Shown here: positions 1 through 64,000 of the stretch, piece by piece
How the letters are laid out: the number at the start of each line of letters is the position of its first letter
How positions within the stretch are numbered: position 1 is the stretch's first letter
Assembly (NCBI GenBank): GCA_014896255.1
Contig: JADBKT010000020.1
Location: 1 to 64,000, forward strand
Reading direction: 5' to 3'
DNA from: Hydrogenibacillus sp.
GTDB lineage: Bacteria; Bacillota; Bacilli; Thermicanales; DSM-22653
DNA: 64,000 bases
The notes under the pieces: generated by a model
Told to the model about the DNA's origin: nothing
Database searches by the model: none
Seen by the model: the letters and a program-made list of their open reading frames with translations, nothing else
Made by a program: the position numbers and the translations under genes

Positions 1-216
1 GCGACGCTCATGCTCGCCGGTTACATCCCGGGGAAGACGGATACGCTGACGCTGTCGATCTTTTTCGCCGTCGCCAACGGGGAGAAAGACCGCGCGCTCA
101 TCTACACGTTGATCGTCTTCGCTTTCGGTTTTGCGGTGGTGTATTGGCTCACGGCCTTCAGCAGAAAGCAAGTTTTGCGCTATCGTTTGGGAGAACGGCA
201 GGACGGCCGGCGGTAA
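1..216 (+). CDS. modB: Molybdate ABC transporter permease (ModB-like), C-terminal part
   Basis: The frame is open from the window edge and ends at TAA 214-216. The visible residues, including ATLMLAGYIPGKTDTL followed by a hydrophobic segment, match the conserved end of ModB-type permeases, where GA(T)LMLAGNIPGKT lies in the last cytoplasmic loop before the final membrane helix. ModB would form the membrane channel of a molybdate importer with ModA and ModC. The N-terminal three quarters lie outside the window, so the start and full length are unknown. It is upstream of the trp promoter and probably transcribed separately. Confidence 0.85.
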   Translation, partial: ATLMLAGYIPGKTDTLTLSIFFAVANGEKDRALIYTLIVFAFGFAVVYWLTAFSRKQVLRYRLGERQDGRR

Positions 217-245
217 TATAGATCGAAAAGCTTTCCGCATGCCTC

Positions 246-275
246 TTGACAACAATCCGTAAAGCGGCGTACAAT
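246..275 (+). promoter_or_regulatory. SigA-type promoter of the trp supraoperon
   Basis: TTGACA at 246-251 and TACAAT at 270-275 are separated by 18 bases. Transcription would start near 282, giving a leader of about 260 nucleotides before trpE that holds the GAG repeats and the terminator described separately. Confidence 0.8.
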
Positions 276-345
276 GGCGACAACAACCACGGCCACGTAA
301 GCCTTGCCTTGGTCACGGACGGCGGTGAAGCTGAAGGGCGTCGGT

Positions 346-407
346 TGGTTGGGTTGAGTCGAGCGTGAGTGTTGAGTTTGAGGAGAGCATGGTTGAGCGG
401 AGCTGAG
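346..407 (+). promoter_or_regulatory. TRAP (MtrB) binding site in the trp leader RNA
   Basis: Nine GAG triplets lie between 356 and 407 (356, 361, 367, 374, 380, 385, 395, 400, 405), mostly 2-4 bases apart. A TGG at 390 fills the one long gap with correct spacing, and TGG 346 and GGG 351 extend the array upstream. TRAP in Bacillus binds about eleven (G/U)AG repeats spaced by 2-3 bases when loaded with tryptophan. Bases 380-393 can also pair with 510-523 over 14 bp (one G-U) to form an antiterminator, so TRAP binding would prevent antitermination. The mtrB gene is not in this window. Confidence 0.85.
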
Positions 408-514
408 CCGCCGACGCGTGTGGAATCTTTGACGAAGGATTTCCGCACAGGACGCTTCCTGCCCCGTGGGTTTGCGGGCGGGAAGCGAGGTCGCCGCTTT
501 ATGGGAGCCACCAT

Positions 515-545
515 GCTCTTCTCCATCGGGAGGAGGGCTTTTTTT
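515..545 (+). terminator. Attenuator (intrinsic terminator) of the trp leader
   Basis: A 10-bp stem (515-524 with 529-538, including two G-U pairs) is followed by seven Ts (539-545). Its 5' arm lies within the segment pairing with 380-393, so terminator and antiterminator are mutually exclusive. The 3' arm carries the GGAGGAGGG ribosome binding site of trpE, so the hairpin may also hide the start site. Confidence 0.85.
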
Positions 546-2031
546 GTACGGTCGTTTTTCGCTCGCGTATGAACCGCGGGTGCGGCGATTTTATGCCGAT
601 CACTGGACGCCGACCCTCGCTTATCAGGCGCTCAAAGACCGCCGCCCGACGCTTTTGGAGAGCGCGGAGTTCGGCGAGCGCGTCGGGCGCTACTCGGTCT
701 TGGCCTTCGATCCGCTGGCGACATTCGTCTACCAAGATGGCGCGGCGACGATCGCGTATCGGGCGAATGACTTGATGCATGGAAGGGAGACGGCGGTCGT
801 CGAGGTTCCGGGGACGCCTCAGGCCACGCTGGAGCTTTTTTTGCAAGGGATCCGCCGTTGTTCCGAAGCGCCCGAACCGGAGACGCCGTTCGTCGGCGCG
901 GCGATCGGCGCGTTTGATTTTGAGCTGGCGTATGCCGTCCTGGAATCGGCGGATGGCGCAGCGCCATCGCGCATCGCCGGTGAGCCGCTCATTCGCCTGT
1001 TCGTCCCCCGGCGGCTGATCGTCTTCGACCATCTCCGGCAGACGCTCGATTACGTCGTCCTCGATCCGGTCCTGGAGCGGGGTGTTCGGCCGGAGGCATC
1101 GCGGTTCGAAGCCGAGGTGCAGGAACTTCAGGCGCGGCTTGAGGCAGCCCGACTTACGCCGCTTGTGGCGGTGGAGCCCGATGCGCTCGAGATTCGGTCC
1201 AATTTCACCCGCGAAGCGTTCATCGACGCCGTGCGCGCGGTTCAGGAGGAAATCCGAAGCGCCGGGGCGGAGCAGATCGTGTTCTCGCAGCGCTTCGACG
1301 TCCAAACGGATGTCGAGCCGTTTCTCGTCTATCGCTTTTTGCGTTCCAACAACCCGTCTCCGTATATGTATCTCCTCGATTTGGGCGACGACGTCTATGT
1401 CGGCAGTTCGCCGGAGAGTTTGGTGCGCATCGAAGGCCGGACGGTTTCTACGCGGCCGATCGCCGGCACCCGGCCGCGGGGGCGGACGCCGGCGGAGGAT
1501 CGGCGTTTGGAGGCGGAGCTTTTGGACGACGCCAAAGAAACGGCGGAGCATGAGATGCTCGTCCGCCTCGCCGAAGACGATCTTCGGCCGATCGCCCGAT
1601 CGGGTTCGGTCGCTGTGGATGCCTATCGGACGGTAGAGCGCTATTCGCATGTGATGCATCTCGTCTCTCATGTCTCCGCCGTGCTTCGAGACGGCGTTTC
1701 GCCGCTTGCGGCCGTTTTCCGTCTGTTTCCCGCCGGGACGGTGAGCGGCGCGCCGCGGAAAGCGGCCTTATCCGCCATCGCCCGGCTGGAGCCGGAACGC
1801 CGCGGCGTGTACGGCGGCGCCGTCGGCTGGATCCACCCGGAGGGCGCGACGGATCTCGCCATCGCCATCCGCACGATTCATTTTCATCCCGGCGGCGCTT
1901 CCGTGCAGGTGGGGGCGGGGATCGTCGCCGCCTCGTCGCCGGAGCGCGAATACGAGGAGACGGTGAACAAAGCGCAAGCGCTGCTCGAGGCTCTCGCCCG
2001 GGCAGCGGCGCATCGGGCCGCCGTCGGATAA
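544..2031 (+). CDS. trpE: Anthranilate synthase component I
   Basis: TrpE converts chorismate and ammonia (from a glutamine amidotransferase partner) to anthranilate, the first step of tryptophan synthesis. The 495-residue product has the typical length. Chorismate-binding motifs are visible: RPIAGTRPRG near residue 304, the acidic ELLDDAKETAEHEMLV stretch after it, PAGTVSGAPR near 395 and the GAGIVAASSPEREYEET end. The TTG at 544 is chosen because AGGAGG at 531-536 sits seven bases upstream; longer readings run through the terminator hairpin. No trpG follows, as in Bacillus, where the subunit is encoded elsewhere and shared with folate synthesis. Confidence 0.95.
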   Translation: MYGRFSLAYEPRVRRFYADHWTPTLAYQALKDRRPTLLESAEFGERVGRYSVLAFDPLATFVYQDGAATIAYRANDLMHGRETAVVEVPGTPQATLELFLQGIRRCSEAPEPETPFVGAAIGAFDFELAYAVLESADGAAPSRIAGEPLIRLFVPRRLIVFDHLRQTLDYVVLDPVLERGVRPEASRFEAEVQELQARLEAARLTPLVAVEPDALEIRSNFTREAFIDAVRAVQEEIRSAGAEQIVFSQRFDVQTDVEPFLVYRFLRSNNPSPYMYLLDLGDDVYVGSSPESLVRIEGRTVSTRPIAGTRPRGRTPAEDRRLEAELLDDAKETAEHEMLVRLAEDDLRPIARSGSVAVDAYRTVERYSHVMHLVSHVSAVLRDGVSPLAAVFRLFPAGTVSGAPRKAALSAIARLEPERRGVYGGAVGWIHPEGATDLAIAIRTIHFHPGGASVQVGAGIVAASSPEREYEETVNKAQALLEALARAAAHRAAVG

Positions 2032-2067
2032 AAAGCTGACGCATACGACGTAGGAGGGAGAGGAACC

Positions 2068-3126
2068 GTGCGCGACATCTTAAAAAAGCTGGCGCGAGGA
2101 GAGACGCTTTCGCAAAGTGCGGCGCGCTCGGCGATGGAGGCGCTGATCGGCGGTGAGGCGCACGATGTGGAGATCGCGGCGTTCTTCGGGCTGCTCCGCG
2201 GTCGCGGAGAGACGCACGAGGAGATCGCCGGTTTTGCGCAGGGGCTTCGTGCGTATGCGCGCGCCGTCAGAGCGCCGGAGGAGGCGATCGATACGGCGGG
2301 GACCGGCGGAGACGGCGGGCGGACGTACAACGTCTCTACGGCAGCGGCCCTTGTCGCCGCGGCGGCCGGCGTCCCCGTCGTCAAGCACGGCAATCGCGCC
2401 GTCTCCGGCCGCTCGGGGAGCGCGGACGTGCTCGGCGCCCTCGGCGTTCCGACCGAGCTCGGACCGGAAGCGGCAGAAGCGGTGCTGGCGCGGGAAGGGT
2501 TCGTCTTTTTGTTCGCGCCGCTTTATCATCCGGCCCTCTCAAGGGTGCAGCCGGTTCGCCGGGCGCTCGGCATTCCGACGGTGATGAACGTGCTCGGCCC
2601 GCTGGTCAATCCGGCCCGGGTCAAGCGGCAGGTGGTCGGCGTCGCGGACCGGCGCTATCAGCTCGCCGTCGCCAGGGCGCTTCAGCGCGTCGGCGTCACC
2701 CGCGCCCTCGTCGTCTCGTCGGCTGACGGCCTGGATGAGATTTCGGTCAGCGCGCCGACGCGCGCGGTGGAGATCGACGGCGAGACGCTGAAAACGTACG
2801 ATCTTACGCCGGAAGCGCTCGGATTGCCCTTGTTCCCGGGCGGTTCGTACGCTTCCGGTACTCCGGAAGACAGTGCGCGGGTGATCGAGCAGATGCTCAC
2901 GCCGACACCCGACGCCGGCGGGGCGAAGATGAATGCCGATTACGCGCTCCTTCTCGCCAACGCCGCCGCCGCGCTCTACGTCGGCGGAAAGGCGGCATCG
3001 CTTCGGGACGGGGTGCGGCTGGCGGAAGAGACGATCGAGAGCGGGCGGGTGCTCGATCTTTTGGCGCGGTTGAAACGGACGGCGGACGGCGTCGGGCGTT
3101 CGACGGTGACGGCGCATGATGCTTGA
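2068..3126 (+). CDS. trpD: Anthranilate phosphoribosyltransferase
   Basis: Transfers the phosphoribosyl group of PRPP to anthranilate. The 352-residue product has the glycine-rich PRPP loop GTGGDGGRTYNVSTA (from about residue 78), the KHGNRAVSGRSGSAD anthranilate/PRPP motif and the NVLGPLVNPA segment of the TrpD fold. The GTG start follows a strong TAGGAGGGAGAGG site. It lies 36 bases after trpE and overlaps trpC by 11 bases, consistent with one transcript and coupled translation. Confidence 0.97.
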   Translation: MRDILKKLARGETLSQSAARSAMEALIGGEAHDVEIAAFFGLLRGRGETHEEIAGFAQGLRAYARAVRAPEEAIDTAGTGGDGGRTYNVSTAAALVAAAAGVPVVKHGNRAVSGRSGSADVLGALGVPTELGPEAAEAVLAREGFVFLFAPLYHPALSRVQPVRRALGIPTVMNVLGPLVNPARVKRQVVGVADRRYQLAVARALQRVGVTRALVVSSADGLDEISVSAPTRAVEIDGETLKTYDLTPEALGLPLFPGGSYASGTPEDSARVIEQMLTPTPDAGGAKMNADYALLLANAAAALYVGGKAASLRDGVRLAEETIESGRVLDLLARLKRTADGVGRSTVTAHDA

Positions 3127-3904
3127 GGCCATCTTGCGTTATAAGCGCTTAGAGGTGGAAGAGCTTAGGCGGACGCACGGCGCGGCCATCACGCGGGCGG
3201 TCGAAAAAGGGATGGTCCCGAACGAGCGGCGTTCGCTCCGCGCGGCGGTCGTCCGGCGCCGGCGAAGGGTGGCGCTCATCGCCGAGGCGAAGAAGGCCAG
3301 TCCCTCCAAAGGCGTCATTCGCGAAGATTTTCAGCCGCTGGAGGTGGCCTTGGCGTATCGCGCGGCGGACGTCGATGCGGTGAGCGTGCTCACCGACCGG
3401 CCGTCGTTTCTCGGCGACGTGCTCTATCTTCCGCTCTTTTCCCGGGTCACGGGGAAGCCGGTGTTGCGTAAAGATTTTATCATCGATCCCTTGCAGCTGT
3501 ATGAAGCGCGCGTCTACGGCGCCGACGCGGTGCTTCTCATCGTCCGGGCGCTTGGCGACGATGCGCTCCGGAGGCTCTCCGACGAGGCGGCGGCGCTCGG
3601 ATTGGAGACGCTCGTCGAGGTGCACGACGAATCGGAGCTGGAGCGCGCGTTGGCGGCCGGGGCGACGCTCATCGGCATCAACAACCGCAATCTCGACACG
3701 TTCGAGACGGATCTGTCGACGACGGCGCGGCTCATCGAGCGGATTCCCGAGGATGTGCTCGTCGTGAGTGAGAGCGGGATCGACACGCCGGCTTCGATCG
3801 CGGCGCTTGAAGCGCTGGGGGTGGATGCGGTGCTGGTCGGCGAACATCTGATGCGTAAGCGCGATCTTGTCGGCGCGGTGAAGGCGCTGGTGGACGAAGG
3901 ATGA
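3116..3904 (+). CDS. trpC: Indole-3-glycerol phosphate synthase
   Basis: Closes the indole ring from carboxyphenylamino-deoxyribulose phosphate. The 262-residue TIM-barrel protein has AEAKKASPSKG near residue 55 (catalytic lysine region), RKDFIIDPLQLYEARVYGAD in the middle, IGINNRNLDTFETDL near 186 and VSESGI near 218. It starts at an ATG inside the end of trpD and its TGA overlaps the ATG of trpF, so translation is probably coupled through the three genes. Confidence 0.97.
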   Translation: MMLEAILRYKRLEVEELRRTHGAAITRAVEKGMVPNERRSLRAAVVRRRRRVALIAEAKKASPSKGVIREDFQPLEVALAYRAADVDAVSVLTDRPSFLGDVLYLPLFSRVTGKPVLRKDFIIDPLQLYEARVYGADAVLLIVRALGDDALRRLSDEAAALGLETLVEVHDESELERALAAGATLIGINNRNLDTFETDLSTTARLIERIPEDVLVVSESGIDTPASIAALEALGVDAVLVGEHLMRKRDLVGAVKALVDEG

Positions 3905-4641
3905 CGGGCCGAAAAGCGACGGACGCGCGGCAGACGCCGCTCACCCGTTCGACGGCGATCAAAATTTGCGGGCTCCGTGATCAGGCGGCGGTCGACGCCG
4001 TCGCCGCCCTCGGCGCGGCGGTGGCGTATGCCGGTTTCGTGTTTGCCCAAAGCTCACGGCACATCACACCGGAGGCGTTTCACGCTTTACGCTTGGAACG
4101 CCTCGCCGCCCGGCCGGTCGGCGTGTTCGTCCATCCGCGACCGGAAGACGTCGAGCGGGCGATGGAAGACGGGCGGCTGATGATGCTCCAGCTTTCCGGC
4201 GAAGAGCCGGCGGAAGACGTCGAACGCCTGCGTCGGCGCTTCAAACGGCCGGTGATCAAGGCGTTCTCCGCGATGGACGGGCCGGAAGGGCTTAAGGTTT
4301 GGCTTGCCGGCGGGCTGCCGCCGTTCGACGTGCTGCTCATCGACGCCAAGCGCCCGGGCGTCTACGGCGGCAGCGGACGGCGTTTCGACTGGGCGCTGAT
4401 CCCCGAATGGCGTGCCGCCGCTCTGGAATGGGGCGTTCCGCTGTGGATCGCCGGAGGGCTCGATGCGGACAACGTCGGCGCGCTCGTCCGGCAGTACCGG
4501 CCGGCGGGGGTGGACGTCTCGAGCGGGGTGGAGACGGCGGGCGTCAAGGACGCCCAGAAGATCGCCCGTTTTGTCCGGGCGGTTCAGGTGGCGGACGACG
4601 ACCGGGCGAAGGCGGACGCCGGTCGTGCGGACGGGGCTTAA
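3901..4641 (+). CDS. trpF: Phosphoribosylanthranilate isomerase
   Basis: Performs the Amadori rearrangement between the TrpD and TrpC steps. The family's KICGLRD motif is at residues 21-27, so this protein carries an N-terminal extension of about 18 residues compared with most TrpF. Further motifs are the LLID segment and GGSGRRFDW near residue 150, [10 protein letters not shown] near 183 and DVSSGVET near the end. The ATGA overlap with trpC supports the start. The last 20 residues are charged and poorly conserved. Confidence 0.95.
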
Positions 4642-4682
4642 GCGCGGTATCGCGGCATAGACGTGACAAAGGAGGTTCGGCT

Positions 4683-5934
<1,252 letters not shown>

Positions 5935-5945
<11 letters not shown>

Positions 5946-6696
5946 ACGCATCGTCCGCGCCTTTCAGACGGCGAAAACCGATCCGGCGTTCATCCCGTTC
6001 GTCATGGCCGGCGATCCGGATCTTCCGACGACGGCGCGCGTTGTCCGCGCGCTGGCCGACGGCGGCGCGGCGCTGATCGAGATCGGCGTGCCGTATTCCG
6101 ACCCGCTCGCCGACGGGCCGGTGCTCCAAGAAGCGGCACTCCGGGCGCTTCGCGCCGGGACGACGCCAAAGGACGTGCTTGAGCTCGTCCAAAGCGTGCG
6201 CCGTACGGTAGATATTCCGATCGTCCTGCTTCTCTATGTGAACGCCGTGTTGCAATACGGCAGCGAAGCGTTCGTCCGCGAGGCGGCTTTGGTCGGCGTC
6301 GACGGACTGATCGTGCCGGATCTGCCGATCGAAGAAAGTGAATCTCTCCTGACGCTGACCAAAGCGCATGATGTGGCGCTCGTCCCCCTCGTCGCGCCGA
6401 CTTCCACAGGGCGTCTGGGACGCATTTTGGCCGATCGGGAGGGTTTCGTCTACGTCGTTTCCTCGCTCGGCGTGACCGGGAAGCGCGATGCGCTCGATCC
6501 GTCATTGGGCGCGCTGATCCGGACCGTGCGCTCGGAGACGGCGCTCCCGATCGCCGTGGGGTTCGGCCTCTCGCGCCGGGAACAGCTGGTCATGCTTCGA
6601 GGCATCGCCGACGGGGCGATCGTCGGAAGCGCCCTCGTCGATCACCTGGCCCGCGGCGGAACGGTGGAAGCGTGGCTGGAGGAGATGATCGGCTGA
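5935..6696 (+). CDS. trpA: Tryptophan synthase alpha chain
   Basis: Cleaves indole-3-glycerol phosphate and channels indole to TrpB. The 253-residue TIM barrel has PFVMAGDPD, the catalytic glutamate and aspartate in [19 protein letters not shown], and the phosphate-binding VGFGLS and GAIVGSALV near the C-terminus. The ATG lies inside the end of trpB, next to a GGAAGGGAGCGG site. A gap of about 100 bases to hisC follows. Confidence 0.97.
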
Positions 6697-6705
6697 GGAA
6701 AACGG

Positions 6706-6745
6706 TTTTCAACCGGGGCATTCTATGGTATCATTTTGGTATGAT
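6706..6745 (+). promoter_or_regulatory. Possible internal promoter(s) before hisC
   Basis: TTTTCA at 6706-6711 is 17 bases from TATCAT at 6729-6734, preceded by a TGG extended -10. A second extended -10, TGGTATGAT, lies at 6737-6745. These would give hisC-tyrA-aroA expression independent of tryptophan attenuation. Prediction by eye only. Confidence 0.4.
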
Positions 6746-6797
6746 GTCTATGATCATTTAAAGCGCAAAAGCGCTGAGCGAAAGGCGGATTTATCGC

Positions 6798-7958
6798 ATG
6801 ATCGTACGCATGATGCCGATGGATGCCCCGATCTACGAACCGGGAAAGCCGATCGCGGACCTTCAGGCGACCTACGGACTCGCCGACGTCGTCAAGCTGG
6901 CGAGCAACGAAAATCCGTACGGCCCTTCCCCCCGAGTGCGGGAAGCGCTGGCGGAGGCCCTTCAGGCCGACGGTGCCGAGGCGCTTTGGCGCTATCCGGA
7001 CGGCGCGGCGCGCGCGCTTCGGCGCTCGCTCGCCGATCGCTACGGCCTCTCCGTGGAACAGGTGGCCATCGGCGCCGGGGCCGACGAACTGATTCAGATG
7101 ATCGCGCTGCGTTTTTTGTACGGCGGCGGCGTTTCCGTGATGGCGGAGACGACGTTTCCGATGTATCTGATCGCCACGCGCATCGCCGGCGGCACGCCGC
7201 GCCTCGTGCCGATGGCGGAGGACGGCGGGGTCGACCTCGCGGCCCACGCCGCTTCTGTCGACGAGGCGACGCGCATCGTCTGGCTGGCCAATCCGAACAA
7301 CCCGACGGGGATGATGTTCGGCCGACAGGCATGGGAAGGCTTTTTGTCCCGCGTCCCGGACGATGTGCTTGTTGTGCTCGATGAAGCATACGCCGAGTTC
7401 GTCACGGACGCCGATTACCCCGATGGGCCGCGCTGGATCGCTCGGCATCCGAACGTCGTCGTGCTGCGCACCTTCTCGAAAGCCTACGGGCTGGCGGGGC
7501 TTCGGGTCGGGTATGCGCTCGGCGCGCCGGAGATCATCGCCGAGCTCGAGCGCGTCCGCAAACCGTTCAACACGTCGACGCTCGCCCAGCGGGCGGCCGC
7601 CGTCGCGCTTACGGACGAGGCGCACGTGGCGTTCGTCCGGGAAGCGAATCTAAAGGCCCGAGAAGCCCTCGCCGAGGCGCTTTTGGCACGAGGGTTACGG
7701 CCGTTCCCGTCGCAGACGAACTTTCTGTACGTCCCCGGCGTCGACGGGCGCCGACTGGCCGCGTCCCTGGAGCCGCACGGCGTGATCGTGCGTCCGGCTC
7801 CCGGCGGCGTGCGCATCAGCGTCGGCACCGAGAGCGAAAACGCCCGCTTGCTCAAGGCGCTGGACGCGCTTATGGCCGATCCTGAGGCAGCGGCGGCGGC
7901 GCTGGGCGCAAATCATGCGGCAGACGTGATGGGGGCCGAGCGGAGCCATGAAGCATGA
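6798..7958 (+). CDS. hisC: Histidinol-phosphate aminotransferase (also aromatic aminotransferase)
   Basis: A 386-residue class I/II PLP aminotransferase of the HisC family: SNENPYGPSP near residue 36, GAGADELI near 95, NPNNPTG near 170, and the PLP lysine in TFSKAYGLAGLRVGY (about K228). In Bacillus this enzyme serves both histidine synthesis and the last step of phenylalanine/tyrosine synthesis, which explains its place between trpA and tyrA. ATG 6798 follows GAAAGGCGG. It overlaps tyrA by 11 bases. Confidence 0.95.
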   Translation: MIVRMMPMDAPIYEPGKPIADLQATYGLADVVKLASNENPYGPSPRVREALAEALQADGAEALWRYPDGAARALRRSLADRYGLSVEQVAIGAGADELIQMIALRFLYGGGVSVMAETTFPMYLIATRIAGGTPRLVPMAEDGGVDLAAHAASVDEATRIVWLANPNNPTGMMFGRQAWEGFLSRVPDDVLVVLDEAYAEFVTDADYPDGPRWIARHPNVVVLRTFSKAYGLAGLRVGYALGAPEIIAELERVRKPFNTSTLAQRAAAVALTDEAHVAFVREANLKAREALAEALLARGLRPFPSQTNFLYVPGVDGRRLAASLEPHGVIVRPAPGGVRISVGTESENARLLKALDALMADPEAAAAALGANHAADVMGAERSHEA

Positions 7959-9192
7959 ACGTCGGCTAAACGGCGCGGCCCATCCCCTGACGGCGGCGGA
8001 CGGGCCGCGCGAGGCGGCGGATAGGGCCGTCCGGTCCCAACCGGAAAAGGGCGGGAACGGACCGGCGTGCGCGGTCGTCGTCGGCATGGGTTTGATCGGC
8101 GGCTCACTGTCGGCGGTGTTGCGCTCAAGCGGGCTCATCGTCTTCGGCGTCGACCAACTGCCGGCCCGCGCCGAGCGGGCCCGCGAGCGCGGCCTGATCG
8201 ACACCGCCGTCCGCATGGAAGACGCCGCGACAACGCTTGCCGAGGCGGATCTCATCGTTCTGGCGTTGCCGGTGATGGCCATTCACCGCTTTTTGGACGA
8301 GCTCGCCTGGATGACGCTCAAGCCCGGGGTCATCGTCACCGATGTCGGCAGCACCAAGCGGTCCATCGTCGAGCGCGCCGCGGCGCGTTTTGCCGGCCGC
8401 GACGTGCGCTTCATCGGCGGGCATCCGATGGCCGGGTCGCACAAATCGGGCGTAGAGGCGGCGCACGTCGATCTGTTTGAGAACGCCTACTTTGTCCTGT
8501 GCCCAGGTCATGCGGCCACGGATGCCGATGTCGAGCGGCTGAAGACGTGGCTTAAGCCGGCGCGGGTGAAGTGGCTCGTTTTGGATCCGGCCGAACATGA
8601 CCGCGTCGTCGGTCTGATCAGCCATTTTCCGCACCTCGTGGCGGCGCTCCTCGTCCACGCCGTCGCCCGAAGGGAAGCGGAAAGCCCGCTGTATGCGATG
8701 CTCGCCGCCGGAGGGTTTAAGGACATCACGCGCATCGCCTCCTCCAACGCGGAGATGTGGCGGGACATCGTCCTCGACAACCGGATGGAGCTTTTGGGCT
8801 TGTTGGAGGACTGGGAGCGGATGACGGCCGAGATCAAGGCGGCCATTGCGGCGGAAGACGGAGCGCGGATGCTCGCCTTTTTTTCCGGTGCCGCGCAGTT
8901 TCGCGCCCGTCTTCCGGAGCGCCGGCCGGGGGCGCTTCGGCCGCTCTTTGATTTGTTTGTCGATATTCCCGATCGACCGGGGGAGATCGGGCGACTCACG
9001 ACGCGTCTGGGAGATGCGGGGATCAACTTGACGAACATTGAAATTCTGGAATTGCGGGAGGATGTGTTCGGCGTCGTGCGCTTGGCGTTTCGTAGCTCGG
9101 CCGATCAGGAACGTGCCTCCGCGTTGCTGGCCGCGTCGGGTTATCGGGTCTACGTCTTTGTGAACGGGGAGCCGAAGGAGGTGCACGCATGA
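7948..9192 (+). CDS. tyrA: Prephenate dehydrogenase with C-terminal ACT domain
   Basis: Oxidatively decarboxylates prephenate to hydroxyphenylpyruvate with NAD+. The Rossmann motif VVGMGLIGGSL is near residue 45, followed by DVGSTK, GGHPMAGSHKSGVEAA and HDRVVGLISHFPHLVA, all typical of TyrA. Residues from about 330 onward (DIPDRPGEIGRL) form an ACT domain, a likely tyrosine-sensing site. The first 40 residues are a low-complexity extension, so the true start could lie downstream, but ATG 7948 overlaps hisC and no better start is seen. Confidence 0.94.
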   Translation: MKHERRLNGAAHPLTAADGPREAADRAVRSQPEKGGNGPACAVVVGMGLIGGSLSAVLRSSGLIVFGVDQLPARAERARERGLIDTAVRMEDAATTLAEADLIVLALPVMAIHRFLDELAWMTLKPGVIVTDVGSTKRSIVERAAARFAGRDVRFIGGHPMAGSHKSGVEAAHVDLFENAYFVLCPGHAATDADVERLKTWLKPARVKWLVLDPAEHDRVVGLISHFPHLVAALLVHAVARREAESPLYAMLAAGGFKDITRIASSNAEMWRDIVLDNRMELLGLLEDWERMTAEIKAAIAAEDGARMLAFFSGAAQFRARLPERRPGALRPLFDLFVDIPDRPGEIGRLTTRLGDAGINLTNIEILELREDVFGVVRLAFRSSADQERASALLAASGYRVYVFVNGEPKEVHA

Positions 9193-10667
9193 GCGAGGTG
9201 CGCATCCGCCCGGCAAAGCGCCTTTACGGTACGCTTCGCGTTCCCGGCGACAAATCGCTCTCTCATCGGGCGCTCATCCTCGCTGCGCTGGCGGACGGGG
9301 CGTCCAGGCTCCATGGTCTTCTGGCGGGAGCCGATATTTTCTCGACGGCGCGCATTTTAGAAGCGTTCGGGGTGCGGATGACGCCGTTTATGAACCAGGA
9401 CGACGGTGCGCGCGGATCGTTCGGCATGTTGGCCGAAAACAGCATAGACGACTTTCACAGGGTCGTCGTCGATGCGCATGCGAGCGTGTGGTCGGCCGTC
9501 GTCGAAGGCCGCGGGTTTCACGGGCTCATGGAACCGCGGCACGTGCTCGATGCCGGCAATTCCGGCACGACCGCGCGCCTCATGCTGGGGCTTCTCGCGG
9601 CGCAGCCATTTTTTGCCGTGCTGAGCGGCGATGATTCGCTGATCCGCCGGCCGATGCGCCGCGTCGTCGACCCGCTCAGCCGGATGGGGGCGCGATTCGA
9701 CGGTCGGGAAGGCGGCGACAGGCTCCCCATCGCCGTGCGCGGCGGACGGCTTACGCCGATCGACTACCGCCTGCCGGTGGCGAGCGCGCAGGTCAAATCG
9801 GCGCTCATCCTGGCGGCGCTGTATGCCGAAGGCGAAAGTCGCATTATTGAACCGGGCCGAAGCCGCGACCATACGGAGCGGCTTTTGGCCCAATTCGGCC
9901 ATCCGCTCACGATCCGATCCGCGGCGACGGGCGAAGATCCGGCGGCGGAACGGACGATCGTCGTCCGCCCGGCCGTGCGTCTGTCTCCGCAAACATTGCA
10001 TATTCCCGGCGATTTTTCTTCGGCGGCGTTCTTCCTGGCGCTCGGTGCCGCCCATCCGGAAGCGGAGATTACGCTTTGCGGCGTCGGCGTAAACCCGACC
10101 CGAACGGGCATGTTGGACGTGCTTCAGGCCATGGGGGCCGATGTCGAGATGCGCTTCCACGAGGCTGATGCGGTCGAGTCCGCATACCGGGTGCAGGCGG
10201 CGGAAGGGGAACCGATCGCCGATCTGATCGTCCGCACCAGCCGGCTTACCGCTACGGAAATCGGTGGAACGCTCATTCCGCGGCTCATCGACGAGCTGCC
10301 GGTCATCGCCGTATTGGCTACGCAAGCCGAAGGGACGACGGTGATCCGCGATGCCGAAGAACTTAAGGTCAAAGAATCGGATCGCATCGGCGCCGTCGTG
10401 GAGCGGCTTCAGGCGATGGGCGCCCGTATTCGAGCGACGAGCGACGGGATGATCGTCGAAGGTCCGACGCCGCTTCGGCCTGCGCGTCTCGATTCGGCCG
10501 GCGACCACCGCCTGGCGATGGCTTTCGCGGTGGCGGCTTTGCTCGCCGGGGGAGGTCCCGACGCGGAGACGGTGATCGAGGGGAGTGAGGCGGCCGACAT
10601 CTCTTATCCGACGTTTTACGACGATCTGGTTTGCCTCGGCGCTGAAGTCGGAAAAGGAAATCGGTAA
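9189..10667 (+). CDS. aroA: 3-phosphoshikimate 1-carboxyvinyltransferase (EPSP synthase), with an insertion
   Basis: Joins shikimate 3-phosphate and PEP to EPSP in the common aromatic pathway. Conserved parts include PGDKSLSHRALILAAL at the N-terminus, DAGNSGTTARLMLGLLA near residue 121, SAQVKSALILAAL, VKESDR and the C-terminal GDHRLAMA. At 492 residues it is longer than the usual 425-445. Most of the excess lies at about residues 63-100, between the ILEAFGV strand and EGRGFHGL. ATGA overlap with tyrA supports the start. It is called aroE in older Bacillus nomenclature. Last gene of the supraoperon. Confidence 0.95.
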   Translation: MSEVRIRPAKRLYGTLRVPGDKSLSHRALILAALADGASRLHGLLAGADIFSTARILEAFGVRMTPFMNQDDGARGSFGMLAENSIDDFHRVVVDAHASVWSAVVEGRGFHGLMEPRHVLDAGNSGTTARLMLGLLAAQPFFAVLSGDDSLIRRPMRRVVDPLSRMGARFDGREGGDRLPIAVRGGRLTPIDYRLPVASAQVKSALILAALYAEGESRIIEPGRSRDHTERLLAQFGHPLTIRSAATGEDPAAERTIVVRPAVRLSPQTLHIPGDFSSAAFFLALGAAHPEAEITLCGVGVNPTRTGMLDVLQAMGADVEMRFHEADAVESAYRVQAAEGEPIADLIVRTSRLTATEIGGTLIPRLIDELPVIAVLATQAEGTTVIRDAEELKVKESDRIGAVVERLQAMGARIRATSDGMIVEGPTPLRPARLDSAGDHRLAMAFAVAALLAGGGPDAETVIEGSEAADISYPTFYDDLVCLGAEVGKGNR

Positions 10668-10697
10668 CATTTGCATGAAATGAACGGATGAAAGCGC

Positions 10698-10737
10698 TTG
10701 ACGTCCGCGTTCTGATGACTATACTACGAAGTAGTAT
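10698..10737 (+). promoter_or_regulatory. SigA-type promoter overlapped by a perfect palindrome
   Basis: TTGACG (10698-10703) and TATACT (10720-10725) are 16 bases apart. ATACTAC-GAA-GTAGTAT at 10721-10737 is a perfect 7-bp inverted repeat covering the -10 element and the start site, a typical position for a repressor operator. The downstream transcript meets a terminator within about 80 bases. Confidence 0.6.
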
Positions 10738-10765
10738 GGTTTCTCTCCACTCCTATCTTCAACTG

Positions 10766-10814
10766 GTGTCCTCGTGACACGACCGTCCGCTTTCCGAAGC
10801 GGGCGGTGTTTTTT
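10766..10814 (+). terminator. Intrinsic terminator, possibly an attenuator, after aroA
   Basis: A short hairpin GTGTC/GACAC (10766-10780) is followed by a 9-bp stem (10782-10790 with 10799-10807, one G-U) and six Ts (10809-10814). It is the first hairpin with a U-tract after aroA, so it probably ends the supraoperon. It also lies between the 10698 promoter and the next gene and could act as an attenuator there. Confidence 0.75.
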
Positions 10815-10898
10815 GTCCATCGCGCGCATAGACATAGGTCAGAGGGGCAAATGGACCCGCGTGCGCCGTGGATGAAGTCACGAGGGAGCGGAGAGCGG

Positions 10899-11768
10899 AT
10901 GGAAGGTTCGTACCAAATCCGGGGCGCGATCCTGACGTGGGGCGACGGGCGAATGGAGCGGCGTGATCTGACGGTCGTCGACGGGCGCATCTATGATTTC
11001 GGCGGTGCGCTCGGTCGTGCATTGTCCGGACGGATCATCGACGCACCCGCGGGGAGCGTCATCCGCCTCGGTGCGCTGTATGACGGTCCGCTCTGGCACG
11101 GTCTTGCGGACGGGCGCACATATCGTCGGACGATGGCCGCGTTGGCCGCCGGAGGTTATACCGCTTTCGTCGATTGGGTGCGCTTCGACCGCGGAGACGA
11201 CCTGGAGTCGGCGGTGCGTTACGTCAAAGCGTTGCACGATCTCAGTCCGTTTGATTACACGCTGAAATTGCATGTTTTTTCCACGGTTTTATCCTTGCAA
11301 CTTTTCGAGGGGATGCGCCGTCTAGAATTACTGGAGGCGGTCGTGGCCGTCGTCTCTCCGCCGCCGCGCACGCGATTTTTCCCGGTTTTGCGCGATCTGT
11401 ACGACGACTACCCGTTTCGGCTCACGCTCTACGTCCCGAAAGGTTGCGCTTCGGTTGAAGAAATTTTATTGCCCTGGTATAATGGATTGGATGAAGCTGG
11501 CATTTACTTTCGGCGGAAGTATTCAACCGTTTCGAACGACGGTGACTGGCTCTGGAGCGGATTGTACGGTCCGAAAGGACGGATGGCGCCCGGCGCCGAT
11601 GCGGATTTTGTCCTCTATCAACCGGACCGCAAAGAGCCGATCCTTCACTTAAGCGGTTGGGTGTCAGAAAATGGACGCTTGCCGTTTGGAAGAGGGCGTT
11701 TTTTGCGCCCACGCCCGACGTTTGCGCCCCTGTCCAAAAAGCAACTTGATCCGCCGATCCGCGTATAA
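10899..11768 (+). CDS. Amidohydrolase-like protein lacking the usual metal-binding histidines
   Basis: The N-terminus (RGAILTWGDGRMERRDLTVVDGRIYDFGG, read in two parts) and the late MAPGADADFVLYQPDRKEP resemble the beta-sandwich halves of dihydroorotase/imidazolonepropionase-type amidohydrolases. Where these enzymes have a PGxIDxHxH metal motif, this protein reads RLGALYDGPLWHG, and no HxH is seen. It is probably not a normal metal hydrolase and may bind a ligand. Its 289 residues are short for the family. Upstream in-frame starts exist (10806, 10851, 10872); ATG 10899 follows GAGGGAG. It lies 36 bases before a sigma factor gene, suggesting one operon. Confidence 0.6.
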   Translation: MEGSYQIRGAILTWGDGRMERRDLTVVDGRIYDFGGALGRALSGRIIDAPAGSVIRLGALYDGPLWHGLADGRTYRRTMAALAAGGYTAFVDWVRFDRGDDLESAVRYVKALHDLSPFDYTLKLHVFSTVLSLQLFEGMRRLELLEAVVAVVSPPPRTRFFPVLRDLYDDYPFRLTLYVPKGCASVEEILLPWYNGLDEAGIYFRRKYSTVSNDGDWLWSGLYGPKGRMAPGADADFVLYQPDRKEPILHLSGWVSENGRLPFGRGRFLRPRPTFAPLSKKQLDPPIRV

Positions 11769-11804
11769 GGAGTAGGCGAATCACGTAGAGGAGCGTGACA
11801 CGCC

Positions 11805-12392
11805 TTGTGCGATCGCGATCAGGCCATCATCCGCGCGATCAAAGACGGTCAGGTCGACCGTTTTGCCGACCTCATCGAATGTTATGAGCCGCGACTCAGG
11901 CAGTTCATCCGCCAGTATTTGACGGCGTATCGGTTGGATGACCTCGTCGACGACATGGTACAGGAGACGTTTTTAAAGGCGTTCAACCACCTCCACAATT
12001 TCCGCGACGATGAAGCGGCTTTTTCCACGTGGCTGTACACGATCGCACGCAATACGGTCCTGAGTGAGCTGAGGCGGAGCCGAAATTACGATGTTCAGCT
12101 CGACGATCATCTCACCGAACGGTTGAGATCGCAGATCCGAACGCCGGAACAGACCGTTCTCATCGGGGAGACGACGGCGGTCGTCCGGCAGGCGATCATG
12201 TCCCTTCCGGCTCGGCAACGACGCGCGCTCGTCCTTCGGGAGTATGAAGAGCTGGAGTACAAGGACATCGCCGACCGCCTGGGGCTCACCGTCAGTTCCG
12301 TCAAATCGCTCCTCTTCCGTGCCCGCAGCGCGCTGAAAGCCAAACTGGAACCGTACATAACGGATGGGGCGATGGAGGGAAATGAGCGTTGA
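11805..12392 (+). CDS. ECF-type RNA polymerase sigma factor
   Basis: The 195-residue protein has a region 2 domain (about residues 20-90, with DDLVDDMVQETFLKAF and FSTWLYTIARNTVLSELRR) and a region 4 helix-turn-helix (about 130-180, LPARQRRALVLREYEELEYKDIADRL and VKSLLFRARSALK). This is the two-domain layout of extracytoplasmic-function sigma factors. It starts at TTG 11805 with a GAGGAG site upstream; spacing is somewhat long. Its TGA overlaps the TTG of the next gene, a membrane protein that may be its anti-sigma factor. Target promoters are unknown. Confidence 0.9.
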   Translation: MCDRDQAIIRAIKDGQVDRFADLIECYEPRLRQFIRQYLTAYRLDDLVDDMVQETFLKAFNHLHNFRDDEAAFSTWLYTIARNTVLSELRRSRNYDVQLDDHLTERLRSQIRTPEQTVLIGETTAVVRQAIMSLPARQRRALVLREYEELEYKDIADRLGLTVSSVKSLLFRARSALKAKLEPYITDGAMEGNER

Positions 12393-12832
12393 ATCAAGGT
12401 CGAGACGGACGAAATGAAGCGCTCGTGCGCGCCGTGATGGAGCGCATCCGCGACGAAGCGCGTTGGGCGTTCCCGGATCATCCCGGTGCGCTGCGCCGGC
12501 AGATGCGCACGGTCGGGGTGCTGCTTTTCGTCCTGCTCGGCCTTGTCCTATTGGCTTCAGTCGGTTTGATTCAAAAAGGGGCGCCGATCGTGGAGCCGGA
12601 GACGGACTCCGGCATCACGCCGTACGTCGGCAGCGGCCCGCTGGAACATGCGCCGGTCGTCCGCGATCCGCAGCCGTTTTTGAATTTACATGAGGCGATC
12701 GCCGCGGCCGGCGGGATGATGCCTTATCGTCCGTTTTGGACATCGGTGACGATCAACGCGACGCTCGTCTTCGGTCTGTTCGGCGGCCTCATCGCGCTGC
12801 TTCTCGTCCGCTGGTGGATCGGCCGGCCGTAG
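12389..12832 (+). CDS. Membrane protein, candidate anti-sigma factor
   Basis: The 147-residue product has a soluble N-terminus (about 40 residues), a membrane helix at about 43-65 (VGVLLFVLLGLVLLASVGLI), an external loop of about 60 residues and a second helix near the C-terminus (ATLVFGLFGGLIALLLV). Start overlap with the sigma gene suggests it regulates that sigma factor. It has no HxxxCxxC zinc motif of ZAS anti-sigma factors, so the role is inferred only from position and topology. Confidence 0.6.
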   Translation: MNQGRDGRNEALVRAVMERIRDEARWAFPDHPGALRRQMRTVGVLLFVLLGLVLLASVGLIQKGAPIVEPETDSGITPYVGSGPLEHAPVVRDPQPFLNLHEAIAAAGGMMPYRPFWTSVTINATLVFGLFGGLIALLLVRWWIGRP

Positions 12833-12930
12833 GGCGCCAGCGCGTTCGATCGGCGTTATGCAGTATAAGCGGCATACGGGATGGCAATGATTGGAGAAGA
12901 CGGAACCGCATCCCGAGGGAGGTGCCGCGC

Positions 12931-13122
12931 TTGGAACGGCAGAGCATGGTGCTCGGTCCGCTGTACGGGGTCATGGCGGAAATCGTGCTCGATCAAGCCA
13001 TTCGTGATTACCGTATACGCCGATTGCAACAAGAAATCGACGCTGCTTTGGCCGAACACAACCGCGCGCGTTTTATGGCCCTCACCGAAGAACTCAGAGC
13101 GCTTTTGAGCATGGACGCCTAG
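12931..13122 (+). CDS. Small IDEAL-domain protein (YpiB C-terminus-like)
   Basis: A 63-residue protein whose core reads VLDQAIRDYRIRRLQQEIDA followed by ALAEHNRARFMALTEEL. This matches the IDEAL domain, named for its usual IDEAL motif (here IDAAL), which in B. subtilis forms the C-terminus of YpiB next to ypiF and qcrABC. The YpiB N-terminal domain is absent. TTG 12931 is chosen because AGGGAGG lies eight bases upstream. Position before ypiF matches Bacillus. Confidence 0.75.
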   Translation: MERQSMVLGPLYGVMAEIVLDQAIRDYRIRRLQQEIDAALAEHNRARFMALTEELRALLSMDA

Positions 13123-13145
13123 GCGGAAAAGCGCCTGGGCGTTTT
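13116..13145 (+). terminator. Intrinsic terminator overlapping the IDEAL gene stop
   Basis: A 10-bp stem (13116-13125 with 13132-13141, one T-G pair) around a GAAAAG loop is followed by TTTT. The 5' arm includes the last codons of the IDEAL-domain gene. Confidence 0.7.
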
Positions 13146-13193
13146 GATTTGCGGCCGATCGATCGGCTGATCGTGGCGGAAAGGATGAACCGG

Positions 13194-13628
13194 ATGCGGT
13201 ATACGCCTGAGCATTGGGACGTTTGGCGCGCTGCGGCGAACGACGTGGACAGCGCGCTCGTCGTCGTCGCCGCGCTCACCTTTGTCCCGGACGTGGTGAG
13301 CGAAGGAGAGCGGCTGTGGGCCCGGATGGCGCCGGCTCTGCGTCTGGAACGCGAACTGAAAGGGCGTCTGGCGCTTCTCCCGCCGCTCGTCGACTACAGC
13401 GGAACCCCCGCGGCATGGTCGGCGGGCGCCATTCGCGCGGTCCTCGGGGCGTTCAGGCATGTTTTCCTGCTTCCCGTCACCCCTGAGACGGCCGCTTCGG
13501 CCTTCGATGCCGGTTCGAAAGGCGAGTCCGAATCGCTCTCCGGCCGTCTGATCGTCTTGCCTTACGATGCGCCGTATGAGACGCTGTATGCGACGGTGAT
13601 CCGCGCGTGGTCTCGGGCGAACGGTTAA
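13194..13628 (+). CDS. ypiF: DUF2487 family protein (YpiF-like)
   Basis: About 144 residues. The N-terminus MRYTPEHWDVWRAAANDVDSALVVVAALTFV resembles YpiF (MRWTxxDIxxY... DTAVIPLxP), and the gene lies directly before qcrA exactly as ypiF does in B. subtilis. No enzymatic motif is visible and the function of the family is not established. ATG 13194 matches the family N-terminus; ATG 13185 is an alternative three codons upstream. Confidence 0.75.
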   Translation: MRYTPEHWDVWRAAANDVDSALVVVAALTFVPDVVSEGERLWARMAPALRLERELKGRLALLPPLVDYSGTPAAWSAGAIRAVLGAFRHVFLLPVTPETAASAFDAGSKGESESLSGRLIVLPYDAPYETLYATVIRAWSRANG

Positions 13629-13716
13629 ATATGTTGTCCTTCGAATAAAATATGGATGATCCATGAACTTTTGGTGACAGACCATGGCAACGGCGCGCGG
13701 AGACGGCGGCGTTTTC

Positions 13717-13746
13717 TTGACAGCGCTTTAGATCGTTGGATATGAT
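13717..13746 (+). promoter_or_regulatory. SigA-type promoter for qcrABC
   Basis: TTGACA (13717-13722) and TATGAT (13741-13746) are spaced by 18 bases, about 105 bases upstream of qcrA. Confidence 0.75.
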
Positions 13747-13850
13747 ATGTAAGAACTGTCAACGAGGCGTTGTCGCGCAAAAAAGAAACGGTTCTATAAA
13801 GAATATCCGGTATCGGCTGAAGGGAACCGTTGCGCAAGGGGGCGAGATGG

Positions 13851-14408
13851 ATGAGCGATCACACACTCGATCATGGGGGCGCGAAATGGCGGGAGAATGC
13901 GGGTCGGCAGGAGAACGTGAATGAAATCACGCGGCGGCAGTTTTTGACGTATACGCTGATGGGGACGGGCGGTTTTATGGTGTCGACGCTGCTCGTGCCG
14001 TCGGTGCGCTATGCCGTGGATCCGCTTTTGAAGAAGGGCGAGGAAGAGCCGTACGTCCCCGTTGCGGACGTAAGCGAGATCGGGAGCGAACCCAAACGCT
14101 TTGAGTTTACGTTGAAGGTCGACGACGCCTGGGTGAAAAACCAACAGACGACGTACTCCGCGTGGGTGTACAAGCAAGGTTCGGATTTCGTCGCGCTGTC
14201 GCCGGTCTGTAAACACCTCGGCTGCACCGTCAGTTGGAACACGAGTCCGCAGCACCCGGAGATGTTTTACTGCCCGTGTCACGGCGGATTGTACACGAAA
14301 GACGGGATCAACGTCCCGGGGACACCGCCGCGCGCTCCGCTCGACATGTACGATTATAAGGTCGAAAACGGAAAACTCTATTTGGGGCCGCTCATTCAGC
14401 GGACATGA
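13851..14408 (+). CDS. qcrA: Menaquinol-cytochrome c reductase Rieske iron-sulfur subunit
   Basis: Carries the 2Fe-2S cluster that takes electrons from menaquinol in the bc complex. The 185-residue protein has a membrane anchor after an RRQF sequence (about residues 30-58) and the Rieske ligands in CKHLGC and CPCHGG. ATG 13851 follows AAGGGGGCG. The anchored RR-type signal suggests Tat export with an uncleaved helix. First gene of qcrABC behind its own promoter. Confidence 0.96.
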   Translation: MSDHTLDHGGAKWRENAGRQENVNEITRRQFLTYTLMGTGGFMVSTLLVPSVRYAVDPLLKKGEEEPYVPVADVSEIGSEPKRFEFTLKVDDAWVKNQQTTYSAWVYKQGSDFVALSPVCKHLGCTVSWNTSPQHPEMFYCPCHGGLYTKDGINVPGTPPRAPLDMYDYKVENGKLYLGPLIQRT

Positions 14409-14421
14409 GGAGGGATGCGCG

Positions 14422-15093
14422 TTGATGCGGAAAATGTATGATTGGCTCGACGAACGGCTGGATTTGTCGCCAATCTGGCGGGACATCGCCGATCACGAGG
14501 TGCCGGAGCACGTCAACCCGGCGCATCATTTTTCGGCGTTCGTCTACTGCTTCGGCGGACTGACCTTCTTTACGGTCGTCATTCAGATCCTCTCCGGCAT
14601 GTTTCTGGTGATGTATTATACGCCGGACATCGTCAACGCCTTCAACAGCGTCAAGTACTTGCAGACCGAGGTCGCCTTCGGCTATATCGTGCGCGGCATG
14701 CACCATTGGGGCGCGTCGGTCGTCATCGTCATGTTGTTCCTGCATACGCTGCGGGTGTTCTTCACGGGCTCGTACAAGAAACCCCGCGAGATGAACTGGG
14801 TGGTTGGCGTTTTGCTCTTTGCCACCATTTTGGGTCTGGGTTTTACCGGTTATTTGCTCCCGTGGGACAACAAAGCGTATTTCGCCACCAAGGTCGGCTT
14901 GGAAATCGCCGAGACGGTCCCCCTCGTCGGGCCCTACATCAAGACGTTTTTGGCCGGCGGCGACATCGTCGGCGCATCGACGCTGACGCGGTTCTTCGCC
15001 ATTCACGTCTTTTTCCTGCCGGGCATACTCCTGGCGCTTTTGGCCGCGCATTTCATTCTGATCCGGCGGCAGGGCATCTCCGGTCCGCTATGA
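14422..15093 (+). CDS. qcrB: Menaquinol-cytochrome c reductase cytochrome b subunit
   Basis: A 223-residue cytochrome b6-type subunit with four membrane helices. Heme ligand histidines are seen in RGMHHWGAS with HTLRVFF and in TRFFAIHVFFLPG with AAHFILIR. The start TTG 14422 gives MMRKMYDWLDERL, aligning with Bacillus QcrB (MLNKIYDWVDERL) without gaps; ATG 14425 is the adjacent alternative. It lies 13 bases after qcrA with an AGGAGGG site. Confidence 0.97.
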   Translation: MMRKMYDWLDERLDLSPIWRDIADHEVPEHVNPAHHFSAFVYCFGGLTFFTVVIQILSGMFLVMYYTPDIVNAFNSVKYLQTEVAFGYIVRGMHHWGASVVIVMLFLHTLRVFFTGSYKKPREMNWVVGVLLFATILGLGFTGYLLPWDNKAYFATKVGLEIAETVPLVGPYIKTFLAGGDIVGASTLTRFFAIHVFFLPGILLALLAAHFILIRRQGISGPL

Positions 15094-15181
15094 TCCGAGC
15101 CGGCACGACGTGAAACGAAGGCGACGCCGACGATGCGACAGAGGCACAAAAGACGCAGGCGAAGCAAAGGAGGGAAACACC

Positions 15182-15973
15182 GTGGCGGGCGGTCCACACG
15201 ACAAGGAAACGGTGAAATACGTCGGCGATTCCCGTGTCCGGGCGACGCGGGAGAGGCTTCTGCCGAAACCGTACAGCGAGTATCCGGGGAAGACCGAGCC
15301 GTTTTTCCCCAATTTCTTGCTTAAGGAATGGATGGCTGCGGTGGTTTTTTTGATCGGTTTTATGGTGCTCGTCGTCTCCCACCCGGCACCGCTGGAATCG
15401 CATGCGGCCGATCCGAACGACACGTCGTATATCCCGCTTCCCGACTGGTATTTCTTGTTCTTGTACCAATTGCTGAAGAAAATTCCCGGCGACATGATCG
15501 TCCTCGGAACGGTCGTGATTCCCGGTTTCTTCAGCCTGCTTTTCTTGCTTGCGCCGTGGCTCGACCGCAGCCCGGAACGCCGCCCGTGGAAGCGACCGAT
15601 CGCGACGACGATCATGCTGTTCGTCATCGCCAGCATCGTCTATTTGACGTATGAGGCGGTAGCGCAGCACAAAATGCAATTGGAAGAGAGCGCGTCGGCA
15701 GCCGAGCAAGCGCCTGCCCCGCCGCCGGCTCCGGCTCCGACGGAGAGCGCGGCATTCGATCCGGAGCAGGCGTACATGCAAAGCTGCAGCGCGTGTCACG
15801 GTCAAGATCTGAAGGGGACGCCGGCGGCGCCGTCGCTCATCGGCCTCAGCCTGTCGACGGATGAGGTGGTCGACATCATGACCAACGGCATCGGCGTCAT
15901 GCCTGCGGGGAGATTTCAAGGAACGGACGAGCAGAAAAAGCAGCTGGCGGAATGGGTGTTGTCGCATCAGTGA
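15182..15973 (+). CDS. qcrC: Menaquinol-cytochrome c reductase cytochrome b/c subunit
   Basis: A fusion typical of Gram-positive bc complexes: residues 1-165 form the subunit IV part with three membrane helices (KYVGDSRV, DTSYIPLPDWYFLFLYQLLK), then an Ala/Pro-rich linker, then a cytochrome c domain with CSACH near residue 202 and an MPAGRF heme methionine segment. GTG 15182 follows AAAGGAGGG. Its heme domain is closely similar to the next gene product. Confidence 0.96.
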   Translation: MAGGPHDKETVKYVGDSRVRATRERLLPKPYSEYPGKTEPFFPNFLLKEWMAAVVFLIGFMVLVVSHPAPLESHAADPNDTSYIPLPDWYFLFLYQLLKKIPGDMIVLGTVVIPGFFSLLFLLAPWLDRSPERRPWKRPIATTIMLFVIASIVYLTYEAVAQHKMQLEESASAAEQAPAPPPAPAPTESAAFDPEQAYMQSCSACHGQDLKGTPAAPSLIGLSLSTDEVVDIMTNGIGVMPAGRFQGTDEQKKQLAEWVLSHQ

Positions 15974-16030
15974 GCGGGTGTCTCGGCGTCCGGCGCTCGA
16001 TGAGGCCCATCGGTCAGAGAGAAAGGCGGG

Positions 16031-16390
16031 ATGTGGATGACGCGTAAGCCCTTTTACGGGTTGATGCTCGGCGGAACGGTACTCTTTTTGCTGCTCGTGT
16101 TGATCGTTTACCTGCCGAACAAAGGAAAGGCGCCGACGGAACCGACGCAACCGACGTCGTTCGACGCGGAGGCGGCGTTTCAGCAGAGCTGTTCCTCCTG
16201 CCACGGCAAAGATCTGCAGGGCTCGGCTGCGGCGCCGTCGTTGGTCGGTCTTGACCTTACGGTCGATGAAGTCGTCGACATCATCACCAACGGCCGGAAG
16301 GGTTCTTTCGGCTTCATGCCTCCGAACATGTTTACCGGCAGTGATGCGGAGAAGAAGCAACTGGCGGAGTGGATCTTGTCGCACAAATAA
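16031..16390 (+). CDS. Membrane-anchored small cytochrome c, copy of the QcrC heme domain
   Basis: A 119-residue protein with one N-terminal membrane helix (about residues 9-28), a short Pro/Thr linker and a class I cytochrome c domain with CSSCH near residue 57. It matches the last 75 residues of QcrC almost throughout: AxxQSCSxCHGKDLxG, AAPSLxGLxLxxDEVVDIxTNG and EKKQLAEWxLSHx occur in both. It probably shuttles electrons from the bc complex to an oxidase, as membrane-bound c-550/c-551 do. It lies 57 bases after qcrC. Confidence 0.9.
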   Translation: MWMTRKPFYGLMLGGTVLFLLLVLIVYLPNKGKAPTEPTQPTSFDAEAAFQQSCSSCHGKDLQGSAAAPSLVGLDLTVDEVVDIITNGRKGSFGFMPPNMFTGSDAEKKQLAEWILSHK

Positions 16391-16423
16391 AAGATTCGGG
16401 CGTTGACCCGGGCACGATCGATG

Positions 16424-16447
16424 ACCGCGGCCGAGAACCGCGGTTTT
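16424..16447 (+). terminator. Probable terminator of the qcr operon
   Basis: ACCGCGG at 16424-16430 and CCGCGGT at 16438-16444 form a 7-bp stem followed by a short T-run. It separates the qcr operon from the convergent yitT-type gene. Confidence 0.55.
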
Positions 16448-16481
16448 CGTCGTTGATGGCGCGCCGTCATTCAGGCGGTCA

Positions 16482-17357
16482 TCATCTCAGGGGCCGCTTG
16501 GCTTCGTCCAGCGTAAATCCTTCGCCGTGAACGTCGTGTGCATCGCTGATGACGACGAAGGCCGTCGGATCTTCGTCCATGATGATCGCCCGCAGATGGA
16601 CGACTTCGTTGCGCGCCACGACGCAATAGAGCATCGGCCGTTCGCGGTTCGTATAGGCGCCGCGGCTTTGGATGAGCGTCGCGCCGCGGCCGAGGTCGCT
16701 CAAAATACGCTGGGCGATGGCGTCTATGCGGTCTGAGACGATGAGGACCATCCGCGCCGAGTAAGCCGTCTCCTGGACAAAATCGATGACCCGAGCGCTC
16801 ACGGTGATGGCGACGATGGTGTACATGGCCCGTTCGTAATCGAGGTAGGTGAGCATGGAGAGGGCGATGACGCCGGCGTCGATCATGAACATCGTGCGGC
16901 CCATGCTGTGACCGCGGTATTTGTTGATCAGGCGGGCGATGATGTCTACGCCGCCGGTCGTCCCGCCGAAACGAAAGATGATGCCGAGTCCGGCGCCGAT
17001 CGTTGCGCCGGCATAGAGGGCGGCGAGCAGGGTGTCGTCGATCGGCGTGGTACGCAGAAAGGCGAAGGCTTCGATGAACAGGGAGCTTACGACCGTGCCG
17101 AAGACGGTCATGGTCATCGACGTGCCGCCGAGATAACGCCAACCGAGCAAAAACAAGGGGAGGTTGGCGACGAGGAGAAACCAGCCGGGCGGGATTTGAA
17201 AAAGGTAGTTGAACAACAGGGCGATCCCCGTCAGCCCGCCTTCGGCGAAGCCGTTGGAGATCGTAAAGGCGTTCAGTCCAAAGGCGAAAATCACCGATCC
17301 GAGGGTGATCCCGACGAGCTGCTTGATCTTTCGAAACCAAAGCGGGCGCGACGTCAT
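16482..17357 (-). CDS. YitT family membrane protein
   Basis: A 291-residue protein with five or six membrane helices in the N-terminal 200 residues (GITLGSVIFAFGLNAFTI, NGFAEGGLTGIALLF, FRFGGTTGGVDIIARLINK) and a soluble C-terminal DUF2179 domain (VLIVSDRIDAIAQRIL, RGATLIQSRGAYT, LYCVVARNEV). This is the YitT/YpjC layout; B. subtilis has ypjC at the same place. ATG 17357 has AAAGGAG just upstream. Substrate unknown. It is transcribed against its neighbours. Confidence 0.92.
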   Translation of the reverse strand: MTSRPLWFRKIKQLVGITLGSVIFAFGLNAFTISNGFAEGGLTGIALLFNYLFQIPPGWFLLVANLPLFLLGWRYLGGTSMTMTVFGTVVSSLFIEAFAFLRTTPIDDTLLAALYAGATIGAGLGIIFRFGGTTGGVDIIARLINKYRGHSMGRTMFMIDAGVIALSMLTYLDYERAMYTIVAITVSARVIDFVQETAYSARMVLIVSDRIDAIAQRILSDLGRGATLIQSRGAYTNRERPMLYCVVARNEVVHLRAIIMDEDPTAFVVISDAHDVHGEGFTLDEAKRPLR

Positions 17358-17411
17358 GGGCGGCTCCTTTCTTAAAAGGCGGCTCGATGCTTGATCTGGA
17401 TGTTCCACCCC

Positions 17412-17417
17412 ATTATA
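17412..17417 (-). promoter_or_regulatory. Extended -10 promoter for the YitT gene
   Basis: On the minus strand TGGTATAAT is seen, with TATAAT at 17417-17412, about 55 bases upstream of the start codon. No good -35 is present, as expected for an extended -10 promoter. Confidence 0.5.
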
Positions 17418-17496
17418 CCATTTGTCACGGAGTTTATTTTGCGGTAACATGGATGAAAAGGGGAAGCCGTCACACGTCTGGAGGCGAACGATACCG

Positions 17497-17871
17497 GTGA
17501 AAGACTGGGCAGATTCGGCCGATCGGCGACCAAAAAAGACGTTGAAAGACATTCAAGCCGAGGTCGATCGGATGATCCGCGGATATCAGGAAGGGTACTT
17601 CAGTCCGCTCGGCATGATCGCCCGCTTTGCCGAAGAACTCGGCGAGTTGGCGCGGGAGGTACACCACCGGTTTGGCGAAAAGCCGAAAAAAGCGGATGAG
17701 CCGGAAGGGTCGCTGGAGATGGAGCTCGGCGATCTCTTTTTCGTCCTCGTCTCGTTTGCCAACGCGCAGGGCATCGACCTCGCCGAGGCCTACGAAGCGG
17801 TGATGCACAAATATCGAACGCGCGATTCCCGCCGATGGACACCGGTCGATGGACAAGGGGGAGGCAGATGA
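17497..17871 (+). CDS. MazG-like nucleotide pyrophosphohydrolase (YpjD-like)
   Basis: A 124-residue MazG-type protein. The helical core contains RFAEELGELAREVHHRFGEK and EMELGDLFFVLVSFAN, giving the ExxE...ExxD metal motif of the all-alpha NTP pyrophosphatases. It aligns well with B. subtilis YpjD, also located between ypjC and dapB. GTG 17497 is chosen because it matches the family N-terminus; ATG 17449 gives 16 extra residues but lacks a ribosome site. Overlaps dapB by four bases. Confidence 0.88.
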   Translation: MKDWADSADRRPKKTLKDIQAEVDRMIRGYQEGYFSPLGMIARFAEELGELAREVHHRFGEKPKKADEPEGSLEMELGDLFFVLVSFANAQGIDLAEAYEAVMHKYRTRDSRRWTPVDGQGGGR

Positions 17872-18668
17872 GCGGGAGAGAACCGATTGCCGTCGTCGTC
17901 GCCGGGGCATTCGGCAAGATGGGCCGGACCGTCGTGGAAATGATCGAACAGACGCCGCATTTTCGTCTGGTCGGCATCGTGGATCCGAAAGGCCGGAAAC
18001 TTGAGGGCGTGCCGACGTATCCGTCGGCCGGCGCGGCGCTGTCCCAGGGCGCGGATGTGTTCGTCGATTTTACGACGCCGGAAGTCGTCTACGGCCATGC
18101 CCGAGCGGCCATCGATCACGGCGTTCGGCCGGTGATCGGGACGACCGGACTTACGCCGGAAGAGATCGCCGACCTTTCGGCCCGCGCCGGCACCCGTCGC
18201 TTGGGCGGCGTGATCGCCCCCAATTTTGCCCTCGGCGCCGTGCTGATGATGCGCATGGTTGCGCTGCTTGCGCGTTATTTTCCCTACGCCGAGATCATCG
18301 AGCTGCATCATGAGAACAAGCGCGACGCGCCGAGCGGAACGGCCATCGTGACGGCAGCGGCCATCGCCCGTGCCCGGCGGTCGGCCGGAGACTCGAGGGC
18401 ATGGGAACCCGTGCCGGCGGTTTCGATGACGCAAGAAGCGGAATCGCCGTCGCGCGGACTCGTCCATGACGGCGTTCCGATCCACAGCGTACGCCTGCCG
18501 GGCCTCGTCGCCCATCAGACGGTGTTGTTCGGAGGTGTCGGGGAGACGCTTACCCTCCGCCACGACACGTCGGCGCGGACGGCGTTTATGCCCGGGCTTC
18601 GGCTCGCGATCGAGAAAGCGATGACGCTCGATCGGCTCGTCGTCGGGTTGGAAAACGTGCTCGATTAG
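17868..18668 (+). CDS. dapB: 4-hydroxy-tetrahydrodipicolinate reductase
   Basis: Reduces the DapA product on the way to meso-diaminopimelate and lysine, and supplies the spore dipicolinate pathway. The 266-residue protein has the nucleotide-binding VVAGAFGKMGRTV, DFTTPE, IGTTGL, the catalytic ELHHENKRDAPSGTA region and GVPIHSVRLPGLVAHQ. ATG 17868 overlaps the preceding stop and follows GGGGGAGG. Confidence 0.97.
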   Translation: MSGREPIAVVVAGAFGKMGRTVVEMIEQTPHFRLVGIVDPKGRKLEGVPTYPSAGAALSQGADVFVDFTTPEVVYGHARAAIDHGVRPVIGTTGLTPEEIADLSARAGTRRLGGVIAPNFALGAVLMMRMVALLARYFPYAEIIELHHENKRDAPSGTAIVTAAAIARARRSAGDSRAWEPVPAVSMTQEAESPSRGLVHDGVPIHSVRLPGLVAHQTVLFGGVGETLTLRHDTSARTAFMPGLRLAIEKAMTLDRLVVGLENVLD

Positions 18669-18708
18669 GCTCGATTGAGAGGCGCTCGACAGAAGGGTGA
18701 AGTTCGAC

Positions 18709-19137
18709 ATGAACATCGCGCTGATCGCCCACGACAAACAAAAAGAAGCGATGGTGCAGTTTTGCTTGGCCTACCGACCGATTTTGGCGCGGCATACGCT
18801 ATACGCCACGGGAACGACGGGGCGGCGCATCGCCGAAGCGACCGGACTGCCTGTGCACTGTTTCGCCTCCGGCCCGTACGGCGGAGATCAGCAGATCGGG
18901 GCGAAGGTCGCGGAAAACACCATCGATCTGGTCATTTTTTTGCGCGATCCGTTGACGGCGCAGCCGCATGAGCCGGATATCTCCGCGCTGATGCGCGTCT
19001 GCGACGTGTACAACGTGCCGCTGGCGACGAATCTCGGCGCGGCGGAGCTGTTGATCCGCTCGCTGGAGTCGCTCGATTGGTCGTTTCGCCGAGTACTCCA
19101 CGGAAAAACCGTCGATCAGGTGTCGAACGAGCGATGA
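18709..19137 (+). CDS. mgsA: Methylglyoxal synthase
   Basis: Converts dihydroxyacetone phosphate to methylglyoxal and phosphate. The 142-residue protein has [16 protein letters not shown], the phosphate-binding ATGTTG, the [12 protein letters not shown] signature and [15 protein letters not shown] with the catalytic aspartates. ATG 18709 is chosen over GTG 18697 from spacing to AGAAGGG. The ATGA overlap with cca indicates coupling. In B. subtilis bacillithiol genes follow mgsA; here they do not. Confidence 0.96.
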
Positions 19138-20618
19138 CGGCAGGCGGGCGCTTGCCGCCCTTGGCGATCGATGCGACGTTGTGGCAGACGCCGCTTTGGT
19201 CCGGCGCCCGCCGGGTGCTTCAGGCGATGGCGGCGGCCGGCCACGATGCGGTCGTCGTCGGCGGCGCGGTCCGGGATCTTTTGCTGGGACGAGAGGTCAC
19301 GGAGATCGACATTGCCACCTCGATGACGCCGGAGGAGATGCTCCGCCGTTTTCCCCGGGCGCATCCGACGGGCCGGCGTTTCGGCACGGTGACGATCATC
19401 GAGGGCGGCAGATCTTACGAGGCGACGACGTTTCGCCGCGAAGTCTACGACGGGTCGGATCGCCGCCCGCAGGTGATCTTCGGCGCGTCGCTGGCGGAAG
19501 ATCTCGCGCGGCGGGATTTTACGATCAACGCCATGGCGCTGGATCTCGGTGCCCGGCTGATCGATCCGTTCGGCGGCGCCGCTGATCTCGCGCGGCGCAC
19601 GCTGCGCGCCGTCGGTGAACCGCGCGATCGTTTTCACGAGGATCCGCTCAGGCTTATCCGGGCGCTGCGCCTCGCCGCGCGGTATGACTTGGACATCGAA
19701 GAGGAGACGTGGCGGGCGCTCGTCGATTCCCGGGCGTCGCTTTCGCGGGTGGCGCCGGAGCGCATCATCGCCGAAGTGGACAAGATGTTGAAACATACGC
19801 CGGCATTGCGCGTTTTCCGGCTGTTCGACCGCGCGGATCTATGGCTGAAGATACGGGACGTCGGAGTGCTCGCGGTGCTGGCGCCCGAAGATCCGCCGGA
19901 GATCGTCTGGTCGGCGATCGCGCTCGGAACGGAGCCGACGCGCGGTTTTTGCCCCAAGGCGCCGGTACCGGATCCGCCGGGGCGGTTTGTGCTGGATTTG
20001 CCTCTTCCGCGCCCGGTGCGTCGGACGGTGGAACAGGCGATCCGCCTGGCCGCGCGCGCGGTCGGCGACGAGGATCGCGACGGACGGAATGCAGAGCTCC
20101 TCCGGCCCTCTAAGCGGCGACCGAGATCGTTGGAAGCGCTGTTTGCGGCGGTCGGACGGTTTGATGCCGCAGGCGACGGCATCGATGGGCGTTCCGAGAT
20201 CGCTTGCGGCGGACGGAACCAAGCCGGCGGCCGGCACCTAGAAGATGTTCGCTTCGATGACGGGCGGGACGCCGAGGAGCTGCTGTACGCCTGGGGGATG
20301 CGCGGCGCGCGGGACGCTTATCGAACGCTGCGCCTTGAGGCGCTTTTCTCCGGTCGTCCGAGAAGCGCGACCTTGCGTCTTTTTCGTGCATTGGCCGAAG
20401 ATTATGCCCGTCTGCCGGCCCCGAATACGCGCCGGATCGCCTTTGACTTCGAAGCGTGGAAAAGCGCGCGCGACGTTCCCGACGGCCCGCATCTCCGGCG
20501 ACTGGCCGAAGCCATTTGGCGGGCCGTCAATCTGGACGGGGTGCCCAACACGCCGGAGGCGCTTACGGCCTTTGCCGATCGGTGGTGGGCGGCGTATGGC
20601 GAACCGGTCGGCCGATGA
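19134..20618 (+). CDS. cca: CCA tRNA nucleotidyltransferase
   Basis: Adds or repairs the 3' CCA end of tRNA. The N-terminal head has [14 protein letters not shown] followed by the EIDIATS metal-binding DxD-type motif, then [25 protein letters not shown] and the [19 protein letters not shown] neck motif. This is the class II (eubacterial) arrangement. At 494 residues it is longer than Bacillus Cca (about 400). The extra sequence lies in the C-terminal body (residues about 250-400) and is Arg/Ala/Asp-rich. Starts inside the end of mgsA. Confidence 0.93.
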
Positions 20619-20644
20619 TCCGCTCGCTTGAAAGGAGCACGACG

Positions 20645-21622
20645 ATGGGAGCGTGGCCTTCGCTCAAAAACCGCATTGTAGAGGCCCTTCAAAGCGCGGA
20701 CGGCGACTTTGTCTCCGGAGAAGCGCTGGCCGAGCGTTTCGGCGTCAGCCGGGCGGCCGTATGGAAGGCCGTATCACAACTCAAGGCGGAAGGATTTCCG
20801 ATTGTGTCGGCCCATCGGCGGGGTTACCGGTTGGCGGAGGACTTCGACCCGCTGGTCGATGCCGACGGCGGCATCGGAGCTCGCACCGAGGCGCTCGGCC
20901 AGGCGGTGCGGTATTTCCCGACGGTCGACAGCACGCAAAATGCGGCCAAAGTCTGGTTGGCGGAAGGGGCTCCGCACGGCGCGGTCGTGCTGGCCGAACA
21001 ACAGACTGCCGGGCGCGGGCGGATGGGGCGGACGTGGTTGTCGCCGCCCGGGCGCGGCATCTGGATGAGCGTCATCCTAACGGACGGCCTCACGCTCACC
21101 GATGTACATGCGCTGTCCCTCTTAGGCGGTCTGGCGGTCGCCGAGGCCCTGACGCGCTTCGGTTATGACCCGGCGCTCAAGTGGCCGAACGATGTGCTCC
21201 TCGACGGGAAAAAGGCGGCGGGTGTCTTAATCGAAGGCCAAGGGGAGCTCGATCGATTGCACCACGCGATCGTCGGCATCGGCGTAAACGTCAAGGCGCA
21301 TGCCGACGATTTTCCGGCCGAGTTGCGGAAGACGGCCACGGCGCTGGCCGAGCACGGCGCCCCGCCGCGGCGGCTGCTGCTCGTCCGGGCGATCCTGGAG
21401 GCGCTCGAGGCCGAGCTCGCCGTCTACCGCACCGACGGTTTTTCGCGCCTTCGCGCGCGGTGGATGGCGCGAGCCGCTTTCCTTGAACGGACGATCGCGG
21501 TGCGCACGGCCGAACGCAATCTCTCGGGCCGTTTTGTCGGCTTGACCGAACGGGGGATGCTCGTGCTTCGGACGGATGAAGGCATCGTGGAGGTCGCGAG
21601 CGGCGAAGTGTTGCTGACATAG
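20645..21622 (+). CDS. birA: Bifunctional biotin-protein ligase and biotin operon repressor
   Basis: The first 65 residues form a winged helix-turn-helix (SGEALAERFGVSRAAVWKAV, GYRL). The remainder is biotin ligase: FPTVDSTQN, EQQTAGRGRMGRTWLSPPG (biotinyl-AMP loop), LKWPNDVLLDGKKAAGVLIE and a C-terminal beta domain. The 325-residue length fits BirA of Bacillus. ATG 20645 follows GAAAGGAGC. It probably biotinylates carboxylases and represses biotin genes, none of which are here. Confidence 0.95.
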   Translation: MGAWPSLKNRIVEALQSADGDFVSGEALAERFGVSRAAVWKAVSQLKAEGFPIVSAHRRGYRLAEDFDPLVDADGGIGARTEALGQAVRYFPTVDSTQNAAKVWLAEGAPHGAVVLAEQQTAGRGRMGRTWLSPPGRGIWMSVILTDGLTLTDVHALSLLGGLAVAEALTRFGYDPALKWPNDVLLDGKKAAGVLIEGQGELDRLHHAIVGIGVNVKAHADDFPAELRKTATALAEHGAPPRRLLLVRAILEALEAELAVYRTDGFSRLRARWMARAAFLERTIAVRTAERNLSGRFVGLTERGMLVLRTDEGIVEVASGEVLLT

Positions 21623-21655
21623 GGACCGGGTCGGATCGGGACCGGGTGATGCACA

Positions 21656-21683
21656 CAAAAAAGCGGCCGCACGGCCGCTTTCA
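21656..21683. terminator. Bidirectional intrinsic terminator
   Basis: AGCGGCC (21662-21668) and GGCCGCT (21673-21679) form a 7-bp stem flanked by AAAAAA on the left and TTTC on the right. It is strong for the minus-strand DUF3055 gene (six Us) and weaker for birA. Confidence 0.8.
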
Positions 21684-21700
21684 AGGTGCAGGGAAATCGA

Positions 21701-21997
21701 TCAATATTCCGCCTTCCAAGGAAGGGAGGGAATGTGGTCTTCCAGAAAGTGGGCCAAGCGCTCCGCTTCTTCAAGGCTTTTCAGGTTGAAGGATTCTTTG
21801 AGCCACTCCAGGTTGTGGAGATCGTCCGCTTCGACGAGGATCGTCTTCCCGGATTGCATATTGATGATCATCGTCTTGCCGAAAAACTGGTTGGAGAAAA
21901 GGAGGCCGAGATCGTACAGCCCTTCCTCCGTATGCACGCCGATGAAGCGGACCTGTGCCTGTTCTGTGTTCTCATAAACGGCTTCATAGAGCGCCAC
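21701..21997 (-). CDS. DUF3055 family protein
   Basis: A 98-residue protein recognised as DUF3055 from VRFIGV, YDLGLLFSNQFFGKTMIINMQ, SGKTILVEADDL and the acidic helical end. The family is restricted to Bacillales-type Firmicutes and has no assigned function that I know. GTG 21997 has AAAGGAGGG upstream. No membrane segment or signal peptide. Confidence 0.75.
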   Translation of the reverse strand: MALYEAVYENTEQAQVRFIGVHTEEGLYDLGLLFSNQFFGKTMIINMQSGKTILVEADDLHNLEWLKESFNLKSLEEAERLAHFLEDHIPSLPWKAEY

Positions 21998-22017
21998 CCT
22001 GATTCCCTCCTTTCCGA

Positions 22018-22479
22018 GATTGCAAAACTCTCAACCAACAAGGCATCCGAAAGCGCGGCGCGGTTCTACGCCCGTCTTCGACCGGCGTCGGCAACGCAGA
22101 GCGACCAAAAAACCCACGCCGCCAAGTCTTGAAAACGAAGCCTCAAGGCTTGGTGCGCGGGCCCAATTGCCTCATTCACCATGGCCACCACGGCGCGCCG
22201 ATCGCTCAACCGGTCCATTCCCTCCGCTTCCCGGAACAGGTCGGCGGACGGTTGGCGAATCGCGTTCGCCTGAGACTTCCCTGCATTAGCCGACGGGGTT
22301 AGCTGACGGGTAGGATGGCAGAGAAGGTCGCGCTGACTCATCCCTCTCGACGTCATCGTCGAGATTAACCCCAAACGATCGGGTCCCCCGCTCTCGGCCG
22401 TCGCCGAGATTAGGCCGTCTCACTGCTTTATGATCATTTTAATGTTTCACCCTCAGGATGACAAGTGTTAAATATGCAC
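22018..22479. other. 462-base region without a supportable gene
   Basis: Two overlapping open frames exist (22020-22289 plus; 22066-22374 minus). The minus frame ends in a plausible sequence (FREAEGMDRLSDRRAVVAMV, then NEAIGPAHQALRLRFQDLAAW) but has no ribosome site and no family I recognise. It could be a gene remnant. From 22420 the sequence becomes AT-rich, and AAGTG/CACTT arms occur at 22463-22482. Confidence 0.4.
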
Positions 22480-23127
22480 TTATCGACTCATGGTCGCGTG
22501 AAGCGTTTTGATCGCCTCGCGCCACGAAAGGACGGTCCCTCCAAAGCCGCGCACAAAGCGCTCGGCGACCGCCGGATCGCCGATGGCGACGACCGCCGGA
22601 CGGCAGCAGGACGCGGGCGCTTCGGCGCCGATGACGTATACGCTGGATTCTGCCGGGACGGTGGTCCGCGTGAGATGGTCTTGGGTCAGCGCATAGGCGG
22701 CGTGATGCTGGATGTTGCGGTGATAGAGCAGTCCGCAATGTGGACAACACGCCGTTTCGACGGTATCATCGTGTCGGACGATGCGGTAGGCGAGCAGCGG
22801 GTCGACGAACTTGCCGCAATACACGCACGTTTCGTAGACGGTCGTCCGTCGTGCGGCGGAAAAAGCGTGAATCGGCTCCGGTTTTTCCATGTGTCCCGTC
22901 GGGGCCGATGCCGGGTATGCCGCCGTCCGGCGTGTTGCCGGTTCAGGCTTGGCCAACGTCACCCCACCGAACGTTTTCACGGCAATGCCTTCTTCGACCA
23001 GGCGATTGATGTCGCGGTGGATCGTCATCTCGGAGACGCCGAACATGGCGCTTAATTCCGAGATTTTCAGCGTCCGTTTTTCGTTCAGTAGCCGGCGGAT
23101 GGCTTCACGCCGCTCGAGAGGGAGCAT
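22480..23127 (-). CDS. YcnK-like copper-responsive transcriptional regulator (DeoR HTH plus NosL-like domain)
   Basis: Residues 1-60 form a DeoR-type winged helix (LERREAIRRLLNEKRTLKIS, EMTIHRDINRLVEEG). The C-terminal half carries CVYCGKFVDP, CCPHCGLLYH and SCCRP cysteine clusters, then VAIGDPAVAERFVRGFGGTVLSW, which resembles the end of NosL copper-binding domains. This HTH-NosL fusion is the layout of B. subtilis YcnK, a copper-dependent repressor of ycnJ. The product is 215 residues. ATG 23127 follows AAAGGAG. No ycnJ or ycnI partner is adjacent, so targets are elsewhere. Confidence 0.75.
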   Translation of the reverse strand: MLPLERREAIRRLLNEKRTLKISELSAMFGVSEMTIHRDINRLVEEGIAVKTFGGVTLAKPEPATRRTAAYPASAPTGHMEKPEPIHAFSAARRTTVYETCVYCGKFVDPLLAYRIVRHDDTVETACCPHCGLLYHRNIQHHAAYALTQDHLTRTTVPAESSVYVIGAEAPASCCRPAVVAIGDPAVAERFVRGFGGTVLSWREAIKTLHATMSR

Positions 23128-23283
23128 CGTGGTTCTCCTTTCGCGCGTCTTGGGCTTCATGGGTGAGATAAAAAGTGAGACTTATAACAAACCTTAACAC
23201 CATTTTAACCACGTCCGACTTCGGCCGTCAACCGCTCGGCCGTCGATCCGTTGATTTAAGGAGAAAGCGGGGAGGCGGATTCA

Positions 23284-24165
23284 TTGCCCATCGCTTATGT
23301 CGCCATGCTCCTCGGCGTCGTCTTCATCTCCACTTCGGCCATCTGGGTGCGCCTGTCGGGTTCCCCGCCGGCGGTCACGGCGGCTTATCGCCTGCTCTTT
23401 ACGGTGATGTTGATGTTGCCGTACGCTTTTTTGCGGCGAAAATCTTTGATCTCGCAGTGGAAGACGCTTTCGCCGCTTGATGTGCGCTGGCTCGCCGTCT
23501 CCGGCGTGTTGCTCGCCGTGCATTTCGATCTGTGGTTCTGGTCGCTCGACTATACGTCGGTGGCCAGTTCCGTCGTCCTCGTCACGTTGCAACCGCTGTT
23601 TACGTTTGCCGGCGGGATGATTTTTTTTCGTGAACGGCTGAATGTCCGGATGTGGCTGGGCGGGGCCTCGGCCATCCTCGGCTCGGTGCTCATCGGCTGG
23701 GGCGATTTTGCCTTCGGCGGGATGGCCTTGTTCGGCGATGCGCTGGCCCTTCTGGCGGCGCTCTTCGTCTCGCTGTACTGGATGATCGGCCAGCGTGTAC
23801 GCGTCCGTCTCGACGCGACGGCGTATACGTTTGCGTTGTATACGGTGGCGACGGTGGTTTTGTTTGCCTTGGCCTTGGCCCGCGGGGAGCGTCTTTATGC
23901 CTATGTGCCGCACGATTGGCTGTATTTTGTCGCGCTCGCGGTGTTTCCGACGCTCCTCGGTCACTCGCTTTTCAATTGGGTCATCCGCTGGATTCCGGCC
24001 TCGACGCTCTCGGTGGCGATTCTCGGCGAAGCGGTCGGTTCGGCGCTCCTCGCTTACATGCTGTTCGGCGAGACGCTTCATCTCGGGCAGTGGGTGGGCG
24101 GTACGATGATCTTGATCGGCATCGCGCTCGCCATCCGTCATCCGCCGCAAATTGCCTCGCGCTAA
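23284..24165 (+). CDS. DMT superfamily (EamA) transporter
   Basis: A 293-residue membrane protein with about ten helices in two EamA repeats: repeat 1 with AIWVRLSGSPPAVTAAYRL and VASSVVLVTLQPLFTF; repeat 2 with LLAALFVSLYWMIGQRVR and PASTLSVAILGEAVGSALLA. These are typical of drug/metabolite exporters of the RhaT/EamA group. The substrate cannot be told. TTG 23284 follows GGGGAGG. Divergent from the YcnK-like gene, with a 156-base gap that could hold promoters for both. Confidence 0.88.
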   Translation: MPIAYVAMLLGVVFISTSAIWVRLSGSPPAVTAAYRLLFTVMLMLPYAFLRRKSLISQWKTLSPLDVRWLAVSGVLLAVHFDLWFWSLDYTSVASSVVLVTLQPLFTFAGGMIFFRERLNVRMWLGGASAILGSVLIGWGDFAFGGMALFGDALALLAALFVSLYWMIGQRVRVRLDATAYTFALYTVATVVLFALALARGERLYAYVPHDWLYFVALAVFPTLLGHSLFNWVIRWIPASTLSVAILGEAVGSALLAYMLFGETLHLGQWVGGTMILIGIALAIRHPPQIASR

Positions 24166-24244
24166 AAGTCGGTGCGAAGGTTGCCGATACCTTCAGGCGC
24201 GATTTTGAACAAATTCAGAAATGCCTCTGAAAGGAGGAGGTCTC

Positions 24245-26029
24245 GTGAACCGGCCGTCATCCTCTGAGCATACGGCGCGAAACGTCTGGTTGCTGAATCT
24301 GGATGAGGTCCCGATCGCTCGGTTTCGAATGTTTCGGGAGGGGCTCGAGCGCGATGTCGTCAACCATATGGAGAAGCTGCTCGACCGGCTGTCTGGCGAC
24401 GCTCTCTTCGGACAAGCGATCGCCGCACAGATGTCCTTCGACCGCTTCCGGGATACCGTCCATGCTTACCTTGACGCGCTTTTTCGCGAGAAAGATCTGG
24501 CCGCGCATGAAAATTATCTCAAACGGATCGGAACCAAACAGGCGGAAATGGATTTTCCGCTATATTTTTACAGCTCATTTTACACCGAGCTGGCCGCGGC
24601 TTTTCTCGAAGCTGCCGTCGCCCGTCGACGCCTACGGTGGCGTCGCGCGGACGTCGAATCGATCGATCATGTGTTGAGGCGTTTGCGGTTTGAAGAACTG
24701 GCGCTGCTTGATGCGTATGTCTCGCGTCTTCGAGTCGGACAGGCCGAACGGCTTGCCGACGCTCTGGATCCCGTCCTCGGCGTCCAAGGCCGCCTGACGT
24801 CGCTCGTGGACGGCGTCATCCGCCTGCACGGCGAAGCCGAGGGTTTTCGCGCCGCGATTCGGGATCTCAGCGCTTCGGCGGAAGAAGTGGCGGGAAGTGT
24901 CGCGCATGTCGCCGAGCGGACGGAAACGGTGGCCAAGCGGGCGACGGACGGTATCGTGACGCTTGAACGGATCCTGGATCGTTTCGAGCAAGCGCATGAG
25001 GCCTTCGACCGCGTCCAGAGCGGCGTCGGTCGAATTGTCGACGGAATGCGGGAAATTCAGGGTCTTGTGCGGCTGATGAACGACATCGCCGATCAAACGC
25101 AGATGCTCGCGCTCAATGCGTCCATCGAGGCGGCCCGGGCCGGGCAAGAAGGCCGCGGTTTTGCCGTCGTCGCTTCGGAAATCCGCAAGCTGGCAGATGC
25201 GTCCAAGGGGGCGCTGTCGCGCATCGCGCGTCAAGTCGAGTCTTTTGAAGCACAGGTGATCGAAACCGCCGCCGTGACCGACGCGTTCTCCAAGGCGATG
25301 ACGGAGGGCGTGAACGATGCGCGGGAGGCTCGAGCGGATTTTGAGGCCATTGTCGGCGAGATCACGGCGAATCGAGACGACATCCAAGCGATTGCCGCCG
25401 TCGCCGAAGAACAGACGGCGGCGACGGCCGATGCGGCATCGCGGTTGAACGTTTTTGCCCATCATCTGGGGAAAGTAGACGGACTTTTGCACGATTTTGC
25501 TGAAGATCTGTGGAACGCGCTGTCCGGGGTCGATCGTTTCCGCCTCGCGTTGCTCGAAAAGGAAGCGCCGTCTCTGGTCGTGCGGCTCCGCTTTGCCGCG
25601 ACGGATCACCTTCTCTTTCGCTGGCGCCTCGATCTCGCCGTCCTCGGAATTCGAGACGAGGATGCGGAGGAGGTCGGAGACGCGTCGCGCTGCCCTCTCG
25701 GCCGCCTGCTCCAAAGCCGCGTCGATGAACTTCAAGCGCTTTCGTGTTTTGATTCGCTTGCGGACGCGCATCGCCGGGTTCATGCTCTCGGGAAGAACGT
25801 GGTGCTCGCCGCCCAGGCATATCGCGGGCAACGTGCAAACCGAAAAGCGCAAGATCCGGGCGACGTATCGCCGCATGCCGTCGCGCCGAATCGGTGGGAA
25901 GACATCCGCGCCGCTTTGACGCAGCTGGACGAGGCCACGGCGATGGTGATTGAGCAGCTTCAGACATGCATCCGGGCCTTGCGCGAGCGGGAAGGGCAGC
26001 CATCGGAACGCATGTACAGCACGCCTTGA
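24245..26029 (+). CDS. Soluble methyl-accepting chemotaxis protein with degenerate globin sensor and CZB domain
   Basis: A 594-residue receptor without membrane helices. Residues about 40-185 look like a globin-coupled sensor of HemAT type, but the position of the proximal heme histidine is glutamine (RIGTKQAEM, Q99). Residues about 200-420 form a signalling coiled coil with the hairpin tip DIADQTQMLALNASIEAARA then GQEGRGFAVVASEIRKLAD. Residues about 450-545 resemble a chemoreceptor zinc-binding (CZB) domain (TDHLLFRW, CPLG near 483, HRRVH near 509). GTG 24245 has AAAGGAGGAGG upstream. It probably senses a non-oxygen cytoplasmic signal; no che genes are nearby. Confidence 0.85.
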   Translation: MNRPSSSEHTARNVWLLNLDEVPIARFRMFREGLERDVVNHMEKLLDRLSGDALFGQAIAAQMSFDRFRDTVHAYLDALFREKDLAAHENYLKRIGTKQAEMDFPLYFYSSFYTELAAAFLEAAVARRRLRWRRADVESIDHVLRRLRFEELALLDAYVSRLRVGQAERLADALDPVLGVQGRLTSLVDGVIRLHGEAEGFRAAIRDLSASAEEVAGSVAHVAERTETVAKRATDGIVTLERILDRFEQAHEAFDRVQSGVGRIVDGMREIQGLVRLMNDIADQTQMLALNASIEAARAGQEGRGFAVVASEIRKLADASKGALSRIARQVESFEAQVIETAAVTDAFSKAMTEGVNDAREARADFEAIVGEITANRDDIQAIAAVAEEQTAATADAASRLNVFAHHLGKVDGLLHDFAEDLWNALSGVDRFRLALLEKEAPSLVVRLRFAATDHLLFRWRLDLAVLGIRDEDAEEVGDASRCPLGRLLQSRVDELQALSCFDSLADAHRRVHALGKNVVLAAQAYRGQRANRKAQDPGDVSPHAVAPNRWEDIRAALTQLDEATAMVIEQLQTCIRALREREGQPSERMYSTP

Positions 26030-26438
26030 GATTTTGACGCCGGACGCCCTCCTCGACGTCGAGGCGGGAAACGGTTCTTCGCTTGAAAGTGAATTTTGCA
26101 TCTTGACATCCGGCGAAAGTCTCGCCGTATCGCGTTGTGCCCGCCGCATGGATCATGGGGAGCGGCCGACTGACGACGGTCGTCGGGCAGGATGTCGCTT
26201 TCTTCCAAGATGCGGCCAAGGCGGTGAACGCTGCGGATATGCATCCGATCCAGATCGCCGCCGCGCTGACGGACGTCCCTGTAAGAAGGCCCCACTCGGG
26301 CTGCGGCCCCGAACGCGCAAGTCGCCATGGATCATCACAGTGTTGTATTGCGAATGGATGTCCCCGTTGTGGTATAATGTGGGTGGCCGCATGACGGTTG
26401 TGGCGGATAAAAATTCAAAATAGAGAAAGGAGGAAGCG
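26030..26438 (+). other. 409-base region with only a doubtful small ORF and a promoter
   Basis: A plus-strand frame at 26137-26394 (GTG start) encodes 85 residues with reasonable codon use in its first 50 (VVGQDVAFFQDAAKAVNAAD), then turns Cys/Arg-rich. No ribosome site or known family is seen. TTGACA at 26104-26109 has no good partner. The region may hold a gene remnant. Confidence 0.35.
26373..26378 (+). promoter_or_regulatory. Extended -10 promoter
   Basis: TGGTATAAT ends at 26378, about 60 bases before the GTG at 26439. A weak TTGCGA lies 19 bases upstream of the hexamer. Confidence 0.5.
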
Positions 26439-26947
26439 GTGCTTCGCTTGGAAGGCGGTACCGCGCGATCGGTGAAAACCGCGCTTGCAGAAGCGTTGCC
26501 TTTCGCGCGGCCATCATGCGCCGAATCTCGGGGCTGATTGCCGAACGGAATGATGTATCGACCGTTCGGTATGTTCCTGGCGAAGCGGAAAACATCGAAT
26601 ATCCGGTGCGGAAGGTTGACGAAAGCACAGCAGAAATCGATGAAGCCCGGGCCGATTTTCGTAAGCTGGACATTCGGATGGCCAGAGCGAACATCACGGA
26701 AACCCTCGAGTGGGAAGGTCAAAAATACACCGTTACCGAGGCGATCGAGCTGGCAAAGCAGATGCGGGGCGAGGTTGCCGAGCTGAAACGCCTCGCCGGC
26801 CGCAAGAAGGAAGAGATCGAAAGGGGGACAGGGGGCTCGATCATCGTCGTCCGCGCTTTGTACGACCCGGAAGAAATGCGGAAAAAGGCCATCGAATGGG
26901 AGAAAGCGAAGATTGATTTTCCGGAGGCCGAAAAATACCCGGGCTGA
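26439..26947 (+). pseudogene. Frameshifted hypothetical gene (possibly DIP1984-like helical protein)
   Basis: A good start (AAAGGAGG then GTG 26439) opens a frame reading ...SVKTALAEAL, which stops soon after about 26503. The protein continues in another frame from about 26504 (RAAIMRRISGLIAERNDV) to TGA at 26947. One missing base near 26498-26504 would explain both. The long second part is helical and charged, with MARANITETLEWEGQKYTVT and EAIELAKQMRGEVAELKRLA. This resembles the INRTN...dGxxLTxALaxRDxLr pattern of small DIP1984-type proteins, but that assignment is weak. It may be a true pseudogene or a sequencing error. Confidence 0.55.
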
Positions 26948-27061
26948 CGCGCCCGGCCTTGAGGGATGAAATCAAATTCATCCTTGTTGATGATTCGAGA
27001 GATCATGGAGCGAAGGACGGCAACGGATCATCGTCGGATCGAACACGGGAAGGAGCGCGAG

Positions 27062-27379
27062 ATGATGATCGTCACCACCACACCGACCATTGAAGGGCGG
27101 CCCATCCGGAACTATCTGGGCATCGTTTCGGGCGAAGCCATCATGGGGGCGAACGTGGTTCGGGATATTTTCGCCAGCATCACGGACATCGTCGGAGGGC
27201 GTTCGGGCGCGTACGAATCGAAGCTCATGGAAGCGCGGGAAATCGCGCTGAAGGAGATGTCGGAACGGGCGGATCGCCTTGGCGCGAACGCCGTGGTGGG
27301 CGTGGACATCGACTACGAAGTGGTGCGCGATGGAATGCTGATGGTCACCGCCAGCGGCACGGCGGTGGTGATCGAATAA
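27062..27379 (+). CDS. YbjQ/UPF0145 family protein
   Basis: A 105-residue protein with the full family pattern: [32 protein letters not shown], a central helix, [29 protein letters not shown] and the MVTASGTAV end. The family (PF01906) is annotated as putative heavy-metal-binding and forms pentamers in known structures, but its role is unsettled. ATG 27062 follows GGAAGGAG; ATG 27065 is equally possible. A terminator follows. Confidence 0.9.
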
Positions 27380-27393
27380 GCGGGACGGCAAAA

Positions 27394-27424
27394 AGAGCGG
27401 CGATGCAATGGTGCCGCCTTTTTT
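27394..27424 (+). terminator. Intrinsic terminator after the YbjQ-like gene
   Basis: GCGGC (27397-27401) pairs with GCCGC (27413-27417); flanking A and T runs extend the stem and six Ts follow. Confidence 0.65.
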
Positions 27425-27500
27425 GTGCGAGTCATTCATCCAAGGGCGTTGAATGCGGCGGCGCGGGCCGAGATCGATGTGAGCGGCGGATGATCGCCGC

Positions 27501-27529
27501 TTGACAAACGCCGCCGGTTCCGATATGGT
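27501..27529 (+). promoter_or_regulatory. SigA-type promoter of thiC
   Basis: TTGACA (27501-27506) and TATGGT (27524-27529) are 17 bases apart, about 40 bases upstream of the TPP riboswitch. Confidence 0.75.
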
Positions 27530-27569
27530 GAAGACAAATCGAATCATTGCGCATTTGAGCATCAGTGCC

Positions 27570-27660
27570 ACCACGGGAGCTCGGGGAGCCGGGCTGAGAG
27601 GGAAGCCGATCCGCTTCCGACCGTCGAACCTGCTCTGGGTAATGCCAGCGGAGGAAGGCG
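27570..27660 (+). ncRNA. TPP riboswitch (THI element)
   Basis: The two conserved blocks are present: GGGCTGAGAG at 27591-27600, the pyrimidine-sensing side, and GAACCTGCTCTGGGTAATGC with CCAGCG beyond it at 27626-27650, the pyrophosphate-sensing side. The variable P3 stem (GGAAGC...GCTTCC) lies between. Thiamin pyrophosphate binding would favour the downstream terminator at 27743-27773 and switch thiC off. Confidence 0.96.
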
Positions 27661-27742
27661 CAAAGGGCGAAACGCATCACGGGCTGTGGGTCTGATCGGG
27701 AACGCGTCGGTGCGTTCGCTCGTGCGTTCGTTCGAGGACGTA

Positions 27743-29645
<1,903 letters not shown>

Positions 29646-29694
29646 AGGGACGAAAAACGATCCGTGAGCGCATCGCTCCCATGCGCTTGTCCAT

Positions 29695-29728
29695 GCGCCC
29701 AGGCTCCTTCTCGGAGCGGGCGCTTTTT
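29695..29728 (+). terminator. Intrinsic terminator after thiC
   Basis: GCGCCC (29695-29700) pairs with GGGCGC (29718-29723); an inner CTCC/GGAG stem extends it, and TTTTT follows. Confidence 0.8.
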
Positions 29729-29749
29729 GAATGCTGTTCTTGTCCTTTG

Positions 29750-30383
29750 CCGGCGAAAACGCCGTGATCGTTCCTTCCGACGGGGGCATCGCGCGGCATC
29801 GGTTTGGCCGTCGCCCGGCGCCTGGCGGCGGAAGGCTATACGTTGATTCTCAACAGCCGAAATCCGGAAAAAGCTCAGAGCGCGATCCAGCCCGCCCGCG
29901 GAGAGGTCCTCACGGTGGCCGGCGATCTGGCGAACCCGGAGACGGCAGAGCGTCTGATCCGGGCGAAATTCATCCGGCCGCGGTCCACGACGGGACGCAG
30001 ACGACGATATACAACGGTCGGGAACTCCGAGCCAAACGGCAGTACCGGAACAAACGGCTCGCCCGTCTTGCCGCCAAGCAGCAGACCACCGCTTTGGTCT
30101 CCACGCTCCACGAGAGAGGCGTGCAGACGGTGGTCATCGGCGAAATAAGGTTCGCCGGCTGATCGCGTACAAGGCCGAACGGCTCGGTATGCAGGTCGTT
30201 CTCCAGGAGGAGGCATACACCTCCCACGCGGGTGTGCGGTGGAAACCGCACCGGCGTACCCGTGTAGCTCGCGATGAGCGAGAAAGAATCCCCTTCCAAT
30301 ACGCTGGGGAGAACGTCAACGAAAACGACTACATCAGCGGGCAGCAAATTCTGGTCGACGGCGCGCTCGCGATCGCGAATTGA
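29750..30383 (+). pseudogene. Short-chain dehydrogenase remnant, frameshifted and interrupted
   Basis: The 5' part encodes an SDR Rossmann start in two frames: ENAVIVPSDGGIAR (frame of 29755), then GIGLAVARRLAAEGYTLILN and SRNPEK to VAGDLANPETAERLIRA (frame of 29795). The cofactor motif TGxxxGIG is thus split by a frameshift. After about 29965 the SDR homology stops, a TnpB-like fragment follows, and the SDR C-terminus returns at about 30277-30380 (ERIPFQYAGENVNENDYISG, QQILVDGALAIAN). About 130 central residues, including the YxxxK active site, are missing. Not functional. Confidence 0.8.
29983..30260 (+). mobile_element. TnpB (IS200/IS605-type) fragment inside the SDR remnant
   Basis: Frame 29983-30159 encodes TIYNGRELRAKRQYRNKRLA and RLAAKQQTTALVSTLHERGVQTVVIGEI. 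After a frame change, 30153-30237 encodes RRLIAYKAERLGMQVVLQEE and AYTSHAG. These match the NGRxLxxxxQYxNKxxAxLQ segment, the IVIExL catalytic-glutamate strand and the KAEWxGxxVxxVxExYTSxxC segment of TnpB. The RuvC core between them, the zinc-finger cysteines and both IS ends are missing, so only a scar remains. Confidence 0.75.
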
Positions 30384-30432
30384 ACGCCCGGCCGGCTTTG
30401 GGCGGCAAATCCGAGGGACGGCCAGGCGTCTT

Positions 30433-31524
30433 TCATCTCTGGCATCCGACCGCGAGCATGCGCTCGAGCGCCCGAACGGCGCGGGCGCGCATCGGTTCCG
30501 GCACATCGACTTCGTACCGGTGATGGCGCAGAGCGTCCAGCGTGTTTTCCAGGGTGATCTGATTCATGTGCGGGCAGCGGACGCTGCAGAGGCGCAGCAT
30601 GGTCTTGTGCGGGTTTTCAGCGGCGATGTTGTCGCCCATCGAACACTCGGTGAGAAGGAGGTAGCGCGGCGCTTCGGTCTCTTTGACGTAGCGGATCATG
30701 GCCGAGGTGCTCCCGGAAAAATCGGCGGCGGCGACGACGTCCGGACGGCATTCGGGGTGGGCCAAGATGACGACGTCCGGGAATTGAGCGCGGATCCGTT
30801 CGATGTCTTGAACCGTAAACCGCTCATGCACCTCGCATCGCCCGTGCCAGGCGACGATCGCCGCCCCTTTTTGGGGATTCACGGCTTGGGCGCGCGTCGT
30901 CCGCGCGCCGTTCGATTCGTTGTCGTCGGGCCGGATCGGGGCGATCACCCGCTTTCCCGTTTCTTTGGCGACGTTCCGGGCGAGGTACGCGTCGGGGATG
31001 AAGATGACCGTCTCCGCGTCGAGGCCGGCGACGACCTTCGCGGCGTTGGAAGAAGTGCAGCAGATGTCGCTTTCGGCTTTCACGTCGGCGGAGGTGTTCA
31101 CATAGGCGACGACCGGGGCGCCGGGGAAGGCGGCGCGGAGGTGCCTTACATCTTCGGCGGTGATGCTCTCCGCGAGGGAACATCCCGCCTTTGGAGACGG
31201 GATGAGGACCGTTTTTTCGGGGTTCAAAATTTTCGCCGTCTCCGCCATGAAATGGACGCCCAGAAAGACGATCAGCGGCTTGTCCGTCTCCGCCGCCCGC
31301 CGGCTCAGTTCCAGCGAGTCGCCGACGATGTCGGGGACGGTGTGGTAAAGCGCCGGCTCCATGTAGTTGTGGCCGAGGATGAGGGCGTTTTTTTCGGTTT
31401 TCAGACGGTTGATCTCGTAGGCGATCTCCGCTTTGATCCGGAGTTCCGCGTCGGGGACGATCTCGGCGAGCAAGGTTTTCATTTTTTCGTACATGTCGCG
31501 TTCGCTCGTCGCTTCGATGGCCAT
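30433..31524 (-). CDS. nadA: Quinolinate synthase
   Basis: Condenses iminoaspartate and dihydroxyacetone phosphate to quinolinate with a 4Fe-4S cluster. The 363-residue product shows LILGHNYMEPALYHTVPD, GVHFMAETAKILNPEKTVL, AGCSLAESI, YVNTSADVKAESDICCTSSN, AHPECRPDV, GSTSAMI, LLTECSMGDN and RLCSVRCPHMN, with the cluster cysteines in the first, second and last of the Cys-containing motifs. ATG 31524 has GAGAGGAGG upstream. It lies 38 bases after nadC on the minus strand. Iminoaspartate must come from elsewhere since nadB is broken here. Confidence 0.96.
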   Translation of the reverse strand: MAIEATSERDMYEKMKTLLAEIVPDAELRIKAEIAYEINRLKTEKNALILGHNYMEPALYHTVPDIVGDSLELSRRAAETDKPLIVFLGVHFMAETAKILNPEKTVLIPSPKAGCSLAESITAEDVRHLRAAFPGAPVVAYVNTSADVKAESDICCTSSNAAKVVAGLDAETVIFIPDAYLARNVAKETGKRVIAPIRPDDNESNGARTTRAQAVNPQKGAAIVAWHGRCEVHERFTVQDIERIRAQFPDVVILAHPECRPDVVAAADFSGSTSAMIRYVKETEAPRYLLLTECSMGDNIAAENPHKTMLRLCSVRCPHMNQITLENTLDALRHHRYEVDVPEPMRARAVRALERMLAVGCQR

Positions 31525-31562
31525 TTCCGGAACCTCCTCTCCGCGCCCGGTGCGCGCAAAAA

Positions 31563-32423
31563 TCATTCGAGTTCAAAGCTGATGTCCATGGCCCGGACCG
31601 AATGGGTGAGCCAGCCGAGGGAGATGACGTCGACGCCTGTCTCGGCGACGGCCCGGACGTTTTGCGGGGTGATGCCGCCGGAGGCTTCGGTGATCGCCCG
31701 CCGGTTGACGATTCGGACGGCTTCGCGCAACATCGGAAGCGGCATGTTGTCGAGCAGGATGGCCGTGACGCCGGCTTCGAGCGCTTCCTCCACGTCTTCC
31801 AGTCGCTCGATCTCGACTTCGATGGGGATGAGGTACCCGGCGCGCCGTCGGGCCCGGCGCACCGCTTCGCGGATGGAACCGACGGCGGCGATGTGGTTGT
31901 CTTTGATGAGCACGGCGTCGTACAGGCCGAAGCGGTGGTTGACACCGCCGCCGACGCGGACGGCGTATTTGTCCAGGGCGCGAAGAAGGGGCATCGTCTT
32001 TCGCGTATCGGCGATCTTCACCGGGAGGTCCTGGACGAGGCGGACGACGTCGCGGGTGGCGGTGGCGATCCCGGAAAGGCGCATGAGGAGGTTCAGCGCG
32101 ACGCGTTCGCCGGAAAGGAGCGCCCTTCCGCGGCCGCGGACCCGCATGAGGGGCGTGCCGGCGTCGACGTCGGCGCCGTCTTGGACGAGCGGCTCCGTCC
32201 TGACGCCCGGGTCGAGCCGGCGAAAGACATGGGCGGCCACTTCGAGGCCGGCGATGCGGCCGGAGCCCTTGGCGACGAAGACGCCCTCCAGGCGCGCCTC
32301 CGGGGAGATCAGCGCTTCGGTGGTGAGATCGCCGCTTCCGATGTCTTCCCGGAGGGCGAGGGCGAGAAGCGGCTCGTAGACCCAAGGCTCAAGGGCCGAA
32401 AGTTCGGGCGCGCCGTGATCCAT
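31563..32423 (-). CDS. nadC: Nicotinate-nucleotide pyrophosphorylase (carboxylating)
   Basis: Converts quinolinate and PRPP to nicotinate mononucleotide. The 286-residue product has LREDIGSGDLTTE, ERVALNLLMRLSGIAT, ADTRKTMPLLRALDKYAV, VGGGVNHRFGLYDAVLIKDNH, IEVEIERLEDVEEAL, LLDNM and EASGGITPQNV. ATG 32423 follows GGAGGATCGCG. It sits just downstream of the nadB remnant and upstream of nadA, as in the Bacillus nadBCA operon. Confidence 0.97.
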   Translation of the reverse strand: MDHGAPELSALEPWVYEPLLALALREDIGSGDLTTEALISPEARLEGVFVAKGSGRIAGLEVAAHVFRRLDPGVRTEPLVQDGADVDAGTPLMRVRGRGRALLSGERVALNLLMRLSGIATATRDVVRLVQDLPVKIADTRKTMPLLRALDKYAVRVGGGVNHRFGLYDAVLIKDNHIAAVGSIREAVRRARRRAGYLIPIEVEIERLEDVEEALEAGVTAILLDNMPLPMLREAVRIVNRRAITEASGGITPQNVRAVAETGVDVISLGWLTHSVRAMDISFELE

Positions 32424-32441
32424 CGCGATCCTCCTTCGGCT

Positions 32442-32667
32442 TTAGTCGTTCGTCGGGCGCTTCCACGTGTCCAGGGCGTCCCGGACGATCAGGCATGCCG
32501 TGCGGAGGGCCGGCCGATCGAACGGGAGGTTCGGCGGGGTCGCCTTGAGAAGCGCGCAATCCGGCTTCGGCTTCGGCCAGCCCTTCAGGCGTGCGGACAA
32601 GGCCGGCGTGATCCCAGAGCAGGCGGCCGCCGCGAATCGTGTCTTCGGTGCGCCGGACGTCGCTCAT
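32442..32667 (-). pseudogene. nadB: L-aspartate oxidase remnant (C-terminal tail of nadB)
   Basis: Reading the minus strand from 32667, the sequence IRGGRLLWDHAGLVRTPEGL matches the NadB helical domain (LRxLMWxxAGxVRxxxGL). After a frameshift near 32550-32570 the end reads NLPFDRPALRTACLIVRDAL then DTWKRPTND and stops at 32442. This is roughly the last 75-80 of about 530 residues; the FAD domain and active site are gone. Sequence upstream is a promoter, so an internal deletion seems to have removed most of the gene while keeping expression of nadC and nadA. Confidence 0.85.
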
Positions 32668-32673
32668 GCATTC

Positions 32674-32702
32674 ATTATTACATTTGTAAATACATGTGTC
32701 AA
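32674..32702 (-). promoter_or_regulatory. Promoter of the nad genes with overlapping inverted repeats
   Basis: On the minus strand TTGACA (32702-32697) is followed 16-17 bases later by TAATAAT (32680-32674). TGTC-TT-GACA overlaps the -35 (32706-32697) and TTACA-TT-TGTAA (32678-32689) overlaps the -10. Such repeats could be operators for an NAD repressor of the NiaR/YrxA type; this identification is unverified. Confidence 0.6.
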
Positions 32703-32834
32703 GACAAATATTGGGGCAAGAAACGCGCGGGCGGCATAGGCGAGGGCGGTCGAATCGATGCTATAATGAAAATCAATCAAACCAAGCAGAGAGGTGAAGG
32801 CCCGGTTCGGCGCGGGACGTTCGGGGGAGGCGGG

Positions 32835-33280
32835 ATGTTGGAAGCGGGGGCGTGGATCATGAAAGCGAGGAGATCAAAGAAGGCAGAGGCGTCCGTGCGG
32901 ATGAAGGCTTTGGTCCCGGCAGCCCTCGTCCTTGTGCTGTCCGTCATCACGATTTTGCCGGCCTCCTTGACCCTGAACAGGTGCAAGAGATGACTCGCGT
33001 CGCCCGGGCGCTGGACCGGGCCGCCGGCGCCCAGCTGGTCGTGGTGACGGTGGACCGTCTGGGCGGCGTGCCGATCGAAGAATACGCGCTGAAGTTGTTT
33101 CGCGCCTGGGGCATCGGGCGGCGGGATCGGAACAACGGCGTCCTCCTTTTGGTGAACAAAGAAAACATGCTGGCCGACCGCCCCGGCCGAAGAGGCTGGA
33201 TCGACGACGACTCGGACGACCCGCCGTTTTGGGGCGGCTTTGGCGGCGGTTCGTCCGGCGGAGGCGGCGCCACCCGGTGA
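32835..33280 (+). pseudogene. Broken TPM-domain membrane/secreted protein
   Basis: ATG 32835 (after GGGGGAGG) opens a frame with a signal-like segment (ALVPAALVLVLSVITILPAS) that stops at 32993. A second frame carries GLLDPEQVQEMTRVARALDR, GAQLVVVTVDRLGGVPIEEY and KLFRAWGIGRRDRNNGVLLL, the start of a TPM (YgcG-type) domain. It then jumps to a Gly/Ser-rich tail (FGGGSSGGGG) normally found at the C-terminus. So there is one frameshift near 32960 and an internal deletion of the rest of the TPM domain and the following membrane helix. Probably non-functional. Confidence 0.75.
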
Positions 33281-33323
33281 ACGCGGCGGGCCGCGGCATG
33301 TGGCCGAAAGGGCGGAGATGTGA

Positions 33324-33329
33324 TATAAT
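33324..33329 (+). promoter_or_regulatory. -10 element before mtaB
   Basis: TATAAT at 33324-33329, about 48 bases upstream of the mtaB start. No convincing -35 partner is seen. Confidence 0.45.
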
Positions 33330-33376
33330 CGCACCGTTATGGATGCGCCTATGCTCGGGCATGAGGAGGGGTGAGC

Positions 33377-34819
33377 ATGCCGACGGTTGCCTTTTACACC
33401 CTCGGGTGCAAGGTGAACGCGTATGAGACCGAGGCCATCTGGCGGCTGTTCGAACAAAGCGGTTATACGCGCGTCGACTTCGAAGACGAATCCGACGTGT
33501 ACGTCATCAATACATGTACGGTGACGAACACCGGCGACCAAAAAAGCCGGAAGATCATCCGCCGGGCGGTGCGCAAAAATCCGGAGGCGGTCATCGCCGT
33601 AACCGGCTGCTATGCGCAGACTTCACCGGCGGAAGTCTTGAGCATCCCCGGCGTGGACATCGTGATCGGCACGAACGGCCGGAGCCGTCTCCTCGAGTAT
33701 GTCGAAGAGGTGAGGCAGACGCGCCGACCGATCAATGCGGTGACGAACATCATGAAGGTGCGGGAATACGAGAATCTTTCGGTGACGCAATTCGCCGAAC
33801 GGACGCGGGCCTTTTTAAAGATTCAGGAAGGGTGCAATAATTTCTGCACTTTCTGCATTATTCCTTGGGCGAAGGGGCTCGCCCGCAGCCGACGGCCGGA
33901 AGACGTGCTTCGCGAAGCGCGGACGCTCGTCGAAAACGGCTATAAGGAGATCGTCCTCACCGGAACGCACACCGGGGGGTACGGCGAAGACTTGGAGAAC
34001 CATTCCCTCGCCGATCTCCTTCGCGACCTGTCCCGCATCGACGGCCTTGAGCGCATCCGCATCAGTTCCATCGAGGCGAGCCAGATCACGGACGGGGTGC
34101 TCGAGGCGATCGGCTCTTCGGACAAACTGTGCCGGCATTTTCACATTCCGCTGCAGTCCGGCGACGACACGATCTTAAAGCGCATGCGGCGCAAGTACAC
34201 GACGGCGGAATACGCCGCCCGCGTCGAGCGCATCCGCGCGATCTTCCCCGACGCGGCGATCACGACGGACGTCATCGTCGGTTTCCCCGGCGAGACGGAA
34301 GCGATGTTTGAGGCAAGTTATCGCTTGATCGAAGACATCGGCTTCAGCGAGCTTCACGTTTTCCCCTATTCGAAGCGGAGCGGCACGCCGGCGGCCCGCA
34401 TGCCGGGGCAAGTGCCGGAAGCGGAGAAAAAGCGCCGCGTCCGTGCTCTTCTGGAGCTCGACGCGTCGCTCAAAAGGCGGTACCGTTCGCGCTTTCTCGG
34501 GCAGGTCCTCACCGTCATTCCGGAAGCGCATCACGACTTGCCGCCGACGACGCTCAACAGAGCGCACGAGGATCGGGACAGAGACCGGCCGCAGCAGTCG
34601 ATTTCCGCGGAGCGGCATACTCAAGCGGATGCCGGGAAGACGGTGCCGGCGCGGCTTTTGATCGGCCTTACGGACAATTATCTGCGCGTCGTCTTCCCCG
34701 GCGATGCGTCGCTCATCGGCGAGCTCGTCCGCGTCCGCCTGGAGGCCCTCGACGGCGACGTCATCCGCGGCACGCCGGTGCGCGTGCTGAGCGGACGGAC
34801 GGCGGTGCGCCACGCCTAG
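33377..34819 (+). CDS. mtaB: tRNA threonylcarbamoyladenosine methylthiotransferase MtaB
   Basis: Adds a methylthio group to t6A37 of tRNA. The 480-residue protein has an N-terminal UPF0004 domain with cluster cysteines in TLGCKVN, INTCTVTN and VTGCYAQ, and a radical SAM domain with EGCNNFCTFCIIPWAKG. Then follow TGTHTGGYGED, HIPLQSGDD and GFPGET, and a C-terminal TRAM-like region. A charged insertion (about residues 390-415) interrupts the TRAM part. ATG 33377 follows GAGGAGGGG. Same place as yqeV in B. subtilis. Confidence 0.95.
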   Translation: MPTVAFYTLGCKVNAYETEAIWRLFEQSGYTRVDFEDESDVYVINTCTVTNTGDQKSRKIIRRAVRKNPEAVIAVTGCYAQTSPAEVLSIPGVDIVIGTNGRSRLLEYVEEVRQTRRPINAVTNIMKVREYENLSVTQFAERTRAFLKIQEGCNNFCTFCIIPWAKGLARSRRPEDVLREARTLVENGYKEIVLTGTHTGGYGEDLENHSLADLLRDLSRIDGLERIRISSIEASQITDGVLEAIGSSDKLCRHFHIPLQSGDDTILKRMRRKYTTAEYAARVERIRAIFPDAAITTDVIVGFPGETEAMFEASYRLIEDIGFSELHVFPYSKRSGTPAARMPGQVPEAEKKRRVRALLELDASLKRRYRSRFLGQVLTVIPEAHHDLPPTTLNRAHEDRDRDRPQQSISAERHTQADAGKTVPARLLIGLTDNYLRVVFPGDASLIGELVRVRLEALDGDVIRGTPVRVLSGRTAVRHA

Positions 34820-34906
34820 CGGGCGGTGAAGCGAGGCGGCATCTCTGCGCTTGCGCGCATCGTCCACGCGTGTGGTACAATGGGATTCGGGAAAGGAGGC
34901 TGCATA

Positions 34907-36109
34907 TTGAAGGACACCGCGGCCGGCGGCGTCGTCTACGCCGTTCGAGACGGCGCGCTGCTCTTTTTGTTCATCGACGATCGCTTCGGGCGGTTGTCGT
35001 TGCCCAAGGGCCATCTGGAACCGGGAGAGACGGAAGAAGCGGCGGCGCTTCGGGAAATCGAAGAAGAGACAGGGATCCAGGGGCGCATCGTCGAACCGCT
35101 GGGAGAAGTGGCGTACGCCTTTCAAGATAATGCCGGCGAACGGGTGGACAAGACGGTCCGCTACTTTCTCGTCGAGGCGACCGGCGGGGCGCTCAAGGCG
35201 CAACGTGAAGAAGTGCAGTCGGCGCTTTGGTTGCCGCTTCAAGATGTCCTCTCTCTCCATGATGCGCGCGGCTACGCGAACAACCGCGCGATGATCGTCG
35301 AAGCCATGCGGCGCCTGAAACGGCGCTTGGCGCAGACGATCGACCATACTTTGCTCCGCGCCGAGGCGACGAAGGACGAGATCGTGCGGTTGTGCGACGA
35401 GGCGATGGCGTATGGGTTTGCTTCCGTCTGCGTGCAGCCGGGTTGGGTTCCGCTGGTCGCATCGCGGCTCAAAGGAAGCGGCGTCAAGACGTGCGCCGTA
35501 GTCGGCTTCCCGCTGGGCGGTACGCTCCCGGAAGTGAAGGCATATGAAGCGTATCAGGCGGTGCAGTCCGGCGCCGAGGAGATCGACATGGTGATCAACA
35601 TCGGCGCGCTCAAATCCGGCGACGAAGAAGCGGTCCGCCGCGACCTGGAAGCCGTCGTCGAGGCGGCCAAGCCGAAGGCGATCATCAAAGCGATTCTTGA
35701 GACGGCGTCGCTCACCGACGAGGAAAAACGGCGGGCCGCCGAATGGGCGGTAGAATCCGGCGTCGATTTTGTCAAGACGTCGACCGGATTCGGTGCCGGC
35801 GGGGCGACGGCGGACGACGTTCGCCTGCTGAAAGCGATCGTAGGCAAACGGGCCGAAATCAAGGCTTCCGGCGGCATTCGCGATCTGAAAACGGCCCTCG
35901 CCATGCTCGAAGCCGGGGCGACGCGCCTCGGGACTTCCAGCGGCGTAAAGATCATCCGGGAATTTCCGCTTTCGGATGCGGAAGATCTTGCGGGAGAAGC
36001 GGCGGAGACGACCAAGGCGACAGGAAACGGCGCCGCGGCCGCCGAAACGGTCGTTCCGTCCGACGCGCGCCCGCCGTCCGATGACGGAAATGTGGAGTGC
36101 ATATTTTGA
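34907..36109 (+). CDS. deoC: Nudix hydrolase fused to deoxyribose-phosphate aldolase (DeoC)
   Basis: One 400-residue frame joins two enzymes. Residues 1-140 form a Nudix domain with a complete box ([20 protein letters not shown] then TG, residues 35-57). Residues about 141-370 form Deo[58 protein letters not shown] (Schiff-base lysine about K290) and IKASGGIR. The last 30 residues are low-complexity. DeoC splits deoxyribose 5-phosphate to acetaldehyde and glyceraldehyde 3-phosphate. The Nudix part would hydrolyse a nucleoside diphosphate derivative. TTG 34907 has AAAGGAGG seven bases upstream. Confidence 0.92.
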
Positions 36110-36110
36110 C

Positions 36111-36143
36111 AAAAGAGCCGCGCGCGTCCGGCGCGCGGCTTTT
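36111..36143 (+). terminator. Intrinsic terminator after the Nudix-DeoC gene
   Basis: A 9-bp GC stem (36117-36125 with 36131-36139) is flanked by AAAA and TTTT. Confidence 0.85.
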
Positions 36144-36172
36144 GAACACCGAAAGAGAGGGCGACTGGATGG

Positions 36173-37063
36173 ATGTATGAAAGTCCGGAAGGAAAGACGA
36201 TCGAATTGAAAGTGAAAAAGCCGTTGCCGCTCAAGCCGTTGGCCGTCGTCGTCGGAGTGTTGGCGGTTTTCGTCATTCTCCTTTTATCGTCCATCACGAC
36301 CGTGCCGGCCGGCTATAAAGGGGTTTTGCTGCAATTTGGCGCGGTACGCGGGTCGTGGGAGGAAGGCCTTCATTTTAGGATCCCGTTGGCTCAAAGAGTT
36401 GTGCTGATGGACGTACGCGTGCAAAAGAGCGAGACCGACGCCGCTGCATCCAGCAAAGATCTGCAAGTGGTCAAAAGCGCGGTCGTGCTCAACTTTCACA
36501 TCGACCCGGCGCGGGCCGCGGAAGTGTATCAGCGCATCGGCACGGATTACGCGGCAAAAGTCGTCAACCCTTCGGTGCAGGAAGTGTTCAAGGCGATCAC
36601 CGCGCGTTACACGGCGGAAGAGCTGATCACCTTGCGGCAAAAAGTGAGCGAGGAGACGAAGACGCTTCTCGCTGAGCGCCTGATGCCGTACGGCATTATC
36701 GTCGACGGCTACAACATCGTCAATTTCGATTTCAGCGAAGAGTTCAACAAAGCCGTGGAAGAAAAACTGACCGCCGAGCAAAAAGCGCTCAAGGCCAAGC
36801 GCGATCTGGAGCGGATCAAGGTCGAAGCCGAGCAGAAGATCGAGCAGGCCAAGGCCGAAGCCGAGGCGCTGCGCATCCAGCGCGAGCAGATTACGCCGGA
36901 GCTTTTGCGTTTAAGAGAGATTGAAGTGCAACGCGCGGCGATCGACAAATGGGACGGGAAACTGCCGAACGTGACCGGCGGGACGATTCCTTTCATCCAG
37001 ATCCCGCAACCATCGACGCCGCAATCGTCGGACGCGCGTCCGGAACCGGCGGCCGGACGCTGA
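36173..37063 (+). CDS. Prohibitin/SPFH family membrane protein
   Basis: A 296-residue protein with one membrane helix at about residues 20-45, then an SPFH (band 7) domain: VPAGYKGVLLQFGAVRG, EGLHFRIPLAQRVVLMDVR and VQKSETDAAASSKDLQVVKS. An Ala/Glu/Lys coiled coil (about residues 205-250, KAEAEALRIQREQITPELLR) and a Pro-rich tail follow. This is the architecture of bacterial prohibitins that assemble in membrane microdomains, sometimes with FtsH. No partner gene is adjacent. ATG 36173 has a modest GAGAGGG site. Confidence 0.88.
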   Translation: MYESPEGKTIELKVKKPLPLKPLAVVVGVLAVFVILLLSSITTVPAGYKGVLLQFGAVRGSWEEGLHFRIPLAQRVVLMDVRVQKSETDAAASSKDLQVVKSAVVLNFHIDPARAAEVYQRIGTDYAAKVVNPSVQEVFKAITARYTAEELITLRQKVSEETKTLLAERLMPYGIIVDGYNIVNFDFSEEFNKAVEEKLTAEQKALKAKRDLERIKVEAEQKIEQAKAEAEALRIQREQITPELLRLREIEVQRAAIDKWDGKLPNVTGGTIPFIQIPQPSTPQSSDARPEPAAGR

Positions 37064-37083
37064 CGGCATGACGCGCCAATCTT

Positions 37084-38019
37084 TCAGTCTGCGGGAAACA
37101 GACGCTCGTCGACGGCGACGATCCACCGGGCGATGGTCCCGGTCCACGGCAAAAACAGGGCTGCCGAGAGGGCGTTGAACACGAGCTGGGCCATGGCGAT
37201 CTGCTCAAGGGCGCTCGGAAGCGGGGCGACGATGGAGGCCAAAAGGTCGATCGCCGGATAGAAGACGACGGCGCCGACGACGTTCAGAAGGACGTGCCAT
37301 TCCGCGATCCACCGCCCGGGGCGCGGGCTCAATACGCCGGCCAAGACCGTGTCCAGGCAGGTGCCGATGTTCGCCCCGATGATGAACGCCACGGCGGCCG
37401 GAAGATGCGCCAAGCCCGCTTCGAGCCAGGAGGCGGCGATCGCGCCGGCCGCCGTGCTGCTTTGGATGACGGCGGTGACGATGACGCCGGCGATGAGCGG
37501 TTCCGCCGGATGCGCCGCGTGGCCGAGATGCGTAAAAAGCTCCGGCGTCGAATGCGCGAGCGTCCGGGCGCCGGCGCCGATGGCCGCAAGGCCGGCCAGC
37601 GCGCCGAGCAGCCCGAAAAGCGCCTGTCCGAAGGCGCGCACCTCGCGGCGCGGGATGATCATCAAGAACGCCGATATGGCGAGCAGGGGGACGAACCGTC
37701 GCTCGATCGGCAGGCCGAGGATGAACAAGGTGATCGCCGAGCCGACGTTGGCGCCGAGGACGACGGGCACCGCCGTCTCGAAGCGGAGGAGCCCCGCACC
37801 GACCAGGCCGACGAGGAGGATCGTCGAGGCGCTCGAGCTTTGCATCGCGGCGGTCACGGCCAAGCCGGCCGTGAAGGCGCTCGCGGGGCGTCCGTCCAGT
37901 CGCTTCAGCCAGCGGACGGCGGCGCTTTCGGTGAGCGCGCCGAGCCCCCGGCGCATGGTGCCGAGTCCGAATCCGAAGACGATGATGCCGACCAAAAGCG
38001 CCACGGCGGCTTTGAGCAT
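37084..38019 (-). CDS. Na/Pi cotransporter family protein (YqeW-like)
   Basis: A 311-residue membrane protein with the duplicated QSSSAST / QSSTAAG motif of the NptA/PhoU-type Na+/phosphate family (AAMQSSSASTILLVGLVGAG; AVIQSSTAAGAIAASW), each followed by a GANVGSAITLF / GANIGTCLDTV segment. No PhoU domain is attached. B. subtilis yqeW occupies the same place between mtaB and rpsU. Orientation is opposite to the flanking operon. Confidence 0.9.
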   Translation of the reverse strand: MLKAAVALLVGIIVFGFGLGTMRRGLGALTESAAVRWLKRLDGRPASAFTAGLAVTAAMQSSSASTILLVGLVGAGLLRFETAVPVVLGANVGSAITLFILGLPIERRFVPLLAISAFLMIIPRREVRAFGQALFGLLGALAGLAAIGAGARTLAHSTPELFTHLGHAAHPAEPLIAGVIVTAVIQSSTAAGAIAASWLEAGLAHLPAAVAFIIGANIGTCLDTVLAGVLSPRPGRWIAEWHVLLNVVGAVVFYPAIDLLASIVAPLPSALEQIAMAQLVFNALSAALFLPWTGTIARWIVAVDERLFPAD

Positions 38020-38115
38020 CCGGCATGGTCCTCCCTTGACGGTCGCTTTGGGACCAGCCTATGCGCCGTGGCGCGGTTTCCATGCTTAGAAGCGTCGGCG
38101 ACGGGCAAGGCGGCG

Positions 38116-38334
38116 TCAAAACCACTGTTCGAACACGTCTTTCGTCGGCTTTTTGCCGAAGTCTTCGAGGAGCTCTTCCCACTCTTCGAATGTCAGCCGA
38201 TCTTTGATGTTCGCCCGCTGGCAGTAATCCCGGAAGATCATCAAAAACAGGTACGAACCGCCGCCTTGCTGCAGCTTGAGCTGGACGAACGTTTTAAAGT
38301 CGATTTTTTCACCGTTTGCCGGATGATGGGGCAT
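38116..38334 (-). CDS. Small hypothetical protein
   Basis: A 72-residue soluble protein: KIDFKTFVQLKLQQGGGSYL in the first half and LTFEEWEELLEDFGKKPTKD in the second. I do not recognise a family with certainty. ATG 38334 is preceded by AAAGGAG at proper distance, and codon use fits the genome, so it is probably real. It lies between the yqeW-like gene and a DsbA-like lipoprotein gene, all on the minus strand. Confidence 0.7.
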   Translation of the reverse strand: MPHHPANGEKIDFKTFVQLKLQQGGGSYLFLMIFRDYCQRANIKDRLTFEEWEELLEDFGKKPTKDVFEQWF

Positions 38335-38379
38335 GCGCTTTTCTCCTTTCATGGGCTTTTCCGGTTGAAGACGATGCCG

Positions 38380-39114
38380 TCATCGGGGTGATCGGCCGTG
38401 CGCCGCGATCATTTCGCCGATCGCCTTAAGGTCAAAGGGATCGTCCACCGCCCGGCCGTCAACCAGGACGCTTGGCACCCCCTCCACGCCCCAGGCGCGG
38501 GCCAGGCGCATGGCGTCGTCGAGGCGCGGATCTTCCCCGCGGGCGGCGGCCGCTTTGACCGCTTCGGCGTCGATTTCCGGGGCGACTTGGTGCGCGATGT
38601 TCGCCAGCGTAGCGGGGGTGGCCCATGCCTCATTCACCCCTTGTTGCGCTCGGAAGAGCGCTTCGGCGTACGGAAAGAACGCTTCCGGGCGCTGGTCGTA
38701 GACGGCGAGTGCCGCTTTGGCCGCGCTCACCGCGTCGCCGCCGAGGACGGGGAGCGTGACGTAGATGAGGCGGGCCTGTCCGGAATCGACATAACGCTTG
38801 AGCAGTTCGGGCATGACGGTCTCTTCATATGTCTTACAGTGGGGGCACTTGAAATCGGCGAAGACGACGATCTCCGGCACATCGCCGTCCGGACCGCGGT
38901 GCGGAAAAGCGGCGAGGATCGCCTGGGCGTCTGCCGCCGTGATGGGGTCGCCTTGGCCGTTCGCCGCGGCGTTCGGCGCGCCCGGGGGCTCCCCGGTTGC
39001 CCCGCAGGCGCTCGCGAGCGCGAACAGGGCGATGAGCGCCGCCCATGAGAAGGCCCGCCGCATGGGGATAGGCAGAGGGAAGGATGGCTCAGGAAGGATC
39101 TTGCGTTTCGGCAT
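38380..39114 (-). CDS. DsbA-family thioredoxin-like lipoprotein
   Basis: A 244-residue protein with an N-terminal signal ending in a lipobox-like ALASAC (cysteine about residue 37) and a thioredoxin-fold domain with the active site [14 protein letters not shown] near residue 88. The cis-Pro segment [17 protein letters not shown] lies near the end. The CPHC redox motif and inserted helical domain match DsbA/BdbD-like thiol oxidoreductases anchored outside the membrane. It may assist cysteine pairing or cytochrome maturation. ATG 39114 has GAAGGTGAG upstream. Confidence 0.88.
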
Positions 39115-39222
39115 CGACTCACCTTCTTCGGTCGCATCAGGGGTGAACGCTTGCGGCATCCGGAGCCGTTCGCCCACACTATAACGCACGACGCGGGCAA
39201 AAACAAGCGCCGCCCGGCGCGG

Positions 39223-39251
39223 TTTACAAACGATGGGCGTTTGTGTTACCA
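39223..39251 (+). promoter_or_regulatory. SigA-type promoter of rpsU
   Basis: TTTACA (39223-39228) and TTACCA (39246-39251) are spaced by 17 bases, about 50 bases upstream of rpsU. Confidence 0.5.
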
Positions 39252-39303
39252 TGGGCGTGGTCATCATGCGTCCCCTTTGGGTGCGCGGGAGGGGGGGAGA
39301 TCG

Positions 39304-39483
39304 ATGCCGGAGATTCGCATTCGTGAAAATGAATCGCTCGACAGTGCACTCCGTCGCTTTAAGCGGGATTTGGCCAAGTCCGGCGTGTTGCAAGAGCTCA
39401 AAAAGCGGAAGCACTATGAAAAACCGGGAGTGAAGCGGCGCAAAAAAGCCGACGCGGCCCGTTCGCGGAAGCGCCGAGGCTGA
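39304..39483 (+). CDS. rpsU: Ribosomal protein bS21
   Basis: A 59-residue basic protein with the bS21 pattern ([40 protein letters not shown]) and a lysine/arginine tail. It binds the 30S platform near the anti-Shine-Dalgarno region. ATG 39304 follows GGGAGGGGGGAG. In B. subtilis yqeY follows rpsU; here the next 180 bases hold no gene before yqfC. Confidence 0.96.
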
Positions 39484-39662
39484 TGTCTCGGCGACGTTGT
39501 GCCCCCTCCTTCCAAGCGGCCGATACACGCCTGCCTCTGTTTTCTCGGGCGAGTTCTTGGGCGAGCTTACGCCGCCCGGTGCGCGGCATGGTCCGATGCG
39601 CGCATCGGGCGGTTTTAATTTGCCTGCGGCGTGCATACAGATCATCGAAAGGGGGATCGACC

Positions 39663-39941
39663 GTGAAGCGGTGGCTTGGGCGGATCGTCCAAACAGGGCT
39701 GGGCGCGGTGGAGTGGCCGCCCGACGTCGTCTCCGATCTGCCCCGCGTGACGACCGTCGGCGCGATCCACGTGTATCTCGAAAACCACCGCGGGCTGTCT
39801 TTTTTTTCGGCCGAAGAGATTCGCTTTCGGACGGCGCTCGGTGAACTCTGCGTGCAGGGCGACGAACTCGTCATCCGCGCGCTGAACAAGGCTGAAGCGT
39901 TCATCGAAGGAAAGATCCGCGCCGTTCGTTTCACCGCCTGA
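39663..39941 (+). CDS. yqfC: Sporulation protein YqfC
   Basis: A 92-residue protein with the family pattern DVVSDLPRVTTVGAIHVYLE, NHRGLSFFSAEEIRFRTALG and DELVIRALNKAEAFIEGKI. It belongs to the YabP/YqfC group made in the mother cell under SigE in Bacillus. GTG 39663 has AAAGGGGG upstream. A CATACAGAT sequence at 39636-39644 resembles a SigE -10, but the -35 is unclear. Followed by yqfD. Confidence 0.92.
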   Translation: MKRWLGRIVQTGLGAVEWPPDVVSDLPRVTTVGAIHVYLENHRGLSFFSAEEIRFRTALGELCVQGDELVIRALNKAEAFIEGKIRAVRFTA

Positions 39942-40029
39942 ATCATTCGACACGTACGGAGTTCCCTAGGCAAGAACGGGTCCCGTCGGCACGAACGACG
40001 TCCGCGGGATGGGCGAACGGAGGGGCAGG

Positions 40030-41229
40030 ATGATGATGAGGCGTGATCGGTGGGGCGCGTACGCCGTCATTGAGCTCGACGCGTCGGGCGCGCCGGCGGA
40101 TCGGTTTCTTGGGGAGATCGTCTCGAGCGGCATCGCCTTGTGGAACGTCGCCGTGCAGGACGGGCGCGTCCGATTGACCGTTCGGGCGACGGACGTCCGT
40201 CGTCTGCGCCGACCGGCGCGGGCTTTTGGCGTGCGCTTTCGCGTCATCAAGCGCACGGGCGGTACGTTCGCGGTGCTGCGCCTGCTCAAACGTCCGGGAT
40301 TGATCATCGGCTTTTTTTTATTTCTGTTCATGTCGTACATGCTGTCGAACGTCGTCTGGACGGTCGAGGTGAGCGGCGTCGACGGCGTTAAGGCCCAGGA
40401 AGCGTACGCCGCGGCGCAAAAGCTCGGTCTGGTGCGGGGCCGGTGGGCGCCGAACCTCCCCGACTTAAAAACGCTTGAGGCGCGTTTTCTCGAACAGCTG
40501 CCGTGGGCCGCCTGGGTCGGCGTGCGGCGAGACGGGGCGATCGTGCGCATCTTCGTCGTCCCGTACAAGGTTCATGAATCCGCCGAGCCGCCCGGGCCGC
40601 AGCATCTCGTCGCCACGAAAAAAGCGGTCGTCGTCGACTACGTCGTCACCCGCGGCAGGCCGCTCGTCTTCCGGGGGACGCTCGTCCAACCGGGGCAGCT
40701 CGTCGTCTCCGGATTCGTCGGCCCGCCGGAGAACGCCAAGGCGATCGCCGCACAAGGGCATGTCTACGGAGAGGTGTGGTATGACGTTCAGGTTACGGTC
40801 CCGCGCCGGCAGACGGTCGTCACCACCGAGGGCGAGAAAGGGACGCAGTATTTTCTGCGTTTCGGACAGCGGCGTTTGCCCGTCTGGGGCTTCGAACGCG
40901 CTCCGGAAGGCGCACGGCATACGTCGACCCTGCGGACGTTCACCTTAGGCGGCTTCAGACTGCCCATGGCCCTCGAAATCGTTCACTGGCAGGCGATCAC
41001 CGAGGAGACGCTTGAACTCGACGATGCGGGGCTGCTCGAGGCGGCGCTCACGCTGGCGCGAGAAGCGCTTCGCCGCCAGGGCCGTGACGTCCGGGAAATT
41101 CGCTCGGAAAAGGTTTTGCAACAAACCGTCGAAGATGATAAAGTGTTGATGACGATCCACTTCGGGGTCGTCGAAGACATCGCCCGACCGGAGCCGTTCG
41201 TTCCGGCTCCGGAAGGCGGTTCCGGATGA
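40030..41229 (+). CDS. yqfD: Sporulation protein YqfD
   Basis: A 399-residue membrane protein with a single helix near residues 92-115 (PGLIIGFFLFLFMSYMLSNV) and a large outer domain: WTVEVSGVDGV, LPWAAWVGVRRDGAIVRIFV, ATKKAVVVDYVVTRGRPLVF, GTLVQPGQLVVSG. This is the YqfD layout; the partner of YqfC is needed for normal sporulation in Bacillus. ATG 40030 follows GAGGGGCAGG. Its stop overlaps an alternative phoH start. Confidence 0.92.
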   Translation: MMMRRDRWGAYAVIELDASGAPADRFLGEIVSSGIALWNVAVQDGRVRLTVRATDVRRLRRPARAFGVRFRVIKRTGGTFAVLRLLKRPGLIIGFFLFLFMSYMLSNVVWTVEVSGVDGVKAQEAYAAAQKLGLVRGRWAPNLPDLKTLEARFLEQLPWAAWVGVRRDGAIVRIFVVPYKVHESAEPPGPQHLVATKKAVVVDYVVTRGRPLVFRGTLVQPGQLVVSGFVGPPENAKAIAAQGHVYGEVWYDVQVTVPRRQTVVTTEGEKGTQYFLRFGQRRLPVWGFERAPEGARHTSTLRTFTLGGFRLPMALEIVHWQAITEETLELDDAGLLEAALTLAREALRRQGRDVREIRSEKVLQQTVEDDKVLMTIHFGVVEDIARPEPFVPAPEGGSG

Positions 41230-41327
41230 CGGTCCGCCCGGGATGCCGCCCGACGGCGCTTCGGACGGACCGTGCCGAAGCGGCGGGATGGACAGATGGA
41301 ACGGATAAAGGAGACGGATGCGGACGG

Positions 41328-42347
41328 ATGCCGACGGTGTCCAAAACGATGACCCTGGGAACGACCCATGAAGGGCAACGGCTGTTCGGCCCACGCGACC
41401 GCTTTTTGAAAAAAATCGAGGCCGCCTATCCGGTGGCCATCCATTCGCGCGGCGAGGAGCTCGTCGTCGTCGGTGAAGAACGCGCGGCGGAGGCCGTCAT
41501 GCGCTTGCTGGACGTTTTGCTCACCTTGATTCGCCGCAAGCAGCTGATCAGCGAAACGGATCTCGACTACGCCATTCGGTTGAACGAAGAGGGCGACGTC
41601 TATCAATTGCTCGACCTGTATGACGACATCATCGCCCGCACCGTGCGTGGACATGCCGTGCGCGCGAAAACGCTGGGACAAAAGCACTACCTCTCGATGC
41701 TCAAGCAACGCGACGTCGTCTTTGTCATCGGTCCGGCGGGAACGGGGAAGACCTTTCTGGCCGTCGTCACCGCCGTCTTGGCGCTCAAAAATCAATCCGT
41801 GCGGCGCATCGTGCTCACCCGTCCGGCGGTAGAGGCCGGCGAGCGGCTCGGTTTTTTGCCCGGCGATTTGCAGGAAAAGGTCGACCCGTATCTTCGCCCG
41901 CTGTACGATGCGCTGTATGAGATGATGGGCTCCGAACAGGTGTCCCGGGCGATGGAGCGCGGACAGATCGAAATCGCGCCGCTCGCCTACATGCGCGGCC
42001 GGACGTTGGATGCGGCGTTTGTCATCCTCGATGAGGCGCAAAACACGACGCCGGAGCAGATGAAAATGTTTCTCACGCGCCTCGGCGAAGGGTCGAAGAT
42101 GGTCATCACCGGCGATCTGACGCAGATCGACCTGCCTTCCGGGCAGAAGTCCGGCCTTCGCGACGCCTGGGAGACGCTCCGGGAGGTCGAGGAGATCGGT
42201 TTCGTGGAGCTTGCGGGGTCGGACGTCGTCCGCCATCATCTGGTCCAAAAGATCGTCGAGGCTTACGAACAAAAGGCGCAGCGAGAAAAAGGCGAACGCA
42301 CGATCAAGGGGGGGCGACCGCCGGCGGAGGTGCATCGGCGTGCGTGA
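41328..42347 (+). CDS. phoH: PhoH family ATPase
   Basis: A 339-residue cytoplasmic ATPase with a KH-like N-terminus and the PhoH ATPase domain: Walker A GPAGTGKTF, Walker B VILDEAQNTT, the conserved VLTRPAVEAGERLGFLPGD and ITGDLTQIDLP. PhoH is implicated in RNA metabolism; adjacency to ybeY is widely conserved. ATG 41328 matches the family length, but its AAAGGAG is 14 bases away. ATG 41226, overlapping yqfD, would add 34 residues. Confidence 0.93.
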   Translation: MPTVSKTMTLGTTHEGQRLFGPRDRFLKKIEAAYPVAIHSRGEELVVVGEERAAEAVMRLLDVLLTLIRRKQLISETDLDYAIRLNEEGDVYQLLDLYDDIIARTVRGHAVRAKTLGQKHYLSMLKQRDVVFVIGPAGTGKTFLAVVTAVLALKNQSVRRIVLTRPAVEAGERLGFLPGDLQEKVDPYLRPLYDALYEMMGSEQVSRAMERGQIEIAPLAYMRGRTLDAAFVILDEAQNTTPEQMKMFLTRLGEGSKMVITGDLTQIDLPSGQKSGLRDAWETLREVEEIGFVELAGSDVVRHHLVQKIVEAYEQKAQREKGERTIKGGRPPAEVHRRA

Positions 42348-44586
42348 CGGCAACGATGCTTCGGTGAAGGGGTGGCGGGCGGCGAGCGTTTGGCGCGCAT
42401 GGTCGGACGGCCGGGAAAGGCCGTTTGTGCGCCGCTTGGGCGTCCTGATGCTCGGCGTGTTGCTCTTTATGCTGTTGAAGGATACGGTGATTCCGCAAAG
42501 TTTTCATGATCTTACGATCGGCAGCCGATCCGCCGAGCGCATCTATGCGCCGAAAACGGTGCTCGACACGAAGGCGACGGAGCGGGCGCGGCAAGAGGCG
42601 ATGAACAATGTCCCCGACGTGTACAAAGTCGACGATTCGGTGACGCGGATGCAGCTCGCCAACCTGGATCGCATTTTTTCCGACATCATCGTCGTCGACG
42701 GCGATGAGGCGCTGTCGAGAGACGAACGGATCGAGCGGCTGAAGCGGGTGATCCCGTATCAGTTGAGCGACCCGGCGTACGCCACGCTCGCCGCGACGCC
42801 TCCGGAGACGCTGCGGACGATTCAGTATTGGACCAAATCGATCGTCGAGAGCATCATGCAAGGCGGCGTCAGCGAGAAAGATCTGGAGGCCGCCCGGACG
42901 AAGGTCAACGAACAGCTGATCTTGGCCGAGCTTTCGGCGCCAAACCGGCTCGTCATCCAGGAACTCGCCCGCCACAGCATCGTCCCGAACATGAAGCTCG
43001 ATCGAGAGAAGACGGACGAGAACAAAAAAGCTGCGGCCGACGCCGTGGAGCCGATCTACATCTACGAAGGCGACATCGTGCTCGACTACAACCAGGTCGT
43101 CAACGCCGAGGTGCTGCGCAAGCTGGAACTGCTCGGTCTGATGCAGACGGACAAGACGCGGCCGTATGCCGGGCTGGCGCTGTTGATCGCCTTCGGCATG
43201 GGCACGTTGGACGTCTACTTCGCGCGCGGGCGGCCGTTTGTCGAGCAGACGGGCATCAAACCCGTGCTGATGTGGATGCTTCTGTTTGCCTTCGGGCTGG
43301 TGACGGTCAAGGGGTTCGCTTTGTTTGCCCTGGGGACGTGGCGCGACGGGCTGTATCTCGTGCCGTTCGCTTTTGCCCCGATCATCGCCGCCATCCTGCT
43401 CTCCGAATCGGCGGCTTACGTGTTGGCGCTCTATCTGGCCGTGGCGGCCGGCATCATGTTCAACGAGCGGATCGGCACGCTGCTCGATTTTCGAGCGTTT
43501 TTCTACGCCTTGGCAAGTCCGCTCGTGGGAACGTGGGCCATCTCCGGGATGCCTTCGCGGACGCGTATTTTGCGTGCCGGTTTCAGCGGGGCGCTGGGCA
43601 ACGCGCTCGTCATCGCCGCGCTCGTGCTCATCGGCGGCGATGCGCTCGGCTGGCCGAGCGGGGTGCTGTTGGGGGCCGAGGCGGTATTCTCCGGCTTGGG
43701 GGCGGCGGTGCTCACGCTCGGTCTGATCCCGTTTTTTGAGGCGGCGTTCGGCATCTTGTCGCCGATCAAGCTCCTGGAATTGTCGAACCCGAATCAACCG
43801 CTTTTGCGCAAGCTGCTCTTGGAGGCGCCGGGGACGTATCACCACAGCGTGATGGTCGCCAATTTGGCCGAGGCGGCGGCGGAGGCGATCGGCGCGGACG
43901 GGCTTCTCGCCCGTGTGGGGTCGTATTATCACGACATCGGCAAGACGAAGCGGCCGCGTTATTTCGTGGAAAACCAGATGGGCGAGCAAAGCCCGCACGA
44001 TCGGTTGACGCCTCAGCAAAGCCGGGACATCATCATCGATCACGTCTTCGACGGCGTGAAAATGCTCAGGGAAAAGCGTTTTCCGCAGGCGATCATCGAC
44101 ATTGCCGCCAGTCATCACGGGACGACGCTGATCAAATATTTTTACCACAAGGCGAAAGAGCGGAATCCGGAAGTACGAGAAGAAGACTACCGTTACCCGG
44201 GTCCGAAGCCGAAAACGAAAGAGGCGGCGATCGTCATGATCGCCGATACGGTCGAAGCGACGCTCCGGTCGATGAAAGATCCGACGCCGCAGGCGATTCA
44301 GGCGCTGGTCGAGCGGACGATCAAGGAGAAGATCGAAGACGGGCAGTTCGATCTGTGCGATCTGACGATGCGCGAGCTGGATCGGGTCCGGGAAGCTTTG
44401 CTGGTGACGCTTTCCGGGACGTTTCACTCGCGGATCGAATATCCGGATGTGGACGGCACGGGTACGACCGGCAAGGATGCGGCCGCCGCCGCGACGCCAT
44501 CTCCGGCGAGGCCGCCTGCGGCGGGAGATCCGGCCGCGGCGCCCGTTTCCGGCGGTGAGACCACGAAAGTCGAGGGATCGCGGTGA
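42340..44586 (+). CDS. pgpH: 7TM-HD c-di-AMP phosphodiesterase (PgpH/YqfF)
   Basis: A 748-residue membrane enzyme: N-terminal helix, an extracellular 7TMR-HDED domain (about residues 60-270), seven helices (about 275-480) and a cytoplasmic HD domain with TYHHSVMVANLAEAAAEAIG, YYHDIGKTKRP, NQMGEQSPHD and ASHHGTTLI. It hydrolyses c-di-AMP and so affects potassium and osmotic balance. A Pro/Ala/Thr-rich tail of about 40 residues follows the HD domain. GTG 42340 overlaps phoH by eight bases. Confidence 0.94.
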   Translation: MRDGNDASVKGWRAASVWRAWSDGRERPFVRRLGVLMLGVLLFMLLKDTVIPQSFHDLTIGSRSAERIYAPKTVLDTKATERARQEAMNNVPDVYKVDDSVTRMQLANLDRIFSDIIVVDGDEALSRDERIERLKRVIPYQLSDPAYATLAATPPETLRTIQYWTKSIVESIMQGGVSEKDLEAARTKVNEQLILAELSAPNRLVIQELARHSIVPNMKLDREKTDENKKAAADAVEPIYIYEGDIVLDYNQVVNAEVLRKLELLGLMQTDKTRPYAGLALLIAFGMGTLDVYFARGRPFVEQTGIKPVLMWMLLFAFGLVTVKGFALFALGTWRDGLYLVPFAFAPIIAAILLSESAAYVLALYLAVAAGIMFNERIGTLLDFRAFFYALASPLVGTWAISGMPSRTRILRAGFSGALGNALVIAALVLIGGDALGWPSGVLLGAEAVFSGLGAAVLTLGLIPFFEAAFGILSPIKLLELSNPNQPLLRKLLLEAPGTYHHSVMVANLAEAAAEAIGADGLLARVGSYYHDIGKTKRPRYFVENQMGEQSPHDRLTPQQSRDIIIDHVFDGVKMLREKRFPQAIIDIAASHHGTTLIKYFYHKAKERNPEVREEDYRYPGPKPKTKEAAIVMIADTVEATLRSMKDPTPQAIQALVERTIKEKIEDGQFDLCDLTMRELDRVREALLVTLSGTFHSRIEYPDVDGTGTTGKDAAAAATPSPARPPAAGDPAAAPVSGGETTKVEGSR

Positions 44587-45020
44587 GTCTTACGATCGAC
44601 ATCGATTATCGCGACACGGATTTTCGCCTGGACGCGGCGGGAGCGCGCCTGCTCCAGGCGCTTTTTGAGCGCGCTCTGGCGTCGGAGGGACGACCGATCG
44701 AGGGGGAAGTATCGGTGCTGTTCGTCGGCGACGCGGAAATTCGTCGGTTGAATCGCGAGTTTCGCAACGTGGACCGGCCGACGGACGTGCTCAGTTTTCC
44801 GCTGGACGAGCCCGGGATGCTGGGCGACATCGTCATCAGCATCCCGCGCGCCCGGGCGCAAGCGGAAGAATACGGTCATTCGTTCGAACGCGAGCTTTAT
44901 TTTTTGCTTGTACACGGTTTTTATCATTTGCTTGGCTACGACCACCGGACGGAAGCGGAGGAAAAGGCGATGTTCGCCAAACAGGAGGCGTTGCTTCAGG
45001 CGTTTCGCATCGTTCGCTGA
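44583..45020 (+). CDS. ybeY: Endoribonuclease YbeY (16S rRNA maturation factor)
   Basis: A 145-residue metalloprotein with the zinc motif HGFYHLLGYDH near residues 110-120, and RNVDRPTDVLSFPL with GDIVIS typical of the family. YbeY processes the 3' end of 16S rRNA and takes part in ribosome quality control. GTG 44583 overlaps the TGA of pgpH by four bases. Confidence 0.95.
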   Translation: MSLTIDIDYRDTDFRLDAAGARLLQALFERALASEGRPIEGEVSVLFVGDAEIRRLNREFRNVDRPTDVLSFPLDEPGMLGDIVISIPRARAQAEEYGHSFERELYFLLVHGFYHLLGYDHRTEAEEKAMFAKQEALLQAFRIVR

Positions 45021-45053
45021 GCCGGTTCGGTCCGGCTTTGAGGGGGCCAAACG

Positions 45054-45734
45054 ATGTCGGAAGGACGACGGCTGATCCGAAGTTTCCGGAATGCGTTCGA
45101 CGGGCTCTACGCGGCCTTTCACGACGAACACAACATGCGCATCCACGGCTGGGTGGCGCTGATGGCGCTGCTTTTGGCGGCTTGGCTCAAACTGCCCGTG
45201 TCGCGGTGGCTCATCGTCGGGGCGATGATTGTGTGGGTGTGGTCGGTCGAGCTCGTGAACACCGCCGTCGAACGGGCCGTCGACCACGGCGGGGAGCACC
45301 GCAGCGCGGCGGCCAAGACGGCCAAAGACGCCGCCAGCGCGGCTGTTTTCTTGTCTGCGCTGCTGAGCGTCTTGGTCGGGCTTTATGTGTTTTATACGCC
45401 GCTTACGCATGCGCTCATCGATCTCAAACGGACGAGCGCCGGTGATCCGCTTTGGCTCGCGGCGGCGGTCGGCTTTGCGGCGCTTTGTACGGCGGTCGGG
45501 ATCATTCGGCCGCGCCTCGGCGTCGGCCCGGGAATGCTGTTCGGTTTTTCGGCGTTCCTCTTCTGGGCGTCTTGGTTTTCGCCGCTGGTTGTGCTAACAT
45601 TTGTGCTACCACCGCTCCTCGGCGTGTTCGTCCGGCGGGGTTGGGGCTCCGTGGCGGCACTCGCCTGTTGGGGGGCGGCGTTCTCCGCCGTCGCCTGGGC
45701 ATGGCCGGTCCTCGCGCGGCTTTGGGCTTCTTGA
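45054..45734 (+). CDS. dgkA: Diacylglycerol/undecaprenol kinase with C-terminal membrane extension
   Basis: The first 120 residues are a DgkA-type kinase: FRNAFDGLYAAFHDEHNMRI, IVWVWSVELVNTAVERAVDH and AKTAKDAASAAVFL, which hold the catalytic glutamates. In Bacillus it phosphorylates undecaprenol. The remaining 105 residues add three or four helices (GPGMLFGFSAFLFWASWF and others). Fusions of DgkA to PAP2-type phosphatases exist in related bacteria, but here no PSGH or other phosphatase motif is visible. ATG 45054 follows TTGAGGGGG. Confidence 0.9.
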   Translation: MSEGRRLIRSFRNAFDGLYAAFHDEHNMRIHGWVALMALLLAAWLKLPVSRWLIVGAMIVWVWSVELVNTAVERAVDHGGEHRSAAAKTAKDAASAAVFLSALLSVLVGLYVFYTPLTHALIDLKRTSAGDPLWLAAAVGFAALCTAVGIIRPRLGVGPGMLFGFSAFLFWASWFSPLVVLTFVLPPLLGVFVRRGWGSVAALACWGAAFSAVAWAWPVLARLWAS

Positions 45735-45837
45735 GGACTTGAGGACGCGTGGCCGGGCGTCGTCGTGCCGCTTGGTGTCGTCGGGACAAGCGGCGGATGA
45801 ATGGAAACGGAGATGGCGATGAGATGCATGGTGAGCG

Positions 45838-46368
45838 ATGGATCGAGCGGGTGAACGGCCACCGATGACGAACGACAACACTGAGCATCGGCATGAGAAC
45901 GCGTCGCCATCGGAAGCTGAGCGGTCGTTTGCCGAACCGGCGATGCCGGAGGAGCGCCTCGTCGCTTTGGCGAACGCGGCGCGACGGCGCGCATATGTGC
46001 CGTATTCGAACTTTGCCGTCGGGGCGGTCGTGGTGATGGAAGACGGCCGGGCGTACATCGGCGCGAACATCGAAAATGCCGCCTATCCGGCGTCCATCTG
46101 CGCGGAGCGGGTGGCGCTCACGAAGGCGGTCACGGAATCGACGAGCCCGCCGGCGGCCATATGCGTCGTCGCCGATACCGAGGCTCCGGTCACGCCGTGC
46201 GGCGTTTGTCGCCAGGTGATCGCCGAACTCTGCCCGCCTTCGATGCCCGTCTATCTCGGCACCACCTCCGGCGCTTGGGTGAAGACGACCGTCGAGCGGC
46301 TGCTCCCGGGTGCGTTCGGAAAGGGGGCGCTCTTCCGCCGTGACCGAGGCGATGCATCGCGGGCGTGA
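45838..46368 (+). CDS. cdd: Cytidine deaminase
   Basis: Hydrolytically deaminates cytidine and deoxycytidine. Core motifs are YVPYSNFAVGAVVVMEDG, NIENAAYPASICAERVAL with the zinc cysteine and catalytic glutamate, and TPCGVCRQVIAE with two more zinc cysteines. The family core starts near MPEERLVAL (ATG 45943), so the first 35 residues are an extension. ATG 45865 and ATG 45943 are alternative starts; none has a strong ribosome site. Overlaps era by 29 bases. Confidence 0.93.
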   Translation: MDRAGERPPMTNDNTEHRHENASPSEAERSFAEPAMPEERLVALANAARRRAYVPYSNFAVGAVVVMEDGRAYIGANIENAAYPASICAERVALTKAVTESTSPPAAICVVADTEAPVTPCGVCRQVIAELCPPSMPVYLGTTSGAWVKTTVERLLPGAFGKGALFRRDRGDASRA

Positions 46369-47266
46369 GGCGGCCGGTGAAGGGTTTAAGTCGGGCTTTG
46401 TGTCCATCATCGGGCGCCCGAACGTCGGCAAGTCGACGCTGCTCAACGCGCTTTTGAACGCCAAGGTGGCGATCGTCTCGCCGAAGCCGCAGACGACGCG
46501 CAACCGCATCCGCGGGGTGCTGACCGAAGCGCGCGGGCAAATCGTCTTTATCGATACGCCGGGCATTCACAAGCCGCGGACGGTGCTCGGCGAGCGGATG
46601 GTGGGGTCGGCGCTTGGGACGCTTCGGGAAGTCGACGCCGTTTTGACGGTGATCGATGCGGAAGCCGGCATTCAAGAGGCCGACCGTATCGTCATCGCGC
46701 ATATCCCGAAGAGCCTTAAGCGCGTGTATCTCATCCTGAACAAAATCGACCGCATTCACCCGGACCGCCTGCTCGTGCTCATCGACGAGGCCCGGACGCT
46801 TTTCGACTTTGCCGAATACATCCCGGTGTCGGCGACGGAGGGGATCAACGTTCACGCGATCCGCGACGTCCTGTTCCGCGACCTGCCGGAGGGGCCGCCG
46901 TACTATCCGCCGGAGATGAAGAGCGATCATCCGGAGACGTTTCTCGCGCAGGAGATCATCCGCGAGAAAATCCTTCACCTGACGCAGGAAGAGGTGCCGC
47001 ATTCGGTCGCCGTCGTCGTCGAGTCTTGGGAAGAGAAGCCGAACGTGATCGTCGTCCGGGCGAACATCTACGTCGAGCGCGATTCGCAAAAAGGGATTTT
47101 GATCGGCAAAGGCGGACGGATGCTGGGGGAAATCGGCCGAAAGGCGCGCCTCGAGCTGGAAGCGCTCTTCGGCGCGAAGTTTTATCTGGAGCTGTGGGTC
47201 AAGGTGAAGGAAGATTGGCGCAACCGCCCGGGCATCCTTCAAGCGCTCGGTTACCGAGAGGAATGA
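46340..47266 (+). CDS. era: GTPase Era
   Basis: Ribosome-assembly GTPase binding the 3' end of 16S rRNA. The 308-residue protein shows the G1 loop GRPNVGKST, switch PQTTRNRIRG, G3 DTPGIHKP, G4 NKID, G5 SATEG and the C-terminal KH domain (RDSQKGILIGKGGRMLGEIG). GTG 46340 is the chosen start; ATG 46352 is possible. Starts inside cdd. Confidence 0.96.
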   Translation: MTEAMHRGREAAGEGFKSGFVSIIGRPNVGKSTLLNALLNAKVAIVSPKPQTTRNRIRGVLTEARGQIVFIDTPGIHKPRTVLGERMVGSALGTLREVDAVLTVIDAEAGIQEADRIVIAHIPKSLKRVYLILNKIDRIHPDRLLVLIDEARTLFDFAEYIPVSATEGINVHAIRDVLFRDLPEGPPYYPPEMKSDHPETFLAQEIIREKILHLTQEEVPHSVAVVVESWEEKPNVIVVRANIYVERDSQKGILIGKGGRMLGEIGRKARLELEALFGAKFYLELWVKVKEDWRNRPGILQALGYREE

Positions 47267-47366
47267 CGATCTGCCAGCGATTGCTTTGTATTTCCCCGGA
47301 TGCCCGGGTCAGACTATGCGTGCCGCTGATCTGCCGCCGGGCGATCATCGAAGCCGGAGGGAGAAC

Positions 47367-47627
47367 ATGCAAAGGATGCGTCAACTATCGTGGAAGCTGT
47401 TCGAGCAGACGGGGTCTGTCGCATCGTATTTGCTCTACCGGCGTCTCGAGGACGAAAGGTCTGTGTCGTTGCCGCCGTCGATCCGGCTCGTCCTGGAAGA
47501 GTTCGCGACGCTTGACGCGGCGGACGACGTCCGGGGCGAAAGCGATGCGCTCGGGCGGGGCGATGAAGCGGCGGACGCCGACGAGACGGGGAAACGGCGT
47601 GGCGATGGAACGCGCTTCTTTTCTTAA
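47367..47627 (+). CDS. YqzL-like small protein, extended
   Basis: The first 30 residues (RQLSWKLFEQTGSVASYLLY RRLE) match B. subtilis YqzL (LDFTWNVFSMTGNIETYLLFKEIE), a 47-residue protein of unknown role between era and recO. Here the product is 86 residues, with an acidic low-complexity end that overlaps recO by 23 bases. ATG 47367 follows CGGAGGGAG. Confidence 0.75.
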   Translation: MQRMRQLSWKLFEQTGSVASYLLYRRLEDERSVSLPPSIRLVLEEFATLDAADDVRGESDALGRGDEAADADETGKRRGDGTRFFS

Positions 47628-48438
47628 TGCCGAAGGCATCGTCCTTCGGGCGATAAGCTACCGGGAAGCGGACGTCATCGCCACGCTGTATACGCGCGAG
47701 GCGGGAAGGATCGGCGTCATCGCCTATGGCGCCCGCAAGATGCGCTCGCGCCTTGGCCCACATGTGCAGCTTTTTCGCTTCGGTACATATGTCCTTCGGC
47801 GGAGCGGCGCGCTCTGGCGCCTCTCCCAGGCGGAAACGCTCCGCCCTTTTGCCTCTTTGCACGGTGATGTGATGCGCACGGCGCAGGCGGCGGTGCTCGC
47901 CGAGTGGATGTTGGAAACGCAGGAAGAAGAAACCCCGGATCCGCTCCTTTTCGATCTTCTTTACTGGGCGCTCGCGCGGCTCGACGACGGAGATGACGCG
48001 GAAGTCGTCGTGCGCGCCTTTGAACTGCGGTTGCTCGCGCGCCTCGGATACGGGCCGGAGTGGCGACGTTGCGTGCGCTGCGGCGCAGAAAGCGAACGTT
48101 CGCATTTTTCGGCCGTCGAAGGCGGGGCGATCTGCCGCCGTTGCGCGCCGGCGGTGCCGGACGCCGAAGAAGTGCCGCGGGCGCTTATGATGTTCGTCCC
48201 GCGGCTTTTGACCGTCCCCCCGAACCGCCTGGGTCGGGTGATGCTGCACCCGCCGCAGCGGGAGGCGCTTCGCCGGGTGTTGGATCGTTTTGTCGCCCGT
48301 CACGTTCCCGTTCGCTTAAACGCTCGGCGGATGTTCGAAGCGCACGATGCCCTCGCTTTGGCGTCCCGATCGCTCGCCGAAGCGCGGCGGGCCCGAGGAG
48401 CAGAAAAGGAAGAGGATGCGGAAAGCCGCGAAAGGTAG
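47605..48438 (+). CDS. recO: DNA repair protein RecO
   Basis: A 277-residue RecFOR mediator. The N-terminal OB fold has [35 protein letters not shown] and LQ(L)F region. The C-terminal domain carries a zinc motif CVRCG...CRRC near residues 158-178. It helps load RecA on SSB-coated DNA. ATG 47605 lies inside the end of the yqzL-like gene. The C-terminus is basic and variable. An 80-base gap to glyQ follows. Confidence 0.94.
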
Positions 48439-48518
48439 ACAAACGTCGTCGGCCGCGAAAAGTCTCGTGGCGGAAACGAACCGGCGGCGGCCGTTCGTCG
48501 TTCGAGGAGGGAAATGGT

Positions 48519-49409
48519 TTGTTGAATCCGGCGGCGTCGTTTCAAGATTTGGTGCTCGCATTGAAAATGTTTTGGGCCGAGCACGGCTGTCTCATCGCGG
48601 AGCCGTACGACATCGAAAAAGGCGCGGGGACGATGAACCCGCATACATTTTTACGGGCGCTCGGCCCAAAGCCGTGGCGCGTCGCCTACGTCGAGCCGTC
48701 GCGCCGGCCGGCCGACGGGCGTTTCGGGGAAAACCCCAACCGGCTGTACCAACATCATCAGTTTCAAGTGCTCATCAAGCCCTCTCCGGACGACATCATC
48801 GAGACGTATCTGAGCAGCCTGACGGCGCTCGGCATCGACCCGAAGCGGCACGACATCCGCTTCGTGGAAGACAACTGGGAATCGCCGACGCTCGGCGCCT
48901 GGGGCTTGGGCTGGGAAGTGTGGTTGGACGGGATGGAGGTGACGCAGTTTACATATTTCCAGCAGGTCGGCGGGTATGATGTTCATCCGGTGTCCGTGGA
49001 GATCACCTACGGCCTCGAACGGCTGGCGTCATACCTGCAGGAGAAGGACAACGTCTTCGACATCGTCTACGCTCCGGGGATCACGTATCGCGAGATCTTC
49101 CACCGGAATGAAGTCGAGCAATCGCGGTATGCGCTCGTGGAATGCGACCCCGATCGGTTGCGCGTCCTGTTTGACATCTACGAGCGCGAGGCGTTCCGGT
49201 TGCTCGAGATCGGCCTTCCGCTTCCGGCATACGACTACGTCCTCAAGTGTTCGCATACTTTCAACCTGCTGGACGCCCGGGGAGCGATCAGCGTCGCCGA
49301 TCGGGCGGCGTTCGTCGGCCGCGTGCGGAGGCTCGCCCGTGCGGTGGCCCAGGCTTATATGGAGGCGGAGACGGTCGACGGCGCGCCGAAAGGGGGAGCG
49401 GAGGCGTGA
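48519..49409 (+). CDS. glyQ: Glycine-tRNA ligase alpha subunit
   Basis: Catalytic subunit of the heterotetrameric enzyme. The 296-residue product shows [69 protein letters not shown] and QQVGG. The TTG at 48519 (or 48522) is chosen because GAGGAGGG lies eight bases upstream; an ATG at 48514 is out of frame. No T-box leader is seen in the gap upstream. Confidence 0.96.
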
Positions 49410-51514
49410 AACGGACGCTTTTGATCGAGATCGGCTTGGAAGAATTACCGGCAGAGTGGGTCGAACCGGCGCGGGATGCTTTCCGAGCGCGCGTTTTGGC
49501 GTTTTTACAGGAGATGCACCTCTCGTACGGGGACGTGCGCGCGTATGCGACGCCACGGCGGCTTGCGGTTCAGGCGGAAGCGGTCGCCGAGCGGCAACAG
49601 GATCGCGAAGAGATGCTGCGCGGGCCGCGGCGCAAGATCGCCGTCTCCCCGGACGGCGAATGGACCGAAGCGGCGCGCGGTTTCGCCCGTTCCCGAGGTG
49701 TTCCGCTCGAGGCGCTTTCGTTCGAAGGTGAAGGCGACGATGCGGTGCTGATCGCCCGGCGACGGGTGGAAGGGCGACCGGCGGTGGAGGTGCTCCCGGG
49801 GCTTAAGGACGTCATCGAGGGACTGCCGTTTCCGAAGACGATGCGCTGGGGGACCGAGACGTTGCGTTACGGACGGCCGATCCGCTGGCTTGTCGTGCTC
49901 TTCGGCGAGGCCGTCGTGCCGCTTGAAATCGCCGGCGTGACGAGCGGGCGGACGACGTACGGCCACCGGACCCTTTCCTCCGGGCCGATCGAACTCGCGT
50001 CGGCGGACGATTACGCCGCGGCGCTCGAGCGCGGCTTCGTCGTCGCCGATGTCGAAGCGCGGCGCGCGCGTATCGTGGAAGGGATGGAAAAGGCGGCATC
50101 GGCGCGCGGGCTTCGGGTGCCGGCGGATGCGGAACTGCTCGCGGAAGTGACGGAGCTCGTCGAATATCCGACAGTCTTCATCGGCCGCTTCGATCCGGCG
50201 TTTTTGGCCCTGCCGCGGGCGGTGCTCGTGACGACGATGCGCCGGCACCAGCGTTACTTTCCCGCTTTCGACGGCGAGGGGCGGCTCGCGCCGTATTTCG
50301 TCGGCGTACGCAACGGCACCGACGAGGCGCTTGATGTCGTCGTCCGCGGCAATGAAAAGGTGCTCGCCGCCCGGCTCGCCGATGCCCGCTTTTTTTACGA
50401 AGCGGATCTCAAGCAATCGATCGAGGCGTTCAACGCCAAGCTCCGCGAGATCGCCTTTCACGCCGAGCTCGGCTCGATGGCCGAAAAGCGCGAGCGCCTG
50501 ATCACGCTCGCCGGGCGCCTGTCCGACGCCCTGGCGCTCAGTTCGACGGAGCGGGCCAAGGTCGCCCGCGCCGCAGAGATCGCCAAATTCGACCTCGCGA
50601 CGCAGATGGTCTACGAATTCACGGAGCTTCAAGGGGCGGTCGGAGAAGCGTACGCGCTGGCCTTCGGTGAAGATGCGGACGTGGCCCGGGCGGTGCGCGA
50701 ACATTGGCGACCCGTCGGACAGGGGGACGGCCCGCCGGAAGGGACGATCGGGGCCGTCGTCGGCCTTGCCGACAAGCTCGATACGCTCGTCGGCTTTTTC
50801 GGATTGGGCTTCATTCCGAGCGGTTCGGAAGATCCCTTCGCCCTACGTCGGGCGGCCCTCGGCGTGATCAGCATTCTGCGGGCGTATGCGCTGCCGCTTG
50901 CGCCGCTTGAGCTTTTCGCTTGGGCGCGGGAGGCATACGGCGCGCGGGCGGACGTCTTTCGCTTGGACGGCGATGCTCTTCTGGAGGCGTTGTGGGACTT
51001 TTTGGCGCCGCGGATCAAGGCGCAGATCGTCGAAGACGGCGTGCGCCACGATCTTGCCGATGCGGTCGTCAAGCAAGGCGGCGTGCCGCTCTCCAGACTT
51101 TTTGAACGGGCACTGGCGCTTGCGCGATTGTCCGAGGAGGCGACGTTTAAGTCGACGATCGAATCGTTCGTCCGCGTCCACAACATGGCGCAAAAGGCAC
51201 GCCGAGAAGGGCTTCTCGCGGGCGATCCGGCGGCGCGCTTGATGGCGGAGGCGGTCCGCTCGCGCCTTTCTGCGCCGAGCGAAGCGGCTCTCCTTGCGGC
51301 GTACGATGCCGCGCTCAGGGCGTTTGCCGCGGCGCCGGACGGGGCGGCCGAGCTTGAGGCGCTCCGGCCCTTGGTACCGCATATCGAACGTTTTTTCATC
51401 GATGTGCTCGTCATGGCGGAAGATCCGGCGGTTCGCGAAAGCCGGCTCGCGCTCATCGGTGCATTGGATGCGCTATTTGGACGCTACGCCGATTTTCGTG
51501 CCGTCGTCGTCTGA
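49406..51514 (+). CDS. glyS: Glycine-tRNA ligase beta subunit
   Basis: A 702-residue partner of GlyQ for tRNA binding. Motifs include [18 protein letters not shown] at the start, [17 protein letters not shown], VSTMxRHQRYF-like [14 protein letters not shown], GxRNG-type [20 protein letters not shown] and [20 protein letters not shown]. The C-terminal region contains an anticodon-binding domain. GTG 49406 overlaps the TGA of glyQ. Confidence 0.96.
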
Positions 51515-51555
51515 AGCGACGGTCATGCCGATTGCAGAATCCGGAAGAAAATCCG

Positions 51556-51583
51556 AAAGACGGGGTAGGCCCCGTCTTTTTTT
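51556..51583 (+). terminator. Intrinsic terminator after glyS
   Basis: A 10-bp stem (51556-51565 with 51570-51579) with a TAGG loop, followed by further Ts to 51583. Ends the era-glyS gene cluster. Confidence 0.92.
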
Positions 51584-51604
51584 GAGGTATCGGCGACATG
51601 CCCC

Positions 51605-51634
51605 TTGCACGGCGCGCACCGTCGAATGTATAAT
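51605..51634 (+). promoter_or_regulatory. Promoter of the MarR/efflux operon, with a likely operator downstream
   Basis: TTGCAC (51605-51610) and TATAAT (51629-51634) are 18 bases apart. About 20 bases downstream lies GTTAAGTTCATTAAAC (51655-51670), an imperfect palindrome that could be bound by the MarR protein encoded next. Confidence 0.65.
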
Positions 51635-51677
51635 AAACGCTGTGTCACGAAAGGTTAAGTTCATTAAACAATCGACG

Positions 51678-52148
51678 ATGGCAAAGGAGGGATCGGCGAT
51701 CGATGGGCAGGCGGAGCGAAAGGAGCGCCTTGAAGCGCTTCTGCCGCTCATACGGCGCATTTCACGCCATTTTAAATACGGACTGACAGAGGGAAACGGC
51801 CTTTCGATGACGGATTGGTTTTTCTTCCGGCATCTCGAAGGGACGGAGGCCCGGAGCGTGACCGATTTGGCCCGCCATTTCGGCGTGTCGGCGAGTTACA
51901 TCACGAACTGGGCGGAACGCTTCGTCCAAAAGGGACTCATACAGCGCGAACGCAAGGCGGATGACCGGCGGGTGGTGCTCATTCGGATGACGGAGGCGGG
52001 CCGCGAGACGCTCCGTGCCATCGACGCCAAGCGGCGCTCTTACATGGAGGCGCTGCTCGCCGACGTCACGGATGAAGAACTGGCCTTGCTCATCCGCATT
52101 TTGGAGCGGATCGCGCGCCGCATTGAAGAGGAGGAGTGGATGCGATGA
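51678..52148 (+). CDS. MarR family transcriptional regulator
   Basis: A 156-residue winged-helix protein: SMTDWFFFRHLEG, SVTDLARHFGVSASYITNWA recognition helix, then ERKADDRRVVLIRMTEAGRE forming the wing. It precedes a membrane fusion protein and an EmrB-type pump, so it most likely represses this efflux operon. ATG 51678 is the only in-frame ATG. AAAGGAGG lies just inside the gene, leaving the start uncertain. The stop overlaps the next start (ATGA). Confidence 0.9.
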   Translation: MAKEGSAIDGQAERKERLEALLPLIRRISRHFKYGLTEGNGLSMTDWFFFRHLEGTEARSVTDLARHFGVSASYITNWAERFVQKGLIQRERKADDRRVVLIRMTEAGRETLRAIDAKRRSYMEALLADVTDEELALLIRILERIARRIEEEEWMR

Positions 52149-52771
52149 ACGGACGTCGTTCGCTCGTTTTGGGCATCGTCGGGCTCATCGTGTTGTTGGC
52201 GGCGGGCGTTTTCGGTTTCCGGTACTGGAGCGATCATCAGACGTATGTGACGACGGACAACGCCCAGGTCAAAGGAAAGCCCATCGCCATAAGCGCCCCG
52301 GTCACCGGGCGTTTGGCGGAATGGACGGCGCGCACCGGCGAAACGTATGACGCCGGAGAAGTGATCGGGAAGGTCGAAGCGGTGCCGATCGTCATGCCGA
52401 AAAAGGCGACCATCGTCTCCGTCTCGGCCGTGCCGGGGACGTTTGTCGCGCCGGGCGTGCCGCTCGCGGAAGCGTTCGATCTGGACCAGCTGTGGGTGGA
52501 GGCGATGGTCAAAGAGACCGATCTTCAGGCGATCAAGGTCGGACAGGACGTCGAAGTGACGATCGATGCGTATCCGGACACGTTGCTCAGCGGGCGGGTG
52601 GAGGAGATCGGCCTGTATACGGCGGATACGTTTTCGCTCCTCCCGAGCGCGAATACGACCGGCAATTACACGAAAGTGGCGAAGGTCGTGCCGGTGAAGA
52701 TCGTTTTGGACGGCGGTCAAGGGCTTCGGTTGATCCCCGGGCTGAGCGCCACGGTACGCATCCATCGATGA
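52145..52771 (+). CDS. HlyD/EmrA-family membrane fusion protein
   Basis: A 208-residue protein with one N-terminal membrane helix (about residues 6-25), then VTTDNAQVKGKPIAISAPVT and GRLAEWTARTGETYDAGEVI, a biotinyl-lipoyl-like half, and a beta-barrel region (LWVEAMVKETDLQAIKVGQD). It is much shorter than Gram-negative EmrA because the long coiled coil is absent, as usual in Gram-positive bacteria. It works with the MFS pump encoded 50 bases downstream. Confidence 0.9.
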   Translation: MNGRRSLVLGIVGLIVLLAAGVFGFRYWSDHQTYVTTDNAQVKGKPIAISAPVTGRLAEWTARTGETYDAGEVIGKVEAVPIVMPKKATIVSVSAVPGTFVAPGVPLAEAFDLDQLWVEAMVKETDLQAIKVGQDVEVTIDAYPDTLLSGRVEEIGLYTADTFSLLPSANTTGNYTKVAKVVPVKIVLDGGQGLRLIPGLSATVRIHR

Positions 52772-52821
52772 CGGACTTAGGCGATGACGACGCTCAATAC
52801 CGGGACGGGGGGTGAGCGCAT

Positions 52822-54372
52822 ATGGACACATCGAAGGGCGCGGTCGGGCGAAGCGGCGGCGGAAACCAGGTCAGTGCGGTTCGGACGATGGCCGTTTTTC
52901 TGCTCGGTTCCTTCGTGGCCATTTTGAATCAGACGTTGATGAACGTCGCGCTGCCGCACATGATGAACGATCTCGGCGTCGATGCGGCGACGATCCAGTG
53001 GTTGATCACCGGTTATATGCTCATCAACGGGGTGCTCGTGCCGATCAGCGCCTACCTCGTGCTCACCTTTTCGACGAAGCGACTTTACCTGTTCGCCATG
53101 GGCGCCTTCACGCTCGGGTCCGTCGTCAGCGGCATGGCCCACACGTTCCCCGTCCTGCTTGCCGGCCGGCTCATTCAGGCGGTCGGCGCGGGGATCATCA
53201 TGCCGCTGATGATGAATGTGTTTTTGACGATCTTTCCGCCGGCATCCCGCGGCAAGGCCATGGGGATTATGGGGCTGGTGATGATTTTCGCCCCGGCGGT
53301 CGGCCCGACGCTGTCGGGATGGATTGTCGAGCATTACAGCTGGCGCCTGTTGTTTGGCCTGTCGATCCCGTTTGCCGCGCTGTCGCTCCTCTTGGCGCAG
53401 TTTTGGCTGACCGACGTCATCGAGCGAACGCGCCCGAAGCTCGATCTTTTGGGCGCGCTGTTTTCCTTCGTCGGCTTCGGCAGCCTGTTGTACGGTTTGG
53501 GCCGGGCGGGAAGTCTCGGCTGGTCGAACGGTGAAGTCGTCGGCACCATCGCCCTGGGCTTGATCTTTCTGGTCGCCTTTGTCATCCGCGAGCTTTCGGC
53601 GGATCAGCCGATTTTGGAGCTCCGCGTGTTTCGGTATGACATCTTTGCGGTGACGAGCCTGGTGAGCGCGCTGATGACGATGGCCATGTTTGCGGCCATG
53701 GTGCTTTTGCCCATCTACCTGCAAAACATCCGCGGTTTTACGCCGGTCCAGGCGGGGCTCCTCCTTCTGCCGGGGGCGCTCATCATGGGTTTCATGTCGC
53801 CGATCGCCGGGGCGTTGTTCGACCGGATCGGCGCCCGCCCGCTCACCATCATCGGGCTGTTGATCACGCTGTTTACGACATGGGAATTTACGAAGCTGAC
53901 CGACACCACCGGTTATGGGCATATCTTGATGCTCTACAGCGTGCGCAGCTTCGGCATGTCGCTCATGATGATGACGGTGATGACCGAAGGGTTGAACCAG
54001 CTGCCGCCGTCGTTGAACAGCCACGGTACGGCGGTGGCCAACACCGTGAGGCAAGTGGCCGGTTCGCTCGGTACGGCGCTTTTGGTGACGGTGATGACCG
54101 ATCGGGCGGCGCTTCACGCGGAGGCGATGCGCACGGCGATGAGCACCGCCGATCCGGGATGGTTTACGGCATACCAATCGGCTAAGGCGGCGCTCGCGGC
54201 GGAGACCGGCTTGCCCGGCGAGGCCGCCGATCAGGCGATGCGACTTTTGCTCTATGGCGCCGTGCAAAAGCAGGCCATCATCGGCGGTACGAACGACGCT
54301 TTCGTCTGGGCCACGGTGCTCACCGTTCTCGCCCTCATCGCAAGCTTCTTCATCCGCCGCGCCAGGACGTAG
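52822..54372 (+). CDS. DHA2-family MFS drug efflux transporter (EmrB/QacA type)
   Basis: A 516-residue, 14-helix transporter. Motifs include LNQTLMNVALPHMMNDLGVD in helix 1, WLITGYMLINGVLVPISAYL, RLIQAVGAGIIMPLMMNVFL and motif C-like IFAPAVGPTLSGWIV. This is the DHA2 group exporting cationic or hydrophobic drugs with proton antiport. Third gene of the MarR operon. Confidence 0.93.
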   Translation: MDTSKGAVGRSGGGNQVSAVRTMAVFLLGSFVAILNQTLMNVALPHMMNDLGVDAATIQWLITGYMLINGVLVPISAYLVLTFSTKRLYLFAMGAFTLGSVVSGMAHTFPVLLAGRLIQAVGAGIIMPLMMNVFLTIFPPASRGKAMGIMGLVMIFAPAVGPTLSGWIVEHYSWRLLFGLSIPFAALSLLLAQFWLTDVIERTRPKLDLLGALFSFVGFGSLLYGLGRAGSLGWSNGEVVGTIALGLIFLVAFVIRELSADQPILELRVFRYDIFAVTSLVSALMTMAMFAAMVLLPIYLQNIRGFTPVQAGLLLLPGALIMGFMSPIAGALFDRIGARPLTIIGLLITLFTTWEFTKLTDTTGYGHILMLYSVRSFGMSLMMMTVMTEGLNQLPPSLNSHGTAVANTVRQVAGSLGTALLVTVMTDRAALHAEAMRTAMSTADPGWFTAYQSAKAALAAETGLPGEAADQAMRLLLYGAVQKQAIIGGTNDAFVWATVLTVLALIASFFIRRART

Positions 54373-54530
54373 TGCGCCCTGGCGCTTATATGTTTTTTCC
54401 GCTCCGGGTTCGGAAGAACAAGCGGTTGAGGCCGCAAAATTAATATGCGAAATTTTATTTCATATCGCCGCGCTTGCAAATGGCGCCGCGGCATATTAGT
54501 ATATACCATATACGAAGAAGCGATATATCG

Positions 54531-54541
54531 TATGTCATATT
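54531..54541 (+). promoter_or_regulatory. CcpN-type operator upstream of ccpN
   Basis: TATGTCATATT fits the CcpN consensus TRTGHYATAYW, as I recall it, at every position, 12 bases before the ccpN start. A second near-match (TATGGTATATA on the minus strand) lies at 54501-54511. The whole stretch 54435-54545 is AT-rich and holds the promoter. Confidence 0.6.
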
Positions 54542-54553
54542 GGGCGAATCGAG

Positions 54554-55201
54554 GTGATCGATATCGAGCTGACGCCTCGCCAAAAGCGCATCATCGCCAT
54601 CGTCAAAGAGAAAGGGCCGATCACCGGCGAGCAGATCGCCGAACTTTTAGGGCTCACGCGGGCCACAATTCGTCCCGACCTCTCGATTTTGACCATGTCC
54701 GGGTATCTCGAGGCGCGCCCGCGCGTCGGCTATTTTTACGCCGGACACGACAACCGATCGCTGTGGCTGGAGCGCCTCCGGGATCTGAAAGTCAAGGCGT
54801 ATCATGCGCCGCCGATCGTCGTCCTGGAGGAGCAAAGCGTCTATGAAGCGATCGTCAAGCTCTTTCTGGAAGATGTCGGCACGCTGTATGTCCTCGGCAA
54901 AGACCGTCTGCTCGCCGGCGTCGTCTCGCGCAAGGACCTGCTCCGAGCGGCGATCGGGCGGCAAAACCTCGAAGAGGTGCCGGTGGGGATGATCATGACG
55001 CGCATGCCGAACATCGTCACCGTGACGCCGGAAGAGTCGGTCTACGACGCGGCGACGAAGCTCATCGAATACCAGGTCGACTCGCTCCCGGTCGTCGTGC
55101 CCAAAGGAGAAGGCCGATACGCCTTGGAAGTCGTCGGGCGTTTTACGAAGACGACGGTGACGCGGGTGTTCGTCGCGCTCGGTCGCGAAGCGCCGGTGTA
55201 G
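54554..55201 (+). CDS. ccpN: Transcriptional regulator CcpN (HTH plus CBS domains)
   Basis: A 215-residue protein: winged HTH (LTPRQKRIIAIVKEKGPITG, LLGLTRATIRPDLSILTMSG, ARPRVGYFY) then two CBS domains (about residues 80-205). Sequence and domain order match CcpN (YqzB), which represses gluconeogenic genes gapB and pckA during glycolysis in Bacillus. GTG 54554 gives MIDIELTPRQ, aligned with the family start. The ppsR gene follows directly, as in B. subtilis. Confidence 0.94.
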   Translation: MIDIELTPRQKRIIAIVKEKGPITGEQIAELLGLTRATIRPDLSILTMSGYLEARPRVGYFYAGHDNRSLWLERLRDLKVKAYHAPPIVVLEEQSVYEAIVKLFLEDVGTLYVLGKDRLLAGVVSRKDLLRAAIGRQNLEEVPVGMIMTRMPNIVTVTPEESVYDAATKLIEYQVDSLPVVVPKGEGRYALEVVGRFTKTTVTRVFVALGREAPV

Positions 55202-55212
55202 GGAGGTTGGCC

Positions 55213-56037
55213 ATGACGGCAGGGGCTCAGAAGGTCTACGTCTATGTCTTGTCCGACTCGCTCGGCGAGACGGCGGAGTACGTCGTGCGGGCGGCGGTCA
55301 GCCAGTTCGATTATGAAGCGATCGACATCCGCCGCATCCCGTTCGTCGACGACGTCTCGACCATCGACGAAGTGCTCGCTTCGGCCAAGGAAAACGAGGC
55401 GCTCATCATCTACACGCTGGTCGTCCCGGAACTCGTCGCCCATCTGCGGCGCGAATGCGAGCGGCTCGGGCTTACGGCGATCGATCTCATGACGCCGCTT
55501 TTGGAATCGATCGGTGCGCGCCTCGGGCAGGCGCCCAAATACAAGCCGGGGCTCGTGCACAAGCTGGATGAAGATTACTTCAAGCGCGTCGAGGCGATCG
55601 AGTTCGCCGTGAAATACGACGACGGCAAAGATCCGCGAGGCATCCTCCGCGCCGACATCGTTCTCGTCGGCGTATCCCGTACGTCGAAGACGCCGCTTTC
55701 CATGTATCTCGCCCACCGGCGGATGAAAGTGGCCAATGTGCCGCTCGTGCCGGAGGTGACGCCGCCGAAAGAGCTGTTTCAGATTTCGGCGAACAAGATC
55801 GTGGGGCTTTCGATCGATCCGGAGGTGCTGCACCATATCCGCACCGAACGGCTGAAGTCGCTCGGGCTCGGGCTCTCGGCGAGCTATGCCAGCCTGGAGC
55901 GCATCCTGGAGGAGCTGGAGTATGCCGAGAACCTGATGAAACGGCTCGGCTGCCCGGTGATCAACGTGACCAACAAGGCGGTGGAGGAGACCGCAGGGAT
56001 CATCTTACAGATGATCAAAGGGGGACGCATCCGATGA
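55213..56037 (+). CDS. Pyruvate, phosphate dikinase regulatory protein (kinase/pyrophosphorylase)
   Basis: A 274-residue DUF299 protein: VYVYVLSDSLGETAEYVVRA, a central KYDDGKDPRGILRADIVLVG and the P-loop-like GVSRTSKTPLSMYLAHRRMK near residue 152. It uses ADP to inactivate PPDK by threonine phosphorylation and phosphate to reactivate it. Start ATG 55213 has GGGAGG at 55201. The gene overlaps ppdK by four bases, which fixes the substrate as PPDK. It corresponds to yqfL. Confidence 0.95.
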   Translation: MTAGAQKVYVYVLSDSLGETAEYVVRAAVSQFDYEAIDIRRIPFVDDVSTIDEVLASAKENEALIIYTLVVPELVAHLRRECERLGLTAIDLMTPLLESIGARLGQAPKYKPGLVHKLDEDYFKRVEAIEFAVKYDDGKDPRGILRADIVLVGVSRTSKTPLSMYLAHRRMKVANVPLVPEVTPPKELFQISANKIVGLSIDPEVLHHIRTERLKSLGLGLSASYASLERILEELEYAENLMKRLGCPVINVTNKAVEETAGIILQMIKGGRIR

Positions 56038-58700
56038 AGTACGTCTATCATTTTCACGAGGGCGACCGGACGATGAAGGCGCTCCTCGGCGGGAAGGGCG
56101 CGAACCTGGCGGAGATGACCCGCGCCGGGCTGCCGGTGCCGCCGGGATTTACGATCACGACCGAAGCGTGCAAGGCGTACTATGCGGAAGGGCGCACGCT
56201 GCCCGAGGCGCTCGTGGCTGAAGTCGACGAAGCGGTGCGCGCGCTGGAAGCAAAGACAAAGAAGCGCTTCGGCGATCCCGAACGTCCGCTCCTCGTCTCC
56301 GTGCGCAGCGGGGCGGCGATCTCCATGCCGGGAATGATGGATACGATCTTAAACCTCGGCATAAACGACGCCGTGGCGGAGGGCCTTTCGCGCCTCACGG
56401 GCGATGCGCGCTTCGCCTACGACGCTTACCGGCGGTTCATCCAGATGTTCGGCGACGTCGTCCTGGGCATCGACCACTACCGCTTCGAAGCGGTGATCGA
56501 GGCGCGGAAGAAGGCGCGCGGCGTCCAGGCCGATCCTGAGCTTTCGGCGGACGATTGGCGGGCGGTCATCGCCGAGTTTCTCTCCGTCATCGAAAAGGAG
56601 ACGAGGCGGCCGTTTCCGACCGACCCGCGCGAGCAGCTCTACCTCGCCGTGCGCGCGGTGTTCGATTCGTGGAACAACCAGCGGGCGATCGTCTACCGCA
56701 AGATTCATAAAATCCCCGACGACCTCGGCACGGCGGTCAATGTCCAGTCGATGGTCTTCGGCAACATGGGCGAGACGTCCGGCACCGGAGTGGCCTTTAC
56801 GCGCAACCCGTCGACGGGGGAAAATGCGCTGTACGGCGAATTTCTTTTGAACGCCCAGGGGGAAGACGTCGTCGCCGGCATCCGCACCCCGCAGCCGATC
56901 GCCCGGCTCAAAGACATCATGCCCGAGGTGTACGCCGAGTTTGAAGCGATCGCCCGCCGCCTCGAGGCGCACTACCGCGACATGCAGGACATCGAATGGA
57001 CGATCGAACGCGGGAAGCTCTACCTCCTGCAGACGCGCAGCGGCAAGCGCACGGCGCAGGCGGCCGTGCGGATCGCCGTCGATATGGTGCGCGAGGGGCT
57101 GATCGACGAGCGCGAAGCGGTGCTGCGCGTCTCGCCGGAGATGCTCGATCAGCTTCTGCACCGCCGGATCGATCCGGCGGCGGAGCTGGACGTCTTGGCG
57201 AAGGGGCTTTCGGCCTCGCCCGGCGCGGCGACGGGGAGGGTCGTCTTCGACGCCGACGAGGCGGAAGCGCGCGGGAAGCGCGGGGAGGCGGTCATCCTCG
57301 TGCGGCCGGAGACGACGCCGGACGACATCCACGGCATCGCCCTGGCCCAGGGGGTGATCACGAGCCGCGGCGGGATGACGAGCCACGCCGCGGTCGTCGC
57401 CCGCGGGATGGGGAAGCCGGCGATCGTCGGCGCGGAGGCGATCAAGATCGATCTCGAGCGGGAATGCTTTTCGGTCGGCGACGCCGTCGTCCGAAAAGGC
57501 GACGTCCTTTCCATGGACGGCGCGTCGGGGCTGATCCTCCGCGGCGCGGTGCCGCTCGTCGAGCCGGAGCCGGATGAGGCCTTCCGGACGCTCCTCGGCT
57601 GGGCCGATGCGATCCGCCGCTTGGACGTCCGGGCCAACGCCGACACGCCGGAAGACGCCGCGCGGGCGCGGGCGTTCGGCGCGCAGGGGATCGGCCTCTG
57701 CCGTACGGAACACATGTTCATGGCGGCTGAGCGGCTGCCCGTCGTGCGCGAGATGATCTTGGCCCAGTCGCCCGAGGAACGCGCCGCGGCGCTCGAACGG
57801 CTGCGCCCGATGCAGGAAGAAGATTTCTACGGCATTTTCAAGGCGATGGCGCCGCATCCGGTGACCATCCGCCTGCTCGATCCGCCGCTGCACGAGTTTT
57901 TGCCGAACTACGAGGAACTCCTCCTCGACGTCGACCGCCTGTCGCGCGATCCGTCGGCCGACCCGACGGCGCTCGAGGCGAAGCGCGAGCTTTTGAAAAA
58001 GGTGCGCGCCCTTAAAGAGGAAAATCCGATGCTGGGTCTCCGCGGTTGCCGCCTCGGCCTTCTCTATCCGGAGATTTACGCCATGCAGGCGGAGGCGATC
58101 TTCCGCGCCGCCTTCCGCTTGCAGCGGGAAGGGGCGGCGGCGAAAGTGGAGATCATGATTCCGCTCGTCGGCCATGTGAACGAGCTGAAAGCGATGCGCG
58201 CGGTCGTCGACGGCGTCTACCGCCGCGTGGCGGACGACTTCGGCGCGGAGCTCGAGTACGCCGTGGGGACGATGATCGAAGTGCCGCGCGCCGCGCTCAC
58301 CGCCGACGAGATCGCCGAGGTCGCCGACTTCTTTTCCTTCGGCACGAACGACCTCACGCAGACGACGTTCGGCTACAGCCGTGACGATGCGGAAGGGAAG
58401 TTCCTCCACCACTACATCGAACACAAAATCTTGTCCGATAATCCGTTTGCCGTCCTCGACGCCGCCGGCGTCGGCAAGCTCGTCGAGATGGGCACACGCC
58501 TCGGTCGGCAGGCGAACGCGAAGCTCAAGGTCGGCGTCTGCGGCGAACACGGCGGCGAGGCGCAGTCGATCGCCTTTTTCCACTCGGCGGGTCTCGATTA
58601 TGTGAGCGCCTCTCCGTATCGCGTTCCGCTGGCCCGCCTGGCGGCGGCGCAGGCAGCGGCAAAGACGCGAGAAGCCGAAGCGCCGGCGCAAATCATATAA
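56034..58700 (+). CDS. ppdK: Pyruvate, phosphate dikinase
   Basis: Interconverts pyruvate, ATP and Pi with PEP, AMP and PPi. The 888-residue protein has the ATP-grasp domain (KALLGGKGANLAEMTRAGLP, SVRSGAAISMPGMMDTILNL), the phosphohistidine domain with GGMTSHAAVVARGMGKPA (H451, with T449 the expected regulatory threonine), and the PEP-binding barrel (GIGLCRTEHMF, FFSFGTNDLTQTTFGYSRDD, VCGEHGG). Overlaps ppsR. Together they allow reversible glycolysis or pyruvate-to-PEP conversion. Confidence 0.98.
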   Translation: MKYVYHFHEGDRTMKALLGGKGANLAEMTRAGLPVPPGFTITTEACKAYYAEGRTLPEALVAEVDEAVRALEAKTKKRFGDPERPLLVSVRSGAAISMPGMMDTILNLGINDAVAEGLSRLTGDARFAYDAYRRFIQMFGDVVLGIDHYRFEAVIEARKKARGVQADPELSADDWRAVIAEFLSVIEKETRRPFPTDPREQLYLAVRAVFDSWNNQRAIVYRKIHKIPDDLGTAVNVQSMVFGNMGETSGTGVAFTRNPSTGENALYGEFLLNAQGEDVVAGIRTPQPIARLKDIMPEVYAEFEAIARRLEAHYRDMQDIEWTIERGKLYLLQTRSGKRTAQAAVRIAVDMVREGLIDEREAVLRVSPEMLDQLLHRRIDPAAELDVLAKGLSASPGAATGRVVFDADEAEARGKRGEAVILVRPETTPDDIHGIALAQGVITSRGGMTSHAAVVARGMGKPAIVGAEAIKIDLERECFSVGDAVVRKGDVLSMDGASGLILRGAVPLVEPEPDEAFRTLLGWADAIRRLDVRANADTPEDAARARAFGAQGIGLCRTEHMFMAAERLPVVREMILAQSPEERAAALERLRPMQEEDFYGIFKAMAPHPVTIRLLDPPLHEFLPNYEELLLDVDRLSRDPSADPTALEAKRELLKKVRALKEENPMLGLRGCRLGLLYPEIYAMQAEAIFRAAFRLQREGAAAKVEIMIPLVGHVNELKAMRAVVDGVYRRVADDFGAELEYAVGTMIEVPRAALTADEIAEVADFFSFGTNDLTQTTFGYSRDDAEGKFLHHYIEHKILSDNPFAVLDAAGVGKLVEMGTRLGRQANAKLKVGVCGEHGGEAQSIAFFHSAGLDYVSASPYRVPLARLAAAQAAAKTREAEAPAQII

Positions 58701-58742
58701 TCACCACGAATCACAACCGTATCGAAGGCGCCTCCTTGATCG

Positions 58743-58774
58743 CCCCCCTACCGCACGTCGGGAGGGGGGTTCTT
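58743..58774 (+). terminator. Probable terminator after ppdK
   Basis: CCCCCCT (58743-58749) pairs with AGGGGGG (58763-58769), followed by TTCTT. The U-tract is imperfect. Confidence 0.6.
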
Positions 58775-58836
58775 AACGGTTGTCGAATGCCGTCATGCGA
58801 GTCGAAATAATGAATATTTAATTTCCCGCGGATGGT

Positions 58837-58865
58837 TTGCAGGAAAACGGGCGTCTTTGTAGAAT
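58837..58865 (+). promoter_or_regulatory. SigA-type promoter of dnaG-sigA
   Basis: TTGCAG (58837-58842) and TAGAAT (58860-58865) are separated by 17 bases, 35 bases before dnaG. Confidence 0.65.
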
Positions 58866-58900
58866 AGTATTCATTCGTAGGCACCGAGGAGGGGTGGCCG

Positions 58901-60712
58901 ATGCCGCGCATTCCGGACGAATTCGTTGAACAGGTGCGGGCGGCGTCGGATATTGTCGACGTGATCGGTGAGTACGTCCCGCTCCGAAGACGGGGAAAGA
59001 CGTACATGGGGCTGTGCCCCTTTCACCCCGATCGCACGCCGTCGATGTCCGTCGTTCCGGATCGGCAATTCTTCCACTGTTTTGGGTGTCATGTCGGCGG
59101 TGACGTCTTCCGCTTCATCATGGAGATCGAGGGGCTTTCGTATGTCGAAGCGATTAAATTGCTCGCCGATCGAGCAGGAATTCCGCTCCCCGATCGCGAA
59201 CTTGATGATGAAACGGAAAGGCGCAAAAACCGTCTCGCAGAAGCCCACGCCTTGGCGGCACGTTATTACCATTATGTATTAAACGCCACGCGTTATGGAG
59301 AAACTGCAAAAGAATATTTACTCCATCGGGGTATACAACCCGAGACCATCCAACGCTACGGTCTCGGCTATGCGCCGGAATCGCCGGAGGCGCTGGTCCG
59401 TTTTCTCCAAAAACGCGGCTTTGACCGGCAAACGATTGCCGATGCCGGTCTCGGCATCGAAGACGGCGGTCGGCTGCGCGATCGCTTCACGGGAAGGATC
59501 ATGATCCCGTTGGAGGATGTCCGCGGCCGGATCATCGGCTTCAGCGGGCGTCGTCTCGACGACGGGAAACCGAAGTACATGAATTCCCCGGAGACGATCC
59601 TCTTCAAAAAGAGCCGCTTTCTGTTCCATCTCGGCCGGGCGAAGCAGGCCATCCGTCGGAGCAAAGAAGCGATCCTCGTCGAAGGGCATCTCGACGCCCT
59701 GATTCTGGCACAATCCGGCGTGGAGCACGTCGTCGCGACGCAAGGCACGGCCTTTACGCCGGAGATGGCCGATCTCATCCGGCGTTATGCCGAGCGCGTC
59801 GTACTCGTTTTCGACGGCGATGAAGCCGGCCAGCGCTCGGCCGAGCGCGCTGCCCCTATTTTACTACAACGCGGGCTCAATGTAAAAGTGGCGCTGATTC
59901 CGGAGGACCTTGACCCGGACGCTTACGTCCGGCGCTACGGCGCCCAGGCGTTTACGGTAAACGTCGTCCGGTCGGCGGAGAGCTACGGCGCGTTTCGATT
60001 GGAACGCTTAAAGCGCGGTTTTGATCTCGGCGATGCCGCCGATCGGGCGCGCTATCTGGAAGCCGCCGCGCGGGTCATCGCCGAGCTCGACAGCCCCTTT
60101 GAGCGGGAGCAGCATATCGCCGAGCTGGCGAAGGCGTTTGCGGTGCCCAAGGATCTCTTCGTCGAAGCCGTTCGGCGGGCCATGGAAGCCGCGGCGCGAA
60201 AAACGAGCGCGCCGCCGTATACGCTCTCCTCGGAGCGCATACATTCGAGTGATGCCGCCGGTCGACGGAGATCCGCCGTTGAGGCGGCCGAGGCGCGTCT
60301 CCTGCAAGAAATGCTGAAGCGGCCGGAGCGCATCCCGGACATCTTGGAGGCCGTCGGCGGGGCGTTCATCTCCCCTGAAGCGACAGCCATCGCCGCCGAG
60401 CTGTACGCGCTTCATTATGAAGGGGCCGGTTCCGCGGAGATCGTCCCCATGTTGATGGGGCGCCTGGAAGAGGCGGCGCTCAAAGATCTCATCACGCGCC
60501 TTTTGCTTGAAGACAGCGCGCCGCTGGATGAGGCGGCGTTTCGGGATCTCGTCACCGTCGTCCGCCTCTACCCGAAGGAAGCCGAGCTGCGCGCGCTTTT
60601 GGAGACGCGCTCGTCGGCCATCGACGCCGGCGATTTTGCCCGGGCCCAGGCGATCGAAGCCAAGGTACAGGCGCTCCGAGCGGAGATCAAACGGATTCGC
60701 CGCCGAGCCTGA
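58901..60712 (+). CDS. dnaG: DNA primase
   Basis: Makes RNA primers at the replication fork. The 603-residue protein has the N-terminal zinc motif (CPFHPDRTPS from about residue 39, then CFGC), the RNA polymerase core (GLGYAPESPEALVRFLQKRG, FSGRRLDDGKPKYMNSPET), the TOPRIM domain (AILVEGHLDALIL near 256; FDGDEAGQRSAERA near 304) and a C-terminal helicase-binding region. ATG 58901 follows GAGGAGGGG. Followed by sigA as in Bacillus. Confidence 0.97.
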   Translation: MPRIPDEFVEQVRAASDIVDVIGEYVPLRRRGKTYMGLCPFHPDRTPSMSVVPDRQFFHCFGCHVGGDVFRFIMEIEGLSYVEAIKLLADRAGIPLPDRELDDETERRKNRLAEAHALAARYYHYVLNATRYGETAKEYLLHRGIQPETIQRYGLGYAPESPEALVRFLQKRGFDRQTIADAGLGIEDGGRLRDRFTGRIMIPLEDVRGRIIGFSGRRLDDGKPKYMNSPETILFKKSRFLFHLGRAKQAIRRSKEAILVEGHLDALILAQSGVEHVVATQGTAFTPEMADLIRRYAERVVLVFDGDEAGQRSAERAAPILLQRGLNVKVALIPEDLDPDAYVRRYGAQAFTVNVVRSAESYGAFRLERLKRGFDLGDAADRARYLEAAARVIAELDSPFEREQHIAELAKAFAVPKDLFVEAVRRAMEAAARKTSAPPYTLSSERIHSSDAAGRRRSAVEAAEARLLQEMLKRPERIPDILEAVGGAFISPEATAIAAELYALHYEGAGSAEIVPMLMGRLEEAALKDLITRLLLEDSAPLDEAAFRDLVTVVRLYPKEAELRALLETRSSAIDAGDFARAQAIEAKVQALRAEIKRIRRRA

Positions 60713-60847
60713 CGGCGCGGTGCGGCTTTGTGGATCGGCGGCGTCCGACGGCCGAGGATCGTCGGCCTCCGATTGATTCCGGACGAAAGGCGCGTGCGGT
60801 CGAATATGCGATCGCGTTTTCGATGCCCAGAAAGGAGGGCTTCTCAT

Positions 60848-61978
<1,131 letters not shown>

Positions 61979-62062
61979 ACGGCCGGCGTTCGGGTTTGCC
62001 GGGAGCGGGTAAGACGGCTCGTAAGCATAAAAGGAGAGTCAAGAAAGTGAGCAGGAGGACCG

Positions 62063-62674
62063 ATGGAGGGGAAGCGACGGCACACCATCGTTCAGGAGAT
62101 CGAAAGATGGCGCGAAGCTCGCCTACTGCCGGAAGCGCACGCCCTTTTTTTATTGCGCCTCTACGGGGCCGAACCGCGCAAGCGCCGCTCTTTTCTCAAG
62201 CGGTTGATCGACGTTCGGACAATCGCCCGGAGGAAAGCGTTCGCCGTGTATGTCGCGGTTTTTTTGTCCGGCTTCCTGCTCGGCGGTCTGTTCGGCCTCT
62301 TGCTCTCCGCTTTGTTCGGCTTTCGGAACGGCGTGCCGGGTTCAGGCGGTACCGCGGGGTTTGAGCGCCTCGGACAAGCCGTTCGGATGTTTGTGCTGAA
62401 CCCGTGGCCGTACGCCGCGCTGGTCGTCGGATCGGCCGCCTACAGTTTCCGGGCCCAAGCGCGCCCGAGCGGCCACGTGAGTGCGGCGATTTTTGCCTTG
62501 TCGATCTTGGGTCTCGCCTGGGCGCTGGTGCCGTACGGCTGGCTCGGCGAACGCGCGTTGTTCTTGATCGCCCTGGGCGTCTGGTTGGTCTTTTCGTGGA
62601 TTTGGAGAAAACGTTATCACTGGCTGATCGCCGCTTTGGCCGTCGTACTTGCGATCTATTGGCGCTTTCGTTAA
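62063..62674 (+). CDS. Hypothetical membrane protein
   Basis: A 203-residue protein: a helical soluble N-terminus of about 50 residues (QEIERWREARLLPEAHALFL, basic RKRRSFLKRLI), then five predicted membrane helices (about 58-80, 110-125, 138-158, 165-180, 185-200). The N-terminus ends in a motif reminiscent of a two-helix anchor, but I recognise no family. It lies where cccA is found in B. subtilis, between sigA and trmK. It has no CxxCH, so it is not a cytochrome. ATG 62063 follows GCAGGAGGACC. Confidence 0.8.
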   Translation: MEGKRRHTIVQEIERWREARLLPEAHALFLLRLYGAEPRKRRSFLKRLIDVRTIARRKAFAVYVAVFLSGFLLGGLFGLLLSALFGFRNGVPGSGGTAGFERLGQAVRMFVLNPWPYAALVVGSAAYSFRAQARPSGHVSAAIFALSILGLAWALVPYGWLGERALFLIALGVWLVFSWIWRKRYHWLIAALAVVLAIYWRFR

Positions 62675-62695
62675 CATCGACTGAAGAGGCTGAGA

Positions 62696-63430
62696 TTGGA
62701 CGACGCGAACATGCGACCGGATGCGCGCCTGGAGGCGTTGTTTGAGCTGATTCCGCCGGGAAGGCGGGTCGCCGACATCGGGACGGATCATGCCTATTTG
62801 CCGCTGTTGCTCGTCGAACGGCGAAAAAGCCCGTTCGTCGTCGCCACGGACCTGCGTCCCGGGCCGCTTGCCGCCGCCCGACGGCACATCGAGGCCCGGG
62901 GACTTGCGGATGTGATCGAGCTGCGGCAGGGAGACGGACTCGAGCCGCTCGCACCCGGAGAGGTCGACCTCGTCGTCATCGCCGGCCTCGGCGCGGAGCG
63001 GATTGTCGCCATACTGGACGCCGCCGGCGAAAAGGCGCGAAGTTATCCGGAGTGGGCGTTCATGCCGCATACGCCGGCCGAACCGCTGAGGCGCTACGCA
63101 TATGCGAACGGGCTGGAGATCATCTCCGAGCGGGTCGTCCCGTCCGGCGGGCGCTTTTATGAACTCGTCGCCGTGCGCCGTGGCGATGGCGCCGCGCCGT
63201 ATGTCGGTCTGAGCGTGCCGACGGAGGCGGCGTTCTGGCTCGGGCCGCTGAATATGCGCCGGCCGTCGGCGGCTTTTTGCGCATATTGGCAGGGGATGCT
63301 CGGGCACTGGGAGCGGCTTTTGAACGCGCTTGGGGCGGTGGGCGGGGCGTCGGCCGAAGCGACGCTCAAAGCGTTAAGCGCCCGCCGGGCGATGATCGAA
63401 CGGGCCCTTGAGGGATTACGTCAAGCGTGA
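62696..63430 (+). CDS. trmK: tRNA (adenine(22)-N(1))-methyltransferase
   Basis: A 244-residue SAM methyltransferase: GRRVADIGTDHAYLPLLLVE (SAM motif I), ATDLRPGPLAAARRHIEARG, LRQGDGLEPL, DLVVIAGLGAERIVAIL, then a C-terminal helical domain with RFYELVAV. It matches TrmK (YqfN), which makes m1A22 in tRNA. TTG 62696 has GAGG upstream; ATG 62711 is an alternative that removes five residues. Followed by the Nif3-like gene as in Bacillus. Confidence 0.92.
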   Translation: MDDANMRPDARLEALFELIPPGRRVADIGTDHAYLPLLLVERRKSPFVVATDLRPGPLAAARRHIEARGLADVIELRQGDGLEPLAPGEVDLVVIAGLGAERIVAILDAAGEKARSYPEWAFMPHTPAEPLRRYAYANGLEIISERVVPSGGRFYELVAVRRGDGAAPYVGLSVPTEAAFWLGPLNMRRPSAAFCAYWQGMLGHWERLLNALGAVGGASAEATLKALSARRAMIERALEGLRQA

Positions 63431-63522
63431 TGGCGATGAACGCTTGAGCGCGGTACGGAAGATGCATGGACCGAAGTCGATGGCATGCGGCTGCCGATGG
63501 CGTTGGAAGGAGGGGTCGAAAG

Positions 63523-64000
63523 TTGCGCGTGCGTGAGATGATCCCGTTGTTGGAGCGGTTGGCCCCGCCGGAATTGGCCCTCGCCGGCGATCCGATTGGT
63601 CTCGCCGTCGGTTCGGAGACCAAGGAGGTGCGGCGCGCGATGGTTGCCCTGGAAGTCACGGAGGCGGTCGTGGAACGCGCCGTGGAAGCGAATGCCGATC
63701 TTCTCGTCGTGCACCACGCGCCGCTCTATCGACCGATGAAGGCGCTTCGCACCGATCAGCCGCCGGGCAAGCTTTTGGCGAGGCTGCTCGCTCATGACAT
63801 GGCCGTCTACGTCATGCACACGAACGCCGATGTCGCACCGGACGGGCTGGGCGATGCGTTTGCCGAGCGGTTGGGACTGCGGGAGGTCGAGGTGCTGGAG
63901 GTGACCTTCCGCGAACCGCTCTACAAGCTCGTCGTCTTTGTCCCCACGTCGCACCATGATCAGGTGCTGCGGGCGATCGGCGACGCCGGCGCGGGGTGGA
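63523..64000 (+). CDS. Nif3-like dinuclear metal center protein (YqfO type), 5' part
   Basis: TTG 63523 follows GGAAGGAGGGG and opens a frame that runs off the window end. The 159 visible residues begin MRVREMIPLLERLAPPELAL, then LVVHHAPLYRPM with metal histidines, and AVYVMHTNADVAPDGLGDAF, the second metal motif. These are hallmarks of the Nif3/YqfO (GTP cyclohydrolase I type 2-like) family, whose biochemical role is unsettled. Adjacent to trmK in many Firmicutes. Confidence 0.93.
   Translation, partial: MRVREMIPLLERLAPPELALAGDPIGLAVGSETKEVRRAMVALEVTEAVVERAVEANADLLVVHHAPLYRPMKALRTDQPPGKLLARLLAHDMAVYVMHTNADVAPDGLGDAFAERLGLREVEVLEVTFREPLYKLVVFVPTSHHDQVLRAIGDAGAGW

Follow-up and report, generated by a model that had tools for sequence, protein, structure and literature searches.

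A TRAP-controlled trp leader in Hydrogenibacillus sp. in which a single hairpin probably acts as both attenuator and translational block

In a 64,000-nucleotide stretch of a Hydrogenibacillus sp. genome (referred to as the window), we identified a leader (283-545, + strand) ahead of a trpEDCFBA-hisC-tyrA-aroA operon that, as judged from RNA folding and comparison with related leaders, is probably controlled by TRAP through a single hairpin that would serve as both the attenuator and the block on trpE translation. In low tryptophan, TRAP would be unbound, and the Shine-Dalgarno-like GAG array of the leader would pair through 380-393 with a pyrimidine arm at 510-523. This antiterminator is predicted to block the hairpin 515-524/529-538, so that polymerase would read through and the Shine-Dalgarno sequence of trpE would be easier to open. 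In high tryptophan, TRAP would wrap 356-407, leaving the pyrimidine arm free to pair with the Shine-Dalgarno sequence; polymerase would then be released within a U7 tract that reaches into the start codon, and transcripts that escape termination would be made with the trpE ribosome site already shut. The same arm can pair with either partner because the array and the Shine-Dalgarno sequence are both GAG-rich. A sequence-only reading had described this leader as a TRAP attenuator; that identification holds, but the leader is not a simple B. subtilis-like attenuator, because the terminator is also the Shine-Dalgarno hairpin and the U-tract extends into the TTG start codon.

The trpE gene (544-2031, +) starts with TTG at 544, which agrees with the alignment to relatives and scored highest among the in-frame start candidates. 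Its best NCBIfam match is to the trpE model (E 2.2e-126), yet this match is under the curated cut-off. The rest of the trp supra-operon (2068-10667, +) was assigned by NCBIfam model matches, with trpD, trpC, and trpF starting at 2068, 3116, and 3901, respectively, trpB within an open reading frame at 4299-5945, trpA ending at 6696, hisC and tyrA starting at 6798 and 7948, and aroA at 9189-10667. A consensus scan identified a sigma-70-type promoter (TTGACA-18-TACAAT) at 246-275 (+) with 11/12 matches, compared to 0.2 such sites expected in shuffles, and its position predicts a transcript start at ~282. As in B. subtilis, trpEDCFBA lacks trpG. No trpG/pabA above the family cut-off was found in the source genome (assembly of 1.9 Mb, 92.5% complete) or in those of its relatives G002 and G003; either the gene is absent from these assemblies, or TrpE uses another amidotransferase or ammonia. 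A profile search of genome contigs with the TrpE alignment returned chiefly sequences from distant phyla and no close relatives. Elsewhere in the window, a c-di-AMP riboswitch (22272-22426, −) and a TPP riboswitch (27563-27673, +) scored above the Rfam cut-off.

The predicted TRAP-binding array spans 356-407 (+), with GAG at 356, 361, 367, 374, 380, 385, 395, 400, and 405. These nine exact repeats, all of which had been recognized in the sequence-only reading, are mostly spaced by 2-3 nt and lie upstream of trpE, as is characteristic of TRAP leaders with their about 9-11 (G/U)AG repeats. There is an extra overlapping GAG at 383 and no TAG, and TGG at 390 is a degenerate, in-phase tenth slot (385-390-395), giving ten slots in all versus eleven. 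The array score of 7.9 was never reached in 200 dinucleotide-shuffled windows of 64 kb searched on both strands (highest score, 4.8), and the second-best site in the real window scored 3.0. Arrays were found in all five genomes of the family, and TRAP arrays ahead of trpE are common across Bacilli; therefore, the GC-rich genome that had been emphasized earlier is by itself not the point. The bases 3′ of the array are G+C-rich and are predicted to form two stable hairpins, of 13 pairs at 418-448 (+) and of 14 pairs at 453-487 (+), both in the loop of the antiterminator. The latter had been reported as a 12-bp hairpin, and the former was not listed. A pattern search of the source genome yielded no convincing further TRAP targets.

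An mtrB gene, for which the sequence-only reading had suggested a search, was found in the source genome (G000:C4; 1.6e-37). Its product matches the NCBIfam MtrB equivalog model above the cut-off and is the one TRAP encoded. The gene lies in the order folE-mtrB-hepS, like its counterpart in B. subtilis. All checked tryptophan- and RNA-contact residues are intact in this TRAP (E36, K37, D39, K56, R58, T25, T30, Q47, T49, and S53 are conserved). TRAP is present in 5/5 family genomes and in 273/399 sampled genomes of the class. We note that Ser53 is replaced by Ala in the TRAPs of G001 and G002 (L003 and L002, respectively), while it is Ser in the other 62 sampled genomes and in B. subtilis. As for other regulators, no TrpP was found in family genomes, and anti-TRAP appears to be absent, in that a B. 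subtilis query (approximate sequence) gave only weak hits, as expected of zinc-finger proteins like DnaJ. The array together with mtrB argues for TRAP over another attenuation system, such as a leader peptide with Trp codons, a T-box, or a PyrR-type RNA, and we consider such a system highly improbable: no Rfam match at the cut-off was found near the leader, the short open reading frames of the leader contain ≤2 Trp codons, none of them in a tandem run, and the weak PyrR match in its favor (window 423-547; 25 bits versus a cut-off of 54; E 0.21) was taken as chance.

In the TRAP-controlled leader proposed here, the 5′ strand of the antiterminator (380-393, +) lies inside the array and covers its sole degenerate slot, while the 3′ strand (510-523, +) shares 9 nt with the 5′ arm of the terminator. 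The helix has 14 pairs, including one G-U (383/520), and encloses a loop of 116 nt; its complementarity score is 12, compared to no more than 9 among 500 shuffles. The helix and its loop had been described exactly as we find them, and so had the coincidence of the array gap at TGG 390 with the antiterminator core. This coincidence extends to the family, as the antiterminator strand is within the array and covers the interrupted slot in all five leaders. When partial transcripts from 283 to ends at 523-530 were folded, the probability of the antiterminator was 0.93-0.94, and it fell to 0.00 once 356-407 was blocked, a comparison that the sequence-only reading had proposed. For the other four family leaders, the corresponding values were 0.96-1.00 with a free array and 0.00 with a blocked array. 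Thus, the array overlaps an antiterminator that in these computations excludes the terminator, as is characteristic of TRAP leaders. Once 529-538 is complete, the terminator beats the antiterminator at equilibrium, with a probability of 0.99. Because the complete terminator wins, the switch must be kinetic and act during RNA synthesis, a behavior that equilibrium folding cannot show.

Comparison of the family leaders supports the antiterminator helix. Among the four alignable leaders, 96.4% of the antiterminator cells are paired compared to 40-64% in slid controls. The covariation that the earlier reading had proposed looking for was observed as two-sided changes in three antiterminator pairs, compared to none in slid controls, in what is a modest sample of four sequences in which 66/500 shuffles match this number of two-sided pairs. 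Compensatory changes between genera affect pairs 391/512 and 393/510. We take the leader of G003, which represents a third genus, as a stronger argument for the helix than covariation: it has an unrelated 9-pair helix (GCTTGAATG/CATTCAAGC) at the array gap together with a different terminator, suggesting that the same layout has been rebuilt.

The terminator consists of a 5′ arm at 515-524 (+) and a 3′ arm at 529-538 (+) that form a stem of ten pairs (six G-C and two G-U) closed by the loop ATCG, with a predicted energy of −15.5 kcal/mol, followed by an uninterrupted U7 tract at 539-545 (+). The two arms and the seven Ts had been correctly located before. The 5′ arm is also the anti-Shine-Dalgarno arm, as 529-537 of the 3′ arm (GGAGGAGGG) is the Shine-Dalgarno sequence of trpE, located 6-7 nt before TTG 544 with a duplex energy of about −12.2 to −12.4 kcal/mol, and the U7 tract takes in the first two bases of this TTG. 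The terminator starts 107 nt past the array and ends 5 nt ahead of TTG 544, which places the U-tract 131 nt beyond the array. Among the terminator-like sites in the window, it is the sole one with an arm in a strong Shine-Dalgarno duplex before a long open reading frame. The terminator pairs are kept at 100% among relatives, and none has two-sided changes; therefore, it is full pairing and energy, and not covariation, that support the terminator. A conventional attenuator of the B. subtilis type, together with translation of trpE from another, unobstructed ribosome site, would account for the presence of TRAP, array, antiterminator, and terminator, but it fits poorly with the spacing of GGAGGAGGG to what is the best in-frame start candidate and with the TTG start codons of G004, G001, and G002 at the same position as TTG 544, and we regard it as very unlikely.

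For the hairpin with both functions, folding predicts that the state of the array affects access to the ribosome site. The predicted cost of opening the Shine-Dalgarno sequence is 5.6 kcal/mol when the antiterminator is formed and 12.0 kcal/mol when the array is blocked. Over the five family leaders, the costs are 3.1-7.4 and 8.7-16.2 kcal/mol, respectively, with a drop of 5.6-10.4 kcal/mol in the antiterminator state in 5/5 leaders. We dropped the idea that the antiterminator state just leaves the Shine-Dalgarno sequence exposed, since in the equilibrium model this sequence is mostly paired elsewhere whether the array is free or blocked (mean unpaired, 0.14 in the antiterminator state), and the opening cost alone falls.

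A survey covered 48 genomes in which a TRAP array precedes trpE (50 entries, of which two were duplicates). In 5/5 family genomes, the terminator hairpin is fused with the Shine-Dalgarno sequence, and its end lies 3-6 nt from the start codon. By contrast, 42 of the 43 non-family genomes have a separate terminator whose end is 31-117 nt upstream of the start codon, in a comparison that rests on five genomes on the family side. In the exception, G028, a Shine-Dalgarno hairpin is followed by TGA and then T7. Three further leaders outside the family (G043, G373, and G087) were automatically called fused, and these calls were rejected on inspection of the sequences, in which the U-runs are either poor or located past the start codon. 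In four family leaders out of five, no second terminator was found, while G004 has a hairpin of −16.5 kcal/mol with TTTTG 175 nt before trpE as a possible extra terminator. We found no description of a fusion of a TRAP terminator with the Shine-Dalgarno hairpin in the largely open-access literature searched.

The survey also bears on the alternative that the hairpin is purely translational, i.e., that it hides the Shine-Dalgarno sequence when TRAP is bound, with the U-tract as a by-product of the TTG start codon and no attenuation. While this alternative agrees with the distance of the terminator from the TRAP site and with the prediction, in a raw count of 37/47 TRAP trp leaders, that the arm hiding the trpE Shine-Dalgarno sequence pairs with the array before the Shine-Dalgarno sequence is made, three points weigh against it. 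The hairpin has the form of a textbook intrinsic terminator, with ten pairs of which six are G-C, a loop of four bases, and a U7 tract without interruption; the fused hairpins are followed by U5-U7 in 5/5 family genomes; and the single additional terminator candidate is that of G004. We consider a purely translational hairpin unlikely.

For dual control by the fused hairpin, the closest comparison is the trp leader of B. subtilis, which is 203 nt long and has a weak attenuator at +108-133 with an interrupted U-stretch (PMC3913778). The Shine-Dalgarno sequestering structure is separate from this attenuator (PMC12288461, PMC11255114), and attenuation and repression of trpE translation are distinct steps, served by pausing that NusA and NusG assist (PMC12288461). 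The two leaders have in common an mtrB-encoded TRAP, a GAG array overlapping the antiterminator, a competing terminator, and a Shine-Dalgarno sequestering hairpin. The leader described here differs in that one strong hairpin would do both jobs, with U7 running into the start codon: the terminator is neither immediately 3′ of the array nor far from the start codon, it is at the same time the sequestering hairpin, and its predicted energy and uninterrupted U-tract are not those of a weak terminator that needs TRAP (compare PMC3913778).

B. subtilis TRAP can terminate transcription even without the attenuator if an A+U-rich stretch follows the TRAP site (PMC3913778). Because the B. subtilis attenuator is weak and directly adjacent to the TRAP site, effects of TRAP on refolding and on polymerase are hard to separate there; a strong terminator located >100 nt from the TRAP site could offer a natural setting in which to test the original model of pure refolding. 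Given a strong terminator with an uninterrupted U-tract ~107 nt past the array, TRAP most likely acts here via RNA refolding alone and not by pushing polymerase. Similarly, the G+C-rich, hairpin-forming bases after the array and the remote U-tract make it unlikely that this strong terminator requires TRAP to act directly on polymerase. In B. subtilis, Glu60 of TRAP is the residue reported to push polymerase and to be needed for termination. Among 65 TRAP sequences, residue 60 is Lys in 53/59 other Bacilli and R/R/H/H/K in the family; as residue 60 is usually Lys, the E60K mutant of B. subtilis is similar to the common wild type. A link between loss of Glu60 and the fused layout was rejected, as B. 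subtilis was the only member of this sample with Glu. Some riboswitches control both transcription and translation; in the leader described here, the ligand sensor would be a protein ring on a GAG array.

Leaders outside the family suggest how the fused layout may have arisen. In G005, a sister lineage of the same order, the array contains GAGAAGAGCATAG, and a nearly complementary CTATGCCCTCTTCTC adjoins the Shine-Dalgarno sequence; this helix appears homologous to GAGCATGG/CCATGC of our leader. In contrast to our leader, G005 has a split layout, with a separate terminator (GCCGGGGAT..ATCCCCGGC) 62 nt before ATG and no U-tract after the Shine-Dalgarno hairpin. G021 and G173, from another family, have, as in our leader, T7 and a TTG start codon after the Shine-Dalgarno hairpin but also retain a canonical upstream terminator, and they look like an intermediate or a tandem design. 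G005 may thus serve as an outgroup, and G021 and G173 as intermediates for the gain of the U-tract. Because the arm is predicted to pair with the array in the 37/47 leaders mentioned above, its ancestral role was probably translational, and we infer as the likeliest history that a translational hairpin acquired a U-tract and that the upstream terminator was lost afterwards. The leader would then illustrate how a translational switch turns transcriptional through gain of a U-tract. For the full proposal that the switch of the family was rebuilt in this way, with loss of the upstream terminator, addition of a U-tract to the Shine-Dalgarno hairpin, and dual control by refolding without TRAP action on polymerase, we see the case for and against as evenly balanced.

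GAG arrays also occur at other genes in relatives. In G004, an array at 1491-1523 of L196 (G004:C15:28277-28309) is at and just before the likely TTG start codon of a trpB2-like gene and is a possible translational TRAP target. Perfect five-GAG arrays lie shortly upstream of TrpEG-fusion-like genes in L201 (G004:C18) and L198 (G001:C7); these two loci are very similar though from different genera, possibly reflecting transfer or a binning error. Finally, L181 and L182 have short GAG arrays at the ends of pabB-like genes, just before trpG/pabA, that are reminiscent of the B. subtilis trpG site.
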